Assembly: GCA_963924555.1 (NCBI GenBank)
Contig: OZ004598.1
Span: 1,326,501 to 1,390,500 of the forward strand
Direction: 5' to 3'
DNA: 64,000 nucleotides
Source: Crambe crambe
Taxonomy: Eukaryota; Porifera; Demospongiae; Poecilosclerida; Crambeidae
The notes beneath the pieces were generated by a model. That model was not told where the DNA came from. It searched no databases and saw nothing but the letters and a program-made list of their open reading frames with translations. This document shows positions 1 through 64,000 of the stretch, in pieces. The position numbers and the translations under genes are program-made. The number at the start of each line of letters is the position of its first letter. The stretch's first letter is position 1.

Positions 1-153
1 CTACCAACTTGTCTTCATGGTCCTTAAGAGCTTTCACTGCTGCTGATACTGGTTCAAGATGCCTTCCTTTTGAGGATGAAGGCACCAGCTCACTTTCATC
101 TTTATTGGCCATATTGTGTACATGTGATTCCTCCTGATGAACTTCAATACTAC
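1..153 (-). CDS. NLR-type receptor, 5' part of the large exon (cut by window edge)
   Basis: This is the beginning of a minus-strand exon that runs off the left edge. Read on the minus strand it starts after a CTGCAG acceptor with intron phase 1. It codes about 50 residues that end in VKALKDHEDKLV, which matches LKALKDHEDKLV at the start of the large NLR exon at 53,310. The start of the exon (G-S-[M/I]-E-V) is also shared. The Met used as first ATG in the 53-kb copy is Ile here, so that Met is probably not the true start in either gene. This copy has about 20 extra residues (rich in E, S, H) between the shared start and the death-fold-like helix. The flank at about 250-290 resembles the flank at 53,510, which supports a paralogous locus. 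The NACHT and LRR parts would lie outside the window. The 2A/Death/linker exons at 33.9-39.8 kb on the same strand may be its 5' end; that link is inference. Confidence 0.7.
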
Positions 154-357
154 CTGCAGTGTTAAAGTGTGTAGCCATGAAACTACTTGCTGGTATATCC
201 ATTCTATGTAGAACATTCATGATTGTAGAGGTGAATAGCATGTCATTGGAAGTATTTAACCCTTTACCAATCCAAAGGATTGGATCTAATTAATGCCCAT
301 GGCACCCCCATTTTTGTCTGTGCAGCTCTAGTGCAATATGGTATGAGACCCCTTTAT
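154..357. other. Intron-like DNA upstream of the edge NLR exon
   Basis: No gene is seen. The piece from about 250 to 290 resembles the DNA at 53,510-53,550 upstream of the other NLR large exon, so it is probably paralogous intron sequence. Confidence 0.4.
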
Positions 358-1003
358 GAATACAGAGAGCAGTAGCTCTCTCTATGCAGGGATGACGTGG
401 ATGGCTGTGCGCACCACCTACAGATTAATACAAAAATGAAATTCTAGTTCCCCACTTAGACTCAATAAAAGCTACTGTGAGTGATTATCCAGCCTACTAG
501 AGCCTACTACAATGTGTAGACCAAGTTTCAGGACCAGGGAGCTTACTATTTCAGAAATATGGCAAGCAGGTAAATCGCTGGATTCTGTTACTATTCTTCT
601 TAGATAACCATATCTCTCAAACCACTCAAGCTACAGCTATGATTTCTGGATAAATCCACTTCAAATTCTACCAGCTACAATCCTTGGAAGAGTCGATGTA
701 AAAGGAGACACTACGGAGCACAGTACTCGACCACTTTTCTATAATAGTCTACGCATGCGCATGCATATCCAATTACATATATATGTATTCAACATTACTC
801 AGCTAGCTGTATGTACTCTGAACTCTAGCTCTATCAACTCAGTGATTTTAGATCACCAATCCACCTACCAGTAGACAAGGCTAGGTAGACTCTATTTCAG
901 ATTCATCTGCATCTTCGACTTCCAGCTCAACACTAACACTTTAAGCCTTGACTCACTGATAAATAATCATTGGGCTGCTATGCTATTGGACCTTGCTGCT
1001 GTC
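358..1003 (+). mobile_element. CFE-A composite element, copy without the hairpin end
   Basis: The family is defined by repetition inside this window. From head to tail it has a short palindromic head (GAGAGTGC..GCACTCTC type), about 200 bp of head sequence, a trinucleotide microsatellite, a body of about 480 bp, and a hairpin of about 300 bp. This copy has a diverged head at 358-590 and a body at 600-1,003. It stops where the hairpin should begin and abuts a hAT-like fragment. It has no coding capacity. Confidence 0.65.
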
Positions 1004-1440
1004 AATGTTGTTCATTAGTTCACACAGAGTTCTCAAATTTGTAACAGAATGATGTAATTTTAGTGGATGGATTTTTTTGATTGTGTGTTTAACAGATCAG
1101 GTAGCTGTACTTTGAGACAATCTAGCTTTATATCTTTCAAATACATAAGAGATTTCATCAGGAAGATCAAATTTTCTTTTCCAAAGTTGCTGCAACTGGC
1201 ATGTTTGATTAACTGTTTCCAAAGCTTCATAATACTGCTGCCAGTGTAATGATTTAGCATCTTTAAATATGTGTGCTTCACTTTTTTCTTCATCAAGCCT
1301 ATTAGGTATATCTGTCTGTAGCGAGGTAGAATGGGATCTGATGTCAAATCCTTAGTATCTTTCAAAATTTTTGAGTAAAATATTTCAAATGGCTCCTCAC
1401 ATCTTAGAAAGTTGAATGCCAAATTAGCACTCAGTACAGC
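1004..1440 (-). pseudogene. hAT-like (ZMYM1/52-kDa-repressor type) transposase fragment
   Basis: On the minus strand the first part codes LAFNFLRCEEPFEIFYSKIL and then a segment around PILPRYRQI. After a one-base frame change it continues with DEEKSEAHIFKDAKSLHWQQ, then YYEALETV and LQQLWKRKFDLP. The spacing of a Pro-Arg-rich turn, a D/E-rich stretch and a [W/F]-x-QYYEAL block is typical, from memory, of the middle of ZMYM1/P52rIPK-like hAT proteins. There is a frameshift and an in-frame stop, and neither the BED/TTF zinc finger nor the dimerisation domain is seen, so it is a dead internal fragment. The body of a CFE-A element ends at its right border. Assignment to hAT is moderate; a domesticated relative is possible. 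Confidence 0.4.
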
Positions 1441-1480
1441 ATCTTGTATTGTGGCGGTTTTTTTTTGGCTGAAGTGTAAT

Positions 1481-1533
1481 CAGAGTGTGGTAGCACTCTC
1501 TATGTAGGCTTGATACACAAAACGCCCACTCTC
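1481..1533 (+). mobile_element. Minimal 53-bp head-only element flanked by AT
   Basis: A short unit starts CAGAGTGTGGTAGCACTCTC and ends CCCACTCTC, with AT directly on both sides. It equals the head of the CFE-B family without its body or hairpin. A similar solo unit lies at 57,640-57,698. Confidence 0.5.
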
Positions 1534-1538
1534 ATTAT

Positions 1539-2200
1539 CAGAGAGTGCGGTAGCACTCTCTATGTAGGCTTGACATGCAAAAAGATAATAATAATCTTCT
1601 TCTTGACAGCCATAACTCCCGACTGCTTCATCCTATATCTACGATCTTGGTACCATCTTGAAACTCTACACCTCAGGTATGGAATGGTATTGTTCAAATC
1701 GAAGTACAGCTCAAGTCCTAACTGTCAATTGCCGTTCAAATGCCTTCGTGGACGACTCATACACACAGTTAGCAATATACACTGAGAAAAAACTGTCTTG
1801 CTGAGTTGTGGTGGGCGTGGTAAGCTTATTTGGTAAAGGGTTGTTCTTGACATCCTTAGCCACGCCCCTTGAAAAAAGTATGCAAACAAGTGAGAGTAAA
1901 AACGTTTCTTAAAGAGTGATGTAGGCTTGAGTACATGACTATAAAAAGTACGGAAACAAGGTGCTGGCTATGTACTTCATAAGCTCTACAGAATTGACAA
2001 ACCCTATAAACCCTACATTGCTGCAAGGTGTAGCCAAAAGAATAATATGGCAGCAGCGATGTAGGGTTTATGTCAATTGTAGGGTTTGTCACTTCTGTAG
2101 AGCTTATGAAATATATAGCAGCACCTTGTTTCCGTACTTTTTATAGTCATGTACTCAAGCCTACATCACCCTTTCATTTAGAAGAAATGTTTTTACTCTC
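1539..2200 (+). mobile_element. CFE-B composite element, copy 1
   Basis: It has a head with the palindrome GAGAGTGC..GCACTCTC, then an AAT-type microsatellite, a body, and a long imperfect hairpin (about 1,892-2,200). The hairpin arms start GAGAGTAAAA and end TTTTACTCTC. It is non-coding. It is followed directly by a second body and hairpin (copy 2), so two elements lie in tandem. The short open frames inside are shadows of the palindrome. Confidence 0.65.
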
Positions 2201-2981
2201 ATTAATAATAATAATTATAATAACAATTGCTTCATCCTATATCTATGATCTTGGTACCATCTTGAAGCTCTACACCTCAGGTAAGGAATGGTATTGTTCA
2301 AATTGAAGTACAGCTCAAGTCCTAACTGCCAATTGCTGTTCGAGTGCCTTTGTGGACGACTCAAATTCTCGAACGCTTCATAGAAAGCAGTTAGTTTATA
2401 CACTTCATAGACGCTATGTAAACAACACTAGAACGCTAGAACGCTTCGTAGACACAGTTAGTTTATACACAGAGAAAAAACTGTCTTGCTGAGTTGCGGT
2501 GGGCGTGGTAAGATTATTTAGTAAAGGGTTATTCTCCTTAGCTAGCCACGCCCCTTGGAAAAAGTGTGCAAACAAGTGAGAGTAAAAACATTTCTTCTAA
2601 ATGAAAAGAGTGAGAGTACATGACTATAAAAAGTACAGAAACAAGGTGCTGGCTATGTACTGCATTTGCTCCACAGAATTGACAAACCCTACATTGCTGC
2701 ATTTGTCACTGTGCTCTGCTAACTGTCATAAAATTGACATAAACCCTACGTGTAGCCAAAAAGGATAATATGGCAGCAGCAATGTAGGGTTTATGTCAAT
2801 TTTATAACAGTTAGCAGAGCACAGTGACAAATGCAGTCCATGCAGCAATGTAGGGTTTGTCAATTCTGTGATGGTTAGCAGACAAATGCAGTACATAGCC
2901 AGCACCTTGTTTCCGTACTTTTTATAGTCATATACTCCAGCCTACACCACTCTTTCATTTAGAAGAAATGTTCTTACTCTC
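2201..2981 (+). mobile_element. CFE-B composite element, copy 2 (headless)
   Basis: It begins with an (AAT)n-like run directly after the hairpin of copy 1, repeats the body found at 1,590-1,880 and 32,960-33,350, and ends with a hairpin at about 2,578-2,981 whose arms contain nested inverted segments. It lacks the palindromic head. Confidence 0.6.
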
Positions 2982-3039
2982 ATGGGTAACCTTTCTCAGA
3001 GCAAAATTTGCATGAATAACAAAATGCTTTGGAGGATGT

Positions 3040-4645
3040 CTACACATTGTAGTAGGCTCTAGTAGGCTGGATAATCATTCACAGTAGCTTTTGTTAGGTC
3101 TAAGTGGGGGAACTAGAATTTCACTTTAGTATTAGTCTATAGGCGGCGCGCGCGGCCATCCGAGTCATCCCTACATAGAGAGTGCTACTGCACTCTCTGA
3201 TATTCTTGGCTGATACCGAGTTTCAGGACCAGGGAGCTTACCGTTTCAGAAATACGGCAAGCAGGTAAATCGCTGGATTCTTCTTCTTCTCTATTATTAT
3301 TATTATTATTATTCTTAGACAACCATATCTCTCGAACCACTCAAGCTACAGCTATGATTTCTGGATAAATCCACTCCAAATTCTACAAACTATGATTTTT
3401 TCTACTCGTTGATCCTCGAAAGAGTCGATGAAAAAGGAGACACTACGGAGCACAGCACTCGACTAATTCAATTAGGAAACCATCTTTTCTATAATACGCA
3501 TGCGCATGTATTTGATATCCAATTATTCAAAATTATAATATTACTCAGCTGTCTCTATAGCTAGCTAGCTAGCTCTAGCTCTGGATAGTGATGATGATAG
3601 ACTACTGTATCGATTCGGGGATTTAGATTCACCATGGTAGACTCTATTTCAGTATCTTCGACCTCCAAGTATGGCTCAACAAAACACAACACCTTTACTC
3701 GATAATGATTGGGCTGGTACCGTATAGCTGGAAATATTGACGGGAATTATATTATACGATTTCCTCATAAAAATACCAATGACGGTATTTAATTTGACGG
3801 AATCTGAAATCGTGCAAAATAAATAATGCACGTGCGTCGTGCATGCGAGCTAGCTAGCCATATAGCTATCATCAATTTAGTACGAATTGTTAGTCTACAA
3901 AAGCGTATAGCCTCCAATTCTTAGGAGAACTAACACTGATAGCAATCCTTATGGTTGCTGCAATCGTTGGGATGTGAATTTCAGCCGCTTGTTCTCTCTA
4001 TCTTTATAGTGATGGATGGCCTTTCAATTCGTTGCGCCATCACAGGTTCAAGTTGCTACTCCTATTTTTTTTACTTTCTCTCCAGCAGTGGTGTGCAATA
4101 AATGGAACGCAACGTATCGCAAACTTAATTAAACCGTGCGACTTTTTGACAGTTTTATTTTTGGCGATTTGATGCATAAACCGCCAAAGTGTTAAATAAA
4201 AATCTTTGTCAATATTTCCAGCTATACGGTATGCTATTGGAGAACTATTGGAGAACTTCTTTCATCTGTCCCTGCATACACATAGAAGAATGAACTCTAT
4301 ACATAGCTAAAACCATAAAAGAGAGGGAAAAAAACCAGGAACAAGTAAGGGAAAAATCATTTCCTGAAATGAAAAAAGATGTAGGGATGACCACTGCTCA
4401 AAAAAGTAAGGAAACAAGAAGGATGGAAATGGGATCAATCTTTGTTCTGTATATCCAGCCAACAATCCCTACATATACGTCGGGTAACTTCAGATTATAG
4501 TATAGTAATGTGCATATATGTAGGGATTGTTGGCTGGATATACAGAACAAAGATTGATCCCATTTCCATCCTTCTTGTTTCCTTACTTTTTTGAGCAGTG
4601 GTCATCCCTACATCTTTTTTCATTTCACGAAATGCTTTTCCCCTA
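3040..4645 (+). mobile_element. CFE-A composite element with inverted extra head and a nested MITE
   Basis: An inverted head (3,040-3,199) faces a second, shortened head at 3,215-3,290. A (TTA)n run, the body and the hairpin (about 4,346-4,645) follow. The body is split by a TA-flanked MITE at 3,720-4,229. The hairpin arms contain the stem shared by all copies (around ATTGTTGGCTGGATATACAG). The element ends a few bases earlier than other copies and abuts the 3' end of the gene at 4,683. Confidence 0.65.
3720..4229. mobile_element. TA-MITE family member (510 bp) with TA target duplication
   Basis: Termini CCGTATAGCTGGAAATATT and AATATTTCCAGCTATACGG are exact inverted repeats, flanked by TA on both sides. 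Uninterrupted copies of the host CFE-A body in this window read GGGCTGGTATGCTATTGG, which proves the insertion and the TA duplication. That fits Tc1/mariner-type integration. No transposase is encoded. A shorter relative lies at 56,623-56,973. Confidence 0.85.
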
Positions 4646-4682
4646 AGTAGAAAACTGCCTCAACTTACGCCCTTGAATCCTT

Positions 4683-7014
4683 TTAGTTTTTAGCAATCAT
4701 ATGTTGATATGGCTGACCTGAAATTGTTCCTTCTAAGTCACAACTTGCTGCTGTGCATGAAGTACCAGAAACAGTAGGAATTGATAGAGAAGCTTCTGTT
4801 ACTACTTCAAGATCATGATCATCATGACTATCATCACTATCCAGAGACAAAGAATCAGAAGATGACTCAGAACTGTCACTCATGTAATAAAATCTGAAAT
4901 CAATATGGTAACCAATTATAAACTTGCAGGATCTACTCCTAGCTATGCACTGTACCTCTTCACACTCTTTCTCTTCTTGGCTTGAGGATTCCAGAACTGG
5001 TCAGCATGATTAGCATAAATTGATTAATGTGAGCCTGCCTCTAACCACTAACTTGTAGTGTAAGGGTGCCCCCTGTGCCATGCCCCCCCCCCCCCCCCCA
5101 CCCCCACTTCCAGCACCTATGCCAGGTCAATTTGGCATTCCCTCCCCTAGCAGAAGAGGTTGGCAACATCATTTGTCACTACCTCACACATGAGCAGCAC
5201 ATGAGCAAAAGTACGTCAGTGTTTACCGAATATACACAGGTAATCTTTCAATGAAATAAATGACTGATTTTGTATTTGATTTATAGATAAAAATCAGCTA
5301 TGGATCCATAACGTATTTAATAGACTTTTCAACTATGAATCATCTATCAATCATGTGTAGAATCACCGGTGTAGATTCATAAATGATTTCAAAATCATTG
5401 GCTGATTTCATAGATGAAAATTGATTTATGGAATCATTAACTGATTTATAATCAATTATAAAATCATGCATTGATTTGAATTCATTGGAATCTGATTCCA
5501 ATTCCACCTTTTTATTAATGCACATGTGATGTCATGAAATTTCTTATTAATAGTTACAGTCAATATTTAATTTGATAGGGATGAGGAATGTCTGTATTTT
5601 ACTAATAATAATAGTTCTGTGCCGCTGAAGTAGGAGCTACAATGATAAGTCATAATGTGTAGATACAAACAACTATGAATCAACTTACAATAACCAGGAG
5701 GAGGCCATTGTGTTTCGTCACTATCAGGAGCTAATTAATAAACCACAGTCATTAGATAATATTATGCAATGTTGTGTGAATCAACTTACAATAACCAGCC
5801 AGATGTGGATCACCACTGTCAAATAGTGGTGGACTTTCTGGAATATTACATCTCTGTATTACCAATAATTATAACCAGTATTAATAATTTATGTGTACAT
5901 ATATAGCTATACTACCTTAGCCGTTTCCCTTTTCTGGGCCTTTACTCTCCTTGCCTTCTTCAAAATCTCCATCCGCTTCTCCACCCGCTTCTCCGCCCTC
6001 TTTTCCACATCTTCATCATCACTGCTAACTACACTCTCAATCACAACCTAATTATCATAATAATTTATAGAGTAGTTCACCTGAGTAATACATACCTAAT
6101 AAACCTCACCTTAGGTATTCCTTTTCGGATCCTTTTAACTTCATCCTTATTCATCAAATTTATTGTCCCTTCATTCACTGCCTTCCTTACTGCCTCCTCC
6201 CTTGCCATCTACATATTGTGTAATTGCTATGATGAAAACTATAGTTGCTAATCAGAGCTGCAACATACATATGTAATCCTGCTGGCCTTGATTGACTTCT
6301 TCCTCTTCCTCTTTTTTTCATTATCCAAATTAGTCAAGCTCGTGCTCCTTCTTACCCCATAAAAATTCCTCATTCTCTTGATGATCTCTCTCTCTGGTGG
6401 AACCTGTACACAATGTAGTGATAATAATAGTTACATGTATTACGTGTATTTCATACCTCTCTTCTCATTGCTATTAAGTTATTCTTCAACAGGTCTATCA
6501 TTTTCTCCTTTACATCTTCTTCTATCTCACTCCAACATTTTCTATCGTATTGTAACACCCCCCTCATATCTTCACTATCAAAAACATCTTGCAGTGATTC
6601 CTTAAGTGTTAGTAATTATTATGGATCAGCTTAGTTATAAAGTACTCACTCACCATTGGTATTAATTCAGTTAAACTCGAGCTCTTCCTAACAGGTCCTG
6701 CAATAGCTACAATCATGCAAGTGTTAGCTATATTATCTGAAATGTGTAATAAGTATAAACCTTAACCTTCTTCCACTTTTCCTAGCCTTTCCTGCATTAT
6801 TTTCATCATATCACGGCATTCTGGTCAATAGCCACATCAATTATACGTACCTACAGCTTAGTTAGCAATTAACATACTTACCTCTTTCAACCCTCTCCAC
6901 GCTTTTAAGTATACTAGCATTCTCTGCACGCATGCTGCGCAACTCCTCCATAATGACCTGATGGCTCGAGCGTGAAGCATGCCAATTGTACTCACCGTGG
7001 CCGTTAAGATCCAT
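4683..7014 (-). CDS. Eleven-exon coiled-coil, Lys/Arg- and Asp/Ser-rich protein next to the TNP2 transposase
   Basis: This is a multi-exon minus-strand gene assembled from GT-AG sites whose phases all agree. Approximate exons are 7014-6882, 6820-6767, about 6702-6655, 6600-6457, 6392-6272, 6209-6112, 6048-5923, 5852-5786, 5731-5692, 5006-4960 and 4893-4683. It begins MDLNGHGEYNWH and has a heptad-like stretch (EELRSMRAENASILKSVERV). A basic patch (EKKRKRKKS), a charged helix (EKRAEKRVEKRMEILKKARR), a second possible nuclear signal (KKRKSVKR) and an acidic Ser/Asp tail ending in IAKN follow. No catalytic domain is recognised. Its ATG lies about 100 bp from the ATG of the divergent transposase, so they may share a promoter. 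I infer an accessory DNA-binding protein (TnpA-like role) of the same element. A captured or neighbouring host gene is the alternative, because the last two exons lie outside the candidate terminal repeat at 5,228. Confidence 0.55.
5228..5500. repeat. Left subterminal repeat array of the CACTA-like element (candidate)
   Basis: CACAGGTAATCTTTC at 5,235-5,249 is followed inward by many short TGATTYAT-like motifs. The exact reverse complement of the 15-mer and an oppositely oriented array of the same motifs occur at 13,500-13,864. The two sit inverted around the transposase. The array falls in an intron of the minus-strand gene. Confidence 0.45.
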
Positions 7015-7115
7015 CTTCTCTATACGGATCCGTAACCTAGAGTTACTATGAGCTTGCGCAGTAGATATTCACGATGCGCATGCTCTGAGTTATGTGCCCC
7101 AGCCCACATAGCAAC

Positions 7116-7524
7116 ATGGCTACTAATATTACTCGCTCTAGAAAGAGGTACAGATGTGTGTGTGGTTTCTGTAGAGGAACTAAATATGTTTCATATTCCA
7201 CAACAAGAAACCATCTTTCAGTTTATGGTGACATGTTGAATCCATCAGTTGGTAAGTTATATAGTTTTTACTATGTAGCTATATACAGAGTAATGTTAGT
7301 CCTGCATTATACATCATTACTAATAATACTTAAAGAATTGGAAGAAGAAGAGTGTGCCATGTCCACTGATAATGATGATGGCAATGGAAGCAATCTTGGT
7401 CACTGCAATAATGACGGTGTCGATGATAGGGGTGACAACAATGATGATAGTGATGATGATAGTGATAATAGTGGTGAAGACTTCAATGCTAATGATGAAT
7501 TCATAGATAATGGTGATGGTGACT

Positions 7525-7565
<41 letters not shown>

Positions 7566-10080
7566 CCTGGTGCGGATGTGAATGAACACATTGTCAGCAG
7601 TGATGGGGAGAATTTCATATTTCTCCGGTGGATTTTGATTGTTTTTTTCAGAATACAAGATCGTTTTCAGATCACAAACAAAGCAGCCACTTGTGTTCTT
7701 GCATTCATCTCAATGATACTAGCAATCATCAAGCATCCACTACATTTATTTTTCCCCACGACTTTAACATCGGCAGTCCAAAATGCTGATATTCATACTG
7801 TAATGGACAAGAAAATTTACTCAGTGTGTCCTAATGAAAAATGTTTTGCTCTACATAATGTTGGAGAGCAAAATTGCAACAGTACTATCTTTGGTAGATT
7901 GTGCGGAACATCTCTTGGATACAGGAGAAGATTGTCCCATGGAAGACAAAAGTGGACTGCATACAAAAAATTTCAATTCGTTGCTCCTTCCACATGGCTG
8001 AAGAAATTCTATACATCAGAAGAATTTGTTTCACTACTAGAGTACCCAAGTGTGAGGAGCGACTCCATTCTTAAGGACGTTAAAGATGGTCACATTTGGC
8101 AGAAATTTGCATCCCAGGGATTCTTTGACAGTAAATTTAATTTGGCTCTGATGTTGAATGTTGATTGGTTCAGGCCCTTCAAAAGATCTGAATACAAAGT
8201 GGCAGCTATAATGATGACAGTCCTCAATTTGCCCCGGGAAGAGAGATATAAGAAAAAATGGACGATAATAGCAGGTATATATGTGTACAATAATAGATGG
8301 GCACCAATATAATAAGATAGAAATGAATGTAAAAGACTTTAAACAGAATTATCATAATTATGTAGGTATTATTCCAGGACCAGACGAACCTCCAACTCAC
8401 ATTAACAGCTTCCTCCAACCACTAGTTGATGACCTGCTAGAGTTGTGGAAAGGAACCCCACTCAACCAAGATGGATCACAGTGTGTGAGAGCTGCTCTTC
8501 TAGCTGTAGCTACAGACCTGCCTGCCATGCGAAAAATAACACAATTCCTTGGCCATAAGGCTGATTTTGGTTGCTCTAGGTGCAAGTTTCAGGCTGAACG
8601 GGAACCAGGCACTGTAGGGGCATCTGGAAAAATGTCATACTACACATCAACATCAATTACAGCAAGAACTCACGAAGAGGTACTCACACAGGCCGAGGAA
8701 TTCAGATGTGCGACCACACGAGCAGAAGCCACACGTATCGCACAGAAGAATGGGGTGAGGTACTCGGAACTAACCAGGCTCCCGTACTTTGATATTGTCC
8801 GAATGACAACGGTTGATCCCATGCACACCTTTCTTCTTGGGATGGTCAGAAGAGAGACAGAGCTGAATCTTACGTTGTTGTCATCCAGAGAAAAATGTGA
8901 GTTGGTACGGAGATTGAAAAGTATAAGGATCCCGTATGACATAGGAAGGTTGCCATCAAGCATGTTTGATAATGACGGAGTAACTGGTGTTACTGCTGAC
9001 CAGTGGAAAACATACATCATTGTATGTGCAGTCCCTTGCATGTACAAACTTCTTCCGCAGATGGCATACAAATCATTAGTTCTGCTATCAGAAATAGTAG
9101 CAACCATAGTAGCTCCCTCCTTCTCGCTAGACACAATTGCATCTCTGTACAGGATGTTACATGAGCATCATGAACTTTTTTGCAAGGTCTATGGCAAGTG
9201 GGCTGTTTCAGTTAATTATCACATGAGTCTCCATTTACCTGACATCATCCTTGACCTCGGTCCACCACATACCTTTTGGTGTTTTAGCTACGAGAGGTTA
9301 AATGGTGTGATGGCAGGTACACCTAACAGCAACAGGTCAGTAGAAGTTGAAGTGGCCAACAGGTTTATGAGAGGCTCATTGTCCTTCAACTCAAATCTCC
9401 CAACTATAGAAGCTTCTAACATCCCCTCTAGCTTGAAAGAGTTTGTAGACACACCAGCAGACAGTGATCCACAGCTCCATTCCTACCCACGGACCTTTTG
9501 GGTTCTCTCTGCACTTTCTTCACCTCCAGAGTCAAGATTTGACCTCCAGATAGCATTAGACAAAGGTGATGTAAGGAATTGGCCCATCAAACTCCACCAT
9601 CCATGCAAGCGAAACTTGAAGATTGAGCCGTCTTTGCTCATTGAGTTGAGGAGATTTTTTGAAGACCTATATGGCAGCCATCTAGATTACATTCAACCTA
9701 GACTTCACAAGTATGGTCGTTGCTCAGTTAATGGACAGAACTTTTCCAGTGATTTCAATTCCTCAGACCGCAGCAGTGTAGTGAAAGCTGTGTTTGTCGA
9801 TGATGAGAATGTGCTGGCTCCTTACTTTGGAGTGGTAAGGTACTTCTTCACTACTACTGTAGTTGTGGATGCTCAGGCAAAGCTTCATTACCTCTCCTAT
9901 GTGACATGGTTGAAGTTCAAATCAGAGACTGCAGACCCTTTATCAAAGAAGTTCATGGTAACCAAGAACTTGTACCAAAGGGATCGGATCATTAGTCCTA
10001 GACGGTTCTTATGCCGATGTGTTCTTGCTGCTACGAAGGCCAATGAACCCTTTTACTTTGTGTCTGAGCTGCCAAAGTAG
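7116..10080 (+). CDS. TNP2-type (Transposase_21) CACTA/EnSpm-like transposase
   Basis: Three exons (7116-7251, 7336-8274, 8366-10080) splice to about 929 codons with no internal stop. The N-terminus has closely spaced cysteines (RYRCVCGFCRGT). A long Asp run coded by (GAT)n follows near 7,530-7,565. The core has the TNP2 pattern: CPNEKCFALH, LNVDWFRPFKRSEY, the block NLPREERYKKKWTIIAG joined by splicing to IIPGPDEPPTHINSFLQPLV, then DLLELW, DLPAMRK, GCSRCKF and DPMHTFLLGM. A DUF4218-like stretch (KWAVSVNYHMSLHLPDI, then FSYERLNG) follows. The end resembles DUF4216 (YFGVVRYFF, then HYLSYVTWLKF). It should cut and join the element's ends in the nucleus. The first intron (84 bp) has no stop and keeps frame, so intron retention would also be coding. 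An intact frame suggests recent activity. I have not assigned the DDE residues with certainty. Confidence 0.85.
8275..8365 (+). other. Intron 2 of the TNP2 transposase
   Basis: GTATAT..TGTAG borders join GCA-G to GT-ATT and restore the family's G-I-x-PGP block across the junction. Without removal the upstream frame stops at about 8,312. Confidence 0.8.
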
Positions 10081-11490
10081 GTGAGTCACTTGTCAATGAT
10101 TAGCTGCTAGCTACTATAACTTTCCAGCTACCAGGGTCCATGTGTCATGTAGGGTCAGAGTAGTCACATGTCAAATAGCTTTTTGTGGTTATGTTTTACT
10201 TGTAATTATTATAATTATAGCTCTAAAAGCTCTACAAAGTCAAACTTAATGACAACATTTTGGGTCCCAATTGTATCCATTACCCCCTGGAGTTGGCATT
10301 GTTGGGACTACAGATAATTTGACAACGACTTTATGGGTTACAAAGCATGAATCTGCATGATGAACATGTTATTCTACTCACTCCATGCTACCTTTTTTTT
10401 AATTTAGATTGATGGACCCATATCCTTCCCTCCCCCATTTTTTGTTGCCTGTTTGTTTTTACATGCCTGGATGACATGCCCCCAGATGCACCACATGCCC
10501 TTATTTTGTGTTCTCTTAATGCACACAACATCCATGGATCCAATGTATGTGTTTTACGTTATTCCTTTTTGTTTTTCTACATGCCTGGACGACATGCCCC
10601 CAGATGCACCACATGCTTTTATTTTATGTTCTATTAATGCACACAACATCCATGCATTATTATTTGTGTTGTATGTCTTAATTATTGTCTGTGTTGTATG
10701 TTGTGTCGGACATGAATCCAGTCATACCTCCACGTGGTGTCCGATGGTAACAGCCTAGATGGTTGGCTAACATGGCTGGTATTTTTAAATCACCCATTCA
10801 ACAGTAATAACACACTGATTATATGAATTGCAGGTTGTGTGATTCTCTTAGGAGCTAGAGTTAAAATTGACTGTTGATATTGATGAACTATACATATTCT
10901 GATGGTTGTTGCTTTGTTTTGTTTTGCTGTTGTTGTTATTTTGTGTTGTTGTTTCAATTTACTCAATTAAATTTCTCAAACCACACATAACTGTTTGAAG
11001 TTGTACCTGCTGTGGAATACTGTTAACTATCTTATGTATTGATAACTATACTGTGTGGTTAAACTTAAATCATCCACTTGTGAATGTATTTAAGCTTCTG
11101 ATTTGTGTTGCATTTAGTCTCTGTTAGCCTCTTGTTTTTATCTCGGTTCAAGTATAATCTATTATGGTGAATCTAATTAGGGCGTTTATGCTGATTGTTT
11201 AAGTTGATTAGGGGTTCACCCTCGTATTATCTTGTGATCGAAGTGACACCAACAACCATAATAGAATATGGTGACCCATAGAATACGATGAGAAAATCAA
11301 AGTTGAAAAGCTATATTCACTCATTTCCAACTCTGATCATTGTCTAGGTCATCTCCAACTCTTAGTTTATAGCCATTAAGTAAAGTTGGGAAGCCAGAAA
11401 TGAATGGTCCTCCTAATACAAGGTATACTCCCTCACTTGCTACTTATACTTCTCATATTACAGTGTATAGTGATATCCAGCACCCCTCAA
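10081..11490. other. Non-coding 3' flank of the transposase with a 118-bp direct duplication
   Basis: No gene is seen. A segment starting ACATGCCTGGATGACATGCC (10,460) recurs with few changes at 10,579, period about 118 bp. The rest is T-rich unique-looking DNA. Confidence 0.5.
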
Positions 11491-11498
11491 TCGGCTAT

Positions 11499-12310
11499 AT
11501 TTCGACTGATGTGGTCGTGACCCCACCTACCAACTGGCAGGATTGCCCCCTTCAGGAAATACAACTGGGGAGTTGGTGTCCTATAGGTCCCTTGGAATTG
11601 GAGGTCAAACTATGAATACCGCTATAGTGTATAGCACTATTGATGATCCCTAATATTCATTAAGTTGCAGGATCGACTATATTTTGACTGATCGGGTCAT
11701 GATCCCACCTACCAATTGGCAGGATTGCTCCCTTTAGGAAATACAATTGGGGAGTTTTAGTGTCCTATAGGTCCCTTGGAATTGGAGGTCAAACTATGAA
11801 TACCGCTATAGTGTATAGCACTATTGATGATCCCTAATATTCATTAAGTTGCAGGATCGACTATATTTTGACTGATCGGGTCATGATCCCACCTACCAAT
11901 TGGCAGGATTGCTCCCTTTAGGAAATACAATTGGGGAGTTTTAGTGTCCTATAGGTCCCTTGGAATTGGAGGTCAAACTATGAATACCATTATCACTCCT
12001 AAGGAGTGAAGTAGGAATAGTAGTTTTATAATAACATTATTGCTGTGATTCTTGAGTTTGGTGATGGGTACGAGTAAGGGGTTACTTGACTCACTTATTG
12101 CTGAAGGGGGAGTGAAGAGTAGGGATTTAAGTTGGGTGATATATATAGGCGTGATTATTGAAATTAGGAGGGTAGGAGTGATAGGAATGCAGCTAAATTT
12201 TATGGCTATCCCTACTTCACGTTTTATTTAGAAGAAATTTTTTGCACTCATAGTGTATAGTGTTATCGATGATCCCTAATATTTAGAACTCAATCGACTA
12301 TGTTCTCGGT
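11499..12310. repeat. Tandem 183-bp repeat, about three to four units
   Basis: Units begin near TTTTGACTGATCGGGTCAT at 11,499 (diverged), 11,681 and 11,865, each about 183 bp apart. The last unit is split by an inserted element (11,991-12,249) and resumes at 12,252 with the GTATAGTG..GATGATCCCTAATATT segment. Confidence 0.75.
11991..12249. mobile_element. AT-flanked foldback MITE inserted in the 183-bp repeat
   Basis: Comparison with intact units shows extra DNA from about 11,991 to 12,249 with AT on each side. It has inverted pieces (GAGTGAAGTAGG near the left, CCTACTTCACG near the right) and ends TTTAGAAGAAATTTTTTGCA then CTC, like the CFE-B hairpin end. It is non-coding. Confidence 0.55.
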
Positions 12311-12682
12311 ACTTTACAGTGCAGCTATATCGAATTAAAGATGTGACCTGAATGATTATGTCAGCACAAGCCTGATCATGGCATGCTTGCTGTCAATGAA
12401 ATAGAGTTGTTACGAAGTGATTGGTGAGCTAAATTTTAAGCACACAAAACAAAAAGAGAGGATTGTATTACAACTGGTTTATTAGACTACATGACATTGT
12501 GGTCTTATACAAGCACATACATGATTTATTGTATAAGGCTTGTGTAATTAACCAGCAGCATGTTAAAATTAACAAGAGCTAGACTATTAATTTTTGCTCG
12601 ACCTCTAAGAAAAGTTAATCAATAACTCCATCCATACAAGTTACAATACTTCATAATTATTTCTTCCATCACTTAACCATGT
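12310..12682. other. No recognisable gene
   Basis: AT-rich sequence in which no coding or repeat structure stands out. Confidence 0.4.
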
Positions 12683-13089
12683 CATAGGCGGAGGAACCAG
12701 GGGGGCCAGGGGGCCATGGCCCCCCAGATTTTTTATGGTTTTGGCCCCCCAGATTTCATTCAAATATTTGTCATTGTAGGAAACAATTATACATGACTGC
12801 ATGTGCAAAGTGAAACATTTTAAACTCTATTGACAATTGATATGCAAACATGAAAATCACTCTAAAGATATGACAGACAAAATTGAGGTTTAGCTACCAA
12901 GTAGCAAAAGAATTTGTTGAACTAAACGAATCGGTAGGAAGAATTATTTTGGAACTTACTGTTACGTATATAACTTGTTTGTGTTGACTGAATTTTGACT
13001 CTTGTTTTTTAATTAATTGTCAGGTATGCATGGTGCAATGGGGGTTTGGGGTTGGCCCCCCCAGGTAAATTTATGTTCCTCCACCTATG
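12683..13089. mobile_element. 407-bp non-autonomous TIR element with 5-bp target duplication
   Basis: The termini CATAGGCGGAGGAAC and GTTCCTCCACCTATG are inverted repeats with one mismatch. CATGT flanks both sides (12,678-12,682 and 13,090-13,094). Poly-G/C tracts (GGGGGGCC, GGCCCCCC) lie next to the ends. A 5-bp duplication and a GGCG-like end resemble some hAT-type MITEs, but the superfamily is inference. No transposase is encoded. Confidence 0.75.
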
Positions 13090-13499
13090 CATGTGGTACA
13101 TAAAGTAAACCAAGAGATCTATTCTTAATAGCAATTTGTTAGTTAGATGGATTTATCAATGATGATTATGTTTAGGACCATACCAATGATATATGGTCCC
13201 CAGGTTTATTATTATCATGTGCACTCCTCCTTTTCAAGGATTGGGATTACTGTACCAGAGGTCAAATTAATCGATGGCATTGAGGTTTGTGACTAGGAGA
13301 TTAGCTATATATCTTAGTGGTCACACAACTATACCCCTCTCAATACACACTTATTGAATGAGTACGTATAGTGTATATAATGCTTTAAATACTAGAAACT
13401 TAAAGGAGAATGAAAATGCTCTGTGAAGGACTGAAATAGGTGCTGATATAACACTTCACTTGTTGGATACATATGACTGTCAATGACGTTGATATCACA
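13090..13499. other. No recognisable gene
   Basis: Unique-looking non-coding DNA between the 407-bp element and the right subterminal array. Confidence 0.4.
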
Positions 13500-13864
13500 T
13501 GACTGTGCTGTAATCCATTTTTATGAAATCAATAATGAAATCAGGTTTTGATTCATACACAATAAAATCAACAATTGATTAAACAGATGATTTGTCGAAC
13601 AAAATCACTTATTCAACCAATCTATGAATCACATATGGAATCATATGTGTATTGCATAACTGATTTTACAGTGTGAAATCAATGCCTGATCATACATATG
13701 ATTCCAAATCAAATATAAAAATCACGCATTGATTCCTGCACAATCAAATCAATTATTGATTCAACAGATGATTTGACCAAGAAAAATCAGCTATAGAATC
13801 AGTCTATGGATCATATACAAAATCATACGAGTGATTCTGTAGAAAGATTACCTGTGGAATTCGG
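13500..13864. repeat. Right subterminal repeat array of the CACTA-like element (candidate)
   Basis: It is an array of ATGAATCA/AATCA-type motifs in opposite orientation to those at 5,250-5,500. It ends at 13,842-13,856 with GAAAGATTACCTGTG, the exact inverse of the left 15-mer. The neighbouring base pattern (GGAATTCGG against CCGAATATA) extends the match imperfectly. Confidence 0.45.
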
Positions 13865-14311
13865 AAAGCTCATTTTTGACCTGAAATAAAGTCCCGCGAT
13901 CCAAACCCAGCATATCTTGAGCTAAGTAGCTAGCTATGTGGTTTAGCATACCTTGAATCTATGCTTGAACATGCTTTCAAAGTCTTCTTATCATCTCATG
14001 GGTGCATACATATTTTCGAATAAAGAGGGCGTGGTGCAAAGAATCAAAAAAAATTAATACGAACAAACATTTGTGACCCGCTCTGGGAAAACCCGGCAGT
14101 CAGCCAAAAAATTAATTTTCACGTAGGAGTAGTTGTAGTGAGCCATATCATTTTTTTTTTTTTTGTATAAATCAGAACTATGATCCTTGATCTAAATTCT
14201 GACCAAGTTTTAGAGCTTAGAATAAAGTAGAAAGGCTTCAAATACAGCTCTAAAGCTAGCCAGTCAGCCATGAAAGCTTCGTGCATGGAGAATCCAACAG
14301 CTGGAGTCATG
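13865..14311. other. No recognisable gene
   Basis: Non-coding DNA up to the target duplication of the retrotransposon. It contains a 12-bp T run near 14,152. Confidence 0.4.
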
Positions 14312-16517
14312 CCAAGACTAAAGTTTTTTTTTGTTGTTTTTTTAATGAGTCACAAAAATTGCTCAGCAAGTGAAATATAAAAATGTAGAGAGGAGAAGTA
14401 AATAATAAGAAAAGTGAGACAAAAAGGTTAGGGTGAGTGTAATTAGTCCAATGCTGGGATGTGGCAGACCCGGGTGATAAGATCTGTTGGGGCCTCAGGT
14501 TCCCTGGTTGCATGGCCAATGGTGGAACGGGCACCCCTGATGCACATGATAGCTGCACGTAGCAGAGAGAATGAGAGACGACATCGGATCCAGCCCATGG
14601 TGTTGCTGTAGATATCATCTCTTTTTGTTGAGATAAGAGCGGCCAGTCTCTTGTATGTGTTTACAGCAGCACGTCCCATGCCACCAGTGCAAGACAGAAC
14701 GAGGGGAGTGAAAGAACCATGTTCAACTTCTCTGATTCGTTGATCATAGGACCTTTTCTTTGCATTTTCATGGGATCTGTAGCAAGTTGTTAGTTGGGAG
14801 TTTCGGTTTGAGGGAGCATATGGGTTGAAAACCCTTACATCAAAGAAAGCTCTCTCATGCCTACTTCCCCAGAAGCCATCAGCAGCGATGTCTAAGCGTG
14901 CTCCACTCTGACGATTTGATGATTGATTGTGGAGGGCTTCACCTTGTAGTGGCTGGAGATGTGGCTCTATTGCCACATTGTGGCAAACTTCTGAAAGGAG
15001 ATGTGCAGTGAAGTCCCGAATCTCATTATGTCTGATGGATGGATAACCTCCAGTGGGGCAGGAGAACGCATGTTCCACTGAGAAGTTGTGGCCACATGAG
15101 CAGGAGGATGGGGTATTGGTCAGCTGCCAACCATACCTCAGGGCCAAAGCGTCTCTGAAAGCACTCTTGTGGAGTGAGAATCTAAACTCTTCCACGGGCA
15201 GTACGGTAAGCCATTTTGAGGCTCCCTTTTCTTGAGAAAGATCCATAGCTCTTTGCAGCTCGATAGGTAGATTAGCTCTAACGGAACTGGCCTGAGTGTT
15301 CTGAATGGTGCGCTTTCTTTTCTTCACATCCGAGACAGCAGAAAGCTGCTCTGCATAGGCTTCGTAGGGATAGGAGCTCTCCTGTGCTAAAATGAGGTCA
15401 ACTAGTGGTTTTGTTACGTTCTTTGAAGCTGAGAATTCCTCGCTGGCAGTGATGGAGGGATTGGTGAGTCCTATCCCACCCAGTCGGCATGGGAGAGCTA
15501 GTAAGTCCCTCTCCTTATTATTTGGGGCAGGGCGACTCGATAATGTAGGAATTAACTCTGTCCGGATAATGTCCTCAAGGGGTTGTAGGAGAGGACCAAT
15601 GTTCTCGGTAGTTCTTGATAAGTATGACCATTTGTTGACAAGTCCATGTGTGAAGGCTGCATATACGGCTTGAGGGCTAGTCTCAGCGATTGAACACAAC
15701 AACTTCAATTCTTGACACCATCGGGCTACCTTCTCCTGCACATAGCTTTCTCGGAAGGAGGAGGTCCCCAGGGGGGAACCTAGGTAAGGGTGGCCATCTG
15801 AAGTAATCTTGATCTGTGTATCACCAAAGATGGTAGTGGCATTTGCGAAAGACGATTCCTTTGTTATCAGGTATGTTTTAGAAGCATTGACATGATATCC
15901 ATAAGCAGGGCCGTGAAAGACGAGGGCATCCCACCATGAGCGGAGATCTGATAGGTGACCGGTGGCTGAGGCATCGTCTGCATACCAGGCTTGAGTGACA
16001 GAACAGTGAGGGTTTACTTTCTTGATCAATGGTAGTAGGGCTATGGCATACATTGGCATAGCTAGTGGATCCCCTTGCGTAGCCCCTTCTTTGGAGTGTA
16101 GGGTTGTGCCTCCAACGAATAGTTCTGGGTCTTTCCGATAGGATAGATAGGAGTTAATCAACATGGTGGAGATGGAAGGGCATAAAGTTCTGATGTTTCT
16201 TAGGGCAACTTGAAGATTCAGGGAGTTGAAAGCATTACTTGCATCTACCAATAGAACAGCCTCACTGTTCTCCTCTTTCAAAGCGAGGTTCATGGCGTGT
16301 ACTGCTGCCTCAGTGCCGCTCTTTTGAAATGAATAGTCTCACAAACCCCAATAGGACGCACACCTGGGTTCTTGTTGAGGGCAATTAATCGGCAGGCCAT
16401 CAGAGGGGCTAGGCCCTCTGGGTCAACCAACATGGTGCAGATACGCCGAGTGAGTAGTGCCAGGGAGTTGCAGAGGCTGAGCCAAATGAGGTGCATAATC
16501 TCCTCCAAGACTAAAGT
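14312..16517 (-). mobile_element. 5'-truncated non-LTR-type retrotransposon with 13-bp target duplication
   Basis: CCAAGACTAAAGT occurs at 14,312-14,324 and 16,505-16,517. Directly inside the left copy is a T-rich tract (minus-strand poly(A) tail). The coding strand is minus and the 5' part is missing, as expected from incomplete target-primed reverse transcription. The duplication is still exact, which points to a fairly young insertion. Confidence 0.85.
14443..16504 (-). pseudogene. Reverse transcriptase with CCHC knuckle and restriction-like endonuclease
   Basis: The main open frame (14,443-16,293, up to 616 residues) carries RT motif A (VDASNAFNSLN), motif B (EGATQGDPLAM) and motif C (WYADDASATG). 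A knuckle C-x-C-x7-H-x3-C follows (CSCGHNFSVEHAFSC). A PD-(D/E)XK-like region comes next (RLDIAADGFW, then FFDVRVFNPY). This order (RT, zinc knuckle, REL endonuclease) is that of early-branching non-LTR elements such as the R2/CRE/NeSL groups; the exact clade is not assigned. A further RT piece (ICTMLVDPEGLAP, then NKNPGVRPIGVCETI) lies upstream at 16,290-16,504 in another frame, with residues apparently missing at the junction. The N-terminus is cut off at 16,504, so the copy is not autonomous. Confidence 0.85.
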
Positions 16518-18076
16518 AGGCTTTCTAGCTTATACGCTTAAACTAACTAAGCTATCTGCGCTACCTTCGGTACCTCATTGTTCTTTGCCTGGCTATGTTT
16601 GGCGCTCTAAAGCGCCAGGAGAGGAGAGACTAGCTTCTCTCTGATTCTAGTTCGAAACCCCGCCCACTCACTTTTTGGTAGTAAACGGGCGTGACCGGAT
16701 TTAATGTCATAGAGAGTACGTAACCAGGATTGGAAACAGCTCACGTGCGCCCATTAGGGCTAATATATACAAATCCTCGCGGCACATCCGGGTTGCTACG
16801 CAATGCTCGGATTTGGAAGAGGTGTAGATGTCTTTGTGAGCGAGTTTCGGTAAGCAAAAAAGCATAGTAAACTCTTTTATAGCATTTTATAGTTATATAT
16901 GATGCCTTCTATCGTGAAATTAGTCAGATGCTGCGGGTTCAAACTCAGCTGGTGGGTTGCGGGGTCACTTGGGTTGCCAGTTTTTCTTCAATCCTCCTTC
17001 ACCATCTCATTACATGATAACATCTTTAAACATGCCTAAATGAGAGATAACCATCGTTTGTGAATTTTCAGAGGGTCTACTAGTAAGACTGCAGTATTGC
17101 AGTACCACCAATGCAGTATATAAGGTGGATTGGAGAGAGCTGATTCCTGGGTGCATAGATAGTATATTACCGCCCCGGGATTGGAAACGGTAGCATAGGC
17201 TAATTGAAAATTCCGCGGGCACTCCGTGTTATGGTTTGCGACCAAGAAACTTACCTAGTTACGTGGGTAGCAACGGGCTGCAGCGGTCCGCTAGGAGGCG
17301 TGTGGCTGCTCTTTCACGGGGAAACTGCAAGCGGCGGTTAGTATTTATAATTTGCATCCACAATTTCAATTATTCCTACTAGTATAATGGCTAAATTCCA
17401 CACTTTAGCGATATAGAAAACTAGAAGAAAATTTGTCGGGGGAATGGTAGTCTTCATAACTTAGGTTTGTGCTTATTATCTAGTTTTGTGAGTAGAGTCA
17501 TCCTTTTATAGAATGAGTGGCATTAGATGCATGTTACTGCATTAATGGTGAAAATATAAACCAATTACTTAGAGCACTCATGGGAGGAAGGAAGCATTGG
17601 CTATGTACAAGAAAGTAATGGTCATGTAACCTCCACTACTGCACTCCATTCCAGATATCCTGGTCACTCCACAGTTCATGCCAGTATTAAATGATCAATA
17701 GTGTCAATATCATTTATAGATTGCAACATGACCCTAAAGATTGTTCCGGCATTGCAGCTCCTGTGTCTCTCTAGTAACTGTGCCGGATTGATTCCAGCAA
17801 AATTGTGTTGGTAACTCTGATGACTGCATCTTGGCATTGAAGTTCATTGACAATTTTGATTATATTATTAGCAACTCTGCATCAATTTTTGTGATCACTT
17901 ACTTGTGCATGCAAATCTATCTGAGCCAGAAAGTAATTATTATATTGTGTAGTATAATTATTGTGTAGTAGCCTCCTCGACTGATGAATAAGGAGAGGAA
18001 GAAGAGTCCATCACATCACTAGTAGCATACACTGTATGTATTGCACATTATCACTGTATGTTCTGTAATAATTACT
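16518..18076. other. Non-coding stretch with small repeat pieces
   Basis: No gene is supported. The piece at 16,905-17,000 matches the 3' part of the tRNA-like SINE at 57.1 kb. The 40-bp piece near 17,105-17,150 (GCAGTATATAAGGTGGATTG) recurs at 57,050 just before that SINE. The rest shows no structure I recognise. Confidence 0.45.
16905..17000 (+). repeat. SINE 3' fragment
   Basis: It contains GGGTTCAAACTCAGCTGGTG and GGTCACTTGGGTTG, shared with the better copy at 57,088-57,215. The box-A half is not present. Confidence 0.5.
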
Positions 18077-18300
18077 AGGGCAATGTTCAACATTCAGTTG
18101 ACAGCGAGCGAGTAAGCAAGTATTCTTCAACGATTTTCATTTGCTGTTGAGTATCTATAGCAATGTGCAGCATTTGACAGTGAGCAATTAAAGTAGCTGA
18201 TAGGCTTCAGTGCTTGATATTGCTAAGAATCATGTAAGTGGTGGCAGGCAGCTGCATACATACTTACCTCAAAGCACTTAAATAAGCCTAGTGCCTACAA
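18077..18300 (+). repeat. Dispersed repeat X, copy 1
   Basis: It starts at the GGGCAATGTTCAACATTCAG block and matches 60,974-61,260 over most of its length, including the GAGCGAG and CAATGTGCAGCATTTGACAG pieces. A weaker relative of its end is at about 38,210-38,330. No inverted termini were identified. Confidence 0.55.
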
Positions 18301-18364
18301 GCCGCTTAGAAATGTACTCTTAATTACATACGAATACATGGTGTACCCATGCACTTGAATGCTG

Positions 18365-20300
18365 ACTACATTGGATGCTACCAACCAGAGTTCAGGGCAC
18401 CAGACTACCATACACGTTTCCACCCCATCACCTGCTGAATGCTACATTTCATGCTGAATGTTGGATGCTACCAGGGCACCAGACTACCATACACGTTTCC
18501 ACCCCATCACCTGCTGAATGCTACATTTCATGCTGAACGTTGGATGCTACCAACCAGAGTTCAGGGCACCAGACTACCATACACGTTTCCACCCCATCAC
18601 CTGCTGAATGCTACATTTCATGCTGAACGTTGGATGCTACCAGGGCACCAGACTACCATACACGTTTCCACCCCATCACCTGCTGAATGCTACATTTCAT
18701 GCTGAACGTTGGATGCTACCAGGGCACCAGACTACCATACACGTTTCCACCCCATCACCTGCTGAATGCTACATTTCATGCTGAACGTTGGATGCTACCA
18801 GGGCACCAGACTACCATACACGTTTCCACCCCATCACCTGCTGAATGCTACATTTCATGCTGAACGTTGGATGCTACCAGGGCACCAGACTACCATACAC
18901 GTTTCCACCCCATCACCTGCTGAATGCTACATTTCATGCTGAACGTTGGATGCTACCAGGGCACCAGACTACCATACACGTTTCCACCCCATCACCTGCT
19001 GAATGCTACATTTCATGCTGAACGTTGGATGCTACCAGGGCACCAGACTACCATACACGTTTCCACCCCATCACCTGCTGAATGCTACATTTCATGCTGA
19101 ACGTTGGATGCTACCAGGGCACCAGACTACCATACACGTTTCCACCCCATCACCTGCTGAATGCTACATTTCATGCTGAACGTTGGATGCTACCAGGGCA
19201 CCAGACTACCATACACGTTTCCACCCCATCACCTGCTGAATGCTACATTTCATGCTGAACGTTGGATGCTACCAGGGCACCAGACTACCATACACGTTTC
19301 CACCCCATTACTTGCTGAATGCTACATTTCATGCTGAACGTTGGATGCTACCAACCAGAGTTCAGGGCACCAGACTCATGGGCGTAGCCAGGGGTGGTTC
19401 GGGTGGTTCGGTCGAACCACCTTTTCAAAATGAATAAAAAATGTTTTAAGCGCGATCGCGCGCTATGCGCGTACGCGTACGCGCGTTCGTGAGTGATCGA
19501 TCGATCGTGAGCTCGAAGCGAGCAGAGAGAAACGAGTGAGGCAAAGCCTCTTATTATTTTTGTCCAGAAAAGGTCAGTTTTACGTATAACTCAGCCCTAC
19601 TGAGCAGTTAGTGGCTTAGTGCCTGAGACTATGAATAAATCTTGCTGTAAAAACTGTACAAAAAACTGTACAGGTAGCTAGCAGATCGTGTACCATCTTC
19701 ATCATTTACTCATCTTCATACTTTCCCTGCCTTCATATGCTGCATTGCAGCTGCTAAGTCATTGTTTTTTTATAAATCGGTTATCAAAAAGGGTGTGGTT
19801 ATAGGAAAGTGGGCGTGGTCATGCCAAAAATTTTGGAACCCCCTCTTCAAAAACTCTGGCTACGGGCCTGAGACTACCATACACGTTTCCACCCCATTAC
19901 CTGCTGAATGCTACATTTCATGATGCTACCAACCAGAGTTCAGGGCACCAGACTACCATACATGTTTCCACCCCATTACCTGCTGAATGCTACATTTCAT
20001 GATGCTACCAACCAGAGTTCAGGGCACCAGACTACCATACACGTTTCCACCCCATTACTTGCACATTTCATGCTGAACGTTGGATGCTACCAACCAGAGT
20101 TCAGGGACGTTGGATGCTACCAACCAGAGTTCAGGGCACCAGACTACCATACACGTTTCCACCCCATTACTTGCACATTTCATGCTGAACGTTGGATGCT
20201 ACCAACCAGAGTTCAGGGACGTTGGATGCTACCAACCAGAGTTCAGGGCACCAGAATACCATACATGTTTCCACCCCATTACTTGATGTACATCACTCCT
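18365..20300 (+). repeat. Satellite with 79-bp unit (variants with an added segment), interrupted by an insertion
   Basis: Units start GTTGGATGCTACCAGGGCAC and recur every 79 bp from about 18,440 to 19,310 with almost no divergence. Edge units carry an extra AACCAGAGTTC. After the inserted element (19,377-19,870) the array continues to about 20,285 with shortened and rearranged units. Open frames across it only reflect the repeat. Confidence 0.9.
19377..19870. mobile_element. 494-bp non-autonomous TIR element inserted in the satellite, AGACT duplication
   Basis: The satellite reads CACCAGACT|..|AGACTACCAT around it, so the 5-bp AGACT is duplicated (19,372-19,376 and 19,871-19,875). The ends CATGGGCGTAGCCAG and CTGGCTACGGGCCTG are inverted with three mismatches. 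It contains a CpG-rich core of palindromic GCGATCGCGCGC-like sequence near 19,450-19,500. No coding frame is present. The 5-bp duplication is shared with the element at 12,683. Confidence 0.85.
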
Positions 20301-20469
20301 TAAATTTCATGATGAATTAATAAGAAGTCATGATATAGAATTTGCTTGCTAGCAAGTAATCATAGAAAAAAATGAACAGCATCCAGTTTCACAGAAGTGG
20401 CAGAAGTTTTTCAATCAGGCGGCAAAGAATTCACTCATCTCACTGCTCAGTAGTAAAACAGCCATGAGT

Positions 20470-23400
20470 TCCTCAACTAGATATATAGAAAGATAGATCA
20501 TGAAGTGCAGATGATTTATACTAACATAGAGGATACTGGTGACCAAGCATACCTGAACATAACGGTCATGGGTCCTTAATCAACCCCTCTTCTAGAAAAC
20601 AATGTTCCTCAACTAGGAATAGAGATATAGATCACCAAGTGCAGATATAGTTTGTACTAGCAAAGAGGGTACTGGTGACCATTAGAACAGAACGCACCTT
20701 ATCTTTTTGGAGAGTAACGGCTATGGGTCCTTAATCAACCCCTCTTATAGAAAACAATGTTCCTCAACTAGGAATAGAGATATAAATTGTCAAGTGCAGA
20801 TATAGTTTGTACTAGCAAAGAGGGTACTGGTGACCATTAGAACAGAACGCACCTTATCTTTTTGGAGAGTAACGGCTATGGGTCCTTAATCAACTCCTCT
20901 TCTAGAAAACAATGTTCCTCAACTAGGAATAGAGAAATAGATCATCAAGTGCAGATATAGTTTGTACTAGCTTAAAGGATAATGGTGACCATTTGAACAG
21001 AATGCACCTTATCTTTTGGAGAGTAACGGCCATGGGTCCTTAATCAACTCCTCTTCTAGAAAACAATGTTCCTCAACTAGGAATAGAGATATAGATCATC
21101 AAGTGCAGATATGGTATGGAGGATACTGCTGACCATTTGAAAAGAACACACTTTATCCTTTTGGAGAGTAACGGCCATGGGTCCTTAATCAACTCCTCTT
21201 CTAGAAAACAATGTTCCTCAACTAGGAATAGAGATATAGATCATCAAGTGCAGATATGGTATGGAGGATACTGGTGACCATTTGAACAGAACACACCTTA
21301 TCCTTTTGGAGAGTAACGGCCATGGGTCCTTAATCAACTCCTCTTCTAGAAAACAATGTTCCTCAATAAGGATTAGAGATATAGATCATCAAGTGCAGAT
21401 ATGGTATGGAGGATACTGGTGACCATTTGAACAGAACACACCTTATCCTTTTGGAGAGTAACAGCCATGGGTCCTTAATCAGCTCCTCTTCTAGAAAACA
21501 ATGTTCCTCAACTAGGAATAGAGATATAAATCATCAAGTGCAGATATGGTATGGAGGATACTGGTGACCATTTGAACAGAACACACCTTATCCTTTTGGA
21601 GAGTAACGGCCATGGGTCCTTAACAAACTCCTCTTCTAGAAAACAATGTTCCTCAACTAGGAATAGAGATATAGATCATCAAGTGCAGATATGGTATGGA
21701 GGATACTGGTGACCATTTGAACAGAACACACCTTATCCTTTTGGAGAGTAACGGCCATGGGTCCTTAATCAACTCCTCTTCTAGAAAACAATGTTCCTCA
21801 ATAAGGATTAGAGATATAGATCATCAAGTGCAAATATGGTATGGAGGATACTGGTGACCATTTGAACAGAACACACCTTATCCTTTTGGAGAGTAACAGC
21901 CATGGGTCCTTAATCAGCTCCTCTTCTAGAAAACAATGTTCCTCAACTAGGAATAGAGATATAGATCATCAAGTGCAGATATGGTATGGAGGATACTGGT
22001 GACCATTTGAACAGAACACACCTTATCCTTTTGGAGAGTAACGGCCATGGGTCCTTAACAAACTCCTCTTCTAGAAAACAATGTTCCTCAACTAGGAATA
22101 GAGATATAGATCATCAAGTGCAGATATGGTATGGAGGATACTGGTGACCATTTGAACAGAACACACCTTATCCTTTTGGAGAGTAACGGCCATGGGTCCT
22201 TAATCAACTCCTCTTCTAGAAAACAATGTTCCTCAACTAGGAATAGAGATATAGATCATCAAGTGCAGATATGGTATGGAGGATACTGCTGACCATTTGG
22301 AAAGAACACACTTTATCCTTTTGGAGAGTAACGGCCATGGGTCCTTAATCAACTCCTCTTCTAGAAAACAATGTTCCTCAACTAGGAATAGAGATATAGA
22401 TCATCAAGTGCAGATATGGTATGGAGGATACTGGTGACCATTTGAACAGAACACACCTTATCCTTTTGGAGAGTAACGGCCATGGGTCCTTAATCAACTC
22501 CTCTTCTAGAAAACAATGTTCCTCAACTAGGAATAGAGATATAGATCATCAAGTGCAGATATGGTATGGAGGATACTGGTGACCATTTGAACAGAACACA
22601 CCTTATCCTTTTGGAGAGTAACGGCCATGGGTCCTTAATCAACTCCTCTTCTAGAAAACAATGTTCCTCAACTAGGAATAGAGATATAGATCATCAAGTG
22701 CAGATATGGTATGGAGGATACTGGTGACCATTTGAACAGAACACACCTTATCCTTTTGGAGAGTAACGGCCATGGGTCCTTAATCAACTCCTCTTCTAGA
22801 AAACGATGTTCCTCAACTAGGAATAGAGATATAGATCATAGATCATTAAAATGCAGATATAGTTTGACCATTGGAACAGAACGCACCTTATCTTTTTAGA
22901 GAGTAACGGCCATGGGTCCTTAATCAACTCCTCTTCTAGAAAACAATGTTCCTCAACTAGGAATAGAAATATAAATCGTCAAGTGCAGATATGGTATTAA
23001 CTAGCATAGAGAATACTGGTGACGATTGGAACAGAACGCACCTTATCTTTTCGAATAGTAACAGCCATGGGTCCTTAATCAACCCCTTTTCTAGTAAACA
23101 ATGTTCCTCAACTAGGAATAGAGATATAAATCATCAAGTGCAGATATAGTTTGTACTAGCATGGAGGGTACTGGTGACCATTTGAACAGAATGCACCTTA
23201 TCTTTTTTGAGAGTAACGGCCCATGGATCCTTAATCAACCCCTCTTCTAGAAAACAATGTTCCTCAACTAGGAATAGAGATATAAATCGTCAAATGCAGA
23301 TATAGTTTTAACTAGCATAGAGAATACTGGTGACCATTGGAACAGAATGCACCTTATCTTTTCAAAGAGTAACAGCCATGGGTCCTTAATCAGCCCCTCT

Positions 23401-23700
23401 TCTAGTAAACAATGTTCCTCAACTAGGAATAGAGATATACATCATCAAGTGCAGATATAGTTAGTACTAGCATAGAGGATACTGGTGATCATTGGAACAG
23501 AACGCACCTTATCTATTTGGAGAGTAACGGCTATGGGTCCTTAATCAACTCCTCTTCTAGAAAACAATGTTCCTCAACTAGGAATAGTGATATAAATTAT
23601 ATATAGTTTGTACTAGCATAGAGGATACTGGTGACCATTGGAACAGAATGCACCTTATCGTTTAGGACAGTAATGGCCATGGATCCTTAATTTTTTTTGA
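20470..23700 (+). repeat. Satellite with about 145-bp unit, roughly 21 units, with higher-order structure
   Basis: Each unit contains CATGGGTCCTTAATCAACTC and AAACAATGTTCCTCAACTAG. The inner units are 145 bp, and the outer units are about 155 bp and more diverged. Variants repeat at multiples of the unit: the AATAAGGATTAGAG change at 21,365 and 21,802, and the TTAACAAACTC change at about 21,620 and 22,055, both three units apart. The homogeneous core flanked by diverged edges is typical of arrays maintained by unequal exchange. Confidence 0.9.
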
Positions 23701-23984
23701 CCATTCTTCTTCTTGAATATTATATTACTCTTTTACATTGATGGAAGTAAGTGAGATGCTCTGAGGTTACTTCATACTCCTTCCTCAATGTATTAGATAT
23801 ATTACACTTGCCTGGATCCATGCCACTTAGCTAGATTTTAGTCCAGTAGCTTATTGAGTAGCTGCAAGTAGCACTGCAAGTAGCTCGTTTAATCCGAATG
23901 TATGGGGTTAAATCAATTAAAGATGACGTCATTTAGGTCCTTAGAAATGGGTCCTAGCCTAATTTTTTATCCAAATAATACTTG

Positions 23985-24246
23985 CAGCTAGCTAGAGCTA
24001 GCTAGCTAGAGACAGCTGAGTAATATTATGATTTCGAATAATTGGATATTCAAATACATGCGCATGCGTATTATAGAAAAGATTCCTAATTGAATTAGTC
24101 GAGTGCTGTGCTCCTTAGTGTCTCCTTTTTCATCGACTCTTTCGAGGATCGACGAGTAGAAAAGATCGTAGTTGGTAGAATTTGGAGTGGATTTGTCCAG
24201 AAATCATGGCTGTAGCTTGAGTGGTTCGAGAGATATGGTTGTCTAA

Positions 24247-24282
<36 letters not shown>

Positions 24283-25080
24283 GGGAAAAAGCATTTCGTG
24301 AAATGAAAAAAAGATGTAGGGATGACCACTGCTCAAAAAAGTAAGGAAACAAGAAGGATGGAAATGGGATCAATCTTTGTTCTGTATATCCAGCCAACAA
24401 TCCCTACATATACACACATTACTACACTATAATCTGAAGTTACCTGACGTATATGTAGGGATTGTTGGCTGGATATACAGAACAAAGATTGATCCCATTT
24501 CCATCCTTCTTGTTTCCTTACTTTTTTGAGCAGTGGTCATCCCTACATCTTTTTTTCATTTCACGAAATGCTTTTTCCCTTACTTGTTCCTGGTCTTTTT
24601 TCCTCTCTTTTATGGTTTTAGCTATGATTAGAGTTCATTCTTCTATGTGTATGCAGGGACAGATGAAAGAAGTTCTCCAATAGCATACCAGCCCAATCAT
24701 TTATCGAGCCAAGGTGTTGTGTTGTTGAGCCATACTTGGAGGTCGAAGATGCTGAAATAGAGTCTACCGTGGTGAATCTAAATCCCCGAATCGATACAGT
24801 AGTCTATCATCAGCTAGAGCTAGCTAGCTAGCTAGCTAGAGACAGCTGAGTAATATTATGATTTCGAATAATTGGATATTCAAATACATGCGCATGCGTA
24901 TTATAGAAAAGATGGCTTCCTAATTGAATTAGTCGAGTGCTGTGCTCCATAGTGTCTCCTTTTTCATCGACTCTTTCGAGGATCAACGAGTAGAAAAGAT
25001 CGTAGTTGGTAGAATTTGGAGTGGATTTGTCCAGAAATCATGGCTGTAGCTTGAGTGGTTCGAGAGATATGGTTGTCTAA

Positions 25081-25113
<33 letters not shown>

Positions 25114-26755
25114 GGGAAAAAGCATTTCGTGAAATGAAAAAAGATGTAGGGATGACCACTGCTCAAAAAAGTAAGGAAACAAGAAGGATGGAAATGGGAT
25201 CAATCTTTGTTCTGTACATCCAGCCAACAATCCCTACATATACACACATTACTACACTATAATCTGAAGTTACCTGACGTATATGTAGGGATTGTTGGCT
25301 GGATGTACAGAACAAAGATTGATCCCATTTCCATCCTTCTTGTTTCCTTACTTTTTTGAGCAGTGGTCATCCCTACATCTTTTTTCATTTCACGAAATGC
25401 TTTTTCCCTTACTTGTTCCTGGTCTTTTTTCCTCTCTTTTATGGTTTTAGCTATGATTAGAGTTCATTCTTCTATGTGTATGCAGGGACAGATGAAAGAA
25501 GTTCTCCAATAGCATACCAGCCCAATCATTTATCGAGTCAAGGTGTTGTGTTGTTGAGCCATACTTGGAGGTCGAAGATGCTGAAATATAGTCTACCTTG
25601 GTGAATCTAAATCCCCGAATCGATACAGTAGTCTATCATCAACTAGAGCTAGCTAGCTAGCTAGCTAGAGACAGCTGAGTAATATTATGATTTCGAATAA
25701 TTGGATATTCAAATACATGCGCATGCGTATTATAGAAAAGATGGCTTCCTAATTGAATTAGTCGAGTGCTGTGCTCCATAGTGTCTCCTTTTTCATCGAC
25801 TCTTTCGAGGATCAACGAGTAGAAAAGATCGTAGTTCGTAGAATTTGGAGTGGATTTGTCCAGAAATCATAGCTGTAGCTTGAGTGGTTCGAGAGATATG
25901 GTTGTCTAAGAAGAATAATAAGAAGAAGAATAATAATAACAAGTAAGGGAAAAAGCATTTCGTGAAATGAAAAAAAGATGTAGGGATGACCACTGCTCAA
26001 AAAAGTAAGGAAACAAGAAGGATGGAAATGGGATCAATCTTTGTTCTGTATATCCAGCCAACAATCCCTACATATACACACATTACTACACTATAATCTG
26101 AAGTTACCTGACGTATATGTAGGGATTGTTGGCTGGATATACAGAACAAAGATTGATCCCATTTCCATCCTTCTTGTTTCCTTACTTTTTTGAGCAGTGG
26201 TCATCCCTACATCTTTTTTTCATTTCACGAAATGCTTTTTCCCTTACTTGTTCCTGGTCTTTTTTCCTCTCTTTTATGGTTTTAGCTATGATTAGAGTTC
26301 ATTCTTCTATGTGTATGCAGGGACAGATGAAAGAAGTTCTCCAATAGCATACCAGCCCAATCATTTATCGAGTCAAGGTGTTGTGTTGTTGAGCCATACT
26401 TGGAGGTTGAAGATGCTGAAATAGAGTCTACCGTGGTGAATCTAAATCCCCGAATCGATACAGTAGTCTATCATCAGCTAGAGCTAGCTAGCTAGCTAGA
26501 GACAGCTGAGTAATATTATGATTTCGAATAATTGGATATTCAAATACATGCGCATGCGTATTATAGAAAAGATGGCTTCCTAATTGAATTAGTCGAGTGC
26601 TGTGCTCCATAGTGTCTCCTTTTTCATCGACTCTTTCGAGGATCAACGAGTAGAAAAGATCGTAGTTCGTAGAATTTGGAGTGGATTTGTCCAGAAATCA
26701 TAGCTGTAGCTTGAGTGGTTCGAGAGATATGGTTGTCTAAGAAGAATAAGAAGAA
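23985..26755 (-). repeat. Tandem array of CFE-A body plus hairpin, about 830-bp period
   Basis: Three full body-hairpin units and flanking parts are joined through AAT/AAG microsatellites near 24,250, 25,083, 25,914 and 26,743. Hairpins are at about 24,280-24,582, 25,111-25,411 and 25,944-26,246. Arms are near-perfect with a loop of about 36 bp (around CACACATTACTACACTATAA). Bodies contain a (CTAG)n tract. Repeated short open frames in the arms are palindrome shadows, not genes. Confidence 0.85.
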
Positions 26756-27504
26756 GAATAATAATAATAGAGAAGAAGAAGAATATAGCGATTTACCTGC
26801 TTGCCGTATTTCTGAAACGGTAAGCTCCCTGGTCCTGAAACTTGGTCTGCACATTGTAGTAGGCTCTAGTAGGCTGGATAATCATTCACAGTAGCTTTTG
26901 TTAGGTCTAAGTGGGGGAACTGGAATTTCACTTTTGTATTAGTCTATAGGCGGCGCGCGCGGCCGTCCGAGTCATCCCTACATAGAGAGTGCTACCGCAC
27001 TCTCTGATAGAGAAGAAGAAGAATATAGCGATTTACCTGCTTGCCGTATTTCTGAAACGGTAAGCTCCCTGGTCCTGAAACTTGGTCTGCACATTGTAGT
27101 AGGCTCTAGTAGGCTGGATAATCATTCACAGTAGCTTTTGTTAGGTCTAAGTGGGGGAACTGGAATTTCACTTTTGTATTAGTCTATAGGCGGCGCGCGC
27201 GGCCGTCCGAGTCATCCCTACATAGAGAGTGCTACCGCACTCTCTGATGCTACCGCACTCTCTGATAGAGAAGAAGAAGAATATAGCGATTTACCTGCTT
27301 GCCGTATTTCTGAAACGGTAAGCTCCCTGGTCCTGAAACTTGGTCTGCACATTGTAGTAGGCTCTAGTAGGCTGGATAATCATTCACAGTAGCTTTTGTT
27401 AGGTCTAAGTGGGAGAACTAGAATTTCACTTTAGTATTAGTCTATAGGCGGCGCGCGCGGCCGTCCGAGTCATCCCTACATAGAGAGTGCTACCGCACTC
27501 TCTG

Positions 27505-27508
<4 letters not shown>
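26756..27508 (-). repeat. Three tandem CFE-A heads
   Basis: Three units of about 238-258 bp each run from GAAGAAGAAGAATATAGCG to the palindrome GAGAGTGC..GCACTCTC. They include a CpG-rich GGCGGCGCGCGCGGCC patch. The second unit ends with an 18-bp repeated piece of the palindrome. Identity between units is very high, which suggests recent duplication. Confidence 0.8.
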
Positions 27509-27538
<30 letters not shown>

Positions 27539-28050
27539 TAATAAGGGAAAAAGCATTTCGTGAAATGAAAAAAGATGTAGGGATGACCACTGCTCAAAAA
27601 AGTAAGGAAACAAGAAGGATGGAATCTTTGTTCTGTATATCCAGCCAACAATCCCTACATATACGTCGGGTAACTTCAGATTATAGTATAGTAATGTGCA
27701 TATATGTAGGGATTGTTGGCTGGATATACAGAACAAAGATTGATCCCATTTCCATCCTTCTTGTTTCCTTACTTTTTTGAGCAGTGGTCATCCCTACATC
27801 TTTTTTCATTTCACGAAATGCTTTTTCCCTTACTTGTTCCTGGTCTTTTTTCCTCTCTTTTATGGTTTTAGCTATGTATAGAGTTCATTCTTCTATGTGT
27901 ATGCAGGGACAGATGAAAGAAGAATAGTTCTCCAATAGCATACCAGCCCAATCATTATCAACGAGTCAAGGTGGAGGTAGAAGATGCTGAAATAGAGTCT
28001 ACCTTGTTGAATCTAAATCCCCGAGTCGATACAGTAGTCTATCATCATCA
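27509..28050 (-). mobile_element. CFE-A hairpin and truncated body
   Basis: An (AAT)n run is followed by a hairpin (27,542-27,832) with a shortened left arm and a different loop (around CGGGTAACTTCAGATTATAG). The first about 220 bp of body follow, to about 28,050. Confidence 0.7.
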
Positions 28051-28269
28051 TCATTATTCTAGCTACATATACCTATACCTAGGACCTAGCTAGCTATGGT
28101 CGTCTTGATATATGTTACGCGTCATAATTATTATATCTATGATTATAGTCGTCTAGCTCGCAAGCGCCACTAGATCCTAGGTCCGCCCCTTTGTCTTCTG
28201 GCTTAGCCGACCCTTTACCAACATGGTCCCCCCAAAATTGGGTTATTATTCAGCAACAACAGAAATACA
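28051..28269. other. No recognisable gene
   Basis: A short stretch between the CFE-A body and the TRAPPC8 C-terminal fragment. Nothing recognised. Confidence 0.4.
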
Positions 28270-28860
28270 GGTATTAAAAAAAACAATGGACCCTGGTAAT
28301 GATAGTCTGTGATAAAAGTTCCTCTTCCTTGAAGTGAGCAATAGAGTGATAGTGATGATGGCAAAGACAATCATTATTGGAATGATTACACCCTCCAGTG
28401 GTCATCACTCCACTGTAATGTTCTCTGCCACCTCTAGACATGCCACTCCAGAAGAAACTTGGTTCTGAGTGTCTATAGGGATGGATCACATACCAATTAA
28501 CAATGTCATCAAACTGTTGAGAATGTACAATACAACCTCACCTTTTAGAGTCTTGCTGGACTCTGTCAGGATTTGCCAATTCAACCATTCATTGCCTGCA
28601 TAATAAATAGAAATTCAAAAAAGAATGGTGTGATCAAACTTTGGACTTCTAAAAAAGTAGCTAACATATTCACATACATACCTTGACTTTCGGTGGTAGC
28701 AATTCTGGAGCATAATCTTGACAGGCACTTGACACAGATTGGGAACATGACCTCCACCATCATCATCACTGACATCAGACTTGACAAAACCATGATGATA
28801 AGTAGTGGGGTGCTCCAAGAAGAACTTCACCAGGTCATAGGGTGAGGGAGGATGTAAGGA
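28270..28860 (-). pseudogene. TRAPPC8 C-terminal exons, decayed
   Basis: Three putative minus-strand exons (28860-28682, 28595-28542, and 28472 to about 28,270) have good splice sites. They code SLHPPSPYDLVKFF, then NLCQVPVKIMLQNC, then NEWLNWQILTES, then PSFFWSGMS. A last part, LYCSLQGRGTFI, lies in a different frame. From memory, human TRAPPC8 near its C-terminus has a corresponding order: SLHYPE, CLVPVTLLLSNC, F-T-W-L-G and a KACF..GVYNL block. The frame change inside the last exon marks it as a pseudogene. TRAPPC8 is a subunit of the TRAPPIII tethering complex for ER-Golgi traffic and autophagy. Confidence 0.55.
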
Positions 28861-29599
28861 CTGAATCAAAAGGGAGAGAATTCAATCTTCTGGTCACTAC
28901 AGACACATGGATTCTACCTCTCTGAGTGCAGACATGGATTGGGGCAGGGGAACAGTGATGGTGTGGTGACCATAAGAGAAGGTGTGATCCAGCAGGAATG
29001 GTGTTATGTTACAAAACAGGAGACTGACAGCCCTTATTTCTCAAGCAACCTCACTCACAATCTCAAACATCCAGTTGACATTAACAATTCATTGAGGGGA
29101 AGCCAGCTCACTTCCCCAAGATAGACCCTTGGAACCCTGCCATAGTTCCACTTCATCCATACAGAGAGAAGAAGCAAAGGAGGTTCCATTCCACAATTAA
29201 AGAGTTGAGAATTCTAATGGACAGGAAAAATATAATTGAACATTACACATCTCCAACACTTCTTGCCTGTATAGTAACAATAGTTCCAAAAAAGAATTAT
29301 CATGACTAGTTAGTAATTTAGTTAACAAGAGAAGGATGGCTCTTAACCCTTCACTCTGTTCCTGAGGGGGGGGGGGGGGGGGGGGGGGCAGTTGGAAGGG
29401 GCCAGCTATGAAGGGAGATAAGGGTGGCATTTAGATGAGGTCACAGGATATACTCAGATGGAACTGTGATCCAAAAAGAACATCAGAGTGTGTTCAAGGT
29501 CACCCACAAATAACTGTCCCTCTGCACAAGAGTAAGATAGGTCAATTATGCACACACCAAATTTAAAGGTCAAAGGAGATGAGATGTCAGTGGGTTATT
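28861..29599. other. TRAPPC8-associated non-coding block with a poly-G tract
   Basis: No exon is recognised. The 29,160-29,290 part resembles 47,150-47,290, so this block was duplicated together with the TRAPPC8 pieces. A G run of about 22 bases lies near 29,367. Confidence 0.45.
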
Positions 29600-29936
29600 T
29601 ACTGTTGATGTAGTTGGAGACTGATAGTCTTGACCACTGTCTGCCAAATGTAAGATATGAAAACCTAAGACATCATGTAGTTCTTCATGCATTGGTTGAC
29701 TGGAAGTCCTTCTTGACTTGGTGATTGCTCTGAAAGGCAAGGTCATAGCTATGCAGCAGGAAAGCAATGTCTGCTAGAGAATTAGATGCATAACTGGAAG
29801 AAGAAAAACATAATGTGTGACACACTTTCAATGATTGCAGGTTTCTACTTACTTTACATCATCAGATATGACATTATTTGGTCCATTTATTTCCTCAAGC
29901 ACTTCCTATACACTTGACCTGCCAGAACAAAATCCT
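29600..29936 (-). pseudogene. TRAPPC8 internal exon fragment, copy 3
   Basis: The minus strand codes a degraded version of ADIAFLLxSYDLAFQS, matching the exon at 43,835-43,688, with changes and lost residues. The preceding short exon piece ending VISDDVK is also present. The fragment is cut at 29,936 by half of a CFE-A hairpin. The equivalent DNA at 46,955 continues uninterrupted. Confidence 0.7.
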
Positions 29937-30508
29937 TACTTTTTTGAGCAGTGGTCATCCCTACATCTTTTTTTCATTTCATGAAATGCTTTTTCCCTTA
30001 CTTGTTCCTGGTCTTTTTTCCTCTCTTTTATGGTTTTAGCTATGTATAGAGTTCATTCTTCTATGTGTATGCAGGGACAGATGAAAGAAGAATAGTTCTC
30101 CAATAGTTCTCCAGCATACCAGCCCAATCATTATCAACGAGTCAAGGTGTTGTTATTGTTGAGCTATACTTGGAGGTCGAAGGAAGATGCTGAAATAGAG
30201 TCTACCGTCGTGAATCTAAATCCCCGAGCCGATACAGTAGTATATCATCATTATCTAGAGCTAGCTAGAGACAGCTGAGTAATATTATAATTTCGAATAA
30301 TTGGATATCAAATATATGCCCATGCGTATTATAGAAAGGATGGCTTCCTAATTGAATTAGTCGAGTGCTGTGCTCCGTAGTGTCTCCTTTTTCATCGACT
30401 CTTTCGAGGATCAACGAGTAGAAAAGATCGTACTTCGTAGAATTTGGAGTGGATTTATCCAGAAATCATAGCTGTAGCTTGAGTGGTTCGAGAGATATGG
30501 TTGTCTAA

Positions 30509-30547
<39 letters not shown>

Positions 30548-31858
30548 GTAAGGGAAAAAGCATTTCGTGAAATGAAAAAAAGATGTAGGGATGACCACTG
30601 CTCAAAAAAGTAAGGAAACAAGAAGGATGGAAATGGGATCAATCTTTGTTCTGTATATCCAGCCAACAATCCCTACATATACACACATTACTACACTATA
30701 ATCTGAAGTTACCTGACGTATATGTAGGGATTGTTGGCTGGATATACAGAACAAAGATTGATCCCATTTCCATCCTTCTTGTTTCCTTACTTTTTTGAGC
30801 AGTGGTCATCCCTACATCTTTTTTTCATTTCACGAAATGCTTTTTCCCTTACTTGTTCCTGGTCTTTTTTCCTCTCTTTTATGGTTTTAGCTATGATTAG
30901 AGTTCATTCTTCTATGTGTATGCAGGGACAGATGAAAGAAGTTCTCCAATAGCATACCAGCCCAATCATTTATCGAGTCAAGGTGTTGTGTTGTTGAGCC
31001 ATACTTGGAGGTCGAAGATGCTGAAATAGAGTCTACCGTGGTGAATCTAAATCCCCGAATCGATACAGTAGTCTATCATCAGCTAGAGCTAGCTAGCTAG
31101 CTAGCTAGAGACAGCTGAGTAATATTATGATTTCGAATAATTGGATATTCAAATACATGCGCATGCGTATTATAGAAAAGATGGCTTCCTAATTGAATTA
31201 GTCGAGTGCTGTGCTCCTTAGTGTCTCCTTTTTCATCGACTCTTTCGAGGATCAACGAGTAGAAAAGATCGTAGTTGGTAGAATTTGGAGTGGATTTGTC
31301 CAGAAATCATAGCTGTAGCTTGAGTGGTTCGAGAGATATGGTTGTCTAAGAAGAATAATAAGAAGAAGAATAATAATAATAATAATAGAGAAGAAGAAGA
31401 ATATAGCGATTTACCTGCTTGCCGTATTTCTGAAACGGTAAGCTCCCTGGTCCTGAAACTTGGTCTGCACATTGTAGTAGGCTCTAGTAGGCTGGATAAT
31501 CATTCACAGTAGCTTTTGTTAGGTCTAAGTGGGGGAACTGGAATTTCACTTTTGTATTAGTCTATAGGCGGCGCGTGCGGCCGTCCGAGTCATCCCTACA
31601 TAGAGAGTGCTACCGCACTCTCTGATAATAATAGAGAAGAAGAAGAATCCAGCGATTTACCTGCTTGCCGTATTTCTGAAACGGTAAGCTCCCTGGTCCT
31701 GAAACTTGGTCTGCACATTGTAGTAGGCTCTAGTAGGCTGGATAATCATTCACAGTAGCTTTTGTTAGGTCTAAGTGGGGGAACTGGAATTTCACTTTTG
31801 TATTAGTCTATAGGCAGCGCACGCGGCCGTCTGAGTCATCCCTACATAGAGAGTCTGG
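29937..31858 (-). mobile_element. CFE-A cluster: half hairpin, body, full hairpin, body, two heads
   Basis: It begins inside a hairpin arm at TTACTTTTTTGAGCAG, so the left junction is a rearrangement rather than a clean insertion. A body, (AAT)n, a hairpin at 30,549-30,851, a second body and a mixed AAG/AAT tract follow. Two heads (about 31,388-31,625 and 31,632-31,852) end it. Confidence 0.8.
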
Positions 31859-32887
31859 GTGGGTATTAATTAGAGTATGGAGCTAGCATGAAGAACCAGC
31901 ATTAAGTGGCAAGTGAGGTAAACTTAGCAAAGAGTTGCCAAAACAGTAAGAAACACAAAAATAAGCCAGAAGATGCAGAAATAAGTAAGGAGTGCTTAAC
32001 AAAGGGTAGTCAGGCAGCAAGAAAACCAGTGAATATGCACTTACAAGAATAACGCGCGAGTACGGTAATGACACAAGTGAACGACTGTCATATGACGGGT
32101 AAGGGATACTCATACACCAACATGCATATGCCATTGGTTGTAGGTGGCTTCTCACCCTTTTGTAATCGACAATATTTTGTCCTAGCAGCTGTATATTGAC
32201 TGAATAGAAAGTTTTGCATGAAACATTCTAGTACACTAATGTGTGTGATATTTAGACCTTTATACTTTATTCACTAGAAACCACTCCTTCTCCGCATCTT
32301 TGCAGCTACTCTGCTAAGATACGTGTGGCTGAGTCCGGTTTCATTAATTTGATGTATGCAGATTCTGAACAGAAAATGGTTGGATCAAGAGACTAGTAAG
32401 CTGAAGGAACAGAAATGGGAACCCTAGACCATAGGCTAGCGAGTCGATTTTTACATATTTATATAACCACTGATCAACCCTCTCAAACAGTAGCCTCTTT
32501 TGAATTGTAGCCTCTGGCCCTTGCTTGCCACCATGAAACAATTAGTAGTCACATGCAGATAAGCACACATAATAAGGTCCATTTGGTATACACCCAGCCA
32601 CACAGTCTGAAATATGTTCCTCCGGGCCCTCACCCTCATTCCCATTGGCATTGCTGCCCCTAAAATCTTATTTGATTAATATAGTGGACTTGTGCACATA
32701 CATGCATGTGATCGAATCAACAGGGTATGGGTTATTTTAAATAGTGCACACCTGCCACTTATAACAGCTCTTTCTGCATGTTACTACTTGATCTAAAAGA
32801 CAGCACTTTCAAGCACTAGTCCTTGAAAGCCTATACACAGAGTGAGTGCAGTATAGGGCCGGTGGAACACCTTTCTGAGGCCTTAAT
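31859..32887. other. Paralogous NLR intron DNA
   Basis: There is no exon. The stretch TGGGTGGGTATTAATTAGAG to about 32,060 resembles 53,765-53,920 and 35,840-35,930 (GCAGCAAGAAAACCAG and neighbours). The end (32,820-32,887) resembles 35,690-35,725. Both comparisons are to introns of the NLR-type loci. Confidence 0.5.
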
Positions 32888-33698
32888 CAGAGAGTGCAGT
32901 AGCACTCTCTATGTAGGCTTGACACGCAAAACGCCCACGCTCATTAATAATAATAATAATAATAAGATAATAATCTTCTTCTTGACAGCCATAACTCCCG
33001 ACTGCTTCATCCTATATCTACGATCTTGGTACCATCTTGAAGCTCTACACCTGATCTAAGGAATGGTATCGTTCAAATTGAAGTAAAGCTCAAGTCCTAA
33101 CTGTCAATTGCCGTTTTAGTGCCTTCATGGACGACTCAAATTCTCGAATGCTTCGTAGACAGCAAAGTTAGTTTATACACTTCATAGACGCTACGTAGAC
33201 GTTTCGTAGACAACATTTAGAACACTAGAACGCTTCGTAGATACTGTTGAGAAAAAAAACTGTCTTGCTGAGTTGCGGTGGGCGTGGTAATATTATTTGG
33301 TAAAGGGTCGTTCTTGCCATCTTTAGCCACGCCCCTTGAAAGAAGTGTGCAAACAAGTGAGAGTAAAAACATTTCTTCTAAATGAAAGAGTGATGTAGGC
33401 TTGAGTACATGACTATAAAAAGTATGGAAACAAGGTGCTGGCTATGTACTGACCCTACATCGCTGCTCTGCTAACTGTCATAAAATTGACATAAACCCTA
33501 CATTGCTGCTGCCATACTATCCTTTTTGGCTACACCTTGCAGCGATGTAGGGTTTATGTCAATTTTATGACAGTTAGCAGAGCAGTCCATGCAGCGATGT
33601 AGGGTCAGTACATAGCCAGCACCTTGTTTCCGTACTTTTTATAGTCATGTACTCAAGCCTACATCACTCTTTCATTTAGAAGAAATGTTTTTACTCTC
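32888..33698 (+). mobile_element. CFE-B composite element, complete copy (811 bp)
   Basis: It has a palindromic head, (AAT)n, a body and a hairpin (33,359-33,698). It starts CAGAGAGTGCAGTAG and ends TTTTTACTCTC, with AT on both sides. The paralogous stretch at 35,717-35,730 reads GGCCTTAATGCAACT and lacks it, so this is a proven insertion. It is either between A and T without duplication, or with a 2-bp AT duplication. Confidence 0.8.
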
Positions 33699-33861
33699 AT
33701 GCAACTAGAGACAATGGTCACATTAAGGTCTGTTACTATTACATACATAATGTATATGAAGATCAATATTACAAGAATTTTGGCTAGGGCTGATAAATTT
33801 TAATTTTTTTTTGGTTTGCTTTCATTTAGAGTTCTATTATTTGACTGTGTATATTACATAC

Positions 33862-36800
33862 CTCTGTCTCTTTCCTTGACCACTCTCTTGGGAGAGGAGG
33901 GAAGTAGTCTTAGTTCTGGATTGAAATCTCTGGTTTGTGTGGGGACATTTGCTGAACCTATTAATAGAATCAGAAGGTGAAGGCAATTGGAAGGTGAGGC
34001 TGAATGCTTTGCTATGAACGTTTATTTGCTGTGTTTTGAAAATGTAACCTTCTACCAGCATACAGGGCCAGAAGTTAGACACTGAAATCAATTAATTGAA
34101 CTGGTGGTGAAATGAACACACTGAACAGAGAAATAGTAGATCGAGATGTGCATTATTTGGGGTAAAAATATGATGGGCACATGCACCTATATGATTATTG
34201 AACTCTGACCCATTGCTGTCTATCTTATTACTCCTTCTGTAAACATAGACATAAGTTTATTCTGCTTGCTAACTATAGACGATCAGTTTGGTTGGATAGA
34301 GAGCCACTAAGTAACTAGCTAGGGGTGCTCGAGCACCCTGAGCACCTCGCTAGATACACCACTCCTTATACCAGAGGGCATTTGGGTTCATGTCACAGCT
34401 ACTCGACCTCACCTTCCAAATTTGTAGTGAAAGACTTGTGAGAAGGAGCTAAGTTGGAGCTCTGAACCTTTCGTCTAGCCTTATTTTTTCCTATTAAACC
34501 AAACAATGTTATAATAAGATGAATCCAAGACATGCCAACCCGCCAGCAAAGGATTTTTAGTTTATGCTACCACTAGTTTCAAACTGTGTGGAAGAGGCTA
34601 AACTTTGGCATTATTATTTCCTAGAGTTACAAAACTAAAGTGTTAGATCAAGCGCATAGCAACCAACAGATAGCAAATGGCATTTACATTCATACTTGAC
34701 CTCACCTTTCAAACTTGTAGTGGAAGATTTGTGGGAAGAAGTGGAGTTACTCTGAACCTTACCACGTGATGAAGAATCTGGTCTTTGTTTAGCCTTCTTT
34801 CCTGTTCAGTCAAACAATGTAAAACAGATCAAAGACATACCATCAAATCTACTACATTAGCCAGCATAGGACATTAGGATTTACTCCCTTTCAAACTAGG
34901 TTTGCTGGAAGAGGTATTCTTTCCTGTTAAACCAAACAACATAGGATTACAAAAGAAGGTGAGTACACAGTGGGGTGTAATCAGACATCTCCTTTGCTAT
35001 CACATCACCACAATTTTAGAAAAATTTTCCTCACAGGATTATTAGTAAACAAAGATACATGGCAATTCGGTAAGCAAGTCTAGTTGCTAAAGATGAACAG
35101 GCAGTAGAGAACATGTAGCTGAAAGTCGGTTTAGTTGTTATGATCATACCTTTATCTCTTTGAGGGAGAGAAAATTCTCCAAGTCCTGCACTGGAACTCT
35201 CCGTTTCTGTGGACACATTTGCTGAACCTATAGAAATGAAGTTGTTTATCTTGGAAACTCAGCATGGTTGTTACAATTACCTTCACCAGTTTGAGGGGAA
35301 GGAAGTGAACTGGAACTTCCATCTTCAGTTTCTGAACCTATAGAAAGTAAGTTGATTAACTCCATGGAATGGCCATCATGACACAATACAAAGTAAAAGC
35401 ATGACGTGTGTATCTAGCTGAAAGTTAGCTACCTGGAATATGAATCACACGAACTCATAGTAAAATCTCACTTCCTGCTAAAATCATATCACCAAAGCTC
35501 AAGCTAGTTAGTTTATACATACTGGGGTGCTCCCCTGTGATTTCATTATAGTTCACACTGTAGACTCATGTCATGGTACATTAATGCACACAGTGACACT
35601 ACAGGACTACTTCTCAGTAGTTACCACCCAATAATCATTTAACACTGGGTCAGGTCATGCAGGCTGAGCAATTAAACTCTTAATGCACTAGTCCTTGAAA
35701 GTCTAAACACGCACAAGGCCTTAATGCAACTGTAGGTCTGTTACTATTTACATGTATAAGATCAATTCTATAACTCTGGAATCATAAATACTCCCTGGTA
35801 TAGGCACATGTATCTCCAAACAGCAAGATGCCATTGGGGTGGGCATTATTTAGAGTACACACCCCACAGTCATTCGCAGAAATACTTAAGGTTAATTAGA
35901 GCAGCAAGGAAACAAACGACCAACTATTATTAAATTAATAAGTGAGGAGGTGTGCCTAATAACAAGGCTTCAAATACGGTAACAATGATGCAATATCTCA
36001 AAACTTTTTTCCCCTCCAAGTGGTTCCTTTTCTCAAGTAAATTTCAGATCACCAAAATTTAGAGCTCTATTGTATATAACATACCTCTGTCTCTTTCCTT
36101 GGCCACTCTCTTGGGAGAGGGAGGAAGTAGTCTTGGTTCTGGATTGAAATTTCTGGTTCGTGTGGGCACATTTGCTGAACCTATTATTAGAATCAGAAGG
36201 TGAAGGCAATTGGAAGGTGAGGCTGAATCCTTAAATTACTATGGACCAGGTTTATTTGTAACATCATGTACGTAGTCTTCAATAAAAAAAAAAAACTGAC
36301 AATAAACTCAAGACTTTCAGCTTAAAAGTCTAGCTGCAATGAAGCCAGCTAGGGAATGAGACTCAAATGAATGGATCGAGGTCCTAGTCCCAAGCCCACC
36401 AGATTCCCTTAAAATTATAGAGACCCTCCAAATCCAAAATATTACTATGTAAGTATACACTGACTGGATCAAAGAAATCCACTTTTAAAAATTTTACTTC
36501 CTACCCATGTACTGGAAGTGGTTGGTAATGATGGAGGGAGTCCTACTCTTGACTATGACTAGGTAACTAGCTAGCTACACTGCTCTCAACTTTGGAAATC
36601 TCCTTGCATTTATACACCATCCCTAGCAATGGAAGAGCTAGAATGGTGGCAATGTCACCTTACCAAATGGAATGGGCGGTGCCTACTATCACGGACTCCT
36701 GACCTGATAATAGAGACGGATGCATCCACCATAGGCTGGGATGCTTATTGCCAGGGAGTCAGGACTGGGGGACCGTGGTCGGAGACAGAGAAATCGAAGC

Positions 36801-38735
36801 ATATAAACTGTCTGGAACTGCTAGCAGCCGCATTAGGTCCTTTGCCACAGGCAAAGAGAACATTGTATCCATCTGAAGATGGATAACACAACTGCCCTCA
36901 CAAATTCGGGGGAACAGTGTCCCAAGAACTGAATGAGCTCACAAAGGACCTGTGGTCATGGTGCCTCGACAGGAACATAACACTTCATGCCACCCATCTG
37001 CAGAATGTCACAGCAGACGAGGAGTCTCGTGTGATGAAGGACAGGACAGACTGGATGCTTTGTCCTCGAGTGCTCTCAGAAATATGTCACTGGATGGGAC
37101 TGCTACTAGTGGACCTCTTTGCATCCCGCTTGACACATCAACTACGGGAGTACGTGAGCTGGAGACCAGATCCAGGAGTGATAGCAACAGATGCCTTTAC
37201 CCTAGATTGAACACAGTTCCAAGGGTACCTGATAGGCAGAGTTCTGTCACATGTCAGGGACCAGAAGGCACAGCTGGTTCTAGTAGCACCAGTCTGGAAG
37301 TCTCAGATATGGTATCCGACCTTGTTGGAGATGCTAACTCAGAAGCCCCTCCTATTACCAATCTGATACAACCGACTCACAGAGTCACACTAGCCGCATG
37401 GGCTATCTCAGGGATAGATTCCAAAGCGAAAAGATTTCGGAAGGAGCTTCAAAACTCCTCCTTGCTTCATGGAGACAGAAAACGGCAAAGTCGTATGATT
37501 CCCAAATGGCTTAGCTGGTGTAGTGAAAGGGGTAGCAATCCCATTTCAGGAGGCATAAATGAAGTTGTGAACTTTCTAGCACACTTATTCCAACAGGGAT
37601 ACCAATACTGATCCCTCAATTCCTACAGATCAGTCATCTCCTCAGTACATGAGAATATGAAGTTGGTCAACACCCACTGGTTACAAGACTGATCAAAGGA
37701 GCTTTCCATGTAAGACCTCCCCAACCGAAATACTCGCAGACATGGGATGTATCCTTGGTAACCACCTATCTAGGACGTATGGGTAGCAATGAATAAATGA
37801 CTTGCTTTTGGTGCTGACACGCCCATCTAGATCTGCTGACCTAGCAAATCTAAACCTGGATCACAGGAAATACAGCCCAGAGGGTGTAACCTTTAGACCA
37901 ACAAAGTTGGCTAAACAGTCCAGACAGTCAAAGGCAATGGCAGACTTTTTCTTTCACATCAAAATCTTCTAAAGAGTTGAAAGCACAAATGAATAGCTAG
38001 CTATCACCACAAAATCCTATAGAATACTTGCTCGCTCACTCACTGTGACTCAAATGTTGTACATTTAGAAGAAATTTTTGGCACTCATATATCTAGGTCT
38101 ACACTCCAAAATGCCCCAGGTGTACATGTCATGCAATAGTAGTGCGTGAGGTAGGATATGTTCGTGTAACATATTCAATTGGCAAGCAAAGCAGTTGGTG
38201 AAAGTCATTTGTACTTCAACTTCTTAGCCTAAAATATTGCTGTCAGGATGAAGCAGTGGTGCAGCTGCATACACAAGAGGCTGTATAATGCTTACCACAA
38301 GTACTTAGAAAGCATGTTTTATTTGTGGGGTCAAAGGTGAAACAAACATATGCACATGCTCCAATCATAACTGGTTTGAGGGGTTCCACCATGCACCGAT
38401 TCTAATACATATAGTTACCATACCTTCATTCGTCCAATTACTAGCTCCATCCTTAGTAGCTCCATCCATTACACCAGTCTGGTCAGATATAGCATGTTCT
38501 AAACAAAAAATGGAGTTGAAAATTTACATACAGGATCGAACTATTCTTGTAACAAGCAAACATACTTTTGAATAGCTAGCTAGTCACTTATACAAAAAAA
38601 ATCAGCTAGCTAGATAGCGAAGCCGCATACTCTGGTAAATTTAAGCCTTGAAAATTTTCTAGCTATAATTAGCTACTTCATACTCACCAGCAGCAGGTTC
38701 TTTTGGGGGTTGTTCTGAATTAGTATCACAGTGTT
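33862..38735 (-). CDS. NLR-type locus B: linker cassette exons
   Basis: Eight minus-strand mini-exons have GT-AG borders: 38735-38688, 38498-38424, 36180-36085, 35337-35281, 35227-35150, 34801-34706, 34490-34413 and 33957-33862. Every one is a multiple of three (48 to 96 nt), begins after a phase-1 intron and ends in phase 1, so any subset keeps frame. They code polar, disordered-looking segments (for example GSANVPT..PEPRLLPPSPKRVAKERDRG-type, SETEDGSSSSLPSPQTGEG and EHCDTNSEQPPKEPAAG). Three types recur at locus A (54.0-55.7 kb). They should act as flexible linkers between the Death domain and the downstream receptor part. No hydrophobic or catalytic motifs are seen. Which NACHT exon they join is not visible; the edge exon at 1-153 is the same-strand candidate, about 34 kb away. 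Confidence 0.6.
36622..38000 (+). pseudogene. DIRS-like retrotransposon fragment (RNase H and tyrosine recombinase)
   Basis: The plus strand codes PDLIIETDASTIGWDAYCQG, then TGGPWSE, INCLELLAA, HATHLQNVTADEESR, then LLVDLFASRL and VSWRPDPGV. This is the RNase H region typical of DIRS/Ngaro pol. After frame changes come LAAWAISGIDSKAKRFRKEL and RKRQSRMIPKWLSWCSERGS, the N-terminal part of the tyrosine recombinase. Several frameshifts and stops break it, and the reverse transcriptase and terminal repeats are missing. The left break at 36,622 is seen by comparison with 56,071, where the paralogous DNA continues without it. It lies in an intron of NLR locus B in opposite orientation. Confidence 0.75.
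38001..38423. other. Intron DNA with small repeat pieces
   Basis: ACATTTAGAAGAAATTTTTG then GCACTCATAT near 38,055 is the hairpin-end motif of the CFE-B group. The next about 25 bp (CTACACTCCAAAATGCCCCA) occurs inverted at 61,850-61,885. A weak copy of repeat X lies at 38,210-38,330. Confidence 0.45.
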
Positions 38736-39059
38736 CTATGGAAACAATAATATTCAGTGAAATAATAATAGTAATATTAATAATAATGCAAGAATAGCAT
38801 ATAGATGCATCCATTAAAAATTGGGAAATTTTCAATTCATGTTTACAATTTTCATGTTAATTTCTTTTGGTTGTTTGTTGAACAAAACCACAAAAATAAA
38901 TCACAGTATGTATCCTCTACCCACAACCTCCAAGCACTCTGGTCTAAAAATCTGAAACTGCCTCACTTGAGGGAAAATCAGAGAACCTTAGCAACCAGCA
39001 AGCCCCACATTCACCCACAAAGGGATAATAACAAACTCAAAAATTCTTAATTTATCAAC

Positions 39060-39347
39060 CTCTTATTGATTTAGCAAGTTGGCTCAGTCCAATATCTTTC
39101 AGCACAGAAATCAGAGTCACCCAGGACACAGGTTTTCTCCCATTCCCTTGCAGCCATTCTTGAAACACACGGTAGTTAATGTCTTGTGCGTTCTTCGTCA
39201 GTTCTCTCTCCATGGCACTGATACGTGCTCCAGTCTTGTCTTCCAAAAGAAGAATCCCAAACTGAAGGTACTTTGTTCCAACTTCTTTAGTCAAGTCCAC
39301 TTTAGAATCTTGCAAAGGAAAGCAGATAATGTCCATCATGGTTGGCA
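39060..39347 (-). CDS. NLR-type locus B: Death-domain exon
   Basis: A 288-nt exon (phase 1 in, phase 1 out) codes about 95 residues ending in LSQLAKSIR. Hallmarks of a Death domain are present: KYLQFGILLLEDKTGARI, then AMERELTKNAQDINYRVFQE, WLQGNGRKPVSWVTL and ISVLKDIGL. The conserved Trp in the [PV]-x-[ST]-W-x-x-L block and the spacing of helices fit. Death domains recruit adaptor partners by homotypic contact. If the weak donor (G|GTTGAT) is not used, translation stops two codons later, giving a short Death-only protein. If it is used, the frame runs into the linker exons. Both forms are possible. Confidence 0.7.
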
Positions 39348-39512
39348 CTACAGAATCAAATGATAGAAGATCATTCACACGTGCAGTAACTCTTGAGAAA
39401 CTGGCTTATTGTCACTATTGGCTACTGAGCATGTGTAATATGCAAAACTGATAGCTGATCCCATTCATGCTGATGTGCTTGACTCCACTGGCACATGCAA
39501 CTAAATACTCAC

Positions 39513-39833
39513 CAGGACCAGGGTTAGTTTCAACATCACCAGCCAATATCAATAACAAGGAAGTCACCACTTGATGATCAGAATAGTGAACAGTCTGAAG
39601 AACTCTTCTTCTTCGATAGCACTTCCAGTTATCTCTAAGAGGTAAAATTACAATGGAAACATTCCCCCTTGCGATAGTGCAGCCATTTCGATGATTAGTG
39701 CACATGGTACATGAGCAGTGTGGGCCATTACGAAAGCGAGTCTTGGTTGTCCCTTCAGATTCAGTCACTGCAAGCTTCCACCACAATATAGTCAGCAAGA
39801 AGTTCAAATAAAGCTCGTACCTCAGGATTTCAC
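39513..39833 (-). CDS. NLR-type locus B: N-terminal exon with 2A ribosome-skipping peptide
   Basis: The minus-strand exon ends ..LLLILAGDVETNPGP|G with a consensus donor (G|GTGAGT), and phase 1 joins it in frame to the Death exon. DVETNPGP fits the 2A consensus D-[VI]-E-x-N-P-G-P exactly, preceded by the usual Leu-rich helix. 2A makes the ribosome skip the Gly-Pro bond, so an N-terminal piece and a downstream protein starting with Pro are produced. N-terminal 2A sequences are documented in sea urchin NLR proteins, where they affect targeting. Upstream the exon codes a Cys-rich part (NGPHCSCTMCTNHRNGC) and a basic patch (CYRRRRVLQ). Its 5' limit is unsure: an acceptor follows a (TG)n tract at 39,833, or the frame may start at Met 39,945 with a hydrophobic signal-like stretch. 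Non-LTR retroelements also use 2A, so an element origin of the exon is possible. Confidence 0.7.
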
Positions 39834-40248
39834 CTACACACACACACACACCAGAAATAATCATTACGCTACACAAAGAACCCATTAACATAAAATTAAA
39901 TATTGCAAGATACATCATATCTTTGATGCTGGAAGACACTATCACGTTGGATTGGTTGTTCTACTGAGATTCTACATTCTTGAAATGAATTTTAGCCTTC
40001 AAATATGAATTTGCTAGTAGGGCAAAGTTCAGGGTGATTCTGAAAAGCATTTTTTTTTCAGGCTTATGAGTTCCATTTTGAAAGCTTATAATCCTTCAAC
40101 TTTGAATCCTAGTAGTTTCAGAAATATTTGGAATTACGGTAAATACCCCACCATTAATTACCCCACCATTCACTGTTCAATAATTCTACATTCGGAATTA
40201 CCTTGCCATTCAGAGTATCTCACTTTAGGTACTTTACATGATTATAGC

Positions 40249-40497
40249 TTAATAGCTAAAACTAGCTTGTACTTCACACCTGTGCTCAATAAATGCTCCA
40301 TCTTGAGAGTGTATAAAAAGATGACAGCGATCAACAACCACCATAAGGTCAATATCAGAGGAATGAACCAGATATGGCGGGAAATGGCCGGGGAGCTTCT
40401 CTGCTTTGGCTTGTGTCCATGGAAACAGTAATACTGCCTCAGGTGCTGGATCCGAGACTTCCACAGGTCTACCAGTTGAGACCTCAGCATCCTCCTA
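40249..40497 (-). CDS. Possible exon of unknown function
   Basis: After a TTTAG acceptor the minus strand is open through VEVSDPAPEAVLLFPWTQ, then LPGHFPPYLVHSSDIDLMVV, ending SFSY-stop. A second frame of the same DNA is also open and contains a membrane-like segment (FIPLILTLWWLLIAVIFLY). I do not recognise either. Its position upstream of the 2A exon on the same strand could make it a 5' exon of that locus or of a separate gene. Confidence 0.25.
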
Positions 40498-40599
40498 AAG
40501 CGAAGTAAATCGATCAAAACCGGAAGAACTCTTATAGATCTTACCCATGGAAGGTTTATTAAGCTCCCTTTCTTTAATATTGAACTGTGGTATCAATTA

Positions 40600-40830
40600 T
40601 TAATTATATCATGTTTGACTGTGTATATCTTACCTCTGTCTCTCCCTTCACTCACTCCACTGGGAGTCTTGGCTCTGAATGGTTTGTGTGGCCACCTATA
40701 TTAGAATCAGAAGGTGAAGGCAATTGGAAGGCAAGATGGAATGCTTTGCTAGTTATAAATGACCAGCTTATTTGCTGTGTTTGGAAATATAACGTCATGT
40801 AGTCTTCAGTAATAAACTGAAGACTTTCTG
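40600..40830 (-). pseudogene. Degenerate linker cassette copy
   Basis: It resembles the flanks and the CACACGAACC..GAGACAGAG cassette exon found at 36,180 and 55,670, with an internal deletion and a TGA in phase 1. The downstream GGTGAAGGCAATTGGAAGG intron piece is preserved. Confidence 0.5.
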
Positions 40831-41130
40831 CTCAGGATAAACAGCTCCTGCCGAATAAGTTCTCCACATGTGGGTAGTTAAAGTACATCACTGGTCATGT
40901 CTGTCCCCCCCCCCCCCTCCTCTGTTAATAAGTTATGCTTAAATTTATAGCAGGAAATTTTCAAATTTGCCGGAAATTTGAAAATTAAAATTATAACCAC
41001 ACCCTTAGTTGATTTATTAAGCATGCACATGTAAAAACTAGCTGGCATGCTCAATCCAATAGATTTTTGGCTCTAATGACTCGAAGGGGGACCAGGGTTG
41101 CTAATAAAGCTGCAACAGAAGTAAGCAAAC

Positions 41131-41462
41131 TACCTTAAGGTAACTATTATTAATGGGACCCTACTATTATACAACTCTACAATGTCATCGTCACACTACC
41201 TTAAGGTAACTATTATTAATGGGACCCTACTATTATACAACTCTACAATGTCATCGTCACACTACCTTAAGGTAACTATTATTAATGGGACCCTACTATT
41301 ATACAACTCTACGATGTCATCGTCACACTACCTTAAGGTAACTATTATTAATGGGACCCTACTATTATACAACTCTACAATGTCATCGTCACACTACCTT
41401 AAGGTAACTATTATTAATGGGACCTTACTATTATACAACTCTACAATGTCATCGTCGCACTA
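41131..41462 (+). repeat. 66-bp tandem repeat, five units
   Basis: Units (CTACCTTAAGGTAACTATTA..) recur every 66 bp with two or three base differences in total. The length is a multiple of three, so one frame stays open (MSSSHYLKVTIINGTLLLYN repeated), but nothing else supports a gene. Confidence 0.9.
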
Positions 41463-43059
41463 TGACATTCATAGATTCCGGGGTCACGTGTGCAAACAGT
41501 GGACACCAGGCCCTTATTTTTAATAAAGCCTGGGTACAATCATTGTAAGTGTGATGACCATTACCGACTGAAAAGTGTGATGCCCATTGAGTCTATGCCA
41601 GTGCATATAGTAATCTGACATCACTTTCTGCACAAGAGTCTGGTATAGTTTAGCATTTAAGTATAGAGGAGGGAAAGCTGATTAGCAGAGGAGGTTGGAT
41701 AAACATCACATCCTAACACATACGGCCATATAATATACAGTGAGGACTAGAACAGTCTGCCATAGGCCATTTGAAGGGTCAAAAGCTTTGGTCTGACATC
41801 AAACAATGGTATAGCTATTGTTCTCCTTCACAATGCTGAATACTCAATCTGAATATTCTCTCTAGTCTTACTCTGGACCATGCAAGAAACCACTGAACAC
41901 AGCATTTCATCATCTAGAACAGGAACACTGATTATAGTCTAGATGATAGATACTCTCACTGCACTCCTAGGTTACAGCAGTTAGGTTATTGCTGAAATAA
42001 ATTAGTGATATATGACACATGTCCCAACATCCTCAACTGAGTATAACACTGTAATAACTTTATAGGATTATTCTAAATAGTGCACATCTCACTATGATCA
42101 CTCTTTCCAAAGCTTTCTTGGTAAATAACCACTCTAAAAGACTCCCAAGTAAGCATCACCATGCCAGGGACACATCAGTTGAGCAATCTGATTAGCTTCT
42201 AGCGAAGCCAACCAGATCAGACCCATGCCAGACTAGATCAATGAGGGAGTGTTACCTAGCTCATCAAAGGGTCTAGCCTTAAGACCCATTCATACATAGC
42301 TACAGGATCTATATTTATCCTTTTAACATACTGTTTTAAAAAAGATGACAGTCCAAGTCTTCTTGTTCAAAGTGGATGGTCCATGGTACATCAGTTTTGA
42401 TAACGCGCGCGCTACTGTACACCAAAATGCGCATGCGAAAAAGGCACTTGGAATTGAGGAGAGTTGATATAAAGTCATACATAATAAACTGTGCTGATGC
42501 ATGATAGCTAATAGCTGTGACTGTGAGGGGCATGCTACTAGTCCTGATAGTCTGCTGTGGATATCAAACTGACAGGATCCACTATGGGTTGCAGCAGTGA
42601 TTCCATGAATGGGAATCATCGATGAACCAGGAACTCCTACATAAACACATGAAAGTCCTCATATCATATCATAATATGCAAAAAGTGTTCTCTCCTGACC
42701 CTTATGCATGCAGGACAAGCTGTATGGGTAGCTATAACTGATACTTTCCACCACTTGCAAACCTGAATCATAGAAACTAGAGAACCTGGTGGTAGTGCAA
42801 ATGAAAGTTATAACTGCCATGGGAAGGAAAACAAGAGGTCAAAGTGTGAATGTATAGACAGTACACCCTGCATGTGTTAATTGAGTGTACCACATGATGT
42901 AATACATCCATATAAGGCAATGTAATACATGTTTGTTTATCAACAGTGTTTATGAGGCTGAGGACATGAGTACTTCTGACCCCATCGGACACTATAAACA
43001 CAAGTTGTCACCACATGTTTATCAACAAATATTAAACTGTGATGCCACACCCCCTGTTT
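41463..43059. other. No recognisable gene
   Basis: Non-coding. A block at 42,780-42,945 (CCACATGATGTAATACATCC and neighbours) is repeated at 46,050-46,165, a sign of local duplication around the TRAPPC8 copies. Confidence 0.45.
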
Positions 43060-45644
43060 CAGGAGAAATGCAAATCAGAAATCTTCATAGAGAATGCCGT
43101 CTTTCCCTTGATGCTTTGTACACTCGCAAACTGTGCAATCTCTATAAGGATCAAGGTTACATGTAGGCAGAAATAAATAAGACAACTATATATCACACAG
43201 GTCAGAGGTCATGATGAAGTAGTACATCCACTCATTATTAGAAGGGTCCTACCCCTTGTAGTAACTAGGTACAACCGATAGATACTATTGGGGTTAAAGG
43301 TGCTAGTATACTCTTGACTCTCAGTATAGAAGAACACACACCTGTGCTGCTCTGCCATATCTGTTGTCTGCCAGGATGAGGTGGAGGGCATATTTGCGTG
43401 GCATGGAAGGTTGTGCACGGAGAAATCCATGTGCAGCTTGCTCCACACACACTGCACTGTGCAGATCTGCATCCTACAGGGAAGGAAGATACAATATACG
43501 ATGTTTAATAGAGTAATTTAATTGGACCTACCTCAGCAGTCATACGAATGCACAGCTGAGTCAGCTCCTTGTACAGACCTCTCTCTTTGAAGATGTCAAT
43601 CAGCAAGAGAGAGACACGTCACTGCACACATCTCCTATAATACAGAGAAATCTGAAATAAACTCCCTTTAGATTATAACTGACTAACCACTGCTCCTCCA
43701 TAGTAGAGCCATGCGTTGGCTGACTGGAAGTCCTTGACTTGGTGATAGCTCTGAAAGGCAAGGTCATAGCTCTGCAGCAGGAAAGCAATGTCTGCTAACT
43801 GTCGCAGCTGCATCTCCAGAGAATAAGATGCATAGCTGGAAGAAGAGAAACATAAATATACTACACACTTTCTGATTCCATGGAGGCTTCTACTCACTTT
43901 GTGTCATCAGATATGACATTATTTGGTCCCCCAAACATCTTTGGTATTCCCCTAAACATGTTGCTAAAACTCTGTCAAACTGTTCGCGGACTCAGCAGCT
44001 GCAACAAGTTCATTATGTATACATCAACAGCACATGGTAGAGAGTGAATGTGCTTTGCAATCTTATGTAGTCTTGCATGTTGGTCCAACACTTTTACAAT
44101 AGGTGCTTGAAATCAGACCATCAAATCTCAGGTCAATGTACCTAAGATCTGCACACCACATACACCAGTATGCAATACTTCACTCACCCATTCATTCAGG
44201 TTCTTCAAGACTTCATTGAGGTGAGGAAGAAGTTTCCTGGTCACCAACTCCATCACAGTCTATGATGGTCCTCTTCATTCAAACACTGCCCATATTGCAC
44301 CACTCCAGTCCTCCCCAAGCCATCGTGATTCACAAGATTGTGATCAGCCATGGATTTTTGGATACGGTTGTTGGAGCTTAGGCACACCGGACTTTGCAGC
44401 TAGCTGTGATAGGGGGTCGTCCCCAGGTTGGACATCCATGGACACATTAATGTCAGAGTTTGAAGGATCTGGACTGATCAGTTGCGGTTCTTCTCTAATT
44501 TGATCGAATTTCATGTACAAGTTTTCCTCAGGGTGAGCATTATTTGGAGTTGCATTGCTATTTTTTCTTCTTCTTGGAAGATTGCTTTCATAATTGGCCT
44601 TTTGTGGTGAAGTAGAGAGATACTTCGCTAATGATTTCCTGAGTGGACCAGTTGCATTTTCTCTGCATTGTCCAGACTTGCCACTACTTGAGTTACTTGC
44701 GGGAACCTCTTGAAAGGACTATCAACTTCATCCTAATCAAAATATTGCATGTATCTGTAGTGATCACCACCATAGTTTTCCTAGCCTTACCTACTCCCCT
44801 TGACCAGCCCAAGGGAAATGAGCTCTCAAAATAGGCTGACCAACGAAATTATAGGAACTAGAAATACGTGTGTGCCCTCACAGAAGTGTCTTACCCACAG
44901 GAACCTTAATACAGAGTCTGATATCTGTATGTCAGGTTTCAACAAAAACTGACCTGTCTCACACCTCCAGTGTCTGACGAGGTCTTCAAGTACTGGGACC
45001 ATATGTTGGGACCACCCTTGGGACAAGAGGAAGGGGAGGGGACACAGCTGTTCACATGCAACATGTAGCAGCTCCCAATACCATACTTACCCTTCACCTG
45101 ATCAAAGTTACCTCGAGCCCTGCAACAGGAAGAAGAACAAACAATGTACACATGATAGGGAGTCAAAAAAATAAATTGAAAGGCAACCGTTATAACAGTT
45201 CAAGTACTAACTACTGAAGGCACTGTTAACTGGCCACTAGCTATTTTACAACATGTTGAGGAAATGACGTACTATAGGGTACTGGATGTCAAACTGATAC
45301 TGATAACCGAAATTTTTTATGGTTTATGTTTTGTTGTTTTTTTCATCAATTGCAGTATGAACCATACAGTACTTATTCCCCCACAACTATACATATTATG
45401 ATGAGATGACAACTTCTCCAGCTCTATGAACAAATGTGTACATACCTGACTCTTGGAAGAACTGGAGTATCTTACCTTGCCACATCAACTGCTCCATCAA
45501 AGACGTCATGGAGGACATGGTAGTAGTAGATGTGAGGAGAGAGCCACTTGGGATACTTGCTCTGTTCTGACTGCTTCTGTTTGGTGTACAGCTGGGAGAA
45601 GTCCTCCAGTGGGTCCTTGGACATACTAGACACCACCAGAATCA
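43060..45644 (-). pseudogene. TRAPPC8: TRAPPC8 (TRAPPIII subunit), central exons, probably inactive
   Basis: Ordered minus-strand exons match, from memory, human TRAPPC8. They are 45644-45476 (VILVVSSMSKDPLEDFSQL, then YPKWLSPHIYYYHVLHDV), 45119-44965 (GKYGIGSCYMLHVNS, then WSQYLKTSSD), about 44,340-44,188 (QYGQCLNEEDHHR, then VMELVTRKLLPHLNEVLK), 43971-43898 (SFSNMFRGIPKMFGGPNN), 43835-43688 (LRQLADIAFLLQSYDLAFQS, then WLYYGGAV), about 43,640-43,532 (LLLIDIFKERGLYKELTQL), 43473-43342 (SAVCVEQAAHGF, then RKYALHLILADNRYG) and possibly about 43,135-43,060. Splice sites are mostly intact. A one-base frame change at CLNEEDHHR/VMELV, and stops in the linker just before it, argue for decay or sequence error. 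The N-terminal about 150 residues are not found. The gene normally serves vesicle tethering and autophagy. Confidence 0.7.
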
Positions 45645-46615
45645 CTGCAGGAGGAGAGGGAACATAGCTGAAGTCACTGGTCAGTTCCAACTAGCCAAAT
45701 TTCAGTGTTTGAAGCATTATAGGATACTTGAGTATGGGAGGGGGGAGAAGAGTGAGGGAAGAAGAGAGTGGGTGGTAGGACAGGAGGAAAAAGGAGAGGA
45801 TTTTCCATAGGATCACTGTCACTAGAAGCTGTCCTGGTGGTTGATAGAGGTCACTATCCTAAAATCCATTACCAAAGACCCGATGATATCACTGCATGTA
45901 CTAACTTTAGGCAGAGACAATGGCCACTCACTGCACATACCTCCTATCACACAGAAGAAGGAGCAGTAGAGTGTGAAGAGGTCCAAGAAGAAACTTCCTG
46001 TGCAGGATCCCTATTACCTAATAACTGACACTTCCATCACCACAGAAACTGGAGAATCTGGTGGTAGTGGAATCATGAGGAATGTTACAATGTCACATCA
46101 AGAGTGTACCACATGATGTAATACATCCATATAAGGCAATGTAATACCCACAACTACATGTTTGTTTATCAACAGTGAGGGTGTCTGAAACAAGGGAGCT
46201 AAATTGCATAGACACTATGAACACAGGTAGGACCTAACCACTTGTACCCAGATCAAACTATGCAGTCTCACCACATTTTCTAACAAGGTTCTCAACAGTT
46301 ATGGCATTATCAAAGTTATGGACAAACCTCTGTTGCCTTCATGAAATTACAAATGGATAACTAATACTGTCAGTCATTTGAACTCAGCCCAAAATGATAT
46401 TGATTCATGACTGAGGTGATGTGTACAGCCTCAAGGTAAAGGAGGTTAGGAAGCTCTGGTCATCATTTATGACCAGTAGGATTCACTATGTAGGGATGGT
46501 AGGTCAAAGGTCATAAGGCTCAAAACTCTTTTCTCTTGTCTATCTTTACTACATAGGTTCTCAAGAAGCTATAGTGAGTCAATACATCTTCATACAAGAG
46601 AAAAATATGTTCAAT

Positions 46616-46616
<1 letters not shown>
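45645..46616. other. No recognisable exon; duplicated block inside
   Basis: The stretch 46,030-46,165 repeats 42,770-42,945. The end (GTAGGGATGGTAGGTCAAAG at 46,480) also occurs at 63,970, next to a CFE head-like palindrome. I find no convincing TRAPPC8 N-terminal exon. Confidence 0.4.

Positions 46617-46688
<72 letters not shown>
46617..46688. repeat. (AG)n microsatellite, about 72 bp
   Basis: A pure AG run directly beside the TRAPPC8 fragment. Its antisense Ser-Leu open frames are artefacts. Confidence 0.95.
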
Positions 46689-46689
<1 letters not shown>

Positions 46690-46690
<1 letters not shown>

Positions 46691-46960
46691 ACTGACTAAC
46701 CACTGCTCCTCCATAGAAGAACCATAGAGCTGACTGGAAGTCCTTTTTATAACTCTGAAAGGCAAGGTCATAGCTCTGCAGTAGGAAAGCAATGTCTGCT
46801 AGAGAATTAGATGCATAACTGGAAGAAGAAAAACATAATGTGTGAGACACTTTCAATGATTGCAGGTTTCTACTTACTTTACATCATCAGATATGACATT
46901 ATTTGGTCCATTTATTTCCTCAAGCACTTCCTATACACTTGACCTGCCAGAACAAAATCC
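46690..46960 (-). pseudogene. TRAPPC8 internal exon fragment, copy 2
   Basis: The minus strand codes YASNSL directly followed by ADIAFLLQSYDLAFQSY and KKDFQSALWFFYGGAV. This is the 43,835 exon with two deletions. It carries the same L-A-D-I junction deletion as copy 3 at 29.8 kb, so copies 2 and 3 share an ancestor separate from copy 1. Confidence 0.75.
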
Positions 46961-48240
46961 TATATAAAGGTCACTGGATATGAGGAGACAACCCTTATCT
47001 CCATGTCTAACTATGTAATTCACCACAAGACCATAACTCAATCACCAGATCAACCTCAGACATCCTGTTCAGACTCAACTTCCCATGATATTCAACACAC
47101 TATTAGTTCTCCTACTAACCATAACTTGTAAACTGTCAGCTCCTCCCAAAGATACAGAGAGAGAACTTCCATCTCAGCAAAGGAGGTGCTATTCCATAAT
47201 TAAAGAGTTGAGAATTGTAATAGAGAGGAAAGGCATTGTATAGTTACATTACACATCTCCAAGTCTCCATAGTAACAATGCATCTAAATAGTATGGATGT
47301 CTTGTACAGACCTCTTTCTTTTATCTTGTGTGGTAGTGCTACATGAAGTTGGGAGTTGACTGTGAGTTGCTGTGGCTCATAATTGCAGGGACTCCCTCAC
47401 AAGGACACAAAGACTGCAATAAGGTAAGATGAATCTCTGTCAATATGAATTCAGACACTCAGTAAATGTTCTGATTAGAGAGGTGTCCCTATTCAAGGGT
47501 GAACACACACCAACCATAATGAGGACTTCCACTGTATCAAATGCTCTGCTAAACTAGATCACACATCAATCGAGTTTACTGAAATGAGGGTGGGCTCATA
47601 ATAGAACACAATGTTCCATGATTTCTCTCCAACTCCTGCATGATCGATTAATGAAGGGAAAGCCCCTTGTATGACGAGTGATCCCTTTACCAGATTCCAG
47701 AGGAGAATTAAAGAAGGGTGGGAGATGATGGAGTGCTGAGGACACCTAAAATGTATGCACAACCTCATGAATGTACCTTTCTAGACCTTTACTCTTGAAA
47801 GTTAAAATAGCTGACCTCAATTATACTGTATTGCCATCAGTCCAGGAGGAGCTGTCACCCGAGGGAAGAAGTTAGTCTGAGACTGTTTAAGGCCATCTGT
47901 CCTACTGTGAATAAATCCACACCAACATGTATCACCTCTCCAGTGAGCGTGGAGCTAGGAAGGCCTGAAATAGCTGCCTGCATGCATGCAAGGAGAGAGA
48001 AAGAATCACCTATTTTGTAGAAGTGGAGGGGCAGGAGGCTTAATTGCTAGGTTACCACATATGGATTAATTTAAAACTTACAATAATTTTAGGCATGGGA
48101 GCAGTGACCCTCCAGTGGAGTCTGCATGTGGTCCTTCCTATATGTCTTGTAGTGATTGAGTCGTAGTCCCCTCACTTCAAGTACGACTTTCCTCTGGACC
48201 CCTTCAGAGAGGAGCTTGGCGGACCTAGAGTGAAAAAGTA
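46961..48240. other. No recognisable gene
   Basis: It shares a block with 29,160-29,290 (near 47,150-47,290). A short motif, ACCAGATCAACCTCAGACAT, occurs both at 47,045 and at 48,400 next to the NLR stop codon. Otherwise unique-looking. Confidence 0.4.
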
Positions 48241-48384
48241 CAGTGAAATGGACCACAAAAAAAAAGAGGTGGTCTCTTTCCAGAGGTCAAAATCAATGGT
48301 ACAAGCACTATTGGGACATAACCAAGTGGTCTTTAAACAGAGGTGGTCTTTGAATAGGGTGGTCTCATATTACAGGTTTCACTG
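48241..48384. mobile_element. 144-bp TA-flanked MITE 3' of the NLR gene
   Basis: Ends CAGTGAAA and TTTCACTG are inverted and flanked by TA on both sides. Inner pieces (GACCAC, and three GGTGGTCT motifs) are also partly inverted. It lies 50 bp beyond the NLR stop codon and could fall in its 3' UTR. Confidence 0.65.
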
Positions 48385-48433
48385 TACCTAGCTTTTGATC
48401 ACCAGATCAACCTCAGACATCCTGTTCTGGTAG

Positions 48434-51400
48434 TTATCTGTATGACAAGTTTTTTACATGCTGTAAACAATCAGCAAGAGCCTTGGCACCATCAGCACCA
48501 ATAGAGTTACTACTAAGATCCAGTGTTTGGAGGTTCATACAGTGTTTTAGACCTTCAGCAAGAGCCTTGGCACCATCAGCACCAATAGAGTTATTACGGA
48601 GATTCAGTGTTTGCAGGTTCGTAAAGTGTTTTAGACTTTCAGCAAGAGCCTTGGCACCATCAGCACCAATAGAGTTACTACGAAGATCCAATGTTTGCAG
48701 GTTAGTACAGTGGTTTAGACCTTCAGCAAGAGCCTTGGCACCATCAGCACCAATAGAGTTATTAAGGAGATTCAGTGTTTGCAGGTTCGTACAGTGTTTT
48801 AGACTTTCAGCAAGAGCCTTGGCACCATCAGCACCAATAGAGTTATTATGAAGATCCAATGTTTGCAGGTTCGTACAGTGTTTTAGACCTTCAGCAAGAG
48901 CCTTGGCACCATCAGCACCAATAGAGTTAATATTGAGACTCAGTGTTTGCAGGTTCGTACAATGTTTTAGACCTTCAGCAAGAGCCTTGGCACCATCATC
49001 ACCAACAGAGTTTCTATAGAGATTCAGCATTTGCAGGTTCGTACAGTGTTTTAGAGCTTCAGCAAGAGCCTTGGCACCATCAACACCAATAGAGTTATTA
49101 AGGAGATCCAGTGTTTGCAGGTTCGTACAGTGTTTTAGACTTTCAGCAAGAGCCTTGGCACCATCATCACCAATAGAGCTAATACTGAGATCCAATGTTT
49201 GCAGGTTCGTACAGTGTTTTAGACCTTCAGCAAGAGCCTTGGCACTATCAGCACCAATAGAGTTATTACTGAGATTCAGGGTTTGCAGGCTTGTACAGTG
49301 TTTTAGACCTTCAGCAAGAGCCTTGGCACCATAATCACCAACAGAGTTTCTATAGAGATTCAGCATTTGCAGGTTCGTACAGTGTTTTAGATATTCAGCA
49401 AGAGCCTTGGCACCATCAGCACCAATAGAGTTACTATGAAAATCCAGTGTTTGCAAGTTTGTACAGTGTTTTAGACATTCAGCAAGAGCCTTGGCACCAT
49501 CAGCACCAATAGAGTTACGATCAAGATCCAGCGTTTGCAGGTTCGTACAGTGTTTTAGACCTTCAGCAAGAGCCTTGGCACCATCAGCACCAATAGAGTT
49601 ATTACTGAGATTCAGCGTTTGCAGGCTTGTACAGTGTTTTAGACCTCCTTCAGCAAGAGCCTTGGCACCATCAACACCAATAGAGTTACTACAAAGATTC
49701 AGCGTTTGCAGATTCGTACAGTGTTTTAGACCTTCAGCAAGAGCCTTGACACCATCAGCACCAATAGAATTACTACGAAGATTCAGCGTTTGCAGGTTCG
49801 TACAGTGTTTTAGACCTTCAGCAAGAGCCTTGGCACCATCAGCACGAATATAATTATTATGAAGATCTAGTGTTTGCAGGTTTGTACAGTGTTTTAGACC
49901 TTCAGCAAGAGCCTTGGCACCATCATCACCAACAGAGTTTCTATAGAGATTCAGCATTTGCAGGTTCGTACAGTGTTTTAGAGCTTCAGCAAGAGCCTTG
50001 GCATCATTAGATGTGATATTTCTAGATTTAAAATTCAGTAACTGCAAGTTATAGTGGCTACCACATGTATTAGAGCAGAAAACAGACAATGCAGCACCAG
50101 CACAAACTATTTGAGAGAAATCCATGGAAGAAATGTCCACATCATGTTTGATATTGAGGAGAGCGATAGCACCTTCTTTGGTGATTTTTTGGTTGCATAA
50201 CAGGAGTTCCACATCTTTCACTGCTCTGGTGATAGCTATTGCTCCTTCATCACCTATTTTATTACATCTCAAGTCCAGTGAGTGGAGATTAGTACAGAGA
50301 ATAAGGCCTTCACTAAGAGATTTTGCTCCAGAATTACCTATAGCATTGAAACTGATGTCAAGTTTTTCAAGATGTGAAAGAGGGTTCTTTGTTAATGTTT
50401 CAGCAAGAGCAATTGATCCCTCGTCACCAATGTTATTCACATTCAACACAAGTTCTTTCAAACCAGCACAATGTGATAAACTTACTGCACAAGCCTTGGC
50501 TCCATCATCACCAATATTACAATTAGTAAGGATCAATCTTGTACAATGTGCATAATGTTCAAGACATTTTGAAACAAGCTTGACATCACTATAACTGAGC
50601 TCACGATTATGAACATCAAAGAAATCAAGCTCATTAATACTGTTGAAAAAAGTACTAAATCCAAAGATACTAATAAACTGATGAGCTGTATCAAATGATA
50701 AATACGGTTTAGGAAACTTCACTAACCTTACTTTAGGACTATTAAATTTTAATGATTCAAAAAAAAAAGAATCACCAACTACAAGGGTTTCAAGATTAGG
50801 TAAGGTGATATTACTAGTCAGAGCCTGCACTTTTTTTGGTCCTAATACTGTGTTAGATATATCTAATGTTTCCAAGGTATTCATTTTACCAAGTAAATTA
50901 TTAACCAACTCAAGTTGAGCCATGATGCAATTGCCTCCATGGTAACATAGGGTCTGTATTGACACCACACGATCACCAGCCTCCTTCAAGAATGCACTGA
51001 TGCCTTCTTCCGCTAATGTGCACCTGTTTAACACAAGTTTCTTAACAGGATGTGATTCAGAAGCAGTTCTGACAACGAAACCAATGGCTGTTAAGTCTGA
51101 TGGTGTCAAGAAGTGGCTTTTAAGAGTGAGACTACCTTCTTCTCCAGACCGAATCACACTGTCACATACGATGGATTGCTGAGATTCAAAGGCACACTGA
51201 ATGTGAAATAGATCATCAGCTGATTCTGAGCATTTCACAAGTTTTTCAAACTTCTTCATACCATTTTCGAAATTGATAAGACCACAGTAAAACTTCCACA
51301 CCACACGCATATGTTTCTTCTTACCATACTTCTCTATTATTTTAGTCTGTTCCTCCTCACCTAATTTAGTAATGTGATAAGCTGCAAGATATTCTTGAAA

Positions 51401-54400
51401 GGTGAGATGAAGAAATGTGTACAAGTCTTGGAATCCAAATTTGGCAGCAATGCAGTCTACAGTGATCAATCCCAGGGACTCTTTCCCACAACTCACGTCC
51501 TTAAAGAAATGCTTAATCTCACTGTGCTTCATCACTTGCTTGGAAGATACTGTTTTTTCAAAGGCAAGTTTACAAATCTGGAAAAAAATACCTCTTTCCA
51601 TTTCAGGAAGATCGTCAGGTGACTGCAAATATCTTTCGTTTTCATCGCAGCGCATTACAGTACGAAGGAGAGTGTGGATCATGAATGATGTATACATTTC
51701 TGTCTCAGTTCTAGCAAGGGCAGTACCCATAAGGTTGAATAAATAGCACACCATGGAAGCATGGATTGGAAGGTAGCACATGTGACGCACATTAGGATGC
51801 TGCTCAAGATAAGATTCAAGATTCTGGATTTTCTCAACATTTGAAAATTTGTACTCTTTTATGTACTGAGATATTTGTTCCTTCTGGAATCCAAGAACTT
51901 CCACTCGTTTGGTGGCTACTGACTTCAAATGCACCACAGCAGCTGGACGAGAAGCTACTACTACAATTGATTTGGGAAGAAGCTGTTTATTTATGAGTTT
52001 AAATATGGTGGTATTTTTCTTCCCTTTAGGTGAGTACTCATCTAGTCCATCAAGAGCAAAGCAAAGACCTTCCCCACTAAATCGCTCTGAATGATCTAAG
52101 ATTTGGTCAAGTCTTACTTGATCTTTGTAATAATGCTTCAAAATATCACGCAATTCAATAGAAGGATCATTAAGAAGTACTCGCAGATGGATCAGAAATA
52201 AAAATCGAATATTTTTCAGATTTAGTTTGCCACTGGCCCAATCTTGGCTGAACTTGTGGACAAGTGTGGTCTTCCCACTACCTGGACGACCTTCAATAAG
52301 CAATAATGTCCCACTAACGAGATTTGAAAATACTTCTTCGTACTCTATTCTGTCCTTGTCTTTTAAAATGTCATCCACATCTCCTTGTATGGTGTTGTAT
52401 GCATACTCCCCAGCCTTGTCAATTGCACCTGGTTTGATCAGAGCTAAGTTAATGTAAGTGTTACTACTTACTGGGGGCCACGTGTCCTTAGGTACTTCAG
52501 GTTGGGATAAATACATATCAATAAGCACTTTTTTCTCAGGTGAAACTTTAACAATTAATTTAATAGGCTCACTTTGTAACTTTTTATTTTCATGAGTTTG
52601 TACCTCGCAATGATAAGTTCCTTCTGATGCCATGGTTACATCATTTATGCATAGTATTTGCTTATGAGTACCACAATAAGTGGAATTATCATTCAAGGGA
52701 GCACCATCTTTCATCCATTGGTAGGTGATGGTTGTATCATAATTGGCAGACACCTGTACTTCAAGAAGAGCAGACTTTTCTTCTGTTACCTTACAGTCCA
52801 AAGTTTGAGATATGACTTCGAGATCTACGGGAGTTCCTTCTAAACATGGTCGCTTTACTTCAAGAGGAGTACATTTATGTGGTCTCTTCATACCTACTAC
52901 TACCTCAGCAGATAACTCCTCGCTACTTCCATCAGTAAGACTCTCAGTCATTGCAGATACACTATAATCACTTTCTCTTGCACAATACCCTTCATAACTA
53001 AGTCTCACTTGCTCTAATGCTTCACTAGATGTACCATGCTCAGATAATAACTTAAGCCATCGCTCATAGAGTCTAGGATTACTCTGCAGTGACTCGTACA
53101 CGTGTGAAAATAAGTACCTGATCTTTGTCGGCCAGTGCACATTAGGATCCATTGACTCTAAACTTTTCTTCACATCCTGAGAGATAAATCTTCTCTCTGA
53201 TCCAAATCTAGCTAAACTCACAAGATCGGTGTTCTTGAGTGAAGTTACTAACTTGTCTTCATGGTCCTTAAGAGCTTTTAAAACTGTTGTAGCTGATACT
53301 TCCATACTACCTGCAGTGTTGAAAAATTATGATGAAGTGACACATCATAATGGTAGACATACAACTTGTTGAGCTCATTACTAAACCCAACAAAATAACG
53401 ACATAAGGCAAAGACAGTGAGAGTGACTATCACATGACATACAGATAATGACAATGTCCATGCACCCACATGCAATAGCTAGCTGCACATGCATATATGC
53501 CAGCTGGCTGTACCCTTTACCAATCCAAGAGAAGGAAAGGGTTTAATTCAGCAAGCAAGCGAGCTCACTCTCTGGTCATGGCTCATTGAAATTGTAGATG
53601 TAAACGCTCAGAAATGCCCCAGCTAGGGTAGGTGTTGTGCAATAGTAGCGCCCGATAATATCTACATTGTCTTTGGTGGATAGTAGGCGCTCTGGAATCA
53701 TAGTTCCTTAAGATGCTCCCTTGTTATTAGGTGTAGGTGCTTTGGGAACAAACATGAACCTAACAGCAAGTTGGGTGGGTATTATTAGCATCGCCATGCA
53801 AATTTTAAATGCTAAATCAGTAAATAAGCCTAGAAGCTGAAATAGAGTTTATAAGCACTTGGTGACAGAGGGTAGATAGAGCAGCAAGAAAACCAGCAAC
53901 TAATTTATAAGTGAGGTGCATACCTAATAATGAGAGAGACTATGGTAACAACTTGAACTGGACACCTATATTTAGTTTTTGTTCCCTTACAAAATTCTTA
54001 GCTCTAATGTATAACATACCTCTGTCTCTTTCCTTGGCCACTCTCTTGGGAGAGGGAGGGAGTAGTCTTGGTTCTGGATTGGAATTTCTGGTTCGCATGG
54101 GGACCTTTGTTGAACCTATTAATACAATCAGAAGGTGAAGGCAATTGGAAGGTGAGGTTGAATCCATTAATTGCTATGGACCAGGTTTTTATTTGATGTG
54201 ATTTGAAAACGTAACCTTCAATCAAAAAGCTAAAAATAAACTCAAGGCTTTCTGCTTCTAGCTGCCATGAAGCCAGGGAATGGATCAAGGTCCTGGTTTT
54301 ACAGGAAAGAATAAGGCTAGACATGTACTAACTCGATCAGCTTCTTCCAGCAAACCTAGTTTGAAAGGATAAATCCTAATGCCATATGCTGGCTAATGTG

Positions 54401-56456
54401 ATGGTATCTGTTGTTTGACTGAACAGGAAAGAAGGCTAGACGAAAACCAGATTCTTCACCACGTGGTAAGGTTTGCTTTAAGTCTTCTACTACAAGTTTG
54501 GGAATAAATGCCATTTGCTGTCTGTTGGTTGCTATGCGCTTGTTTTTGTAACTCTAAGTTCAGCCTCTTGCAGATGAACTAAAAATCCAGAGGACTCCCC
54601 CATGACCTCCTGATTAGAGGTTACTACCACATTTTTTTGAAAATATTATGTGATCATCCTCACAGGTTTATTAGAAAACAAAGAGGGTGGGTCTCACATG
54701 GCAGCAAGTCTAGTTACTAAAGATTAACAGGCAGTAGAGAATATGTAGCTGAAAGTCGGCTTAGTTGTTATGATCAAACCTTTATCTCCAGGTCTTTCCG
54801 TTTCTGTGGGCACATTTGCTGAATCTATAGAAATGAAGTTGTTTATCTTGGAAACTCAGCATGGTTGTTACAATTACCTTCACCAGTTTGAAGGGAAGGA
54901 AGTGAACTGGAACTTGCTTCTGAATCTATAGAAAGTGAGTTGATTATCAATGACTACTCCATGGAATGGCCATCAGGACACAATACAAAGTAAAGCATGA
55001 TGTGTGTATCTTGCTGAAAGTTAGCTACCTGGAATTTATGAATCACACGAATTCATGCTTCTTACTATAGTAAAATATCACTTCCTGCTAAACATATCAC
55101 CAAAGCTAAAGTTAGTTTATACATACTGGGGGTGCTCCCCTTTCATTTCATTGTAGTTCACACTGTAGACTCATGTCATGGTACATTACAATGCACACAG
55201 TGACACTACAGGACTACTTCTCAGTAGTTACCAACCAATAATCATTTAGCACTGGTCAGCAGATCACTATAACTCTGGAATCATATATACTCCCTTGTTA
55301 TTAGGCATAGGCGCTTGTATCTCCAAACTGCCATTGGGGTGGGCATTATTTAGAGTACACACCCCACGGTCATGCAGAAATGCTTAACAAAGGGAAGTTA
55401 GAGCAGCAAGGAAACAAGCGACCAACTATTATTAACAAGTGAGGAGGTGTGGCTAATAACAAGGCTTCAAATACGGTAACAATGATGCAATATCTCAAAA
55501 CTTTTTTTGCCCTCCAAGTGGTCCCTTTTCTCTACAGATCACCAAAATTTAGAGCTCTATTGTATATAACATACCTCTGTCTCTTTTCTTAGCCACTCTT
55601 TTGGGAGAGGGAGGAAGTAGTCTTGGTTCTGGATTGAAATTTCTGGTTCGTGTGGGCATATTTGCTGAACCTATTAATAGAATCAGAAGGTGAAGGCAAT
55701 TGGAAGGTGAGGTTAATTACTATGGACCAGGCTTATTTATAATGCCATGTACGTAGTCTTCAATTAAAAAAAAAACTGACAATAAACTGAAGACTTTCTG
55801 CTTAAAGATCTAGCTGCCACGAAACCAGGGAATGAGACTCAAATGAATGGATCAAGGTCCCAGCCCCAAACCCACCAGGGTCCCTTACTAGCTATGACTG
55901 GATCGTCCAATTTAAAACTTTACTTGTACTGGATGTGTTCATAAAATGGTGCCTCAGACTGACAGTAATCAGGAGGTGATGGGGGGGAGTCCTACTCTTG
56001 ACTATGACTAGGTAACTAGCTAGCTACACTGCTCTCAACTTTGGAAATCTCCTTGCATTTATACACCATCCCAGACTGACTAGATGTGGAGTAGTTACTG
56101 AGTTAGGATTCACCTTGAAAAAGCTCACAAATCTTCAAGGCATCATCTGTCCTCTTTATTTCCAAGAGAGCTTCCATCAGTCTTCGATAAGTCGCCCATA
56201 TACTGAATTCTTGTGTCCATCTTTCCAAAAAGGCACTTCTCTTCCTCTCCTCATCATTAGGATAGTTCCTCTCAATGACGTCCACAACTTGTTGAGCGAT
56301 GCCCAAGATTGGAGCCAAACATCTCCACTCAGCAAGCGAATAAGACACCTCATGAAAGCGATCACTAGTCACTTTTTTGTCCAGAACACGCTCATCCGGT
56401 AACTGGCAATGTTGAACTAGTTCAGAAATACTAATTCCACCAGCTGGAGAAGTCAT
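48434..56456 (-). CDS. NLR-type receptor, locus A: Death - linkers - death-fold-like - Ig - NACHT - LRR
   Basis: Proposed exons are 56456-56114 (Death domain), linker cassettes 55670-55575, 54925-54878, 54824-54780 and 54115-54020, and a large exon 53310-48434 with stop TAA. All junctions are phase 1. Positions counted from the Met at 53,305: about 8-105 is a helical death-fold/CARD-like region, 106-160 a polar linker, and 163-255 an I-set-like Ig domain (TYQWMKDGAPL, then EGTYHCEV). NACHT follows, with Walker A GRPGSGKTT near 339-347 and Walker B LCFALDGLDE near 414-423, then VVVASRP. Divergent LRRs start near 750, and about 19 near-identical 28-residue LRRs run from about 1,100 to the end. 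It should be a cytosolic ATP-dependent sensor that signals through Death-domain partners. The exon-1 link is inferred from splice phase and shared cassettes. Without it, the Met at 53,305 gives 1,623 residues. No transmembrane segment is seen. Confidence 0.85.
48437..50010 (-). repeat. 84-bp LRR-coding repeat array, about 18 full units plus a partial
   Basis: Each unit codes a 28-residue RI-type LRR of the form DGAKALAExLKHCTNLQTLxL then xxNSIGA. The backbone is almost invariant at DNA level. Differences gather in the LxLxxN segment (for example DLHNN, NLRSN, NLCSN, DLDRN, NLYRN, SLNIN). One unit has an extra Gly codon. The NLYRNSVGD unit type occurs three times (units 1, 8, 12), which indicates block duplication. 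Confidence 0.9.
54020..55670 (-). CDS. Linker cassette exons of NLR locus A
   Basis: Exons 55670-55575 (96 nt), 54925-54878 (48), 54824-54780 (45) and 54115-54020 (96) are all phase 1 to phase 1 multiples of three. They code GSANMPTRTRNFNPEPRLL-type, DSEASSSSLPSLQTGE, DSANVPTETERPGDK and a second GSTKVPMRTRNSNPEP-type linker. The same exon types, in the same order, occur in locus B, with flanking introns conserved. Alternative inclusion would change linker length and charge only. Confidence 0.6.
54300..54560 (+). repeat. Inverted copy of a cassette-exon segment
   Basis: GGAAAGAAGGCTAGACGAAA at 54,428 and its surroundings match the locus-B cassette at 34,801-34,706, but on the plus strand, opposite to the other exons here. 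The inversion removes this cassette from the minus-strand transcript. Confidence 0.55.
56114..56456 (-). CDS. Death-domain first exon of NLR locus A
   Basis: It starts at Met 56,456 (MTSPAGGISISELVQHCQLP) and ends F-Q-G at a CAAG|GTGAAT donor, phase 1. The Death-domain pattern is clear: SLAEWRCLAPILGI, then QQVVDVIERNYPNDEERKR, FLERWTQEF, ATYRRLMEALLEIKRTDDAL and KICELF. It probably mediates adaptor binding. No 2A sequence is seen here, unlike locus B, so the two loci have different N-terminal exons. If the donor is not used, a stop follows two codons later. Confidence 0.7.
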
Positions 56457-56622
56457 GATGATCTTTTGTTATTCAGACGGGGGTGTGGCAAACAGGGGTG
56501 TAGTTGAAGTTCCAAGGGGTGTTACTGGGAAGGTTCAAAGGTTTAGATGCTGTGTTTAACTTGAGCCTGAATAAAATTTAAAAACAGAATAATGATTGTT
56601 TTGTACAAGTTGCAGTTAATTA
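56457..56622. promoter_or_regulatory. Putative promoter/5' UTR side of NLR locus A
   Basis: Position only: about 165 bp lie between the first ATG (minus strand) and a TA-MITE. I see no TATA box or other named motif that I would trust. Confidence 0.2.
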
Positions 56623-56973
56623 CCGTATAGCCTGAAATATTGACGGGAATTATATCATACGATTTCCTCAAAAAATACCAATGACGGTATTTAATTTGAC
56701 GGAATCTGAAATCGCGCAAAATAAATAATGCGCTTGTTCTCTTTTTCTTTATAGTGATGGATGGCTCTTTAATTCGTTGCACCATCACAGGTTCAAGGCG
56801 CTACTCCTCCAGGGCCTATAAGTTTTCTTTTACTCTCCAGCAGTGGTATGCAATAAATGGAATGCAAACTTAATTAAACCGTGCGACTTTTTGACGGTTT
56901 TATTTTGGTGATTTGATGCTTAAATCGCCAAAGCGTCAGATTAAGATCTTCATCAATATTTCTGGCTATACGG
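56623..56973. mobile_element. TA-MITE family member (351 bp) upstream of NLR locus A
   Basis: Termini CCGTATAGCCTGAAATATT and AATATTTCTGGCTATACGG are flanked by TA. It shares CGATTTCCTC, GACGGTATTTAATTTGACGG and AAACCGTGCGACTTTTTGAC with the copy at 3,720-4,229, with an internal deletion relative to it. Confidence 0.85.
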
Positions 56974-57087
56974 TATCTGTATTTTAGGGTGTCATAACAA
57001 CAAGTGTAATTAAAAAGTTCAGGCCACAAAAGTTAATGAGATGGTGAATGCAGTATATAAGGTGGATTGGAGAGAGCTGGTTCCTGG

Positions 57088-57215
57088 TGCCTGGTGGCTC
57101 ATTCGGTTGGGTCCTGTGGCTATGATGGCTAAAGTCAGTTGCTGCAGGTTCAACTCAGCTGGTGGGTTGCAGGGTCACTTGGGTTGTCAGTTTTTCTTGA
57201 GATTTGTTGTTGCAT
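57088..57215 (+). repeat. tRNA-derived SINE-like element
   Basis: Box A-like TGGCTCATTCGGTTGGG and box B-like GCAGGTTCAACTC lie about 50 bp apart, as in tRNA genes. A non-tRNA tail (GGTCACTTGGGTTGTCAG) follows and is shared with 16,905-17,000. There is no folding tRNA acceptor stem, so it is not called a tRNA gene. Confidence 0.5.
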
Positions 57216-57254
57216 GAGATTTGTTGTTATAGTTACTTGTATATTGTGAGGTTA

Positions 57255-57617
57255 CCGTATGGGTAGATAATTTCGTGGTTTTCGCAGTCACTTTGCATTT
57301 CATGGCATTCAAAAAAATTAATAACCAATTGATTTTAGCGCATGCACATTAGTCTTTATGGAGTACCTTGATCTTTCCAGATGGCTCTCTACAAGAACTT
57401 CGCTTCAGAACTTAGTTTTCAGAACAGCAAAACTTCACCATCTAAAGCTTCCTATAGATGTGAAATTCCCTAACCATTGAAGGGTAACTAAAACTGGTCA
57501 TCCTTCCAGCTGCTCACGATCAATGCGAGCGATATATTGCAACGCATGTGAAGCGAAATTAAAATTTTTATAATCTGGCTTGGTACTGATATTCCTCGAA
57601 AATATCTACCCATACAG
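57255..57617. mobile_element. TA-flanked MITE with CCGTATGGGTAGAT ends (363 bp)
   Basis: CCGTATGGGTAGATAATTTCG at the left and CGAAAATATCTACCCATACAG at the right are inverted, with TA on both sides. It shares the TACCGTA end motif with other MITEs here, but the interior differs. Confidence 0.7.
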
Positions 57618-57639
57618 TATAGCATATTTAACTGTATAT

Positions 57640-57698
57640 CAGAGAGTGCAGTAGCACTCTCTACGCAGGGTTAGTACGGAATGGGTGTGGCTTCTCTC
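57640..57698 (+). mobile_element. Minimal 59-bp head-only element flanked by AT
   Basis: CAGAGAGTGCAGTAGCACTC at the start, GGCTTCTCTC at the end, AT on both sides. It is the second solo head, comparable to 1,481-1,533. Confidence 0.5.
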
Positions 57699-57699
57699 A

Positions 57700-58635
57700 T
57701 AAGAACAATACAAACTAGACTCTCTGTATCTCTTCTATTCTTGGTACAGGCTCAACTAAACTTCTTACGTCCACATAATTAAAATATGCTTGCATCCGTC
57801 ACGGTTCAAAGGTCAAAAAGAGAAAAAGAAGAAAAAAAAAGGTCAACTGGTAATGCGCATGCGTGTCACTCATGGCAACATGCAAATTCAAAGCAAGGAA
57901 GGAAGGGCGAATCAAGCCGCAATACGCCCAAGCACTCAAGTTTCTAGCTATGGACTAGACTCAATAATGAATCTTGACGCTCTAAGAGTCACAAAGAGGT
58001 GAGAAAGAAAAAGAGAAATACGGTTCAAAGGTCAACAGCCACTGCGACTGCAGCACTCCTAGCAAGGCTGGCAGAGATAGAAACAAGCAAGGGGCCAGAG
58101 ACTGCAGTAAGCCTAGGCCAGTGAAGAATGCAGGGCTGCAGCAAGCCTACATGATGCCAGAAAACTGCATAGGAAAAGCCTCACTGAAGACAGCATAGGC
58201 TTAGCTAGAAGAAACCAGTCCCAATATCATATGCAAAATAAGATTGCCACAGATTTTCTGTGGGTGCAGGCTAGTATTTATTAATGTCCCTAGTTGGCAG
58301 CTAAAGAAGGGGGGGGGGGGGGGGGGGGGGGGCTCCTTACTTTATCTTAACCCCCCTCCCAATTTTTAAAATCCTAAAAATTTCAATAATTTCATTGAGA
58401 CTGGTTTTCCAGTGACCGAGTGACATATCTAAGGAATGGTCTCTGTAAACAGTAAGGTGATATAAACTGTATACCTTTAGGCCAAGTAAATTACTTGATT
58501 CTCATCCCCGCCCGGCCACCCGCATGCAATTTTTGTGGCTAATGCAATTTTTGTGGCTTGATCACGTGGGCTTCTAGTCGCACATGATTAACCAGGTTGT
58601 AGCTAGCTAAACGTTATAATAGCTGCTAAAGTTAG
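57700..58635. other. No recognisable gene; poly-G tract
   Basis: It contains a G run of about 24 bases at 58,309-58,332 and purine-rich DNA near 57,820. No coding structure is recognised. Confidence 0.4.
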
Positions 58636-59588
58636 CTAGAAAATGTTGCTTATTGTGCAAATAAGATCCGGGAGCAAGGTTTTGAAGAATTGGTACAGCT
58701 GCTCAGTAATAGAGCAACTGAGTTGTTTTGCCAGTACATGTCTGGTGAGCTGGATAACTCGGATCTTATCAAACAAGATGATGCTACATCAGTCCTCGAG
58801 TGTTACGTAGGGAGCAGTAAGTCACAAGACCTTACTAAAGTCTCAACAGAGTTAACAGTAGGTGAAGTTGTTTCTGCTCTTGGGCGGTTCATTGATTTCA
58901 ATATAGTCAATGTGGAGATGGTACTTACTATGGCTCCTGTGAATGCTGCTACTCTACTAATGGAGAATGCTGGGAAGAAAATTTCCCTGCCTGAGAAATG
59001 GAATCCAATCAATTCAGATAAATGATATCCTTGACTAGTTAGCAAAGACAGAGCTTGGTTGGGAAGCATCGGTAGCAAAACCAGTAGGATCAGCATTTGT
59101 TAACACTCTTTCTGATGTTCTTTGGTATCTGGATGGTAGTGAAAAAACTTTAGCTGACCGTTCTTTGGGTATTCCATCTCTATTCTGCCAGTTCCACGGC
59201 TATAAACAGCCTGAGAAACATAAGCACAGGAAATTTCTTGCCGAATCTTTGAAAGCAACCAATCTCCAAGCCCATTCTGTTCTGTTGCTCTACTTAATCT
59301 GTATTCATCATCATACATGAAGAGAAAACGTTGGGAGACTGTACGGATGCAATTCACACTCTTGCAACCAACTTGCAGCAGTATTCAGCTTATTTGGACT
59401 CCCAAAAGGAAGCATCAAAATAAAATCGGTCAAGAATGGTGGGCCAAACAGACATTGATGAGATAGGGGTTCTTGTACCTTCTGGAAATGTACTTCCTCC
59501 TCAATATAAAGCTCTTCGTGAAGCAGTGGAAAAGAAGGCACCCTTTGAACCAGTTTTTATAAATGAGTATGACCCATCTGAAGCTAGG

Positions 59589-59890
59589 AAGAGGTATGAG
59601 TATATCAAAGGAAGAGGTACGAGTATATCAAAGGAAGAGGTACGAGTATATCAAAGGAAGAGGTACGAGTATATCAAAGGAAGAGGTACGAGTATATCAA
59701 AGGAAGAGGTACGAGTATATCAAAGGAAGAGGTACGAGTATATCAAAGGAAGAGGTACGAGTATATCAAAGGAAGAGGTACGAGTATATCAAAGGAAGAG
59801 GTACGAGTATATCAAAGGAAGAGGTACGAGTATATCAAAGGAAGAGGTACGAGTATATCAAAGGAAGAGGTACGAGTATATCAAAGGGTT
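59589..59890 (+). repeat. 23-bp minisatellite inside the DDE-like coding region, about 13 units
   Basis: The unit GAGGTACGAGTATATCAAAG plus GAA repeats with almost no change. Because 23 is not a multiple of three, three units make one 23-residue peptide period, and all plus-strand frames stay open. It expanded from the codons for KRYEYIKG. Confidence 0.9.
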
Positions 59891-60780
59891 ATTAGTTCCA
59901 TTTAAATGTGTGAAATACACATACACTGGTAGCAAAAACCATCTGCACTTCATATGGCGAGTTCATTCAGATTACACTGAAACTGAAACAATGAATGAGA
60001 GTTTGAAGGTACGGGATCATCTAAAAAAAAATCATTTCCTATGTACCATTCAAGGGCTATGAGACGTGAATTTATTTCTTTATTTGGAAAGTTAACCAAC
60101 ACTAAATCAGCTTTTCTGAGAAATTTATCATCGGTTGACTGGCAACTGTTCTGCAAGTTCTACCTTGGCAGAGAAAGAAGTTGATAATAGGCTAAAACAA
60201 GTTATTGAAAATGAAGACCCTAAACTTATATGGGATCTTCGTGTCAACAATGATGGTCGTACAGAGATGTACACCACCTTTCTTGAATTCTGCAAGAAGT
60301 TGATAGTCAAGTGGAAATAGCAGTCGATGATCACCCGCCATGATGTTGTTGTAGGGGGTGATGTTGTAACTCATCTGGCTGCTGCAATGAGCGTGCGAGA
60401 TTTCCATGATCAAGTTACAAAGCTGTGTCCTGAAGGGACTCCAATTCCTTCAATCCAGTGGCTGCGTCTGCAATTTTGGCCCAGGAGACTGAAGTGTGGT
60501 TTTGCCAAGCACCAAAAAGGCCCAAGTTTATGGTACAAACACGGCAATTTTGTAAATTCCACATCCATTGTCATTATGTATCAGCATTATTTACGAGAAT
60601 TTGCTATCCAATATAGAGATTATGCTACAATGGTCAGCATGGATGAAAAACATATTGTGAAAGTTGGAGAGCCAGGTTTCCCTGTGGCAGGGGTCGAAAG
60701 AGGGAAGCAAGTCCTCATATCTCCTGCCAAAAAGCTCACATAGGTGACCATGATTTTAACAAGTTTTCCATGACACCTAG

Positions 60781-60973
60781 TGCAGTAGCACTCTCTATGT
60801 AGGGATGACTCGGACGGCTTAAACCTAACAAAAGCTACCGTGAATGATTATCCAGCCTACTAGAGCCTACTACAATGTGCAGATCAAGTTTCAGGACCAG
60901 GAAGCTTACCATTTCAGAAATACGGCAAGCAGGTAAATCGCTGGATTCTCTTCTCTATTATTATTATTATTAC
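60781..60973 (+). mobile_element. CFE-A head, left end of the nested insertion
   Basis: Truncated palindrome (GCAGTAGCACTCTCTATG), then head sequence as at 31.4 kb with an internal deletion, ending in (TTA)n. The body continues only at 62,475 because other elements are inserted at the microsatellite. Confidence 0.7.
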
Positions 60974-61327
60974 TAGGGCAATGTTCAACATTCAGTTGAC
61001 AGCGAGCGAGCAAGCAAGCATTCTTCAACTCTTTAGAAGATGCTGTTGAGTATCTGTAGCAATGTGCAGCATTTGACAGTGAGCAAGTGAGCAATAAAAG
61101 TAGTTGATAGGCTCCAGTGCTTGATATTGCTGTCAGAGACAAGAGTTATGTTATTGTAAGTGGTGGTTCCAACAAGGAAGCTCCATACATAAAAAGCTGT
61201 AAATACTTACCACAAGCTCTTAGATGAGCCAAGCGCCTACAATTGACTTTGATAAGCCTAGCCCTCTATAACAAAAGGCTGTAGAAAACAATCTAGCTCA
61301 ATTACAATTGGAGCATGCGCATTACTA
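60974..61327 (+). repeat. Dispersed repeat X, copy 2
   Basis: It matches 18,077-18,300 (GGGCAATGTTCAACATTCAG, GCAATGTGCAGCATTTGACA, GTGCTTGATATTGCT). It sits at the CFE-A microsatellite. Confidence 0.6.
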
Positions 61328-61844
61328 CATAGCAGGTATATTTCGAGGGGGCTTCTTGATTAGTCTTATTTCGTGGGGAAATCATTCACAGATTTAGAAG
61401 AAGAAAAAACCTGGCCAGCGGCCATGTGCGCGTGTGCACGCACACAGAGTTATGAGCTAGCTACATCCATAGATACTATACTCAGAGTATAGTATCTATG
61501 CTACATCTAGCTTCGATGGCCTAGGCCATCTTTCATTTGAGACTACGTCCTAGACAGGTTAAGTTTAAAATGATATCTGGAGTGCCATAGTTAGCGAAGT
61601 GCCTTTTGCCGTGGCATAGCGATGATAGATGTTCTGCTGCCTCGAAGCCATCAGATCATCTGGCTCTATTTTTCTTCAGCGAGGTGAGTCTATCCATTGT
61701 AGAGTCACAGACACATGAACTGGACTGCCGCAACTCTAGTGATATGTCTTGCCAAAGTGATTTGTGTGGTTAAATATTCGCGGACGAAAGAGAAATTTCA
61801 AAATCCGCGAAACTTTCGCCCCTCGAAATATATCCGCTATACGG
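61328..61844. mobile_element. TA-MITE with GGTATATTTCGAGGGG ends
   Basis: Right end CCCCTCGAAATATATCCGCT then ATACGG|TA. The left end ATAGCAGGTATATTTCGAGG is its degraded inverse. Inside is a near-perfect 33-bp palindrome at 61,468-61,500. Confidence 0.55.
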
Positions 61845-61892
61845 TATTAAGTACGCCTGGGGCATTTTGGAGTGCAGACCTAGATATACATA

Positions 61893-62418
61893 CCGTAATC
61901 GTATAAATTTTCGATGGGGTTTTATTTTCGTTTTTTTCGTAGTCGATCAGAATCCTCGAAAATAATAAACGAAGTCTTAGTACTATGACGTCATATATGA
62001 CGACGATGCGCATGTGTGTGCGATGCGATATCGATAGCAGCTGAGAAAAAACCTTGAGCAGATAGTCCATGAGACGAAAGTATCATGCTTCATTACCGGG
62101 ATCATGGCCGTTCCCTGTCTCTCATCTACAACGAAGCGTCTCGCCTTCCATAGCAGTCTAGGTTTTAGTCTGACGTCGCAACCCCAGCTCTTCTTTTTGG
62201 GGGACTATCTAGATTTCTCTGTAGTAGCCACAAATCACGAGAAGGTAGCCATCATGCATGTCACTTGGCCCCAGCAGCAGGTAATGATATAGCTATTATG
62301 CGCATGCATTATTTTCCATGTGCTTGCTACGAAAATTAGACCTGCGGAAATTTTTTATCATAGGAACAGCTCCGGAAATCACAAAATTTTAAACCTCCGA
62401 AAATTTATACGATTACGG
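61893..62418. mobile_element. TA-MITE with CCGTAATCGTATAAATTTTC ends (526 bp)
   Basis: CCGTAATCGTATAAATTTTC and GAAAATTTATACGATTACGG are exact inverted ends, with TA on both sides. No coding frame of note. Confidence 0.8.
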
Positions 62419-62474
62419 TAATTTACAATTTCAATGAGTCATGACCTGAGAGTCAGCTCGCTCACTGCAATTAT

Positions 62475-63265
62475 TGTTCTTATTATTATCTCTCGAACCA
62501 CTCAAGCTACAGCTATGATTTCTGGATAAATCCACTCAAAATTCTACCAACTACGATCTTTTCTACTTGTTGATCCTCGAAAGAGTCGATGAAAAAGGAG
62601 ACACTACGGAGCACAGCACTCGACTAATTCAATTAGTGGAAGCCATCTTTTCTATAATACGCATGCGCATGAATTTCATATCCAATTATAATATTACTCA
62701 GCTATCTCTCTAGCTAGCTCTACAATAGACTACTGTATCAACTCGGGGATTTAGATTCACCAATCCATCTACTGGTAGACTCTATTTCAGCATCTTTGAC
62801 CTCCAAGCATAGCTCAACAACGACACAACACTTTGACTCGTTGATAATGATTGGGCTGCTATGCTATTGGAGAACTACGTATTCTCCTTCATCTGTCCCT
62901 GCATACACATAGAAGAATGGACTCTATACATAGCTAAAACCATAAAAGAGAGGATAAAAGACCAGGAACAAGTAAGGGAAAAAGCATTTCGTGAAATGAA
63001 AAAAGATGTAGGGATGACCACTGCTCAAAAAAGTAAGGAAACAAGAAGGAGATCAATCTTTGTTCTGTATATCCAGCCAACAATCCCTACATATACATCG
63101 GGTAGCTTCAGATTATAGTGTAGTAATGTACGTATATGCAGGGATTGTTGGCTGGATATACAGAACAAAGATTGATCCCATTTCCATCCTTCTTGTTTCC
63201 TTACTTTATTGAACAGTGGTCATCCCTACATCTTTTTTTCATTTCAGGAAATGATTTTTCCCTTA
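62475..63265 (+). mobile_element. CFE-A body and hairpin, right end of the nested insertion
   Basis: The body starts CTCTCGAACCACTCAAGCTA, and the hairpin spans 62,973-63,265 and ends TTTTTCCCTTA at the junction with the DDE-like coding sequence. With the head at 60,781 it forms one CFE-A copy. Confidence 0.75.
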
Positions 63266-63692
63266 TGTTAGTCTTTTTATCGATATCCCTGGATCAACTG
63301 GATCATTCTATTCCGGAAAGGTGTTTGTTGGACTCATTTCAGCCATCCTCCCCAATTCGACATGTAACTGAGCTGGAAGGTATATTAGTCAGTTCTTCTA
63401 CTGCCAGTCCAATACTGTTGCTCTATACTGATGGCGGACCAGACCATAGGCTTACTTAAGTGTCTGTCCAAATTTCTTTAATCTGTGTATTCCTTTCACT
63501 AGACCTTATTTTCCTGTGTGCTGTTTGTACACCACCTTATCACAGCTGGAAGAATCCAGCAGAACGTATCATGTCCATACTTGATCTTGGTCTCCAATCA
63601 GTGGGTGTGATGAGACAGGAAACAAAGTCATTTGAAGGTGTCATGGAATAATTTAGCAGCTATACAGATTACAGTGATCTTGTGACATGAAA

Positions 63693-63796
63693 TCCAGAAC
63701 AGCAAAACCAAAATTTACATAGTCTCCTTTCAAATGGCTTTGGAGTTGGGCTACTTGAAAGGAGGCTATGTAAATTTTTGGTTTTGCTGTTCTGGA
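63693..63796. repeat. Short hairpin element (104 bp)
   Basis: The arms TCCAGAACAGCAAAACCAAA and TTTGGTTTTGCTGTTCTGGA continue inward (TTTACATAG..CTATGTAAA, CTCCTTTCAA..TTGAAAGGAG) with a loop of about 18 bp. It lies just after the pseudogene end. Confidence 0.75.
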
Positions 63797-63949
63797 AAGA
63801 TAACTGCAATCTGCTGTACAGCCACACATCAAATAAATGCACCAAAAACAGGAAATTGACAGGATGAGAATCAAGTAATTGAATTTATAAGGCCTTACTG
63901 TTATAAACTATAACTTTGTACATTCCATTGGACATTCTTATTTTTGCAG

Positions 63950-64000
63950 TTATCAGTGTCTTAGCACTCTCTAGGTAGGGATGGCAGGTCAAAGGTCATA
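63950..64000 (+). repeat. CFE head-like end at the right window edge
   Basis: TTAGCACTCTCTAGGTAGGG resembles the head palindrome half. The following GCAGGTCAAAGGTCATA is also found near 46,485. Cut by the edge. Confidence 0.4.

Follow-up and report, generated by a model that had tools for sequence, protein, structure and literature searches.

In Apaf-1 and CED-4 a CARD precedes an oligomerising NTPase switch of the NB-ARC type, with WD40 in addition in Apaf-1. Animal NLR classes rest on N-terminal domains that are visible to standard profiles. According to the available text of a survey of sponge NLRs, NLRX is the most expanded class and NLRC is absent in seven of 11 genomes (PMC12909245). 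The accessible part of the AjNLRC4 study states that proteins combining Ig and NACHT were previously unreported to its authors' knowledge (PMC8699970), and in AjNLR-new, also from sea cucumber, an intracellular Ig is described, in the text available, as recruiting a microtubule-severing protein and actin (PMC13133943). For MALT1, the available part of one study gives dimers and tetramers of its tandem Ig domains in solution (PMC3179463). In the literature searched, which was largely without subscription papers and supplements, no sponge NLR with an Ig domain was met. Here, we report a locus of the demosponge Crambe crambe, located in a window of 64,000 nucleotides (the whole stretch of DNA analysed), that is a gene for a predicted intracellular immune sensor in which an Ig domain separates the signalling end from the molecular switch.

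Gene structure and domain organization

The features of the locus are collected in Table 1. A minus-strand open frame at 53,326-48,434 encodes 1630 residues with Pfam matches to an I-set Ig, NACHT and a long LRR array. Upstream of it lies a Death exon whose ATG at 56,456 and donor after 56,114 are both kept in six out of six copies examined. Splicing is predicted to join CAAG to GTAGTATGG, the protein reading CELFQ-GSMEV across the junction, and to yield a protein of 1739 aa. In the window gene and five paralogues, intron length ranges from 1806 to 5984 bp, the Death exon donor and large-exon acceptor motifs occur once per stretch, and the junction is in frame in all six genes. A Death domain with an in-phase junction to a NACHT-LRR exon, as a transcript of the NLRD type would require, is seen in the genomic sequence. 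The initial annotation had likewise connected the two exons by splice phase, and the six genes agree with that prediction. The intermediate exon that it placed at 55,670-54,020 was rejected: this position is a repeat, present twice in the window intron and matched in paralogue introns, and the Death exon joins the large exon directly in phase without it.

Table 1. Coordinates of the features of the Ig-bearing NLR locus within the window.
Feature	Position	Strand	Evidence
First coding exon, Death domain, ATG to donor CAAG/GTGA, phase 1	56114..56456	-	Pfam Death E 3.8e-7
Death domain match	56133..56333	-	PF00531, ORF residues 46-112
Phase-1 intron, 2803 bp	53311..56113	-	GT-AG ends
Large second coding exon including stop codon	48434..53310	-	Open frame; acceptor AACACTGCAG/GT
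CARD-type helical domain (DF)	52991..53284	-	Family HMM; AlphaFold2; VIA-align
I-set Ig without canonical B-strand cysteine	52541..52828	-	Pfam I-set E 2.8e-7; model; conservation
Conserved Ig-to-NACHT linker	52304..52540	-	Alignment invariance; dN/dS 0.16
NACHT with Walker A (GRPGSGKT) and Walker B (LDGLDEY)	51851..52303	-	PF05729 E 1.8e-25
LRR array, 84-bp unit, 18.3 copies, 89% matches	48471..50007	-	TRF

An earlier reading of the large exon as a helical death-fold or CARD-like region followed by Ig, NACHT and LRRs is borne out by Pfam, the family HMM and AlphaFold2 models. Of the Pfam profiles named with that reading, Death, I-set and NACHT match, and CARD (PF00619), the domain that marks NLRC, gave no match on six copies at E values up to 10; the C21 array in which the gene lies contains none of the genome's 22 PF00619 matches. 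The CARD-type assignment is a prediction from models: the best AlphaFold2 model reaches a pLDDT of 93.3, and CARDs top its VIA-align list, which is itself limited to chains ranked high by Foldseek. Foldseek returned no significant E-value for this model, and its top-ranked chain is not a CARD. The 50 VIA-align rows hold no chain titled Death, DED or pyrin alone, a list of Foldseek-high chains that excludes nothing; one entry is the p75NTR Death domain with the RIP2 CARD. The second Death-like domain found in many relatives matches Pfam only weakly (Death, E 0.043, in one of three copies tested). A non-NLR signalling partner bearing the CARD-type domain was sought and rejected, as 49 of 50 genome places adjoin, by their coordinates, Ig or NACHT matches of the family and the remaining one (C8:3,306,592) is a broken NLR of the same family.

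The Ig domain (PF07679, residues 174-246) scores 30.9 bits against a curated cut-off of 23.7, and its part of the structure model has a pLDDT of about 94. This predicted fold has 1090 PDB matches with E values of at most 0.001, and those listed are nearly all Ig proteins. In a separate structural comparison, Ig2 of MALT1 is tied for the best match. Core residues of the Ig are invariant across family copies. The canonical B-F cysteine pair is missing: the F-strand cysteine is found in 134 of 135 Ig copies, none of which has a cysteine at any of the seven positions central to the B-strand (Ig positions 20-26), and at the edge of this strand cysteines occur at position 19 in three copies and at position 27 in one. 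Judged by hydropathy means alone, no membrane segment is seen, the highest 19-residue Kyte-Doolittle mean being 1.37 for the large exon and 0.97 for the Death exon. Because of the lack of a central B-strand cysteine and of a visible membrane segment, the Ig, and with it the NLR protein, is probably cytosolic, and a role of the Ig as part of an extracellular receptor is disfavoured.

The Ig and NACHT domains are held at a near-constant distance: of 113 proteins in which both motifs were found, 109 have 106-115 residues between the YxC motif of the Ig and Walker A. All 11 invariant columns of the 51-row alignment A1, whose first row ends at residue 330, fall within the linker between them. NACHT, which carries both Walker motifs as expected of an NLR, corresponds to residues 342-492 of the 1630-residue frame and is followed by C-terminal LRRs (LRR_6, E 6.7e-107) that coincide with the TRF array.

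Family size and multi-unit forms

Residues 8-321 match at least 102 places in the 143-Mb genome. When 43 Ig-covering places, chosen by eye, were paired with the 103 NACHT matches listed, an Ig region was found directly upstream of NACHT in 37 of the 103, both match lists being lower bounds. The pairs are distributed over C21, C10, C16, C9, C13 and C1, and six Ig-region places have no listed NACHT. The Ig before NACHT, first regarded as unusual, is thus real and is no one-off in this genome.

A database search with residues 8-330 matched 155 proteins, 120 of which were listed, a sample biased toward this region; 50 and 45 of these entered the structure alignments A1 and A3, respectively. In the set formed by the window protein and the 120 listed matches, the family HMMs found the CARD-type domain in 120 of 121 proteins (at least 25 bits), the Ig in 116 (at least 50 bits) and the second Death-like domain in 97. 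Most proteins (80/121) have the order CARD-type, Death-like, Ig, NACHT, and the next most frequent order is CARD-type, Ig, NACHT (20/121). Some database matches are genes of the same genome or near copies of them (P0002, 100% to L051; P0006, 99.9% to L050). P0040 is taken to be another genome's protein with the same design, since its full-length identity to this genome is no better than 54% (collinear over residues 2-1492; 31 of 436 candidates scored); partial matches reach 71% within the LRRs and 57% over a stretch that runs from the Ig to beyond NACHT.

Several paralogues carry more than one CARD-Ig unit before NACHT. L051 encodes four, with a Death-like domain inside the first (DF-DD2-Ig-DF-Ig-DF-Ig-DF-Ig-NACHT), L049 and L052 encode two each, and L050 encodes two, each with a Death-like domain. 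One 2701-aa frame was also seen to hold two NACHT units; the LRR end of the first meets the N-terminus of the second at the exon boundary.

Pfam accessions on the 120 listed database matches, tallied by eye, comprise Ig in 43, Death in two and CARD in none, so that standard surveys would file most of the family under NLRX, the class without an N-terminal domain. By sequence, this is a large NLR family with dozens of genes in the same genome that is mostly overlooked by standard annotation.

Constraint and variation along the protein

Across the array, the ratio of mean dN to mean dS (Nei-Gojobori) amounts to 0.49 in the Ig that adjoins NACHT and to 0.52 in the first CARD-type domain; the Death-like domain has 0.32, the linker 0.16 and NACHT 0.20. 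The set behind these values counts two genes twice owing to overlapping stretches (L042/L043 and L048/L049). These ratios are only roughly comparable, since median dS differs between domains, from 0.23 (CARD) to 0.98 (NACHT), a spread that suggests sequence exchange among N-termini. Within the Ig, strands have a pN/pS of 0.44 and loops one of 0.62 (24 copies from 15 frames, duplicates removed). By these substitution ratios the Ig and CARD are under constraint, the Ig less so than NACHT.

The LRR units of the window are near-uniform and differ mainly at unit positions 13 and 14, then 28, 19 and 11. Taken together, these five positions, which were chosen after looking at the data, have a pN of 0.354 versus a pS of 0.052, and the whole unit has values of 0.101 and 0.125, both for 17 of about 18 units, as one whose start motif is altered was missed. 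Positions 11, 13 and 14 are the exposed x of LxLxxN on the concave face. As the concave positions are hypervariable while the Ig is constrained, the LRR array is most likely the variable sensor surface.

Proposed function and alternative explanations

We propose, at about even chances, that these proteins form an NLR family with the design Death (optional exon), CARD-type, Death-like (optional), Ig, NACHT and LRR, in which the LRRs sense, NACHT acts as a switch and the Ig serves as an arm or self-association module. The LRR array would bind a trigger, ATP-driven oligomerisation of NACHT would gather the N-termini, and the clustered CARD and Death domains could in turn attract caspases or adaptors. 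In this genome there are 46 PF00656 matches, in which caspases and any type 1 paracaspase are pooled, besides its 22 PF00619 matches. Set at a near-constant distance before NACHT, the Ig may be a rigid arm that positions the CARDs, and by analogy with the MALT1 tandem Ig domains and AjNLR-new it may also offer a self-association or recruitment surface. Two to four CARD-Ig units would give the respective paralogues more CARDs per protomer.

The varying number of CARD-Ig units and an Ig dN/dS near 0.5 would also fit an Ig that is only an inert spacer, duplicated together with its exon and itself functionless, but retention of the Ig in 116 of 121 proteins of the biased sample, its invariant core and its steady distance to the Walker motif make this unlikely. 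That the Ig itself binds ligands, leaving a secondary role to the LRRs, has a precedent in AjNLRC4, which binds microbes through its Ig according to the accessible part of that study (PMC8699970), and Ig loops do vary more than strands. Both, however, stay below a pN/pS of 1 and stand against strongly variable concave LRR positions, and the Ig has neither a hydrophobic segment nor the canonical cysteine pair and lies between domains of a cytosolic kind; we consider this reading decidedly unlikely. Sensing by the LRRs with the Ig as arm is the reading that we retain.

Two further alternatives concern the origin of the N-terminus. The initial annotation had suggested a MALT1-like docking module, and a CARD-Ig unit that descended from MALT1, or docks like it to recruit a Bcl10- or TRAF-like partner, would agree with the order of death-fold then Ig, with the tied top rank of MALT1 Ig2 among structural matches and with a Dysidea avara transcript encoding Ig domains and CARD that is reported, in the text available, to be up 1 h after microbial patterns (PMC6208332). 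By sequence, however, the Ig best matches contactins and others; MALT1, considered as its closest relative, is not among the 60 of 92 matches listed. Each unit has one Ig and not two, and the available part of one study reports Porifera with type 2 paracaspases only (PMC5978004). Peptidase_C14 gave no row for three ORFs at E up to 1 (for the long ORF, among the best 25 families). The family and MALT1 are alike in Ig fold and domain order, and we regard descent from MALT1, or docking like it, as very improbable. The Death exon poses a related question. On C21, the tandem array spans 1.29-1.64 Mb and has 15 NACHT copies; seven of them, including that of the window, have a close upstream Death exon in the same orientation, and among the matches listed the other eight have none. 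Similar Death exons also occur away from the array, elsewhere on C21 and on C19, and for both reasons the exon looks optional. The same observations, and an ATG at 53,305 inside the large exon of the window, could mean that the Death exon is part of another gene, with the NLR beginning within the large exon. Against this stand the seven co-oriented copies, the single in-phase donor and acceptor motifs of all six genes examined among these seven, and the replacement of the window's Met at 53,305 by Ile in all 11 other distinct array copies examined that have the same acceptor start, which leave it a slim chance. We therefore keep the optional Death exon as part of the proposed gene.

Implications

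As a broader and tentative possibility, which we hold to be rather doubtful, early-branching animals may have a class of NLRs whose switch includes a cytosolic Ig as a fixed component, whose CARD-Ig units are beaded up to four in a row and of which each chain brings its own CARD seed and Ig scaffold, so that much of sponge NLRX would be hidden CARD-Ig N-termini. If true, one chain would hold what vertebrates assemble from several proteins, ASC or Bcl10-MALT1 for example. About one third of the scored NACHT matches in one genome (37/103) are associated with a CARD-type fold and Ig that standard profiles fail to detect in the majority of database relatives. Should this hold generally, the numbers of NLRC and NLRX published for sponges need redoing, and intracellular Ig domains in NLRs would be far wider than the two published sea cucumber proteins found. 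CARD-Ig repeats would further allow a simple test of valency versus threshold in an inflammasome-like hub.

Comparison with known systems

The family resembles Apaf-1 and CED-4 in a predicted CARD-type fold ahead of a putatively oligomerising NTPase switch, with NACHT and LRR replacing NB-ARC and, in Apaf-1, WD40 and with additional Ig and Death domains. MALT1 shares the order of death-fold then Ig, the cytosolic location (probable for the family), an Ig without disulfide bridge and a very similar Ig fold, but the family has NACHT and LRR, one Ig per CARD and no paracaspase domain, and special sequence kinship between the Ig domains is not seen among the 60 of 92 matches listed. MALT1 Ig domains keep two close cysteines, according to the available part of that work (PMC3179463), whereas those of the family are without the one on the B-strand. 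The NLRD, NLRC and NLRX proteins of Dysidea avara and ten other sponge genomes resemble the family in NACHT and LRR, death-fold N-termini (predicted in the family), large expansions and clusters of near copies; the available survey text lists no Ig, which is present here (PMC12909245). AjNLRC4 and AjNLR-new of Apostichopus japonicus likewise combine Ig and NACHT in one protein, and the Ig of AjNLR-new is intracellular, as that of the family probably is, as far as the accessible texts describe the two proteins (PMC8699970, PMC13133943). Both are described there as membrane receptors, whereas no membrane segment is seen in the family, and AjNLRC4 is said in the same part of its study to be without CARD and LRR (PMC8699970), in contrast to the LRR, CARD-type and Death domains found here. 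Unlike these two sea cucumber proteins, the sponge family encodes everything from CARD to LRR in one exon.

Divergence and possible rearrangement within the NLR array

Across the tandem NLR array on contig C21 (loci L039-L053), median dS (Nei-Gojobori, two genes counted twice) was 0.23 for the CARD-type region, 0.27 for the Ig domain and 0.98 for the NACHT domain. Synonymous divergence of the CARD-type and Ig regions is thus 3-4x below that of NACHT, which is a sign of gene conversion or of N-terminus exchange between the array copies.

Five array genes (L040, L044, L046, L051 and L053) have no Death exon listed upstream. Their open frame runs through the former splice acceptor of the large exon, reading MATHFNTAGSIEV or MATNFNTAGSIEV, and an in-frame Met is found a little upstream of this site. 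The pattern resembles loss of exon 1, with the last part of the intron becoming coding sequence. Further Death exons with 55-77% identity to that of the window are sited on C21 and C19 away from the Ig-NLR array; the Death exon is perhaps a reusable first exon.

Two array loci carry a double-NACHT arrangement. One copy holds both NACHT units within a single 2701-aa frame, where the second unit (CARD-Ig-CARD-Ig-NACHT) immediately follows the LRR end of its predecessor, the junction (ALAA-CSIEV) falling at the exon boundary. The other copy is broken across several frames.

Features in the window and elsewhere in the Crambe crambe genome (G000)
Feature	Location	Strand	Basis
Further Death exons	C21:727,658-1,101,245		similarity to window Death exon
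Further Death exon	C19:4,133,731		same
Further Death exon	C19:4,259,640		same
Double-NACHT locus L039	C21:1,292,800-1,302,700
Double-NACHT locus L042	C21:1,401,500-1,411,400
Short Ig-like stretch	C15:4,120,896		similarity to window Ig
Short Ig-like stretch	C15:3,898,221		same
Short Ig-like stretch	C18:695,642		same
Short Ig-like stretch	C18:746,830		same
Short Ig-like stretch	C18:889,692		same
Transposase_21 ORF	window 7,089-10,080	+	E 2.6e-10
Reverse transcriptase ORF	window 14,443-16,338	-	E 1e-8
23-bp tandem repeat	window 59,586-59,887	+	13.1 copies, 99% matches

The matches listed from the own-genome search also include five short stretches with 50-57% identity to the window Ig domain, with stops inside or adjoining and none adjoined by a NACHT match among those listed in this genome. 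They are perhaps Ig exons that have decayed, or else a donor family. Within the window, the transposase and reverse transcriptase ORFs both lie upstream of the NLR in window numbering, and three plus-strand frames are open through the 23-bp repeat.

LRR array of the window gene

Units of the LRR array (48,471-50,007) are near-uniform (89%) and vary chiefly at few exposed positions. Because the array is so uniform, unequal exchange within it is likely. The array recalls fungal NLRs with, going by the title of the source, high internal conservation.
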